Translations under genes and position numbers: made by a program
Notes under the pieces: model-generated
The model's input: the letters and a program-made list of their open reading frames with translations, nothing else
What the model was told of the DNA's origin: nothing
Databases searched by the model: none
Shown: piece after piece, positions 1 to 32,642 of the stretch
Position numbering within the stretch: position 1 is the first letter of the stretch
Layout: every line of letters begins with the position of its first letter
IMG/VR virus record: IMGVR_UViG_3300050021_000844
Span: 1 to 32,642 of that record
From: a virus
Strand: one strand, 5' to 3'
DNA: 32,642 nucleotides

Positions 1-588
1 CTAGAGCAACAACTGTTGCGCCTCGAACTCCACCGCAGACTGAAGCTGCGCGTCGGTTGTGCCCAACAGAGCCGAGCCAACCACCGAATCCATCACGACC
101 GCTGGCGCGAGTGCGTTCGCAACTCCCTGCGTGTTGAGGATCGAATTGCGCGCCCAGGCGTACCGCGCCGGATGGTTGGCAGTGTTGGGCTGTTCATTGA
201 GGATGTAGTTGGCAAAGTGGGCCACCGCGATCTGGACGCGACGCAGAAACGTATTGTCATTCGCAAGGGCATTGAGATCGACGTAACTGACCGGCGCCCC
301 AATCAGGCTGTTCGCCGCCGTCTCGGTGGCCGTCTGCAGGTTGACGTCCGTAACGGCGCTCAGGTCCGCTACGACGTTGGGGTCCAGGCCAATCGCCTGT
401 ACCAGACTCGCAGCCATGGCCGGGATGTTGGCCTGGGCCTTCAGTTGCCAGTTGCGGCGCGCCGCGTGGTTCGCCGTGCCCGGATCCTCGTTTTGAATGT
501 AAGAGGCATATTTGCCGATTGCGTACCCGATCCGAGCCAAAAAGCTCCCATCGTTCGCCAGGTTTGCTAGCTCTAAGTAAGTCGCCAT
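1..588 (-). CDS. Hypothetical phage protein with two tandem homologous domains
   Basis: The 195-aa product ends exactly at the window edge with a TAG stop, so it is complete. It consists of two related halves, about residues 4-100 and 101-195. Each half begins with a Y-x-[ED]-L-x-x-LA-N-D-x-x-F motif, continues with A-x-Y-I-x-NE and TANH-x-AR, and ends with an L-Q-[ST]-A segment, which indicates an internal duplication. No signal peptide or membrane helix is seen. The start is supported by a strong Shine-Dalgarno sequence (AAAGGAG, 4-5 nt before ATG) that overlaps the stop codon of the upstream gene, so translation is probably coupled. It is the last visible gene of the tail operon, so a small virion or tail-associated protein is likely. 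I do not recognise the family. Confidence 0.75.
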   Translation of the reverse strand: MATYLELANLANDGSFLARIGYAIGKYASYIQNEDPGTANHAARRNWQLKAQANIPAMAASLVQAIGLDPNVVADLSAVTDVNLQTATETAANSLIGAPVSYVDLNALANDNTFLRRVQIAVAHFANYILNEQPNTANHPARYAWARNSILNTQGVANALAPAVVMDSVVGSALLGTTDAQLQSAVEFEAQQLLL

Positions 589-597
589 GTTACTCCT

Positions 598-1491
598 TTA
601 TCCGCAGATCGCGGCTTGATTGCCGCCTTTTGCAATCGTATAAGCCGCCGTCGCCACCCCACTGTCGGTGTATGTGCCAGTTAGGTAACACATCACTTTC
701 AGCGTGCAACTTGTGGTAAGAGTCACCGAGGACCCGATGGTGCCAGCGCTAGAGGTGGGGGTGCTGCCATCAGTGGTGTAACGGAAGGTCACCCCAGGCG
801 ACGTGCTGGAAAACGTCACCGTCACACTACCCGGATAAGTCCCAGCCCCGTTGTTAAAAGTGGGCGTCGCCGCGGTGGGCGGCACCCAGGCCACCGCTGG
901 CTGGAAGCTAACTAACTCGCAAGCCCAGTAGTCACTTGCCCCACTGGCTTGCCAGGTGATTGTCCGAGCAGTGGGAGCGGCCTGGATTTCATAGGCCAGC
1001 GCCACACCCTCCGAGCTACCCCCGATGAATGGTACTTGGTCAAGCAGTGACAAAATGTTGCAAGAGGCACCCGATCCATCGTTATTGGCACTAACGCCGA
1101 CCACCAACTGACCACCCGCACTGGGGGTGATGGTGGCTGAAATGGCCGTTGTCTGGGTAGCAGCTCCGGCATCTTGATCCAGCGGGGCAGTGGCGTGCGC
1201 GCCGCTGAACGCAGCCGCACAGCAGCGGACAAACGTGGGAGAACTAACCGTGATCGTATGACCAGACCCCACAATGGGACTCTTGGCGTACCACATTCGA
1301 GCATCTAGTGATCCGGCCACCCGGGTGGTTAATGCAATCCAGGTGTTGCCCTTGTTGTCGGCGATGGTTGGCACACCACTGACAGCAGCCCCAATCACCA
1401 CCAGAAGGTTGGCCCCAGTTGAATCGAACGAGGCTACGGATGTGGAATAGGCAGCGGTGCCAAGTGCGTGTGTAACTAGAGCGATTGCCAT
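598..1491 (-). CDS. Tail-associated protein with C-terminal chitobiase-like (CHB_HEX_C) beta-sandwich
   Basis: The 297-aa product has a beta-rich N-terminal part (about 1-200) followed by a domain at about 205-288. That domain carries the hallmark FRYTTDGSTPTSS motif after PGSVTVTFS, typical of chitobiase/beta-hexosaminidase C-terminal-type domains (CHB_HEX_C_1 and FN3-associated families). Such beta-sandwiches occur in secreted glycan-active enzymes and phage fibres, where they act as spacers or carbohydrate-binding modules. No catalytic glycosidase domain is visible. The ATG starts 1 nt after the stop of the collagen-like fibre gene, and the gene precedes the duplicated-domain protein, so it belongs to the tail/fibre end of the operon. 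A role in receptor contact is inference. Confidence 0.75.
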   Translation of the reverse strand: MAIALVTHALGTAAYSTSVASFDSTGANLLVVIGAAVSGVPTIADNKGNTWIALTTRVAGSLDARMWYAKSPIVGSGHTITVSSPTFVRCCAAAFSGAHATAPLDQDAGAATQTTAISATITPSAGGQLVVGVSANNDGSGASCNILSLLDQVPFIGGSSEGVALAYEIQAAPTARTITWQASGASDYWACELVSFQPAVAWVPPTAATPTFNNGAGTYPGSVTVTFSSTSPGVTFRYTTDGSTPTSSAGTIGSSVTLTTSCTLKVMCYLTGTYTDSGVATAAYTIAKGGNQAAICG

Positions 1492-1492
1492 A

Positions 1493-3814
1493 CTAAGTCT
1501 TCGTAACCTTCAAACAGACCACAACCCGAGTGCAAGTGGTGATCGAATCCACGTTAATCCGCAGCGTATCTCCCGCCGCGATTGTCGTTGTCCAGCCGGT
1601 CAGCGTGGCGCTCTGCGCCTTCGCCGCTGCTGAAATTGTCGGCGGCGCAGAGGCAGTAATTTTGTTGGCACTGGTCGATGGATAAGACGCGTAGGCCACC
1701 TTCCAGATGTTCACCACCACGCTGCCGGTTTGATCGGCCAGCAGCGTCCAAGCTGTGATCGTACAGGCGAAATCCACGATCAGGTCGCCCTTGATGCCGG
1801 TGGTCACCACCGATCCTCCGCCGTCGATCACGTACACGATATCGGCGGTCATCATGCTGGCCGGTGCCGCCGCTACAACCTGGGCAGTGAAATTGGCTAG
1901 GGAGTAGTAGCGAAGGTAAGCATCACTGGATGCGTATACGCGGGCGATCGCCGTTGTGCTGTTATCCCCGGAAGACGTATTGAGATAAGAACATTCGATG
2001 TAACCACTCGCGTCGGTGCGAACAATCTGGTTTGCCGCGTTGTTAGTCGTTGCACCAACGGCCAAGCCGCCCACTGTCGTTGCATTCGCAGCGGTGATCG
2101 AGTACGTGCCGCTTGTGACCTTGCCGCTGTAGTCGCCAGCCGCGAGCGATGCGATGGGCACCGTCGCGGAGGTCAGGCCCGCACCAGAGCCGTTGAACTG
2201 GCTGGCTGCGATCGCGCCGCCGAACGTGCCCGTCCCCGCCACGTACAAGTTGCGCGGACGCGTAGCTCCCGACGCGCCAATGTCGTACGAGTTATCTGCG
2301 CTGAAGATCAGGTTGCCAGTGTGGGTGACAGCCCCGAGGCTGGTAATCGGATCGGCTCCAGCTCCAGCGTGCGCCGACGCGTGCGCGGACGGCGCGAAAG
2401 TGGATGGCACACTACTCAAGCGCGCCCATGGTACCGTGCCCGCGACGAGCGTGCCGATGGTGGTAATGTTGGCGCTACCGGCCCAGGTCGAAAGCGCCGT
2501 GTTCTCGACCGCGCTCAGGCCGACCTTGGTTTTGCTGATCGTGAGCCACGTAGGATCGGAGTAGGAGCCGCTCGTCAGCACCGCCGCTGCCGGAAGATCG
2601 CCAACCGCAATCGTGCCACCCGGCCCATAGTAATCGGTCCCGAGAACAGCAACGCCCGCCGTGTTCAACGCGGTGCGTTTCATGATCCCGTTCGAGCCAG
2701 GGTCAGACATGCCGCTCCCAGGAGGCCCGACCAGATTCTTGACGACGCTCCCCCACGCGCCGGCCGTCTTCGGGCCGTACACGTCGCCGGTCGAACTGTT
2801 GAGGTACATGTCGCCGTTGTTTCCCAGACCCGCGGCGGGAGCGCCAGCGCCGCTCGACCAGACGGACGACGAACCAGTCGCGCCGGTTGTTCCGCTTGCG
2901 CCGGTTGCGCCTTTGATATTCGCGACCACACTGCCCCAGGCTCCGCCGGCCTTCGGGCCGTAGACATCGCTCGTTGCCGAGTTGATGTACATATCGCCGT
3001 TGTTGCCGGTGCCTGCCGGTGGAGCACCTGCCGCGACGACGTAAACCGGAGAATATCCGGTCAAGCCGGTCGGCCCGGTTGCGCCAGTGGCTCCGGTCGC
3101 ACCAGTACTCCCGGTCAAGCCGATCGGCCCTTGGATGCCCTGTGCTCCGGTGGCGCCCGTCGCGCCGGTCGGCCCGGTCGCGCCAATGGCGCCCCTGATG
3201 TTGCACACCACCGCGCCCCAGACCCCGCCAGCCTTGGGGCCGTAAACATCGCTCGTTGCCGAGTTGAGGTACATATCGCCGTTGTTGCCGGTGCCGCCTC
3301 CAGGGACGCCAGCTGCCACGATGTAGAGCGGCGCGTACCCGGTCGCTCCCGTAGCGCCGGTAGATCCAGTCGCTCCTGTCGCGCCAGTTGCGCCGGTAGA
3401 TCCGCTCGGTCCCTTGAGGTTCATAATCACCGAACCCCATACGGTCGTCTTCGGCCCGTAGACGTTGCCGCTCGCCGAGTCGAGGTATAAGTCGCCAGCG
3501 GTGCCAAACCCGACCGCTGGGACACCGGACCCTACATCCCATTTGGTCGCGGCGTTAGCTCCGCCGAGCACCCACCACTGCGTGCCGTCATACCATTTCA
3601 AATTCGATGCAGCCTGGTCATACGCGAAGGAGCCAGCAGACGGCACCGATGGCAGCGCGGCGGGAGTGAACCGCAACAGCGATAGGTTGACGAGCGGGTT
3701 GTTGCCCGCGTCGACCGTGCCGCCCCAGGTGCGCAGATCTAGGCCCGGCGCGGAGAAGTCGGCGGCGCTCGGCTGGTCCCCATCAACCCAGTTCGTTCGT
3801 GTCAGCCATCCCAT
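1493..3814 (-). CDS. Collagen-like phage tail fibre protein
   Basis: The product has 773 aa. After an N-terminal part (1-90) it alternates four copies of a roughly 45-residue module with G-x-Y collagen-like runs. The modules lie near residues 92-134, 160-207, 254-301 and 315-362, and share [19 protein letters not shown] and W-G-[SA]-V-V. The G-x-Y runs, rich in GAT and GPT triplets, lie near 135-159, 208-253 and 302-314. The C-terminal 400 residues are Gly/Ser/Thr/Ala-rich and beta-like. They include a segment near 510-550 ([17 protein letters not shown]) that is common in phage fibre shafts. Collagen-like triple helices trimerise phage fibres, so a trimeric side or tip fibre for host binding is the likely role. 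An AGGTGG-type ribosome site precedes the ATG. Confidence 0.85.
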
Positions 3815-3829
3815 GACCCACCTCGCGTT

Positions 3830-4195
3830 TCAATTACCAGCAGCGGGCGTAGCTCGAAGGTAGATCTCGCCGCCCTCTTCCCACAGGCCGAAATTTCCAT
3901 AGTCCTCGGGCCGCTGCCCGCCGTCTTCGATCAGGGCGACCACGTAGCCCTGGTTGGTATTGGCGACAGACTGAAAGGCCTGCCGCGCCTGCTTCAAGCG
4001 GTCCTCTGCGATCTGCACTGCCACCGCCGCCGCGTTTGCGTGCTCGATTCCCTGACGGATCGCGCCCGCGGTGCGCTTACTCACCTTGAGCATCTTGGCG
4101 GGCCCGGCGACGGGCAGGGATGAAGGTTCTGGCGCTGGCGCTCCGTTGAGGTGCGTCGACGAAGCATTCGCCGTGTGTTCGGACTTGTTGTTCAT
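3830..4195 (-). CDS. Hypothetical small phage protein in tail-fibre operon
   Basis: I chose the ATG at 4195 (protein begins MNNKSEH, about 121 aa) because AGGGAG lies 8 nt upstream. An in-frame ATG at 4234 would add 13 residues but lacks a clear ribosome site, although it begins only 3 nt after the upstream stop. The sequence has a polar, Pro/Ala-rich N-terminus, a helical segment with many Ala and Gln residues (about residues 35-80 of the short form), and an acidic/aromatic C-terminus with GNFGLWEEGGEIYLR. No family is recognised. Its position between the repeat-rich tip protein and the collagen-like fibre suggests a fibre-associated or fibre-assembly protein; this is inference. Confidence 0.65.
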   Translation of the reverse strand: MNNKSEHTANASSTHLNGAPAPEPSSLPVAGPAKMLKVSKRTAGAIRQGIEHANAAAVAVQIAEDRLKQARQAFQSVANTNQGYVVALIEDGGQRPEDYGNFGLWEEGGEIYLRATPAAGN

Positions 4196-4237
4196 TCGAT
4201 TGACTCCCTGTGGTTTGATTCGCGGTTGGCTCATGGC

Positions 4238-6892
4238 TTATACCGCTGAGATGAAGGCGCCACCCTTGAACGTTAGGGTGACGCCGCCAATGACAATCGT
4301 CTGCGTGCCACCGTAATACTGCGTTCCGCTGATGATCGGGTTAAACCCCGCGGCAGCCAGGCCGTACAAAGGCGTGTAAACACCGGCGCCGCAGAACTGA
4401 CCGGACGAGTTAACAACCTGCGAGAAGCCTACCCAGAAGCCCGTGTCCGCCTGAACATAGTCGCTCACCCACAGGTGACCTTTACTGCTGGCGTCCACGT
4501 TGAACGCGGCAACGTTCGTTCCGCTCTGGTTGAACAGGTAGGCTCCGTCGGCCTGGATATACGCCTTCAGGGAATTTAGCGTGGAGGCCACCTGTAAGCC
4601 GGCCGCGAGACCGCCGAATCCTGCCCCGCAGGTGATGGTTGCTATCGTGTTGTTGCCGGAGCATCGGAATCCGTTCGAACTGTCCAAGTTGATCGTGAAC
4701 GCGCCGCCACTAATGTTGAGCGTCGGCGAATTCATCGTGATCGAAGCGTTGATCGTGCCGCCGTTCAGTTGGCTGCAATTGATCTGCCCCGCATAGACCA
4801 CGCCGACGGGCAGCGTGCCACTGCCGAGCTGAGACATCAGCACCGTTCCCAGGAACACGGCGGCAGTGCCTGCATTCGTCGCATTGGCCACAGACCCCAC
4901 CACCAGGCCGCCAGGTATTCGCAGGGTGCCATTCACATCGGCGACGATCTGGTTGGACGAGTCGTACTGACTCGAACCGCCAATCGCAACCTGTTTCAGC
5001 CAGCTCGCCGCGCCGATGAAGCCGTACGCCCCGCTGGCATTCCCGACGTACAGCGTGGCCGCGACACAATTTCCCGCCGAGTCGGAATAGAACCCCGGTG
5101 CGCCGCTGGTGCCGCCCACGCCCAGCCGCTTGACCCAGGAGCCGGTCGAGTTGATGAACCCGGCTGAGCCGCTGGCGTCGGCGATCAGCACCGACGTTGC
5201 GATCACGTTGCCCGAGCTATCCGCGTAGAAGTTCGGGACGGACAGCGTGCCGCCGATGCCCACTCGCTTAAACCAACTCGATGCACCAATGGACCCGTAG
5301 GCCCCGGAGGCATCGCCGACATACAGCGTCGCGGCGACCACGTTGCCCGACGAATCCGCGAAGAAGGCCGGGGTTGTCGGCGCAGCGCCCCCGATCCCCA
5401 CACGCTTGAACCATGCGCCGTTATAGCCGGTGCCGCCCGGATTACTGGATGTGGTCGTGTCGTCGCCGATGAAGCCGATCAGGTTCGATGAGTTGTCGAA
5501 GAACTTAGCCAGCGAAATCTTGCCGCCGCCCACCTGAAGACGGCCCGTCACCATCAGGTCCGCGGCGATGTTGGTAAGCGTTTGCGTCTGGCCGACGAGC
5601 GCGAACTGCGCGCTCAAATTGCTCGCCTTGGACATGTCGACGTTCGCCATCGACCACTTGCCGGTGCCGGCATCAATGTGAAACTCGGAACTGGCATTGA
5701 TGGCCTTGGTAAGGTCGACGGTGTTCATCGACCATTTGCCGCTCACCGGATCGATGTGGAATTCCGCGGACGTGTTCACGGCCTTGAGCAGATCGACCGA
5801 AGCCATCGACCACTTGCCGGTTGCCGGATCGATGTGGAATTCCGAAGACGCGTTGATGGCCTTGTCCATCGGCACGGTGAGGATGCCCCATTTACCCGAG
5901 GTATGGTCGAGACCCAGGTTCAGATCGACGTTGGACAACTGTGTCGGATCCGTCGTGCCGGTAGTCGTGCCGAGGGTGATGATGGCGCCGGGCGTCACGC
6001 CGGGCACGAGGGAGTTGCGCCGGATATTGCCCGCCGAGTCCTTGAGCAAGGCACGAATCCACACAACACCCTGTTGAATCGATGCTGGCGTGTCAAGCAG
6101 GAGCGTGTGTGGCACCGCCACGCCGTCAGGACCACTGGGTACCAACCCAGCCGTGTTGAAGATGCCGCTCGCCACCTGGCCGACGTTCGGATCGGTGTAA
6201 TCGGGGAAGGCGTTGAACCACGTTAGGCAGACCTCATAACCCCATCCAGCGGGCACGGGGTTCGGCAGGGTGGCGATAGTCACCGCGATAGGCGTCCGGA
6301 GCTTGCCCGTGCTGTTGTCATTAGTGAGGACGGTCGCCGTCACCCCTGTGACGTTCGGTGCGTTGGCAGATCCGGAGCCGGGTTTAGCGACGTTGGGATC
6401 CACCGTGATGACGATGCTCGGCGTCGCCCCGGCCGTACCGGCGCGCACCAGCACCGGCTCGTCGGCCGCAGAGTAGGCATTGACATAGATCCTGACATTC
6501 GTCGGGGTTCCCCCGGCTTTCAGTGTCCGCGTCTGGACCGGGAATGCGACGGTCCACGGTTGCTGCGCGGCCACGTACGGATAGGCGCCTGCGTCGAAGG
6601 TCTTCCAGGCGCCGCGCAGATCGTGACCGCCGCCGAGCTGAGATGATCCGGCCACGAAGCTGCCGGGGCCGGAGCCGGTGACCGAAGTGTCCGGCACCTC
6701 CAGATAGATGTGCCCGCCAACCGTCGTACCCATCGGGCTAGGCGGTGTTACGGTCACCGTGACAGTCAGCACGCCACTATCGGCGGCGTAAGAGCCGGCA
6801 GCGGAAACTATCGTGAACGGTCCGGGCGCAAGCACTGGAACGGGCGCCCCGCCGGTTGCGCCGCCACCTAAGAGAATCGCTACTCTACTCAT
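4238..6892 (-). CDS. Repeat-rich tail tip/central fibre protein
   Basis: The open frame extends further upstream, but the start is set at the ATG at 6892, which overlaps the TGA of the hub gene as ATGA. This gives 884 aa. Residues 1-310 are beta-rich with fibronectin-like character. Residues about 322-430 hold four copies of a roughly 26-aa unit with SSEFHID..[TS]GKWSM. Residues about 468-640 hold about four copies of a 44-aa unit with F[YF]ADSSGNV.A[TA] and W[FL]K[RQ]V.IGG. The C-terminal 240 residues are Gly/Asn/Ser-rich. This resembles the C-terminal fibre regions of lambda J-type tip proteins, here encoded as a separate gene after the hub. Likely virion location: tail tip. Receptor contact is inferred. 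Confidence 0.75.
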   Translation of the reverse strand: MSRVAILLGGGATGGAPVPVLAPGPFTIVSAAGSYAADSGVLTVTVTVTPPSPMGTTVGGHIYLEVPDTSVTGSGPGSFVAGSSQLGGGHDLRGAWKTFDAGAYPYVAAQQPWTVAFPVQTRTLKAGGTPTNVRIYVNAYSAADEPVLVRAGTAGATPSIVITVDPNVAKPGSGSANAPNVTGVTATVLTNDNSTGKLRTPIAVTIATLPNPVPAGWGYEVCLTWFNAFPDYTDPNVGQVASGIFNTAGLVPSGPDGVAVPHTLLLDTPASIQQGVVWIRALLKDSAGNIRRNSLVPGVTPGAIITLGTTTGTTDPTQLSNVDLNLGLDHTSGKWGILTVPMDKAINASSEFHIDPATGKWSMASVDLLKAVNTSAEFHIDPVSGKWSMNTVDLTKAINASSEFHIDAGTGKWSMANVDMSKASNLSAQFALVGQTQTLTNIAADLMVTGRLQVGGGKISLAKFFDNSSNLIGFIGDDTTTSSNPGGTGYNGAWFKRVGIGGAAPTTPAFFADSSGNVVAATLYVGDASGAYGSIGASSWFKRVGIGGTLSVPNFYADSSGNVIATSVLIADASGSAGFINSTGSWVKRLGVGGTSGAPGFYSDSAGNCVAATLYVGNASGAYGFIGAASWLKQVAIGGSSQYDSSNQIVADVNGTLRIPGGLVVGSVANATNAGTAAVFLGTVLMSQLGSGTLPVGVVYAGQINCSQLNGGTINASITMNSPTLNISGGAFTINLDSSNGFRCSGNNTIATITCGAGFGGLAAGLQVASTLNSLKAYIQADGAYLFNQSGTNVAAFNVDASSKGHLWVSDYVQADTGFWVGFSQVVNSSGQFCGAGVYTPLYGLAAAGFNPIISGTQYYGGTQTIVIGGVTLTFKGGAFISAV

Positions 6893-9800
6893 CCAGGCAC
6901 CTTGATCTGCACGAAGTAGTTGGTCGAGTTGTCGGTCAGAAGGATCGCCGTCACACCCCCCGGAAATGCATCGGTGTTGCCAGGGGTCTGATCGACCTGC
7001 ACTGTGACCGTGTTGGCGTCGCCGGTCAACTTGCGGACCTCGATCACGCGATTGGGAATCTGCGCGAAGGGCAGCAGGGTGAAGACGATGTCGCCCGCAC
7101 TGGTATCGCACTCCACCAGGCCATCGGTAATGAGCATCGTCGAGCTTGCCGTGATAGCTCGCGTCCCGCCCGATCCCATGAAATAGAGCTCGCGCACGGG
7201 CGCGAGCGAGTCGGAGCCGCGGGCGTTGGAGGAGTCTTCGGTAGCTACCAGGAACAGCCAGGCGCCAGCGCCTCCCGCCAGATTGAGCACGTTGGGTTGC
7301 GCCACCACGCCGGTAAAGGAGCCTTTGTTGGGAATGGAGAAGCGCTGCGTTTTGACTTCCGGTGAGAACGCAGCCTCGACGACAATCACGATATCGCCCG
7401 TGTTCGGGGTGATTTCCCAAGCGCCCGCGAGGTTCACGACGGTGTAGTGCCCATTGCTGTCCAGAGAGACGGAGCCGACGGTTTGAACGTCGCCGGCATC
7501 GGGTCCGCTCATCACCATGGCCAGATGGCCGGCTTCCACTCCGCTCATGCCGCTCGGGTAGTAGGAATTAGCGATGTTGGGATCGCTGAAGCCGTAGGGC
7601 GTGAAGGTCGCTTTCGTCCGCATCACGACCAGATCGCCCACATCGAGGAGCGTGGTCAGATCGACCAACTGATCGCCGACGGAATTGGGACCGATCGCCA
7701 ATACGAACAATCCTCCCGATGCCGCCGTGTTCGAAAGCACCGGCATGTTGAGAATCTTGATTTCCGTGGCCGTGTCGTATTTGGCGAGTAGGGTGAGTGT
7801 GTAGCCGGCCCACTGGTTCAGCGTGGTGCCGTTGCTTGGGTCGGCAATGGTGATCGTGCCGGGTGAGGTGCCGACCGTGCCCGTGCGCGATTGGACCTGT
7901 TGCGCCCAGACGCCCCCGTGAATGATCTTCTTCCACTTCACCGCGAGGTGATCGAACTTCGGATCGGGACCGCCCGCGGTCGACTGGTTGAACGAAGTCA
8001 CGGTTGCTGTGGTTTGTCCCGCCGCCAGTCCCGCCTGGAGGTGGAAGCTGTGATTGGAGTCCGTCGACGCCATGTAGATATCGCCGCCGTTCGATCCAGG
8101 CTGCCACGTGACCGTCAGTGCGATCGATCCGGTCGACGGTCCTGCAGGAACGGTCACGGTCACCTGGTTCGAATACCCGGTGTTTGCATAGGGAGTGCCA
8201 GTGTCGAAGGCTGAAACCGCGACCACGTAAGTCCCCGGCGCCAAGCTGCCGCTGGTTCCCGCGACACACGCAATCGAGGGGGGAAGCACCGCTGATGTGA
8301 GTGCGGAGAGCCTGTTGATCGGCGGCGACCCTTTGATCGCCAGGGAAAGCGTTCCATTCCCCTGCGCGTCGATGCCGTAGACGGGTTGCACTCCAAAGTT
8401 CCCCGGCCCGGAAAGCCCTGCCGGATAAACCGCGTCACCCACCAGCGGCGCCACGTAGCCGGGCGACCAGGGCAAGGGCAGACCAGTCGCATGGGGCGCT
8501 TCGCCGGGTATGGGTGCGGGCGTCACATCCGCCGGCTTCGGCCCCGCCGTCATGTCGTACATCGAGTCGGTAACGGTACGGCCTTGAATCTCGATGGACC
8601 AGTCGCGATTGAGGGACCACCGCTGGATGCGGAACTTTCCGGTGCCCGCGGGGATATCCGGATCCGCTACGCTGACCACCATGCCGGCTTCGGTTTCGAG
8701 CGCCAGAATTGTCGTCTTCCAACTCGCGAGCCGCGCGCTGTCCTGTTCCGCTTGAGTGATCCCGCCGAGTTCCTCGCGCGAGCGGACGATAGCGATGCGT
8801 CCCGCTTGGGACTTGGTGGAACATCCCGAAATCGCAAACGTGGCGGCGAGGGGATTCTGCGAACGGTTGTTCCGCGCCGCGTGATCCTGATCGGTCAGGT
8901 CGATCGTGTTGCTCTGGAACTGGTATTCTTCGTCAGCGAAGGAAACCGTCAATTTCTCGAATTTCGGGATGACCGGGGCCAGACGCAATGTGTTGAAGAG
9001 CATGTTCCCGCCGGTGAACGCGCTCACCACCGAGGCGTTCTCCCGGCAGCCCACTTTCAACTTTCCGAAGGACCAGACGTAGTAGCCGGTCCCGGAGTTC
9101 AAGACCGCCTGTAACCAATCGCGCGTCGGTTTGCGGTCGTCGATGGATCCCTTGAAGCGAAACTGAATCTCCGATCCCGTGCCGATGATCCGCGCCACCG
9201 AGGTATCGGCAATCGCCGCGCTGGCGACCGCCGAAGCCACGTCGAAATATTGCTCCTGTGTCGAAGCCGCGGCGCCGGACAATCCGATAGCCGAGAGAAA
9301 CGTGTTCACCGCGACCCAGAACGGATTCGTACAGGCGGGGATGGTGGTGCGCGCGCCCGGCGCCGTCCAACCGAAACCGGTAAGGCCCTGGGAGACAGCC
9401 GCAATCATCGTGTGCTGTCCAGGCGAACTCAGGGGATCCTTCGGCGGTTTGGTTCGCCGGATCTCGCAGAACGCGACGCCGGCCGCGAAGACCAGGTTGT
9501 AGGCGCTGCCCATGTACGCGACTTCCTCCATAGGGCCGGCTGCATCCGTGAACCAGCCTTTCCCTGTGGCGCTCACCCTACTCAGGGAAAACCAGTCGTG
9601 CGTGCCGGCGGGATCGGTACCCAGTACCTGACGCAGGCCGTACGTCGCATTCGCCCCGGCCTTCAGGTTTCCGTTGGAATCGACCTGGAATCCGTGGTTG
9701 GGCTGCCCGTCAAGGGTCGAGCCTGCGAAGGAATCGAGTTTTCCGTCGCCGTCGGAATCGTACATCTGCGGCGCCGTGAAGGCGCCCAGCGGCCCACGCC

Positions 9801-11139
9801 CGACAACCCCGAGTGCATCGTAGAATTCGTCTTCGTCACGTCCGGCGGCGATCTTACACGTCACCAGGAGCGCGCGCTGCGGGATACCGTCGTCGTTTGT
9901 CCAGACTTCCGGCAAGCTCTGGCCGTAGATCGTATCCGCAATGATGGACGTGCGCGCGTACCAGGTGGATTTAGCTCCGAAGCCGACCCAACTGAACGGG
10001 TTATAAAGAAAGGCCGAGCCGGGTGCAACCACACCGATGCTCCCCGAGCGCAGCAGCACACCTTGCGGAGAGCAGTACGTTGCGCCGTAGCCGTGCACGG
10101 TGGTCCCGGCCCCGTGCGCCAGGCAGCCATTTGGCGTGTTGTAGCCGAGATCGCACTTCGTGGTCAACGCGCTCGGGAAGTGCACGAGGTCGCGGGTATC
10201 GCTCGCTGGATTCCACAGGCACCCGTCTTTGCCGAGCCGCCGCCAGCAGGTGCGCGACACCAGCCCGACCGGGGAAGATTTTGTGAGCGCCGACAGAATA
10301 TCCGAACATCTCACGGTCATCTCGGGACCCGCATCGGATTGCCAATCGGTCACATACCCGGCCCATAGGTCGAGTTTGATCCCTGTCCCCACGTGGAATA
10401 GCGAAAGCTCGATGCGCGCCCATAGGAGCTGCGCATCGTTGGCCACCTGGACCATCACCCGATCCGCGTTGCCGAAACTGAAGCTCACATCATCGGAAGA
10501 CCCATCGATGGACTGCGTCATCAGTGCGGCGGAATTTGGGTCGCCGATGCGCAGTAACCGCGGCAGATAGAGTTGGGAGCCGATGGTCACCCGGCGGTCG
10601 GAGAGGAAGATATCGGGAACCTCCGTGTCGAGCACGCGAATCCGGACCAGGGGAATGATTTCGTGTTCCTGTGCCAGCAGCGCTGGGTTCAGCGTTCCAT
10701 CGGGGAAGCGCGTCACCGTAGCGGTCAACGGGTAGACCGGCGCGGCGGAGGGAGCCGGAACGTCCACCAACGTGATGCCGACCGAGCACGCGCTGATCAG
10801 ATGATCGACGGAGAGCGGCTGGTCCTCGAAGTAGCAGATATGCGGTTCGGTTGTGCCGTCTTCCTTCGGGACCAGATAGACGAACGTGGACTGATGCGCG
10901 TCGTAGAAATCGCGCAGCAGAACGCGCTTCACGTCGGTCATCGCGGGGTCCTTGAAGAGGAAGCGGATCGCTCCGTCTCCTGTCAGGAAGCGTTGCTCGA
11001 TCTTCGCGTTTCCCGAGCCGAACTGATGCACGATCACCGTGCGGGATTGCGCGCGGCCATAGGGCCACCGGCTGACCAGGGGAAACGTGCCGGACACCAC
11101 CGGCGCACTGAACGTGATGCGGCCAATGGTGTCGCTCAT
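6889..11139 (-). CDS. Baseplate hub/tail tip protein (distal-tail-like + DUF2163/BR0599-like + hub domains)
   Basis: This 1416-aa multidomain protein probably forms the tail-tip hub. Residues 1-130 resemble the neighbouring distal tail protein. Residues about 135-345 resemble the DUF2163/BR0599 family of tail assembly proteins, including the cysteine motif around C298-W-R-R-L-G-K-D-G-C307. Residues about 455-500 contain DSDGDGKLD, an EF-hand-like calcium loop, at 461-469. Residues about 600-900 look like the phage tail hub domain found in J-type tip proteins and gene transfer agents. The C-terminal 450 residues are beta-rich, with a fibronectin-like segment near 965-1045. The ATG at 11139 overlaps the upstream TGA (ATGA), and its own TGA overlaps the downstream ATG. 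Domain boundaries are by eye; the hub role is strongly supported by gene order. Confidence 0.8.
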   Translation of the reverse strand: MSDTIGRITFSAPVVSGTFPLVSRWPYGRAQSRTVIVHQFGSGNAKIEQRFLTGDGAIRFLFKDPAMTDVKRVLLRDFYDAHQSTFVYLVPKEDGTTEPHICYFEDQPLSVDHLISACSVGITLVDVPAPSAAPVYPLTATVTRFPDGTLNPALLAQEHEIIPLVRIRVLDTEVPDIFLSDRRVTIGSQLYLPRLLRIGDPNSAALMTQSIDGSSDDVSFSFGNADRVMVQVANDAQLLWARIELSLFHVGTGIKLDLWAGYVTDWQSDAGPEMTVRCSDILSALTKSSPVGLVSRTCWRRLGKDGCLWNPASDTRDLVHFPSALTTKCDLGYNTPNGCLAHGAGTTVHGYGATYCSPQGVLLRSGSIGVVAPGSAFLYNPFSWVGFGAKSTWYARTSIIADTIYGQSLPEVWTNDDGIPQRALLVTCKIAAGRDEDEFYDALGVVGRGPLGAFTAPQMYDSDGDGKLDSFAGSTLDGQPNHGFQVDSNGNLKAGANATYGLRQVLGTDPAGTHDWFSLSRVSATGKGWFTDAAGPMEEVAYMGSAYNLVFAAGVAFCEIRRTKPPKDPLSSPGQHTMIAAVSQGLTGFGWTAPGARTTIPACTNPFWVAVNTFLSAIGLSGAAASTQEQYFDVASAVASAAIADTSVARIIGTGSEIQFRFKGSIDDRKPTRDWLQAVLNSGTGYYVWSFGKLKVGCRENASVVSAFTGGNMLFNTLRLAPVIPKFEKLTVSFADEEYQFQSNTIDLTDQDHAARNNRSQNPLAATFAISGCSTKSQAGRIAIVRSREELGGITQAEQDSARLASWKTTILALETEAGMVVSVADPDIPAGTGKFRIQRWSLNRDWSIEIQGRTVTDSMYDMTAGPKPADVTPAPIPGEAPHATGLPLPWSPGYVAPLVGDAVYPAGLSGPGNFGVQPVYGIDAQGNGTLSLAIKGSPPINRLSALTSAVLPPSIACVAGTSGSLAPGTYVVAVSAFDTGTPYANTGYSNQVTVTVPAGPSTGSIALTVTWQPGSNGGDIYMASTDSNHSFHLQAGLAAGQTTATVTSFNQSTAGGPDPKFDHLAVKWKKIIHGGVWAQQVQSRTGTVGTSPGTITIADPSNGTTLNQWAGYTLTLLAKYDTATEIKILNMPVLSNTAASGGLFVLAIGPNSVGDQLVDLTTLLDVGDLVVMRTKATFTPYGFSDPNIANSYYPSGMSGVEAGHLAMVMSGPDAGDVQTVGSVSLDSNGHYTVVNLAGAWEITPNTGDIVIVVEAAFSPEVKTQRFSIPNKGSFTGVVAQPNVLNLAGGAGAWLFLVATEDSSNARGSDSLAPVRELYFMGSGGTRAITASSTMLITDGLVECDTSAGDIVFTLLPFAQIPNRVIEVRKLTGDANTVTVQVDQTPGNTDAFPGGVTAILLTDNSTNYFVQIKVPG

Positions 11140-11519
11140 GCGGTTTCAACCATGCGGATCTGTGCTTCGGTGCGCGGGATATAGGAAGTCTGGCTCCAGT
11201 TCCCGTCAAATCGGACCGTGTATCTGCCGGTCGTCGAAACGCCGGTTGGGTCGTAGGTCCCTTCCTTCGGATGGTAGAAATAGAAGGCGCGGTGATTCAC
11301 GGTGTCCCGAAATGTACGAAGGGTGAGAAGGTCCGTGGGACAGAGGCGCTTCGTCTGGGTGAACGTACGCCGGCTGGTGGCCACTAGGACCATGCGCTGC
11401 GCTTCCCCGCCGCGATACTCGTTTACGCGGGCCGCGAAGTGTCGCTGCTCGCTGAACACAGTGGACAGCGAGAAGGGAAGCACCATCGTCGGACTCGCGT
11501 TGGCGACCGAGCCCGGCAT
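11136..11519 (-). CDS. Distal tail protein-like (DUF2460/minor tail family)
   Basis: The 127-aa protein lies directly between the tape measure and the hub, the normal place for a distal tail protein that caps the tail tube and docks the hub. It has FSEQRHFAARVNEYRGGEAQR near residues 22-42 and LLTLRTFRDTVNHRAFYFYHP near 64-84. These resemble the start of DUF2460-type proteins (gene transfer agent gp12 and similar), where a cap domain follows a helix ending in a Phe/Tyr-rich strand. The first 130 residues of the downstream hub show the same pattern (LRDFYDAHQSTFVYLVPKEDG), so the two are probably paralogous domains. The gene starts 2 nt after the tape measure stop, and its TGA overlaps the hub ATG. 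Confidence 0.7.
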   Translation of the reverse strand: MPGSVANASPTMVLPFSLSTVFSEQRHFAARVNEYRGGEAQRMVLVATSRRTFTQTKRLCPTDLLTLRTFRDTVNHRAFYFYHPKEGTYDPTGVSTTGRYTVRFDGNWSQTSYIPRTEAQIRMVETA

Positions 11520-11521
11520 GA

Positions 11522-14500
11522 TCAGGACCAGATTGCTCCTGGATCAAACGCCATCCCGGCCGAGTTCAGCCGGTTGGCGCTCGCGCCATTGCCGTTCAAT
11601 GCCGATTGCGCAACCGCCCGGGGATCGCCTTGAATCGCTGCCGACGTTCCAGTACGCCACAGATCGACCGTCTGCTGCGGGTTGAGGCTCACAACCACGG
11701 GTCCACCACCCATCGGACTGCTGGTGGGCAGCGTCCCACCAGGCGGCCCCCACGTCGGCAAGGGGCTGGCGTAGGTGTACGGCGTCCCGTTGAGATAGGT
11801 CGCCGATTGGTAGAGCCGCCCGCCAGTTTCCGTCACGCTGGCCGCATGCACCTGCAGCGCCGTCAGCGCACCGCTCTTCTGCCCCGTGCTTTCCGCATAG
11901 AGCTGGAGCAACTCACGCACCTGGGAAGACCGGACCGCCATCCCGATGTTGCCGCCGTAGCTTTGCTTGGCAATCGCAACAATCTGCTGGACAGTGGTGG
12001 AACTGGCGCCTATATTCAATCCCCAGATGCGCTTGATGTCATCCGACGCCTCCCTTTCCGGCGACTTAACCCCCGCGATCTGTTCCCCGACGCCAATGCC
12101 GAAACCGACCACGCCGCCGATCACTCCACCCAACGGGCCCCCCATCTGGAACCCGATCATCGCCCCGCCAGCCGCTCCTTCCCCCGTGCCCGCCCATGTG
12201 CCGCGGCTCTGTCCGAGCAGCCCCCGTTGCGCGAGCATCATGCCGCCTGCGGACATGGCGGCTCCGGCTGCCCCACTCACACCGGTGATGTTGCCTCCCG
12301 TCTGGCCGGTCACCAGGTCGTTGCCTTCGGCGTCGGTGGCGTCGGAGTAGGGCTGTAAGGGCGAGCGCGTAAACCCGCCCCAATCCGCGCTCTTGAAACC
12401 GCCGAGCATGCCAGAAAGGCCGCCCGTGCCGCCACCGGGCGCCCCTGTTGCGCTGGTACGACCAGCCGCTACCAACGCACCCAGCGGGCTGGAAGCACCG
12501 CCCGCAGCCGCGGCGTGGCCACCTAACAACATGGCCAGAGGGTTGTACCCGCCCGACACCGTACCGCTGCTGAATCCGCCGAAACCGCCAGCGCCGCCAC
12601 TAGCCCACGGAGCCGGCGAATAGCCGCCCACGGGCGAGTGACCTCCATCCACCGAGCCGCCGGCGGCGCCGCCCGGGCTCCATGTCGCAGACGGTGCAGC
12701 CATGTACCCATCCCACGCCGGCGGCATACTCGCGGCCACCATACTGGCAGGTGCGGAAATCGACGGAAGCGACACGCCGCCAGGCAGGCCGGTCGCCGCC
12801 GCCATCGCGGGCCCGCCAATTCCCATCGCACCGGCGAGAACCGCCGTCAACAAGCTGATGGCGCTGGAATTCTGCTTCGTGGCCGTGGTGTTGTCGGCGG
12901 TGACCGTAATCGGGTCCTGCTTGCCGCCGAATGCTCCGTGGAGTATTCCCGACAGCCCGCCTTGTCCGTCGCTGCCATAGATGACCGGGTGAATCGCGTT
13001 CGCCACCATCCCACCGATGCCTTCGGTAACCGGTTTCAGGATGGCTTCATGGATGGTGCTCCCCAGTTGCTTCGGGAAGTCGGCAGGCTTGGTGAACATC
13101 GTGTGCAACAGACCCGAAGAGGCCTTCTGGATCTCGTCCGTTTGGCGTTGCAACTCTTCGGTGCGCTTCTGCTCCGCTGCCGCCCGCTTGTCATCCAACT
13201 CGTCCTGCGCCTGCGCCAACTCCGTATACAGGTCTTTCTGCGCGCGCGCCGCCATCTCCATACGCTTGGCCGCGCTGTCCTCCTTCTCAATGCGGGCTAC
13301 TTCGATCTCTGCCAGTTTGATGGCGTAGTCAACGCGAATCTGGTATCCCTCCTCCGGGGTATCCGCGGCTTTGGCGCGGCTCGTAGACTGACGCCGCAAT
13401 ACTTCCCGCTGCGCTTCGACCCCGATGTCCGCGATTCGCTCCTGCGCGCCGAAGATGTCTCCTTGCTCTTTCAACTGCTCCCTGGACGGCAGGAACATGG
13501 ACATGAGCAGCTTCGAACCAGCGGCAGACCGCTGCTGATCGAACTTCTCAAACTCGTCCCAGGACTTCTTCATACTTGCGGACGCCTGTTCATCCGCGCC
13601 TTTTCGTATGGCGGCTATCTGAGCTTCGGACGCACCCACTTTGGTTGCCTGTTTCAGCAACAGGTCACGCTGGTAATAGATCTTCCCGATGGCGGAAAGC
13701 TCCGCTTCGTCGCCTTTCTTCTCAAACTCGGACGCCACGCGCTGGAATTCCTTCAGTTCCTTCGCCGCTTCCGCCTGTGCCTTGAGGTTCGCAATCAGAT
13801 CCCGCTGTTGATCAATCTGTTTCAGCACCGGCTCATTTACCGAGGGGAAAACGCCGGTCTTCAGGCTGCCCTGCAGTTCACCGAGCTTCTTCTCGGCCAA
13901 TTCCAATTGCTTGTTCTTTTGGTCCGAGACCCTGGCCGCCGCGACCAGGGCGTCGTTGGTAACCAGGGACCGCGCCTCGGCCGCATGTGCAGAGCGGGAC
14001 ATCGAGGCGCCAGTTCCCCAGCCCTGCGTCTCGCCCATCTCCACATCGGTCGCCGTGGGCTTTCCGCTGAAAAGCCGCCCCATGAGGACCTTGCCCGGAA
14101 GGCTCACCATGAAATCGGCCCACTTCAAACCGTTGAACAGGAAATTCACGGTGGCGACCAATGGCGCCTGGAAGCTCCGCTTCATCCGTTCCCAAGACAT
14201 CTCAAGCTCGGCCACTTCGCGCTGATATCCGGCAAACCGCCTGACCTCTTCCTCGGTTGGGCCGTATCCGTGTTCCTTTGCGATCTTCAGATTCTCCGTA
14301 AGTTCGGTGATGACCGGAATGGCCTCGATGCCGGCGCGCTTAAATAGGCCCATCGCCGCCGCATCCCGTTCGAAGCCAGGCGGGAGTTTATTCAGACCCT
14401 CAGCGATCTCTTCCATGACCTGAGAAGTAGGTTTCATGGCGCCCGTGGCGTCGTACATGGTGACACCCATCCGCTGCATGGTGGCGCGAGCCTTCTCGCC

Positions 14501-15181
14501 CTCTTTCGATGTGTCGTCGGCGGCCTGCGAAAGTCCCCGCATCATCCGCTCGAAAATCGAGACGTCCTGGCCGACGGCTCGCGCCGCGAAACCGAACTGC
14601 CCGACCTCCTTCGCGGTGAGGCCGGTGCGCAGTTCCACATCTTTGATGCGAGTCCCATACTCGCCCAGGCTCCTGGCCGCTTCGAAACCGGCGAGCGCAA
14701 TACTGCCCAGGGCTGCCGCGCCGCCCGCTATGGCCGTGCCGAACGGTCCCATCGCGGACAGCACTCCGCCGATCGCTCCCTTCGCGCCCTGCAGCGGATT
14801 CTCGATGAACTGTTTTACTTTCTCGCCGAAACCCTCGAACTTTGCCTCGGAGTCGATCTTCTTTTGCGCCGCGATCATCCTCTCGTAGGACTTGGTGATT
14901 GCGTCGATGGCCGCGGGCTCCTTGGCGTACCGTTGGAGGAGCTGGTCCCGCTGCGACACCAGTTTCTCGACGCCGCTCTTGCCGTAGGTTTCCGCCTGCT
15001 TTTCGAGCGAGGCGATGAGACGCTGGACCGACGACCGCGTCTGGTCCGTGATCCGGATGACTTTGCCGTGCGACGATTCGGCTTTCTCCTCAAAGCTGCC
15101 CAGGCTCGCGTTGGCCTTCCCCACTATGGGCGTGACCTGGTCCTCGGCCTCCAGAACGACTCGCTCTGCCTGGTCACTCAT
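11522..15181 (-). CDS. Phage tail tape measure protein
   Basis: This 1219-aa protein is the longest tail-scaffold candidate and lies just before the distal tail protein. Residues 1-125 are charged and helical, typical of tape measure N-termini. Residues about 130-175 form a Gly/Ala-rich hydrophobic stretch. A long helical, coiled-coil-rich region at about 400-700 is full of Glu, Lys, Gln and Ala. The C-terminal third is very rich in Gly, Ala, Ser and Pro (about 780-1000), with a hydrophobic glycine segment near 1030-1060 (GGPLGGVIGGVVGFGIGVGE). The protein sets tail length during assembly and enters the cell with DNA. By the usual rule of about 0.15 nm per residue, a tail of about 180 nm would be expected (inference). 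Start ATG at 15181 lies 1 nt after the upstream stop. Confidence 0.92.
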   Translation of the reverse strand: MSDQAERVVLEAEDQVTPIVGKANASLGSFEEKAESSHGKVIRITDQTRSSVQRLIASLEKQAETYGKSGVEKLVSQRDQLLQRYAKEPAAIDAITKSYERMIAAQKKIDSEAKFEGFGEKVKQFIENPLQGAKGAIGGVLSAMGPFGTAIAGGAAALGSIALAGFEAARSLGEYGTRIKDVELRTGLTAKEVGQFGFAARAVGQDVSIFERMMRGLSQAADDTSKEGEKARATMQRMGVTMYDATGAMKPTSQVMEEIAEGLNKLPPGFERDAAAMGLFKRAGIEAIPVITELTENLKIAKEHGYGPTEEEVRRFAGYQREVAELEMSWERMKRSFQAPLVATVNFLFNGLKWADFMVSLPGKVLMGRLFSGKPTATDVEMGETQGWGTGASMSRSAHAAEARSLVTNDALVAAARVSDQKNKQLELAEKKLGELQGSLKTGVFPSVNEPVLKQIDQQRDLIANLKAQAEAAKELKEFQRVASEFEKKGDEAELSAIGKIYYQRDLLLKQATKVGASEAQIAAIRKGADEQASASMKKSWDEFEKFDQQRSAAGSKLLMSMFLPSREQLKEQGDIFGAQERIADIGVEAQREVLRRQSTSRAKAADTPEEGYQIRVDYAIKLAEIEVARIEKEDSAAKRMEMAARAQKDLYTELAQAQDELDDKRAAAEQKRTEELQRQTDEIQKASSGLLHTMFTKPADFPKQLGSTIHEAILKPVTEGIGGMVANAIHPVIYGSDGQGGLSGILHGAFGGKQDPITVTADNTTATKQNSSAISLLTAVLAGAMGIGGPAMAAATGLPGGVSLPSISAPASMVAASMPPAWDGYMAAPSATWSPGGAAGGSVDGGHSPVGGYSPAPWASGGAGGFGGFSSGTVSGGYNPLAMLLGGHAAAAGGASSPLGALVAAGRTSATGAPGGGTGGLSGMLGGFKSADWGGFTRSPLQPYSDATDAEGNDLVTGQTGGNITGVSGAAGAAMSAGGMMLAQRGLLGQSRGTWAGTGEGAAGGAMIGFQMGGPLGGVIGGVVGFGIGVGEQIAGVKSPEREASDDIKRIWGLNIGASSTTVQQIVAIAKQSYGGNIGMAVRSSQVRELLQLYAESTGQKSGALTALQVHAASVTETGGRLYQSATYLNGTPYTYASPLPTWGPPGGTLPTSSPMGGGPVVVSLNPQQTVDLWRTGTSAAIQGDPRAVAQSALNGNGASANRLNSAGMAFDPGAIWS

Positions 15182-15182
15182 T

Positions 15183-15638
15183 TCACGCTGCCTTAAGACT
15201 CACCATTGGACGAAGCATCGCCGCCAGGAGGGCCTGACGGTCGCGCGGCGACACGCCCCACTGCCGCTCGCGCTGGTTGTTGTAGAAAGCGATTTGCGAG
15301 GCGGTTTGCCGCCGGCCAGGCAGAGCTTCATCGAGAAACCCGATCGCCGCGCGGTTCTCGTTCGCGGTCAGGACTTTGAGGCACCGCATGGTGTGGCCGC
15401 TCCAGGTCCAATCCCTTATTGGCTGAAGACCGCGTGCCGCCTTGTAATCTGGGTAGCCGCGCCGGCCTGCCCGCCCAGGTTTGAGCGGCGCTGCCGCCTG
15501 GTCGTAGATGTTCCGCCCGCACTGGATGCGCGCCCGGATCGAATCCGCCAGCACCTGCGCGAAGCCCTGCATCTCGGGAGCGGTATAGGGCGAGTAGATG
15601 AAGCGAGCGCGACGGATGACGGTCTGGAATCTGGCCAT
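15183..15638 (-). CDS. Small tail protein, possibly morphogenesis/completion-like
   Basis: The 151-aa basic protein lies immediately upstream of the tape measure gene, and its TGA is 1 nt from that ATG. It is rich in Arg and has many aromatic residues, with WSGHTMRCL near 78-86 and FYNNQRERQWGVSPRDR near 117-133. The last motif is loosely like the "(F)G-[LV]-S-x-x-D" end of phage virion morphogenesis proteins (P2 gpS-like), but I cannot assign the family with confidence. AAGG lies 5 nt before the ATG. Its usual partner upstream, the tail chaperone, is separated from it by the inverted membrane-protein gene, so this gene probably sat next to the chaperone before that insertion (inference). Confidence 0.7.
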   Translation of the reverse strand: MARFQTVIRRARFIYSPYTAPEMQGFAQVLADSIRARIQCGRNIYDQAAAPLKPGRAGRRGYPDYKAARGLQPIRDWTWSGHTMRCLKVLTANENRAAIGFLDEALPGRRQTASQIAFYNNQRERQWGVSPRDRQALLAAMLRPMVSLKAA

Positions 15639-15739
15639 GGCTACCTTCGGCGGGAAAGTGGGCGGAGCAGAACAACGAAAAGCTCTCTAACCGATCAGTT
15701 TCCGGACTGACCGATACGCGCCCAAAGCATGGAAGAAAT

Positions 15740-15770
15740 TTGTTTATTTGTTTGGGAAGTCCGTTACAAT
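15740..15770 (+). promoter_or_regulatory. Candidate sigma-70-like promoter for the inverted membrane-protein gene
   Basis: TTGTTT at 15740-15745 and TACAAT at 15765-15770 are separated by 19 nt, inside an AT-rich island that contrasts with the GC-rich surroundings. It points toward the plus-strand gene starting at 15880. TACAAT matches the -10 consensus at 5 of 6 positions. The spacer is longer than the preferred 17 nt, so strength is uncertain. Confidence 0.4.
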
Positions 15771-15879
15771 TGGAGAGATTTCCGCCCCGACTCGCCACCG
15801 GCGGTTTCGTTTTAGGCCGGCCGGGATCGGTTTCATTCGGGTCAGCCTAAACAGGAGTTAGCCCGACAGGTGCAACAGC

Positions 15880-16497
15880 ATGGGATCGCAACGACGCCGC
15901 CATCGTGACCAAGTGACAAGACCTCTCGCCGCGCCGCCCACGCCCCCGCTGGCAGGTACCTTGGTGGAAGCTGACCCGAGGCCCCTTCAGATAAGTCGGG
16001 TGTTGCTCAGCCTCGCAAAGTCATACGCCCTGATCGTCATGATCATTGGGGTCGTCATCGTAAATCTGATCTACTTCGAGCCAACGAGTGCCGCCATTCG
16101 ACAGACGCCTTGGTTCATAATTGCCGGAGCGCTGCTGATTACGACGGCATCGGGTTACCGAGCGTTCCGAATCGCCGACGAAGTATACAAGCTCGGCAAA
16201 ACGGTCCCGATCGAGCGAATCGACTTCAGGTATATAGCGAGTTGCAACAATCGTGAGCTCGCATATGTGACGATCATAGTTGTTTTATGCCTGCTGCCCA
16301 CGCTGTACGGGCTCGGCTTGGTCAACCGAATGGCCAAGGTGGCCGGAGACTACATCAGTAGCAACCACGCGGTCGCGAACGGTCTGGCGTGGCTAGCAAC
16401 TGCTGCTGTCTCGGGGATCGTTGGTAACGTAGCGACGGCTCTCCTGGCGAGAACGTTTGCATCCATAGCCGGGACACGCAGGAAAAATGCGGGCTAA
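15880..16497 (+). CDS. Four-helix integral membrane protein, likely phage moron
   Basis: This is the only plus-strand gene inside the minus-strand structural operon. The 205-aa product has a basic, proline-rich cytoplasmic-type N-terminus (1-40) and four predicted membrane helices at about 47-66, 77-93, 127-148 and 167-189, with a basic C-terminal tail (GTRRKNAG). There are no recognisable enzyme motifs. AGG lies 9-10 nt before the ATG, and a candidate promoter lies about 110 nt upstream. Opposite orientation, own promoter and an AT-rich leader are the signature of a moron, often expressed in the lysogen for superinfection exclusion or host-fitness effects. That role is inference; no family is recognised. 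Confidence 0.65.
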   Translation: MGSQRRRHRDQVTRPLAAPPTPPLAGTLVEADPRPLQISRVLLSLAKSYALIVMIIGVVIVNLIYFEPTSAAIRQTPWFIIAGALLITTASGYRAFRIADEVYKLGKTVPIERIDFRYIASCNNRELAYVTIIVVLCLLPTLYGLGLVNRMAKVAGDYISSNHAVANGLAWLATAAVSGIVGNVATALLARTFASIAGTRRKNAG

Positions 16498-16569
16498 CAT
16501 CCGCATGAACTTGACGGCCCCGTCCCGGTCCAGACGTGCTTGGGCCGCCAACTCCTTCATAGTCGACAT

Positions 16570-16588
16570 AATCGGTATCGAACCGACT
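16570..16588. other. tRNA T-arm-like stem-loop, possible tRNA 3'-end remnant
   Basis: Read on the minus strand, this is AGTCGG TTCGATA CCGATT, a 6-bp stem (one G-T pair) with a 7-nt loop. It matches the T-arm consensus GGTTCGANNCC. It lies right after the stop of the zinc-ribbon ORF and about 70 nt past the end of the inverted membrane-protein gene. No complete cloverleaf and no CCA end can be drawn around it, so it is at most a fragment. It could mark an old integration junction or be chance. Confidence 0.25.
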
Positions 16589-16964
16589 ACCAAGAGCTTG
16601 GAGCGCCGCTATCCCTGGCCCTGATCTGCTCCTGACGCGTGGCCTCGATCAACTCTAGCACGCGGAATTCCTCCTCAGTAATATCAGCGAGAGTGATGGT
16701 CAGCCCGATGCTCTTCGCGTTGAGAAGCCGGAAACACCGGCGTACCAGGACCCCATTTGGCGAGTCCAGCGCCTCTTCGAGCAGGTTCTTGGGACAGCCC
16801 GGACCGTGGCTGACGTCGATCGCCTTCCAACCGGCTCCACAGGCTGGACATCCCTCCAGCTCCTTCTGCGCGGAGTAGCCGCACTCGCGGCAGCGGAAAA
16901 CCCGGTCTTGGCATTCCTCGTCCGGCCCGCAGAGCGTTCCCTGGCGCAGCACCGACCGGATCAA
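16587..16964 (-). CDS. Zinc-ribbon C-terminal extension of tail assembly chaperone (probable -1 frameshift product)
   Basis: The interval is the part after the first possible initiator (TTG at 16964; 125 aa), but this start has no Shine-Dalgarno sequence and there is no ATG in the frame. The same frame is open upstream, without a stop, through the end of the preceding chaperone gene to about 17070, and it is exactly the -1 frame of that gene. This fits the G/GT arrangement of tail chaperones, in which a frameshift adds a C-terminal domain. The product has a zinc ribbon with CREC (about 25-28) and CPAC (about 39-42), and a helical C-terminus LADITEEEFRVLELIEATRQ. A canonical slippery heptamer was not found. 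Translation as an independent protein remains possible. Confidence 0.6.
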   Translation of the reverse strand: MIRSVLRQGTLCGPDEECQDRVFRCRECGYSAQKELEGCPACGAGWKAIDVSHGPGCPKNLLEEALDSPNGVLVRRCFRLLNAKSIGLTITLADITEEEFRVLELIEATRQEQIRARDSGAPSSW

Positions 16965-17005
16965 GAAGCGGACGCCCGGCGCTTCCCGCGAGTCGCCGGG
17001 CGCCG

Positions 17006-17611
17006 CTATTCCGGGTCTTCGTCGGCCTCGATCGCCAACTGGGCGATGACTTCGGAGACCGCAGCCGATTTATGCACGATTGGCACCGCCCCCGAATAGC
17101 CATCGTGCGAAATATGCAACGTGTCGTAGAGCGCGCCGCTCGGCTCCAGGAACGCCCGTGTCTCAACCGACCGCCGTGCCGCGACCACGCTGGTCGAAGC
17201 CCGCTCGTGGTCCTGCATCTCCTTCGCGGTCGGCATGCGCAAGACATGCACCACGCGCGCGCCGGGAACTTTCATCTCGATCCGGTAGTTATTCCCCTCG
17301 CGGTCAATGCCCGCCACCGCGCACCGCTCAATGCGGCCGATCACCATGCCGGCCTCCGCATCGTCGAACTCGGGGCCGTCCTTGTCGGTGCGGATCTTGG
17401 CGAACAGTTCCGCGTTGATCTTCGGCAAGTCGACGTCCTGGCTTTGCGACTTTCCGCGGCCGAGAAAATGCCGTACCGTCCGCTGGGCGCGCGCCCAACC
17501 GCACCATTCCTCGTCCGTAGGGAACCGGACCTCACATCGCTTCTCGCCGCCAGAGAGAATCGGCACCACAAACGGCTTGCCGGCGTCAAATAATTTGCTT
17601 TTCGTTTCCAT
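17006..17611 (-). CDS. Tail assembly chaperone-like protein (gpG position)
   Basis: The 201-aa protein sits between the tail tube protein and the tape measure region, the position of the gpG-type tail chaperone that coats the tape measure during assembly. It starts METKSKLFDAGKPFVVP, a beta-rich N-terminus, with FPTDEEWCGWARAQR near 30-44 and an acidic C-terminal tail (EADEDPE). The ATG is 7 nt after the tail tube stop. Its last 60 nt overlap an open -1 frame that continues into the zinc-ribbon ORF. Family assignment rests mainly on gene order and the overlapping frame; sequence motifs alone are not decisive. Confidence 0.65.
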   Translation of the reverse strand: METKSKLFDAGKPFVVPILSGGEKRCEVRFPTDEEWCGWARAQRTVRHFLGRGKSQSQDVDLPKINAELFAKIRTDKDGPEFDDAEAGMVIGRIERCAVAGIDREGNNYRIEMKVPGARVVHVLRMPTAKEMQDHERASTSVVAARRSVETRAFLEPSGALYDTLHISHDGYSGAVPIVHKSAAVSEVIAQLAIEADEDPE

Positions 17612-17618
17612 TGGGATC

Positions 17619-18647
17619 TCACTGGGCGATGCCGACCTGCGGCGTGGTGATCGTCACGGCCACCAGCCCGTTCGTGGAATCGTAGAGTTGCACGCCGGTC
17701 ACCTGGAGCGTCACAATCCCATCGGTGTTACCCAACTCAGCCACCGCAAACCCCATCTTTTGCACCAGCATAGTGAAGGCGTTGTTGGCATCGCGGGCCA
17801 TCGTGAACGTGGCCGTGCCCGTCGTCTGGTTGATCAGGCTCGCATACTCCGTCGAACCCGCCTGGACGCGCACCACGAATTGCAGCGTGAATGCCCGGTC
17901 GCCCCATTCGAAGCGCCCCTGGATCTGGTAACCGTCCTGCGCGCCCGAGCCTGGGAAGAACCCTGGCCGGAAGTTGTTGTCCCATGCGGCGTCGAGCGAC
18001 ACGAATTGGCTTGCGCTTGCGCCGGAGATGTAGTTGATGCCGTTGAAGGTGAGCGCCGTGATCGTGCCGGCGTTGAATTCGTGAGGCGCGGTGGCCGCCG
18101 GCAGCACAATCGCGCTGGGAGAGACGTACTGGCCGGTCGTGACGATCTCGGCGGAACACGTGGCGCTGGCGCGGCCTGGAGAGTTCTTGATCGCAAGCTT
18201 CCAGCTCTTGAGCGCGCAGCCAACCAGCATCTCGTCAAGCACCGCCGAGCCGCCCGGCCGGATCTGCTGCACGAACGAGAAATAGGGCAACTCAAGGCCC
18301 GTCGGGTTGGTGGCGCCGAGAGCCGGCACGATGGTGTAGACATACGGGCCGGTGCCGGTGACCACGACGTTCCCCAGCGAGAAAGCCATCATCCACGCCA
18401 ACAATTCCGACGAGCAGTACTTGCTGATCTCGTAGGTCGGCATGTTGTAGTGGCTCTTGAAGAGCGCGGTGGGGAATTCGTGGCCCTTGCCGATTTCCGC
18501 CCGGTCGTCCTCGTTCACCGGAACCTTGGCCCACGGCTTCGTATTCAGATTGGTGTGCCGCCAGATCTTGGCGAGCGTGTTGGGCGTGGCGATGGCGGCC
18601 TGCTTTCCAAATCCCCACCCGCAAATGAGTTCGTTGATGTTCGCCAT
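17619..18647 (-). CDS. Major tail tube protein
   Basis: The 342-aa protein precedes the chaperone and follows head-tail connector genes, the conserved place of the tail tube (major tail) protein. It begins MANINELICGWGFGKQAAIA and is beta-rich with alternating hydrophobic residues. It includes an SHYNMPTYEISKYCSSELLAW-type stretch near 65-85 and a late ATFTMARDANNAFTMLVQKMGF segment resembling the subunit-contact strands of tail tubes. It would polymerise into the tail tube around the tape measure. The ATG follows directly after the TAG of the small upstream gene, and that gene's end encodes the ribosome site (GGAG, 9 nt before ATG). Confidence 0.8.
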   Translation of the reverse strand: MANINELICGWGFGKQAAIATPNTLAKIWRHTNLNTKPWAKVPVNEDDRAEIGKGHEFPTALFKSHYNMPTYEISKYCSSELLAWMMAFSLGNVVVTGTGPYVYTIVPALGATNPTGLELPYFSFVQQIRPGGSAVLDEMLVGCALKSWKLAIKNSPGRASATCSAEIVTTGQYVSPSAIVLPAATAPHEFNAGTITALTFNGINYISGASASQFVSLDAAWDNNFRPGFFPGSGAQDGYQIQGRFEWGDRAFTLQFVVRVQAGSTEYASLINQTTGTATFTMARDANNAFTMLVQKMGFAVAELGNTDGIVTLQVTGVQLYDSTNGLVAVTITTPQVGIAQ

Positions 18648-18806
18648 CTACTTCTTCTCCTCCGGCGCCGACGGCATTTCGGCGACCTGGACCTGGTGAT
18701 ACCCGGCGACCATCAGTGGCACGAGATCCTGATTCGGGTCGATCACGGTAACTTCCTTCAGTTCGCCCTCGGGCGAGCGCATGAACACAATCGTTGGCTG
18801 TTGCAT
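18648..18806 (-). CDS. Small 52-aa phage protein upstream of tail tube
   Basis: This short gene encodes 52 aa beginning MQQPTIVFMRSPEGELKEV and ending in a charged EEKK tail. The start is supported by AAGGGG 7 nt before the ATG. An ATG two codons earlier is too close to that site. It begins 12 nt after the upstream stop and ends immediately before the tail tube ATG (no gap), so it is tightly embedded in the operon and also carries the tube gene's ribosome site. The sequence (strand-turn pattern FMRSPEGELKEVTVID, then a helix with LVPLMVAGYHQVQVAE) looks like a small folded protein. The role is unknown. Confidence 0.7.
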   Translation of the reverse strand: MQQPTIVFMRSPEGELKEVTVIDPNQDLVPLMVAGYHQVQVAEMPSAPEEKK

Positions 18807-18818
18807 TGGCATTCCCCT

Positions 18819-19316
18819 TTACGGATTGCAGAACTCGACCAGGCGTGTCCGGATCTCGAAGTACTCAAAGGTGGCGCCGTCCGCGCTGATCACGACCGTG
18901 TTGCGCTGCGCCGTAGGCAGGTCGAGATCCATCGGCTCGCAGGTAGGATCGACAGCAGTGTGCAGCATGGCGAGGCTGCCGCCCTGCGGCACGCCGTTAA
19001 CAATCAAATTGAACAGGTCCTCGTAGCCGACATCGGCGTCCTCGGGCGCTCGCAGGTAGAGCGAAAAGTGGTGGGCGAACACCAGAGCGGTGCCGAGCCT
19101 GGTCGGCCCGGTGCCCTGCCATTCGACCATGATCGAGCCGGGTGGCATGGATAGAATGGCCAGCCGGCTGTTGTTCTGGGTCTGCTGGCCGAAGACCGTA
19201 GCGTTCTCGCTATAGAACTGGATCCGGGTGGCGTCCCCGCCCAGCGCCTCCACCAAATCCGGAAGCGCCTGGAGTGCCGCCACCCACTCCGCGAGAATTG
19301 TCTTCGGGTTAACCAT
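18819..19316 (-). CDS. Probable tail terminator/completion protein
   Basis: The 165-aa protein begins with a helix (KTILAEWVAALQALPDLVEAL) and then has alternating strands, ending in FEYFEIRTRLVEFCNP. A helix followed by a four-stranded sheet ending in an aromatic strand is the pattern of lambda gpU-like and related tail terminator proteins. The position between the head-tail attachment protein and the tail tube protein supports that role, capping the finished tail for head joining. Sequence similarity alone is not enough for a firm family call. The ATG lies 7 nt after the upstream stop. Confidence 0.55.
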   Translation of the reverse strand: MVNPKTILAEWVAALQALPDLVEALGGDATRIQFYSENATVFGQQTQNNSRLAILSMPPGSIMVEWQGTGPTRLGTALVFAHHFSLYLRAPEDADVGYEDLFNLIVNGVPQGGSLAMLHTAVDPTCEPMDLDLPTAQRNTVVISADGATFEYFEIRTRLVEFCNP

Positions 19317-19323
19317 CGGAAGC

Positions 19324-19650
19324 TTACCCCGCCCGCACCGTCAGCGACAATTCGACCAGGCCGTACGGATCGGGCTGGCGCACAGGGCCCACCACAAATT
19401 GCGACCCCCAAGCGGTCACCCAGTCCCCGCGCTGCGGGAACACCGAAAAATCTGACGGATTGACGGAGATCTCTTCGATGTTCGCCAGCGCTCCCGACTC
19501 ATCGCGCACGCGCGGGTGGCGAATTGCGGTGACAGTCACGGGATCGCCCACAGCCATACCCGCCTGCGCAGATTGGTACACCACCGGCTCGCCGAACGTC
19601 TGCTGCATGGCGGCGTTCGCCGCCGCTGCCATTTGGGACCAGTTCGACAT
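19324..19650 (-). CDS. Head-tail attachment protein, lambda FII-like
   Basis: The 108-aa protein follows the capsid decoration gene. The C-terminal part (FSVFPQRGDWVTAWGSQFVVG near 68-88, then a PYGLVELSLTV strand) matches the general pattern of the FII/phage-attachment family (PF05354-like). That pattern is a flexible N-terminal helix, then a small beta-barrel containing the "P-x-x-G-D-x-V" turn. It would sit at the head-tail interface, bound to the gpW-type protein. Length is close to lambda FII (117 aa). The start is an ATG without an obvious Shine-Dalgarno sequence. Confidence 0.65.
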   Translation of the reverse strand: MSNWSQMAAAANAAMQQTFGEPVVYQSAQAGMAVGDPVTVTAIRHPRVRDESGALANIEEISVNPSDFSVFPQRGDWVTAWGSQFVVGPVRQPDPYGLVELSLTVRAG

Positions 19651-19674
19651 TGGATGAATCGCGGGCGGCGCGGG

Positions 19675-20031
19675 TCAGAACGAGCCGTTCAACCTGACGC
19701 GAACGGTCGCATCGCCTGTGGCCCCACCGGGGGCGGACGTGCCGTCGGCCTGGATCAGCGCCGCGACGCCGATCTTGAGGTTCGTGCTGACGGTGGAGGT
19801 TCCTTTCTTGGCGGTGTCGTCCCAGTAAACCAGCGCGCCATCCGTAAAGGTGCTGGCATCCTTCGCCAGGTCAAACACACCTTCGATCGCGGCTTCGATG
19901 AGGTCGTTCTGTGCGGCATCGACCGACGCCACGCCAAACATGCCTGTTCCGATTTTCATGCCCGACCCGCTCGTTACGGCGTAGGGCGCTTTGACTGTGA
20001 GGGTGTCACCCGTTTGGATGAAGTTAGTCAA
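19675..20031 (-). CDS. DUF2190 capsid decoration (cement) protein
   Basis: The 118-aa protein shows the DUF2190 signature: an N-terminal strand with FIQTGDTLTVKAPYAVTSG, a GVASVDAAQNDLIEAAIEGVF stretch near 33-53, VYWDDTAKKGTS near 67-78, and a C-terminal RVRLNGSF. Members are capsid cement or decoration proteins encoded next to the major capsid gene, as here. The start codon is TTG; it is supported by AAAGGAG with the GGAG 8 nt upstream, and no better ATG exists. Confidence 0.85.
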   Translation of the reverse strand: MTNFIQTGDTLTVKAPYAVTSGSGMKIGTGMFGVASVDAAQNDLIEAAIEGVFDLAKDASTFTDGALVYWDDTAKKGTSTVSTNLKIGVAALIQADGTSAPGGATGDATVRVRLNGSF

Positions 20032-20079
20032 GGTACTTTCTCCTTTGATTTGGAATTCGGATATGCTTGCACCACCGCC

Positions 20080-22179
20080 CTATGCGGTGTTCTTCGCGAG
20101 GCCGCGGAAGTCGATCGCGCCAGCCGCGAAGTCCAGCCGCGCTTTGATCTCGACGCCGTCCACCTCGAAGCCTTGGCGGGTCTCGATGTACACGCCCTGC
20201 TGCCCTTCCAAGTAACAGTACTCGATCGTGTCGATCTGGGAAGGATCGACCGCCACGAACCAGTTCGTCACGCCGACCGAGGCAACCGCGTCCAAGCGGC
20301 CTTCCACGATTTTGGTGAGGGACTGGATCCAGGTCGGCACCACACCGGTCACTGCAGTAGCGGCGAGGTTGATCGGGTAGATCAGCTGATCGGCAGTCTG
20401 TTCGAGCGCGGCGGGGACAATCAGGTACCGAGGCTGCAGGTTGAGGATGGTGCCCTTGGGCGCCTTCTGGATCCGCAATGCGGCGCGTGCCACTCCCAGA
20501 GCGGCATTTGCCAGCGCGTTGGTGGTGTTGAGATTGTGGTGGTTCGCGTGGAAGAGGGCGACCCCGTCCGCCATGTTCGGGTTGCCGGTGATGACAGCCC
20601 AGACGGTGTCGCTCTCCAGTTGGGCCGCCGCCTGTCCGAGGCCGGCGGGAACTCGGGTCAGCGCTTGCAGATCGTCGTTAACGATGACCTTGCGGGTAAT
20701 CGCCACGATCTCGCCGAAGGTAGCCAGCGAGTAGGTTTCCTTAGAGTCCGTCAGCGCTGTGCGATGAAACTCGCCCTTTTCGTTGATCTTGGGCAGCGTC
20801 GGAACGTCGCTCAGCGTCACACGGTTGATTGGTTTGAAGTCCGCTGCCGACACTTGGCGGCAGAACGGAGTGAAAGTGCGCGGCGCGGCCTCATACGCCT
20901 GGCGCAGGGTCTTGTTGGCGACGTTTGCCAGGAGGTTGGGGAAGTCGCTGGTGGTCATCATGCCGGAGGCGAAATACTCCTCGGCACCGAATCGTCCCTG
21001 GAGAGCCACCCGGGCGATGTCGTTTCGGGACATGCCGCGCGTCTTCACGCCGGCAGCATCGAGGCACTCGCGCGCGATGTCCACTAACGTCAGGCCGGCG
21101 TACTCCCGCCCTGCCTCGCGCAAAGCAGCATCGCCGGGATTGCCCCGGAACAGAATGCCGGCCTCCATGCCCTTGCGCCGCTTGTCGGTGGCGTCCGCGC
21201 CCATCGTCACGCCCGAGTTGGTGGGATCGGTCGGATGGTCGGTGAACTGCGCGGCGAGCTTCGCCATGATGCGCTCGCGGGCAACTTCGAGGGACAGGCC
21301 ATCATCGATCAACGCGGTGACGAACTTTTCCTCCAGTTTGAAGGGGACTGCCATCGTGCGAATCGTGGTCGCCCGCAACCGTTCCGCCTTCACGGCCTCG
21401 TCGCGCGCCGCGCCGAGTACTGCTTCGTTTTGGCGGGCCTCTTCGCCCGCGACCTGGGTAATAGGTTCCACAGGTTTCTCCTTTTGGGCAGATGCCCGTT
21501 GCGTTTCAACTACAGTCGGCGTCGGCTGTTGCGTTCCCGCTGCCGACATGAAAGTCGTGTTAGCGTCGCCCGGTACCGGGACGAGGGAAATCTCGAACGG
21601 CTCCCAATCCGTCGCTGTGAACTCTTTGCGCTCCTGACCCTTGGGAGTGGTATCGACCTTTTTGTAGATCCACATCCCCGGACTCAGGTTTTGCACGACG
21701 CCGGCGCGCACGTCGTTCCAGATGGGTGTCACAGCATCCCGCTTGCTGAACTGAATCGTCGCTTTGCCAGTCGTCTTCTCGGCCCAAGCACGCCGCACCA
21801 CGCCCATCTGGCTTTCGACGCCATACGCGTTGTGCGAGTCGAGCACGGGCCCGCCGTTGTTGAGGCGATCCAGCCGGCAGCCCTTCATGGACAGAACGAG
21901 GTCGTACTCCTCGCCGGTGCGCCAGTCAAACCGGGGGACCTTGGCGCCGGTGTACCAGACCGCATCGATCGTCCGGGTGTCGTCGTTGGCCGAGGCCGGT
22001 GCAAATTCCACCGGCACCGCAAAGCGCTCTACAGCCGGGCCCGCGTCAACCTCTGCGCTCGGCTGGTCGGTGGATGCGCTACCGGGCAGGGCCGCACCCA
22101 AGCTGGCCTCCGCCACTGCGCCGGCAACCACCTCGGCCGGCGCCACGGCTTCCTGGCTCTCTGAAACTTCGTCTGGCAT
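20080..22179 (-). CDS. Prohead protease / major capsid protein fusion
   Basis: The open frame extends upstream to 22296, but I place the start at the ATG at 22179, with AAGGAG 7-8 nt upstream, giving 699 aa. The N-terminal 50 residues are Ala/Glu-rich. Residues about 70-215 look like an HK97-type prohead protease: His116 in PVLDSHNAYG, Ser166 in VQNLSPGMW, and acidic residues near 193-196 (WEPFE) are the candidate catalytic set. Residues about 225-320 are charged and helical, scaffold-like. Residues about 330-699 form the HK97-fold major capsid domain. The fused architecture is known for Mu- and lambda-like prophages in several phyla. The protease would free the capsid domain during prohead maturation. 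Confidence 0.9.
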   Translation of the reverse strand: MPDEVSESQEAVAPAEVVAGAVAEASLGAALPGSASTDQPSAEVDAGPAVERFAVPVEFAPASANDDTRTIDAVWYTGAKVPRFDWRTGEEYDLVLSMKGCRLDRLNNGGPVLDSHNAYGVESQMGVVRRAWAEKTTGKATIQFSKRDAVTPIWNDVRAGVVQNLSPGMWIYKKVDTTPKGQERKEFTATDWEPFEISLVPVPGDANTTFMSAAGTQQPTPTVVETQRASAQKEKPVEPITQVAGEEARQNEAVLGAARDEAVKAERLRATTIRTMAVPFKLEEKFVTALIDDGLSLEVARERIMAKLAAQFTDHPTDPTNSGVTMGADATDKRRKGMEAGILFRGNPGDAALREAGREYAGLTLVDIARECLDAAGVKTRGMSRNDIARVALQGRFGAEEYFASGMMTTSDFPNLLANVANKTLRQAYEAAPRTFTPFCRQVSAADFKPINRVTLSDVPTLPKINEKGEFHRTALTDSKETYSLATFGEIVAITRKVIVNDDLQALTRVPAGLGQAAAQLESDTVWAVITGNPNMADGVALFHANHHNLNTTNALANAALGVARAALRIQKAPKGTILNLQPRYLIVPAALEQTADQLIYPINLAATAVTGVVPTWIQSLTKIVEGRLDAVASVGVTNWFVAVDPSQIDTIEYCYLEGQQGVYIETRQGFEVDGVEIKARLDFAAGAIDFRGLAKNTA

Positions 22180-22198
22180 GAACACACTCCTTCGGGCG

Positions 22199-23761
22199 CT
22201 ACGATCGGTAGGTCCTGGTAAGCCGCGAGTCGGAAAACTCTGCCGACGCCTTGACTGTCGGCTTCGGCTTAGGTACGTCGGGGGTTGCCTCGCCACTGGT
22301 GGTAGGCTGCTCGACGCCCTTGTCGTTCACATTGCGCGGATCGCAGTCCAGAATGATTCCGTACTCGTCCAGCAACTCGTTGACTCGCTGGATTTCGAGC
22401 AACTGCTTCTCCGGGTCGTAGCCGTTCTGTAGGATCGCCTCGGTCAGAGTCAGGGTGCCCGTGCGGATCTTCTTCAACTCGGCCATGGCATCCTTCAGCG
22501 GATCGACGGACTCGAACTTGGGCGCGGTCCACTGGACGCCGTAGTGGGCCTCCGGCAGCTTGCCGATCAACACCAGGGTGTCGATGAACCTGCGCCAGGT
22601 CGGGCGGCAATACATCGGGATCAGCGTCAGCCAGCGGAATGCCTCGATGGCGTTGCGGAAGCCCAGCATGCCCGCGCGGTACGACGAATAGTTGACCAGG
22701 GAGAGGTCCCCGGACAGCAGCTCGTACGGCACGTCCACGCCGGCGCCGATGCCCTGCAACTCCGTCGTCAGGTACTCGCGGTAGCCACCGGTGCCGTGGG
22801 GTGCGTTGAACTTGATGTCCTCGCCCGGCTTCAGGTACTCGATCATGCCGGGGTACATCCGTTCGAGCGTGTTGCCCGTTTTCGGGTCCGTCGACTTCGC
22901 GCCGATGGGCAAGCCGCCCGAACCCTCGGGACGCGTCACGATCCCCGCCAGACACGCCTCCGTCTTCTTCCGCATGCGCTCGGCGTCCCGGTAGTCATCC
23001 AGGTCGCGGAGGGCCAGCATCACCGGCGCCAGCCATGGCACGCCACGCACCTGGCCAGGACGCAGGATGCAGTACGTATGCATCACTTCGCTGGCGGGTA
23101 CAGTCTGGCTAAGAATCCCGCCGCGAGGGTTCAGCATGTAGACGCCGCCCGGATGGTAGTTGTATAGCCAGTAGGCCTCGCGTTGGCCGAACAGGTTGAA
23201 CTGCACTCCCTGGATGACATGCCCGGTGGCCGTGCCCATCGTGCGCGCCACGTCCAGATAGTCGCCCTCCAGCACCTGGAGCTGTAGAGGAATGCGGAAA
23301 TTGTCCTGCGGCAGCCGCCCACGGAAGCGAACGACGCCGTCACCGCTCTCGGCGGTTGTGCGGACGATCAGCGATTGCATTCCGTAGAAATCCAATTGAC
23401 CGCCGGGATCGCAATTCTCCGCAAAGTAGGGCCACTCCGCATCGATGATCGCGTCGAGTGCCGGGATGCCCGTCTTAGCCTGCGGCACGATCCCGGTACC
23501 GACCGTGTTGCCTACCAGCTCCGCGATCGCCTTGGTGGCATACGGGTTGTTGCGCAGTAGGTCGCGGGAGCGGTTGCGCAAGGAGACCAGGGAGGCGCCG
23601 ACCTCGGTGTTGGCGTCGCCGCCGGCAGCAATCCAGCCGTCGGTGCGGCGGCCCGACTTCGCGCCGTCGTAGGCGAAGACCTGAGTCGCGGCGCGATACT
23701 GCGCGCGACGGTAGCCTCGCTCCGGCGAGAAGTAGCCGATCATCCTGTCGATGGCGTTCAT
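22199..23761 (-). CDS. Portal protein, lambda gpB family
   Basis: The 520-aa protein resembles lambda-type portals (PF05136). It has an early R-R-A-Q-Y-R-A-A segment (18-25), then SLVSLRNRSRDLLRNNPYA near 58-76, TGIVPQAKTG near 90, and a late segment typical of the family near 375-385 (EAFRWLTLIPMY). Length is close to lambda gpB (533 aa). It forms the dodecameric ring for DNA entry and binds the gpW protein encoded just upstream; its ATG abuts the gpW stop codon with no gap. The C-terminus is polar and Pro/Thr-rich. Confidence 0.9.
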   Translation of the reverse strand: MNAIDRMIGYFSPERGYRRAQYRAATQVFAYDGAKSGRRTDGWIAAGGDANTEVGASLVSLRNRSRDLLRNNPYATKAIAELVGNTVGTGIVPQAKTGIPALDAIIDAEWPYFAENCDPGGQLDFYGMQSLIVRTTAESGDGVVRFRGRLPQDNFRIPLQLQVLEGDYLDVARTMGTATGHVIQGVQFNLFGQREAYWLYNYHPGGVYMLNPRGGILSQTVPASEVMHTYCILRPGQVRGVPWLAPVMLALRDLDDYRDAERMRKKTEACLAGIVTRPEGSGGLPIGAKSTDPKTGNTLERMYPGMIEYLKPGEDIKFNAPHGTGGYREYLTTELQGIGAGVDVPYELLSGDLSLVNYSSYRAGMLGFRNAIEAFRWLTLIPMYCRPTWRRFIDTLVLIGKLPEAHYGVQWTAPKFESVDPLKDAMAELKKIRTGTLTLTEAILQNGYDPEKQLLEIQRVNELLDEYGIILDCDPRNVNDKGVEQPTTSGEATPDVPKPKPTVKASAEFSDSRLTRTYRS

Positions 23762-23974
23762 TTACTCTCGGGTGTGCATTGCCAGGGTGAAAGAGGATGG
23801 CGCCGGACCCGAAACCTTGGTGATCTCGGTGTTGATGTCGGCGAGCGCTTTCCGCATGTCGTCGACGCTGTTGTACTCGACCGTGCGGTCCGTGAACTGC
23901 ACCCGGCGCGTACCGCTGAAGATGGCACGTTGCAGTGTGTCGCGCATCGATTGCAGTTCGGTCAGTTGGATCAT
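23762..23974 (-). CDS. gpW-like head-tail joining protein
   Basis: The 70-aa protein lies between the large terminase and the portal, exactly as gpW does in lambda. It has two helices (about 3-18, and 35-53) separated by a short hairpin with RRVQFTDRTVEYNS. This matches the gpW fold and length (68 aa). gpW seals the filled head and binds the FII protein. The ATG overlaps the terminase TGA (ATGA). Confidence 0.85.
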   Translation of the reverse strand: MIQLTELQSMRDTLQRAIFSGTRRVQFTDRTVEYNSVDDMRKALADINTEITKVSGPAPSSFTLAMHTRE

Positions 23975-25917
23975 TTGAACCAGTCCCCACCGCCGCGCGT
24001 GCCCCAGAGGTCATCGCGCCCACTCCAATAGCCATCAGTGCCGGGCGTCCGCGGCGCGGCGGTTGGAATGTTCCCTTCCAACTCCGCCCAGTCCTCATCG
24101 GTGAACCGATCGATCCCACAGACTGCCGACGCCGCCCGGCAGAGGACTGCCAGGTCGAGCGGCTCGTTCCGCACGTTGGGGTCCTTGACCCACTCGACCT
24201 TGCCGCTCGCGGCGCGCACGACCCGCGTCTCCGAGCACAGCCCTTTGTAGAAGTCGGCATCGCCGTATGCGTAATGCTGGTAGCCTGCCGGGAACGCTTC
24301 GTCCGGATCGGTGGGAAGCTCCAGGCGCAGCCAGTCGTAGAACTCCTGCTTCGCCCAATGCGTGCCGATGCTCCAGATGCGGACGTTCTGCCGCTTCCGA
24401 GCCGCGTCGGTGCTCGACACCGAGGCCAGCAGTTTGAACGCATTGTCTGTTCCCTTCGTCGGGATCACGGTCCGCGGCGCCGCGATCGCATCGCCGGCAG
24501 GCCCGTGCGCGGGCTGCGGGTGGCGCGCGGCAAAGTCATACACCATCTGCGGCCGGAAGCCGCTGTCGATCGCCATCGCCAGGATGGGCATGGTCCCGCC
24601 CGCCGCGCGCGGCCAGTCCTTCGCCAGGAGCGCATCCAATTCCAGCCAGACCTCCGGCGCCGAGGTCTTGATCGGCTGCCCACTCTGGTCGGGAAGTTGG
24701 ATGACCCGGTAATCGACCGACCAGGATTCCTTGCCGCGCCCGTAAACTTTGATCTCCACCTCGAGCCGGTCGTCCTGGACGTCCACGCCGGCCACCAGCA
24801 GCAGGCCGCCTACCGGCACGACGCCCAGCTCGTACTGCTCCCGCCGCAGATACACCTTTTCCCAATCCGGCGCCGTGCCCCGCTCTGCCCACAGTTCCGC
24901 CAGCACGGTGTTGAGGAACGCCTTCAGCGTCTCCGGCGACTTCTTGGCGGCCAGGAATTCGGTGGCGATCGTTCCCCAACCTCGCTTGGGCGAGATCAAC
25001 TGCGACACGCGGAAGCCCGGAATAGCCGATCCAGGGTTCTGAACGCGGTATTCGCCCCGCTCTACCATCCACGCCTTGTGGTGGTGCGGGATTTCCTGCC
25101 GGCAGTTCTCGCAGCAGTACGCTGCCTTCTCCGGCTCGCCTTCCGGCCACACCAACCCGCCGCCCGTTGCGCCGCCACCGAAGACAAGCACCTGGAAGTG
25201 ATTGCACAGCGGGCACGGGACGAAGTATTCCCGCTGGTCGCTTTCGATCCACGCTTTCTGGATGCGGCTCGCTCCGTCCACCGTCGGGGTCGAGCACATG
25301 ATGACTTTCTTGTTGCGCTCGAACTCGCCCGTGCGCCTTTCGGCCAGCGCTACGGGATCGCCTTCCGTTCCCGCGCTCGCCGGATAACGGTCCACCTCGT
25401 CCAACAGCAGGTAGCGGATGGGCCGCATGGCCAGGCCGGACGGGGAGATGGCGCCGGTGAACGTGATGTGGCCGCTCCCGTTGGTGAAGACCTTGTGGAG
25501 AGCGGTGTTGTTCGAGTCCCGCGATTTGACTGCCGCCAGCTTCCCCTTGAGACACGGCGTATTGCGGAACATCGGCGCCACGCGATCCTTGGACAGCGCC
25601 TTGGCATCCTCGCTCCGAGGCTCGACCACCAGCACCGGGCCGGGATCGACGTCGGCGATGTAGCCCAGGAAGTTCACGAGGATGCTCGTCTTCAACATTT
25701 GGGCCGCGCTCATCAGCACGGCCATCTTGCAGGGATGGGACGGGCTTAACACGTCCATCGGCTCGCGCTGGTAGGGTCGAGTCTGCCACTGCCCACGCTC
25801 GGCCGCGGCGGCGCCGGCCAGGACGACGTTCTCGTCCGACCACTGCGATAGAGTGATCTCGCGCGGCGGCAGCATCGCTTCCGCGCCGACCTGGTACATC
25901 GAGAATGGTGCTGCCAT
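23971..25917 (-). CDS. Terminase large subunit, GpA family
   Basis: The 648-aa protein resembles lambda gpA-type terminases. The N-terminal ATPase contains a deviant Walker A segment MSAAQMLKTS (69-78), typical of this family, and a Walker B YLLLDEVD (169-176). A zinc-binding insert follows, with C235-P-L-C238 and C269-E-N-C272. The C-terminal nuclease contains the acidic residue D379 in VAGVDVQDDRLEVEI and IDSGFRPQ further on. It cuts concatemers and drives packaging through the portal. The ATG overlaps the small-subunit stop by one base (TGATG). Confidence 0.93.
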   Translation of the reverse strand: MAAPFSMYQVGAEAMLPPREITLSQWSDENVVLAGAAAAERGQWQTRPYQREPMDVLSPSHPCKMAVLMSAAQMLKTSILVNFLGYIADVDPGPVLVVEPRSEDAKALSKDRVAPMFRNTPCLKGKLAAVKSRDSNNTALHKVFTNGSGHITFTGAISPSGLAMRPIRYLLLDEVDRYPASAGTEGDPVALAERRTGEFERNKKVIMCSTPTVDGASRIQKAWIESDQREYFVPCPLCNHFQVLVFGGGATGGGLVWPEGEPEKAAYCCENCRQEIPHHHKAWMVERGEYRVQNPGSAIPGFRVSQLISPKRGWGTIATEFLAAKKSPETLKAFLNTVLAELWAERGTAPDWEKVYLRREQYELGVVPVGGLLLVAGVDVQDDRLEVEIKVYGRGKESWSVDYRVIQLPDQSGQPIKTSAPEVWLELDALLAKDWPRAAGGTMPILAMAIDSGFRPQMVYDFAARHPQPAHGPAGDAIAAPRTVIPTKGTDNAFKLLASVSSTDAARKRQNVRIWSIGTHWAKQEFYDWLRLELPTDPDEAFPAGYQHYAYGDADFYKGLCSETRVVRAASGKVEWVKDPNVRNEPLDLAVLCRAASAVCGIDRFTDEDWAELEGNIPTAAPRTPGTDGYWSGRDDLWGTRGGGDWFK

Positions 25918-26495
25918 CAGTAACCTGCGTCGGCTATTGCCTTCGAGATCCTGCGCAGCGCCGAGTCGCCTTCCCTCATCAGCAGCCTGTGGATTACGGC
26001 TTCATCCGTGCCCGGCGCGAAGAACGGCATCAGCACCGGCGTCAACCGATCCGCCCACGCCGACACCTGATCGCGAGCGATGTTCGAAAAGGACGAAGCA
26101 TACTCCCCGGCCTGGGTAGCCGGGATCAGTTTGCCGGCGCGCTCCTCATACTCCAGCTGCGCCGTCCGCGCCTTGTACGTCTCCGTCACTGCGCGGGCCC
26201 GGAGATATGCGGTAACCGGATCGCCCGACATTTCGGGCTGGCTCGGCATTCCCGAACCGGCACGCGGTGGGGGAAGGGGACTGCGTGGCACCGCCTTCGG
26301 GCTGGTCGCCTGCTGTGTCGCCTGGTGCAGAGTCTTGCCGGCGAATGTATTCCGATCCCACTCCTCGTTCGCCCGCTCCGGATCGATGGTTCCGTCAGCG
26401 TTCGGCGTGATCCGCTTGCTCGCGATGGCTTTCTGTACCGCGCTCATCGCCACGCCGCGCAACCGGGCGTATGCCCGCTGCGAGACTCCCGTCAT
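25917..26495 (-). CDS. Terminase small subunit, gpNu1-like
   Basis: The 192-aa protein begins with a winged-helix/HTH-type segment (VSQRAYARLRGVAMSAVQKA, then IDPERANEEW) as in lambda gpNu1, the subunit that binds cos DNA. A Pro/Ser linker (about 68-92) and a helical C-terminal part (about 95-190) that would bind the large subunit follow. It is the first gene of the late operon. The upstream non-coding region carries three 13-bp iterons that could be its binding sites. The ATG has only a weak ribosome site (CAGG). Confidence 0.85.
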   Translation of the reverse strand: MTGVSQRAYARLRGVAMSAVQKAIASKRITPNADGTIDPERANEEWDRNTFAGKTLHQATQQATSPKAVPRSPLPPPRAGSGMPSQPEMSGDPVTAYLRARAVTETYKARTAQLEYEERAGKLIPATQAGEYASSFSNIARDQVSAWADRLTPVLMPFFAPGTDEAVIHRLLMREGDSALRRISKAIADAGY

Positions 26496-26560
26496 CTGGC
26501 GGCAGCCTGCGCGATCTGATCTTCTGTCGCCCTATCGAATGCCATTTGCTTATCGCCTGT

Positions 26561-26599
26561 GGGTGACCACCAGGGGTGACCACCCGCTCTGACCACCTA
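26561..26599. repeat. Three 13-bp iterons with core TGACCACC
   Basis: Three consecutive 13-bp units, GGGTGACCACCAG, GGGTGACCACCCG and CTCTGACCACCTA, place the invariant 8-mer TGACCACC at 26564, 26577 and 26590, an exact 13-bp period. They lie 66-104 nt upstream of the small terminase ATG. Evenly spaced sites suggest cooperative protein binding, such as gpNu1 R-like sites or an operator for the late operon. Confidence 0.75.
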
Positions 26600-26692
26600 A
26601 ATAAGTGCAACTAACTAAAGACTTTGCGCTACCTATCCAGCCGCCCAAAGAAATGGCATTTCAGGTCCCGCGATTTGAACCTGCGCCGTCCC

Positions 26693-26709
26693 TTGCGCCA
26701 CGTTTGGCC
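26693..26709 (+). repeat. Copy 1 of 17-bp dispersed inverted repeat
   Basis: TTGCGCCACGTTTGGCC occurs here and, as its exact reverse complement, at 29109-29125, about 2.4 kb apart. The sequence around each copy is partly similar too. The two copies flank the HU-nuclease, the 9-bp repeats and the DUF3489 gene. Confidence 0.6.
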
Positions 26710-26980
26710 AACACTCGCGCCGTGGTGCGCTGGGGTGCGTCGCGTGGCGGCGGTTGGTCCGGGTGCCATTCCTTCCCTATCTCGGTGGCAAGTTCGGGGC
26801 ATTTGGGCTTCACTTCCGCGACATGGGCGTTGCGTCAACTTGAACCGGAACAGCGCAACTCCCATCTCGGTGCACCGTTAAAGTCTTCGAGTCAGTGCCG
26901 GCGCTAGTGCGCTCTTTCGGCCTTAGCGATTGCCACAGCATCTTCACTCGCGTCGATTCGCAGGGCTTTACGGCTAGATG

Positions 26981-27682
26981 CTACGCGATCTTCGAGAGTA
27001 GCCCCGGAAGGCGGGTGAAAGTTACTTCGTTCCGTGTGATCTTGTACTTCAGTACTTCAATTTTGAGTGCCGCCAGAGCGGCGCACGTCCTGAGCCCTAT
27101 GTCGTCCGGGGCAACCAGTACAAGTGCGGGACAGGGTAATACGCGAAAACTGTTTAGGAAAAGCTGGCCTACAGCGGTATGGATGTGTGCGAGTGTCGTT
27201 GCAGTTTTGACTTCAAACAAGGCCACCATCTGGCCTTTTCTGTTCGAGAGATAAAGGTCACGGCTTTTGTCATTCGACACCTGCCACCGCTTCAATTCGG
27301 ATGCTAGCGTGTTTACGACAAGGCCGTGAGTACGATCGGCTGCCGCCGTCCTCCGCCGCCTGGGCGTCTTTGCTGTGCCCTCAAATTCCTTGTGGAACTT
27401 CTGAGAGGATTTTGGCGGAAGCGGCGGATTCCGATCCCGTTGCGCTTTCTGATCCGTTTGATCAATTCGGACCAGCCGCCCGATCCCTGGAATGACGAAC
27501 TGTCCTCGCTCCTTCACCTCGCTGACGGCTGTGTTGGCAAGTGTCTTCAGAAGCTGTCTAGCAACTCTTATCGAAACCCCGCAGCGGTCGGCGAGTAGCC
27601 GCGCAATTTCCGATGGCTTTATGGCTCTGGCGTTGATGTCGGTTCGATGAGCAGCCTGTGAGATGCCATGACCACGTTCCAT
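26981..27682 (-). CDS. HU/IHF-like DNA-binding domain fused to PD-(D/E)XK nuclease-like domain
   Basis: The product has 233 aa. Residues about 21-100 resemble HU/IHF proteins: a helix-turn-helix dimer segment (KPSEIARLLADRCGVSIRVA, then TLANTAVSEVKERG), followed by the hallmark FVIPGIGRLVRI and a shortened arm region with R-N-P. After a basic linker (about 103-118, RRRR), residues about 119-215 look like a restriction-endonuclease-like fold. These include VVNTLASEL, D142 in RDLYLSN, ALFEVKT with E157-x-K159, then AVGQL with Q173, and a LVLVAPDD strand. D...E-x-K...Q is the PD-(D/E)XK pattern. It lies upstream of the terminase where many cos phages carry an HNH nuclease. Function in packaging, recombination or DNA targeting is inference. 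No recognised named family. Confidence 0.7.
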   Translation of the reverse strand: MERGHGISQAAHRTDINARAIKPSEIARLLADRCGVSIRVARQLLKTLANTAVSEVKERGQFVIPGIGRLVRIDQTDQKAQRDRNPPLPPKSSQKFHKEFEGTAKTPRRRRTAAADRTHGLVVNTLASELKRWQVSNDKSRDLYLSNRKGQMVALFEVKTATTLAHIHTAVGQLFLNSFRVLPCPALVLVAPDDIGLRTCAALAALKIEVLKYKITRNEVTFTRLPGLLSKIA

Positions 27683-27887
27683 AGCGCCGTCCGAAAATGC
27701 ATCTTAGCAGCAAGCGCTCAAAAAAGGTGCTTCGACGCGATTATTCAGCGTGGGGAGGCCTTTCGGCCGTCCTTGTGTTCGGGATATCCATATTCCTACA
27801 ATCCGAGTGCGGCGAGGACATCCGCGCTCAGGACGGAGAAACTCCAGGACCGATAGACCTGATCGTTCTGGATAGTTCCGCGCACGC

Positions 27888-28271
27888 TCAGTTCCTCTTC
27901 CAGACAGACCAGAGTATCCGTGTCATGCATGAAATCCTGCGCTCTCTCTTACCGCCATAGCGTTTCGTACGCAGCCGGTACCCGGACGTGTCGTCGCCAA
28001 CACTGCCAACTCCTCGTAACCGACGATCTGGAAAATAGCTCCTACCTTGTGTGCTCATCGCCTGCGCGGTAAGCGCGAAAAGCGCGGAAAGGGGTTCGCG
28101 TGATGACTTACCGCGCTTATCGCGCATATCGCGCCAACGACCCCGCTGACCATAATTGCTGCACCTGCGGCATTTGCCGTACTTATCGCGCTTACCGCGC
28201 TTTTCGCGCAGGGCCGTGAGCTTCCGTGCCTTGTCGCCGCACGCTCTCTGCACCTGCGGATCGCCATCCAA
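27888..28271 (-). CDS. Doubtful small basic protein overlapping the 9-bp repeats
   Basis: An ATG at 28271 with GGAAGAAAG about 6-10 nt upstream opens a 127-aa frame. The first half is Lys/Arg-rich, because the 9-bp repeats are read as R-[DGE]-K tripeptides, and includes a CRRC pair near residues 34-37. The second half has irregular composition with no family features. Divergent placement 98 nt from the DUF3489 ATG is compatible with a gene, but the frame may be only a by-product of the repeats. Confidence 0.25.
   Translation of the reverse strand: MDGDPQVQRACGDKARKLTALREKRGKRDKYGKCRRCSNYGQRGRWRDMRDKRGKSSREPLSALFALTAQAMSTQGRSYFPDRRLRGVGSVGDDTSGYRLRTKRYGGKRERRISCMTRILWSVWKRN
28064..28090 (-). 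repeat. 9-bp tandem repeat cluster 1 (inverted)
   Basis: Three units read on the plus strand as GCGCGGTAA, GCGCGAAAA and GCGCGGAAA, the reverse complement of the TTNYCGCGC unit found in clusters 2 and 3. Confidence 0.75.
28108..28134 (+). repeat. 9-bp tandem repeat cluster 2
   Basis: Three units, TTACCGCGC, TTATCGCGC and ATATCGCGC, head to tail. The cluster starts 17 nt after cluster 1 and faces it. Confidence 0.75.
28183..28209 (+). repeat. 9-bp tandem repeat cluster 3
   Basis: Three units, TTATCGCGC, TTACCGCGC and TTTTCGCGC, head to tail, 48 nt after cluster 2 and in the same orientation. The whole cluster is nearly the reverse complement of cluster 1, so hairpin formation between them is also possible. 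Confidence 0.75.
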
Positions 28272-28369
28272 ACTTTCTTCCGAAGCGTTGAACTTCCGCC
28301 TTGCCTTCCGGGGCCATCGGAGTGATGAATGTGATCGTCACGGTAAGCCGTGCAAAGGAAGGAACTTAC

Positions 28370-28969
28370 ATGAAAACGTTTACGATCGATACCGAGAACA
28401 ACATCAGCGCCTTCGCCACCCAGGACGAAGCCGCCGCGGCGACCGCCACGCCTTTTGATACCTTCGCCAGCCAAAAGGAACTCTTGAGCCTGGTCGGGCA
28501 GTGGCCCGCGGAGCGTCTGGTAGCCATCTGGAACAGCCTGCCGGGCGTCAAGCCGGTGAAGGGCTTCAAGACAGCCAAGGTCGCAACAGGCCGGATCTGG
28601 GAGCAGATCCAAACCCTGGGCGACGCCCCGAAGCCGAAGGCAGAGCGCAAACCCAAGGGTGGCGAGCAGGCCGCCAAGGGCGCGCCCGCAAAGGGCAAGG
28701 CGACCAAGAAGGCCACCCCCGCTAAGAAGGCGCCCAAGGCCGCGAAAACGCCGGAAAGCGCCGGGCCGCGCGAGGGCAGCAAGACTGCCCAGGTGGTCGC
28801 AATGCTCCAGCGGAAGAACGGCGCCACGCTGGCGGAGATCATGGACAAGATGGGTTGGCAGAAGCACACGGTGCGCGGGTTCATGGCCGGCGCGATGAAA
28901 AAGGCCGGCTACACCGTCGAGTCTTTCAAATCCGAGAAAGGCGACCGCACCTACCGGATCAACCAGTAG
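28370..28969 (+). CDS. DUF3489 family protein with Lys/Ala-rich linker
   Basis: I chose the ATG at 28370 (199 aa), because AAGGAAGGAA precedes it at good distance; an upstream in-frame start at 28301 lacks this. Residues 1-82 are a small helical N-terminal part. Residues about 86-132 form a histone H1-like Lys/Ala/Pro-rich linker (KGKATKKATPAKKAPKAAK). Residues about 136-198 match DUF3489 (REGSKTAQVVAMLQRKNGAT, IMDKMGWQKHTVRGFM, DRTYRI), a winged-helix-like domain found in phages and bacteria and thought to bind DNA. It is a single-gene plus-strand unit ending in a clear terminator. A regulatory or DNA-compaction role is inference. Confidence 0.85.
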   Translation: MKTFTIDTENNISAFATQDEAAAATATPFDTFASQKELLSLVGQWPAERLVAIWNSLPGVKPVKGFKTAKVATGRIWEQIQTLGDAPKPKAERKPKGGEQAAKGAPAKGKATKKATPAKKAPKAAKTPESAGPREGSKTAQVVAMLQRKNGATLAEIMDKMGWQKHTVRGFMAGAMKKAGYTVESFKSEKGDRTYRINQ

Positions 28970-29195
28970 CATCAAACCCCTCTTCCTGGCCCGCTCCGGC
29001 TCCGGCCGCGGCGGGCTTTTTGCCGTTCTTGGCCTTCTGTTCCCACCCCTGCCCGCGTCGCACGAGCGTTGGCCGACACGCCAACTGGTCGCCACTGGAG
29101 CGAACGTGGGCCAAACGTGGCGCAACGGTGGCCGACCCTTGCAGCAGCCGGAGTTCCGCCGACCAGTCCACCAGCGCCCAGCACAATCCCTGCAC
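28959..29195 (-). CDS. Possible small protein downstream of the methyltransferase
   Basis: The frame from a GTG at 29195 gives 78 aa with a helical, plausible start (QGLCWALVDWSAELRLLQ) and a Lys/Ala/Gly-rich end. It is in the same frame as the methyltransferase, and the frame stays open back to that gene's TGA at 29259 (reading REEIAALEAQLRAGHTDV just after it). No ATG or strong ribosome site is present, so the true start is unclear. Its last 11 nt overlap the convergent DUF3489 gene. It may be a small coupled gene or a decayed extension. Confidence 0.3.
   Translation of the reverse strand: MQGLCWALVDWSAELRLLQGSATVAPRLAHVRSSGDQLACRPTLVRRGQGWEQKAKNGKKPAAAGAGAGQEEGFDATG
28989..29021 (+). terminator. 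Rho-independent terminator after the DUF3489 gene
   Basis: GCCCGC (28989-28994) pairs with GCGGGC (29011-29016) around a GC-rich loop and is followed directly by TTTTT (29017-29021). It lies about 20 nt past the DUF3489 stop. Confidence 0.7.
29109..29125 (-). repeat. Copy 2 of 17-bp dispersed inverted repeat
   Basis: GGCCAAACGTGGCGCAA is the exact reverse complement of 26693-26709. It lies inside the doubtful small frame after the methyltransferase. Confidence 0.6.
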
Positions 29196-29258
29196 GTCCG
29201 TATGCCCTGCGCGTAGTTGCGCTTCCAGCGCCGCGATCTCCTCGCGGCAGCGAGCGAT

Positions 29259-29897
29259 TCACGCGGGCACGTTCCGGCGTTCCTCGGCGATCTCCTCGAA
29301 GGTCCGCCCGTCGCCGTCGAGCGTAGCTTTCCTGCCGGACAGCGTTTGCCAGCGCTGGATGACTACGTCCACGTATTTGGGATCCAGTTCGATGCCGCAG
29401 CAGACGCGCTCCGTGAGTTCGGCGGCGGCCAACGTCGTGCCGCTCCCCAGGAAGGGCTCATACACCAGTTCGCCGCGCTTCAGGTGATTGAGAATCGGGC
29501 GCCGAAAGAGCTCGATGGGTTTCTGCGTGGGATGGTCGAATTTCTCTTCGTCCGAACCGCCCATAATGAACTTCGGCGAGGGCGATGCCCAAATCGTGGA
29601 GTTCTCGCCGGCCCTCCCAAACCACGGTGCGTTCTTGCGCCGCACAAACCAACAGGGTTCGTGCTGAAACCAGTACAGCGTCCTGGTTAGGACCGTCCGC
29701 CCCTTGTCCCAAATGATTTGCTGATGATGCTCGAAGCCGATGCGCAGCAGGCCGTTCAGAACCTCGCGCGTGAACGTCGAGGCGTGCCATACATACGCGA
29801 CTTGCAGGCTCGGCACCAATTCGAAGGCTTCCGACCAGTCGGCTCGCGTGTCGCCGGAGATGGTCGTCTCGGTGTGGCCTTCCGTGCGGTGCTTCAT
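29259..29897 (-). CDS. DNA methyltransferase, C-terminal fragment (frameshifted gene)
   Basis: The fragment is 212 aa and starts with an internal Met. It contains the C-terminal half of an N4/N6 (D21-class-like) DNA methyltransferase. This includes HPTQKP near residues 122-127, and motif I with FLGSGTT near 149-155 in the order expected for beta-class enzymes, where the catalytic motif precedes motif I. The DPPY catalytic motif is missing here but lies at the end of the preceding ORF, in the +1 neighbouring frame. The frame is open back to that DPPYG segment (reading RRLNGCGPAEASYMKHR across the junction). The pair is best read as one gene split by a one-base deletion near 29930. Alone, this fragment should not be catalytic. 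Confidence 0.85.
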   Translation of the reverse strand: MKHRTEGHTETTISGDTRADWSEAFELVPSLQVAYVWHASTFTREVLNGLLRIGFEHHQQIIWDKGRTVLTRTLYWFQHEPCWFVRRKNAPWFGRAGENSTIWASPSPKFIMGGSDEEKFDHPTQKPIELFRRPILNHLKRGELVYEPFLGSGTTLAAAELTERVCCGIELDPKYVDVVIQRWQTLSGRKATLDGDGRTFEEIAEERRNVPA

Positions 29898-29926
29898 GTA
29901 GCTCGCCTCGGCAGGTCCACAGCCGT

Positions 29927-30601
29927 TCAGGCGGCGCGGTCACGCCACTCGCTATCGAGCTCGATGCCGTACGGCGGGTCGGTAACCATCAGCTTTGGCT
30001 TGCGTTCCCCCAGGAGCCGTGCGACGGCTTCCGCGCTGGTGGCATCGGCACAGAGGACGCGATGCTGACTGCGCCCATTGCCACAGAGCCAAAGGTCGCC
30101 CGGGCGGGACACCGGGTTGTCGGGGATTGGCGGGACGGTGTTAGCCGCATCGTCGTCGGCCGCCAGCAGCAGGTCATCGATCTCCCTGGGGTCGAAACCG
30201 GTTAAGGACAGGTCGAACTCCGCCGCGGTGAGTTCCTGCAGCTCAAGAGCGAGAAGCTCTTCGTCCCACGCTGCCCATGTCGCCGACCGATTCACCAGCA
30301 AGCGAAAGGCTTTCACCTGCGCTTCGGTCCACTCGTCGCACAGAAGCACAGGGATTGAACTCGTGTCACCGCCGGGCCACGATCCCAGCTTGCGCGCAGC
30401 CTTCAAACGCAAATGGCCGTCAACAACTTCACCGTCGCTGCGCGCCAAGACGGGGATTTTGAAGCCGAATTCGCGGATGCTCGCGCACATGCGGTCGATG
30501 ACAGCGTCATTCTTCCTCGGGTTCCGAATGTAGAAGACGAGCCGATCGATTGGCCAGATCTGAACTTGTGCGGTTTGGGCTGCCGTTTCCTGCAAGAGCA
30601 T
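29927..30601 (-). CDS. ParB-like nuclease/methyltransferase, N-terminal fragment (frameshifted gene)
   Basis: From the ATG at 30601 (AAGGTGG just upstream) the fragment has 224 aa; a GTG at 30634 would add 11. Residues about 12-115 are a ParB/Spo0J-type domain with VVDGHLRLKAARKLG near 59-73 (GHxRxxAA). Residues about 165-224 start the methyltransferase domain and contain the catalytic DPPYG near 208-212, right before the premature TGA at 29927. The family normally continues into the methyltransferase half found at 29259-29897. Phage-encoded ParB-methyltransferases modify phage DNA, probably against host restriction. A single-base deletion (GCC GGC CTG changed to GCC GCC TGA) would explain the split; a sequencing error cannot be excluded. 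Confidence 0.85.
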   Translation of the reverse strand: MLLQETAAQTAQVQIWPIDRLVFYIRNPRKNDAVIDRMCASIREFGFKIPVLARSDGEVVDGHLRLKAARKLGSWPGGDTSSIPVLLCDEWTEAQVKAFRLLVNRSATWAAWDEELLALELQELTAAEFDLSLTGFDPREIDDLLLAADDDAANTVPPIPDNPVSRPGDLWLCGNGRSQHRVLCADATSAEAVARLLGERKPKLMVTDPPYGIELDSEWRDRAA

Positions 30602-30724
30602 ATTCCACCTTTGGTTTAGGCCAGGAAGTCCCACGTTGGACGCGCGCCCTGGCTTACTGCGGAATCCGCTACCCGTTCGCGCCTGGGTGCCCCGTGTCGC
30701 GTCGTCTGGCTCCGGGTTGGCCGG

Positions 30725-30889
30725 TTAGACCACCCGCCGCCTCGGACGCCCAGCCGCCCCTGACCGCATGCTCAGCTTGGCAGCCAATTGACGAAACTCG
30801 CGCCAGAATGGCCAGCCGCACCATCCCGGTCTTAAGCCGCGTTCCATCGCGGGGTGCCTACCACCCGCGCTACCCATGCGTGCCATCAT
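30725..30889 (-). CDS. Small 54-aa hypothetical protein
   Basis: The ATG at 30889 overlaps the end of the preceding gene and has AGGG 8 nt upstream. The product begins MMARMGSAGGRHPAMERG, has a tryptophan-rich helix PGWCGWPFWREFRQLAAKLS near 21-40 and a basic tail GRPRRRVV. Coupled position and the amphipathic aromatic segment suggest a real small gene, but no family is recognised. Confidence 0.4.
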   Translation of the reverse strand: MMARMGSAGGRHPAMERGLRPGWCGWPFWREFRQLAAKLSMRSGAAGRPRRRVV

Positions 30890-31250
30890 GAGTTCGCCCT
30901 GCGATAACTGAGGTCGGAATTGCGTCTGGATTGAATCGGCGAGGGTTGAATTTGTCGCGATCGGACCACCGGACCAACTGGCCCGTCGCCGGATTCAGAC
31001 GCTTAATTACCACCAGCGGATGCGGCCCAAGCTGTTCTCGATACGTAGGGCCGGCATCATCATGCAGAGATGGCCGGAGCGAATCATCGCCGTGCGGCTT
31101 CAGGTTGACCTGGACGATTTGACCGGTCTTGCGCTTGCGCACGACTTCGGCATTCGGCGCTCCGATGTACCGGCGCACGCTGACATCATCACAGATCTCG
31201 ATGATTCTGGGGCCCACAAACACAAAGATTCTCATGATTCGTTTGGACAC
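30870..31250 (-). CDS. Hypothetical protein upstream of the ParB-methyltransferase
   Basis: A GTG at 31250 (or an ATG at 31235, five codons later) opens a 126-aa frame. The N-terminal RIFVFVGPRIIEICDDVSV strand-helix is followed by RKRKTGQIVQVNLKPHG, PHPLVVIKRLNPATG and FNPRRFNPDAIP. The regular alternation of hydrophobic and charged residues looks like a genuine small folded protein. No family is recognised. Neither start has a good ribosome site, so the start is uncertain. It probably heads a short minus-strand operon with the 54-aa gene and the methyltransferase. Confidence 0.55.
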   Translation of the reverse strand: MSKRIMRIFVFVGPRIIEICDDVSVRRYIGAPNAEVVRKRKTGQIVQVNLKPHGDDSLRPSLHDDAGPTYREQLGPHPLVVIKRLNPATGQLVRWSDRDKFNPRRFNPDAIPTSVIAGRTHDGTHG

Positions 31251-31390
31251 ACTGGTAGCGATTACTGGATGTCGGACTATTTTTGCGCCCGGCCCGCCGG
31301 TACGTCACTCTGGAAGCGAATGCGTATGCCACCTTCGGAAGGTGCGCTTGCGAGTCCCGTCTCTTCGGCGAGGCCGCAACCTAACCCACC

Positions 31391-31420
31391 TGAATATCAA
31401 GACGGGGGTTCATTCGTCAA
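31391..31420 (-). promoter_or_regulatory. Weak candidate promoter for the minus-strand hypothetical operon
   Basis: On the minus strand TTGACG (31420-31415) is followed after 18 nt by TATTCA (31396-31391). The -35 is 5 of 6, the -10 is weak. The distance to the GTG at 31250 is about 140 nt. Confidence 0.25.
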
Positions 31421-31544
31421 CAGAAAAAACTGAGTTTCAGCCCACGAACTCCTCAGTGTTCTCGGACGCCGGCAGCTGATCCTGGACGAACCTGCCTGGA
31501 AGCAGTTCGCTGGTGATCCCCGTTCGCGTCCATCAAATCATGAG

Positions 31545-31574
31545 TGGACACTGGAACATCGATTACTTTAGTAT
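31545..31574 (+). promoter_or_regulatory. Candidate promoter for the toxin-antitoxin-like pair
   Basis: TGGACA (31545-31550, 5 of 6 to the -35 consensus) and TAGTAT (31569-31574) are 18 nt apart in a locally AT-rich stretch, about 95 nt before the ATG at 31670. Confidence 0.35.
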
Positions 31575-31669
31575 TGATACATCCAGAACTTACCAGCATA
31601 GCGGGCACCTCTGGCACGAAACACGGGCGTAACAGGACTTCGGTGGTCCTTGACTCTGCCGGGGATCAA

Positions 31670-32071
31670 ATGATACCATCCGATCAAGAGTCGGCTGAGG
31701 CAATCCAATCAGCCAAAGATGCTCTTGAGGACTATAAGCGATTTTTCTTTGGCAACGCAAAGCTCGAAAGCGAGCTATACGACCTGGGCTTGCTGACGGC
31801 CGAGGAGCGTTATATGGCGGTCGATATTGCCCTCCAGGAGATCACACCTGCCGCTCGGCGGGGTCCCAACCCTCCCAACGATTACACTTCATCGGGTCTG
31901 CTGAAGGGCGAACGTCTTTGCGCGTTTAGGTGGCAATCTGTTGAATTCAAAAGGGTAATGTATTTTAAGTTTGCGGTGGCCGCTCGGTGCGGGAAACCGC
32001 GGCTGGTAGTTTATTCGCTCCACGAGCATAGGCCCCTAAACTTGCCAATCAAAGTATCCGATAAGGAATAG
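31670..32071 (+). CDS. Small protein paired with MqsA-like antitoxin (candidate toxin)
   Basis: I chose the ATG at 31670 (133 aa), with GGGG 5 nt upstream; an upstream GTG at 31544 would add 42 residues of low-complexity composition. The N-terminal half is helical and acidic (ESAEAIQSAKDALEDYKR, then LLTAEERYMAVDIALQEI). The C-terminal half has strands with basic residues (FRWQSVEFKRVMYFKFAVAA, PRLVVYSLHEH). The order, small size and 13-nt spacing to an MqsA-like gene fit the toxin-first arrangement of mqsRA and higBA loci. No conserved toxin active site could be identified, so toxin is inference. Confidence 0.6.
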   Translation: MIPSDQESAEAIQSAKDALEDYKRFFFGNAKLESELYDLGLLTAEERYMAVDIALQEITPAARRGPNPPNDYTSSGLLKGERLCAFRWQSVEFKRVMYFKFAVAARCGKPRLVVYSLHEHRPLNLPIKVSDKE

Positions 32072-32084
32072 CGAGGCGCGAAAC

Positions 32085-32642
32085 GTGTTGACTTGCTTTG
32101 AATGCGACGAGGGGACATTGAGCCCCCAAATGATCCGGGTGGAAGGGTCTCGCCATGGCGAGACCTTTACCGTCGAAACTGACGGTCTGAAATGCGATCA
32201 TTGCGGGTTCGAGACCATCGATAGCGAACAGAGTGCGGAGTTTACGCGGCTTGTTTCCGACGAGTACCGCAAGTGTCACGACCTATTGACTGGGAGTGAA
32301 ATTCGCGCTCGGCGGACCCAATTGGGAATGACGCAGCAACGCTTCTCCGAATACCTCGGAACCGGCATTGCAAGTGTAAAGAGATGGGAATCTGGGCAAA
32401 TCCAGGATAAGGCGATGGACGAGTTGATCCGCCTGAAGACAGACCCGGAGGCTGCCAGGAAGAACTTGAAATCCCTGGAAAAGCAAGTGCCAGAGTCTTT
32501 TGTTGTATTTGAAGGACACGATATCGTCTTCGCACTGACGTCGCCGCACATGCAGTACATGCCGCCCAAACCGATGAGGATGGACAGCCAGTCGATTGCG
32601 GGGCAAGAGGAGCTGTTCATCGATACTTGCGTCGCAGCATAG
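32085..32642 (+). CDS. MqsA-like zinc-finger/HTH antitoxin
   Basis: The 185-aa product starts at GTG (GAGG 8 nt upstream) and ends at the last base of the window. Residues 1-45 form a zinc-binding domain with C4-F-E-C7 and C37-D-H-C40, as in MqsA/YgiT-type proteins. Residues about 68-110 are an Xre-type HTH (SEIRARRTQLGMTQQRFSEY, then VKRWESGQ), which in MqsA binds the operon's operator. A C-terminal extension of about 75 aa is longer than in E. coli MqsA (131 aa). It would neutralise the upstream protein and repress the pair's promoter. The family call is firm; the role as antitoxin depends on the partner. Confidence 0.8.
   Translation: MLTCFECDEGTLSPQMIRVEGSRHGETFTVETDGLKCDHCGFETIDSEQSAEFTRLVSDEYRKCHDLLTGSEIRARRTQLGMTQQRFSEYLGTGIASVKRWESGQIQDKAMDELIRLKTDPEAARKNLKSLEKQVPESFVVFEGHDIVFALTSPHMQYMPPKPMRMDSQSIAGQEELFIDTCVAA

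Follow-up and report, generated by a model that had tools for sequence, protein, structure and literature searches.

Gene content and an insertion upstream of terS

The window analysed here, that is the whole stretch of 32,642 nucleotides of the virus record IMGVR_UViG_3300050021_000844, derives from a tailed phage in which the genes for the small (terS) and large (terL) terminase subunits are followed, further on, by the portal gene and a head/protease gene. Upstream of terS, an open reading frame on the minus strand encodes an HU-like domain and a PD-(D/E)XK nuclease domain in one protein of 233 aa, as originally predicted (Table 1). The reading frame is uninterrupted and all catalytic residues are present. 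The window further contains a ParB-like/DNA methyltransferase gene (29259-30634, minus strand), which a frameshift splits into two ORFs and of which the related locus L009 has an intact copy, and, in a low-GC end region, a plus-strand gene (32085-32642) for an MqsA-like antitoxin with an HTH domain, preceded by a further gene at 31544-32071.

Table 1. Features of the fusion gene and its surroundings (positions in the window)
Feature	Position	Strand	Remarks
HU-PD-(D/E)XK fusion gene	26981..27682	-	233 aa, ATG to stop (ORF reading)
HU-like part, residues 17-87	27422..27634	-	HMM; partial AF2 model; Foldseek HU matches
Linker, residues 88-112	27347..27421	-	place expected for the returning arm strand and the final HU helix; partly basic; pLDDT ~55-61
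PD-(D/E)XK nuclease domain, residues 113-233	26984..27346	-	HMM E 1.2e-25; AF2 fold
D142, metal-ligand candidate	27257..27259	-	invariant in 47 sequences; outside search pattern
E157-V-K159, (D/E)XK motif	27206..27214	-	invariant in 6 BLAST-found plasmid relatives
Q173, helix after E-x-K strand (GQL)	27164..27166	-	invariant in plasmid relatives and in pattern-found set (fixed there by the pattern)
Small terminase subunit, terS	25917..26495	-	phrog_57, E 2e-19; first clear gene downstream of fusion
Large terminase subunit, terL	23971..25917	-	phrog_15, E 1.9e-207
Accessory insertion with fusion gene	26755..28261	.	GC ~55% vs ~65% in flanks; borders approximate

In a gapped alignment with L009, the closest long relative (85.8% nucleotide identity), about 109 bp take the place of the insertion, and a conserved block of about 75 bp lies 1,767 bp from terS in the present phage versus 9-341 bp in 21 relatives. 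The fusion gene was found at none of 52 TerL-related viral loci (48% to 97% identity), some of which have a TerL that is 91-97% identical, and it was likewise absent from the 23 source records of such loci that were searched whole, many of them being fragments. Its GC content at third codon positions is 0.59, versus 0.73-0.85 for terS, terL, the portal gene and the two halves of the ParB-methyltransferase gene. Absence from relatives, low GC and low GC3 taken together point to an accessory gene that was acquired, in the manner of phage morons.

Several other features of the region deserve mention. The conserved block (28262-28337), which is kept in the 21 relatives between terS and a plus-strand gene starting near 28370, is a candidate cos/pac site, divergent promoter or leader. 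Inside the insertion, at 28064-28218, 9-bp repeats of the GCGCGGTAA/GCGCGATAA type form a long imperfect inverted repeat, and a promoter scan of the insertion returned no sigma-70-like site. In the relative L010, the stretch upstream of terS holds a different ORF (3229-3786, minus strand) of 185 aa, whose cysteines look zinc-ribbon-like by eye; this hints that the site is an accessory slot.

The position of the gene had led to the proposal that its product may be a packaging co-factor. In such a role the HU part would bend DNA at cos, or hold it there, and the nuclease would help the terminase to cut or trim ends. The gene is indeed codirectional with terS and terL, lies 486 bp upstream of terS, and the insertion sits between terS and the conserved block. 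The description "next to the terminase" has to be corrected to this distance and to an insertion that close relatives are missing. Given the 0/52 loci, the atypical GC of the insertion and the fact that the terminase-side nuclease known in cos phages is an HNH and not a PD-(D/E)XK enzyme, a packaging role is not supported and appears very improbable, all the more so as plasmids and chromosomes hold most of the nuclease relatives found. The survey of whether homologues accompany terminase genes was negative among the TerL-related loci. The E-x-K residues are kept in the relatives.

Two halves of one protein

Since a joint alignment of HU and nuclease relatives misplaced the HU rows, the two halves were modelled apart. 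For the N-terminal half, an HMM of 18 HU proteins, from which the fusion protein had been left out, gave 60.0 bits over residues 12-86, with an E-value of 1.4e-15 when scaled to 100,000 sequences, whereas in Pfam alone the protein missed the gathering cut-off of PF00216 (15.2 versus 22.4 bits). The layout is that of the HU body, with helices at residues 23-34 and 38-59 and a beta hairpin at about 61-71 that carries IPGIG, and it ends at the RNP motif (84-86); the HU signature FVIPGIGRLVRI occupies residues 62-73, where it had been placed before. A partial model of residues 17-129, which rests on two HU rows only, is mostly of low confidence (mean pLDDT 63), in particular past the hairpin, but the two helices and the hairpin are visible, and roughly 49 residues of the model superimpose on solved HU/IHF folds with 1.1-1.3 A, at a Foldseek probability near 1 but with E-values no better than 0.08.

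Past residue 86 or 87, profile alignment detected no HU similarity, neither in the ORF's own frame nor in other minus-strand frames; a frameshifted HU C-terminus in another frame was sought but did not turn up. Neither the return strand of the beta-arm nor the last HU helix is recognisable. The earlier assignment of an HU domain therefore stands as true homology, but to a domain that is incomplete after residue ~87. On the strength of these alignments, the HU body is present and its DNA arm appears incomplete or greatly changed. As the second half of the arm is not recognisable, DNA bending is uncertain, and it is conceivable that the HU part only dimerises or is decaying. From our point of view it is nevertheless quite unlikely that it is a mere dimerisation remnant, in which case the nuclease domain, together with the basic linker, would provide DNA binding and specificity: the end of the similarity at RNP86, the missing arm return strand and last helix and the low model confidence after the hairpin would agree with such a remnant, but the IPGIG hairpin and the RNP motif are kept.

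With regard to its source, matches to the HU part occurred in about 100 of 297 genomes from the phylum of the acidobacterial MAG G024, nearly all of them HU-sized and covering residues ~17-87, and far fewer were obtained with the same query in the other sampled phyla (about 6 of 398, 2 of 237 and 17 of 247 genomes). Identity to two acidobacterial HU proteins is 42% over the aligned segment and reaches 47-52% in local matches to stand-alone acidobacterial HUs. This concentration of matches suggests an acidobacterial source, perhaps also an acidobacterial host, and the HU body was probably captured from a bacterial HU of this origin. A comparison of TerL within the same phylum, made with regard to the host, gave a best identity of 41%.

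As to the C-terminal half, an HMM of 46 relatives, built without the fusion protein, matches it with E 1.2e-25, and AlphaFold2, run on the relatives' alignment, predicts residues 121-230 with a pLDDT mostly above 95 and the classic core order alpha-beta-beta-beta-alpha-beta. In VIA-align comparisons the model came closest to Can2 (Z 10.3; 118 residues, 3.4 A) and Cdn1 (Z 10.2; 108 residues, 2.4 A), followed by NucS (Z 9.4), Bse634I (8.8), McrC (8.7) and NucC (8.5). D142, E157-V-K159 and Q173 each sit at the position given for them in the original prediction, and together with H119 and the GQL motif these residues are invariant in the six BLAST-found plasmid relatives. The restriction-endonuclease-type fold anticipated for this half was thus recovered with confidence, and the call of a PD-(D/E)XK domain proved right. 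Both halves accordingly gave significant HMM matches, to the HU profile and to the relatives' profile. No Pfam model covers the nuclease domain, and NCBIfam yields no meaningful family. A phmmer search against PDB sequences gave no match up to E 10, and the single match below E 0.001 in a viral structure library, to a protein without a name, offered no functional clue.

One could object that the two halves are not a functional unit, the locus representing either a chimera in decay or two separate genes, one for HU and one for a nuclease, that were joined in the assembly. Only this copy is known, and the neighbouring ParB-methyltransferase gene in the same contig is frameshifted. Against this speak the uninterrupted ORF, the full set of catalytic residues and a base composition that is alike in the two parts (GC3 of 0.60 in the HU part and 0.59 in the nuclease part), and we regard such an artefact or relic as extremely improbable.

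Relatives of the nuclease and rarity of the fusion

About 50 relatives share the nuclease domain behind N-terminal domains other than HU, and several defence genes occur in their vicinity. Six plasmid proteins were found by tblastn, matching the nuclease half from residue 91 or 119 with 32-37% identity and differing in their N-termini. Scans of viral and genome contigs by back-translation of a single protein or of a small alignment found no relatives; when L-x-E-[VI]-K...T-[AG]-x-G-Q-L was used as a search pattern at the DNA level, 49 loci in genomes and a single one in a virus were located, and all of the resulting ORFs except two very short ones score well with a plasmid-based profile, which took in the fusion protein itself. 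Conservation in the pattern-found set has to be read accordingly, as the pattern fixes E157, K159, T169, G172, Q173, L155 and L174 and leaves D142, H119, L126 and P192 free.

The N-termini of most relatives consist of a conserved undefined domain; one carries MrcB_N (E 5.6e-47) and one a weak SAD_SRA match. The same nuclease domain is present in the proviruses L188 (808-2106, minus strand; E 6e-11) and L189 (8455-9690, plus strand; E 1.5e-8), where the N-terminal region appears SRA/YDG-like by eye. The family combines one nuclease domain with front modules that can be exchanged. Five relatives match the PADLOC model CARF_PDDEXK (best E 2.6e-5), and SduA and REase_II are each matched weakly by one.

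Among the neighbours of the relatives are matches to Lamassu LmuA, Septu PtuA/PtuB, Zorya ZorC, Druantia DruM and type I-III methyltransferases, and plasmid relatives adjoin Piwi+SIR2 and a TIR/cyclase pair. In numbers, 289 PADLOC families were matched among 134 neighbours versus 110 in a control set of 121 proteins taken at random loci; since PADLOC families overlap and the control also contained a Septu pair, in addition to a reverse-transcriptase model, this signal is suggestive only. The viral relative L061 (9931-10920, minus strand) has a longer, non-HU region at its N-terminus. It is flanked by an S24-type repressor and an integrase, a usual place for prophage-borne protective genes. Prophage-borne defence as such is described in two publications (PMC10884400, PMC11087260).

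Searches of about 1,180 genomes from four phyla, of 50,697 phage records and of 72,556 plasmids did not reveal a second HU fusion. In the genomes (297, 398, 237 and 247 per phylum) all matches were HU alone or nuclease alone, and the six places detected by the nuclease profile in the 297 genomes all lacked an HU part. The phage records gave no tblastn match, plasmid matches cover one half or the other but never both, and the HU profile was matched by only 1 of 64 nuclease ORFs, namely that of the fusion locus. As matches elsewhere comprise single halves, the fusion, present as a single copy on one contig of one virus record, is rare within the material searched. A description of an HU-nuclease fusion was also not found in the literature searched, which left out most subscription papers, so that the earlier statement that the combination has no described counterpart agrees with everything that could be searched.

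Possible role and closest known systems

For the fusion, both homologies, the intact catalytic motif, the nuclease fold and the insertion are established, as is the exchange of N-termini within the nuclease family. With somewhat more confidence than doubt, we interpret it as an accessory, moron-type nuclease of a tailed phage that is likely directed against competing DNA, with the HU part as a DNA-holding and dimerising handle. The HU body would pair two copies of the protein and keep them on double-stranded DNA with little sequence preference, and the paired nuclease domains would then cut it, the most likely targets being phages or plasmids that compete with this phage. The swapping of N-terminal modules among relatives suggests that this module decides which DNA gets cut, and the exchangeable modules, the defence neighbours and the setting of L061 together argue for competing DNA as the target. 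A DNA-cutting weapon is hence more likely than a part of the packaging machine. Of the earlier alternative, a DNA-bending nuclease for defence or competition, the second element fits better, but the bending is uncertain because of the unrecognisable half of the HU arm. Against a defence nuclease it has to be said that this reading leaves the avoidance of self-cutting unexplained.

One could further speculate that, with the HU body in place of the usual recognition domain, the target is chosen by DNA shape or flexibility and not by sequence or base modification, in which case bends, nicks and junctions of replicating invaders might be the targets; we consider this variant doubtful but worth bearing in mind. 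Distorted DNA is preferred by HU, and a PD-(D/E)XK resolvase is known in T7 endonuclease I. It is therefore also imaginable, though unlikely, that the protein is a structure-specific phage nuclease, which would bind nicked, gapped or branched DNA in the manner of HU and thereby be steered to intermediates of replication or recombination, or to host DNA, as its substrates. The repair nuclease NucS/EndoMS among the nearest folds would be consistent with this, but the sporadic presence of the gene speaks against a core role in DNA processing, as do the defence genes near relatives against this reading as a whole.

In this fusion, a histone-like protein has been recruited as the presumed DNA-handling half of a nuclease. 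The analysis also brings to light that a nuclease family which Pfam does not model is widespread and swaps its front modules. Should the fusion protein be active, one could test if the shape of DNA is by itself enough to guide a nuclease carried by a phage.

Compared with known systems, the protein resembles the cos-phage HNH nucleases in the location of its gene near terS, but its fold differs and the gene is not conserved beside the terminase. With HU/IHF proteins (PF00216) it shares the alpha-alpha body, the IPGxG hairpin, the RNP motif and 42-52% identity to acidobacterial HUs, whereas it has no recognisable arm return strand or last helix, stays below the Pfam cut-off and carries a nuclease. 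NucS/EndoMS has the same PD-(D/E)XK fold (Z 9.4 and 9.1) but its own N-terminal domain where the fusion protein is HU-like, and no repair context was seen around the latter. The nearest nuclease fold is that of the type III CRISPR CARF-PD-(D/E)XK effectors Can2, Card1 and Cdn1 (Z 10.3 and 10.2) at 12-14% identity; the CARF ligand-sensing domain is absent from the fusion protein, whose N-terminus is HU-like and comprises only ~110 residues, so that an HU body stands where these effectors have their sensor. Lastly, a Pfam scan of the fusion protein found no SRA, MrcB_N or similar reader, and it thus differs from the modification-dependent restriction nucleases in bearing an HU body instead of a modified-base reader, while relatives of its nuclease domain carry MrcB_N or SRA-type N-termini.
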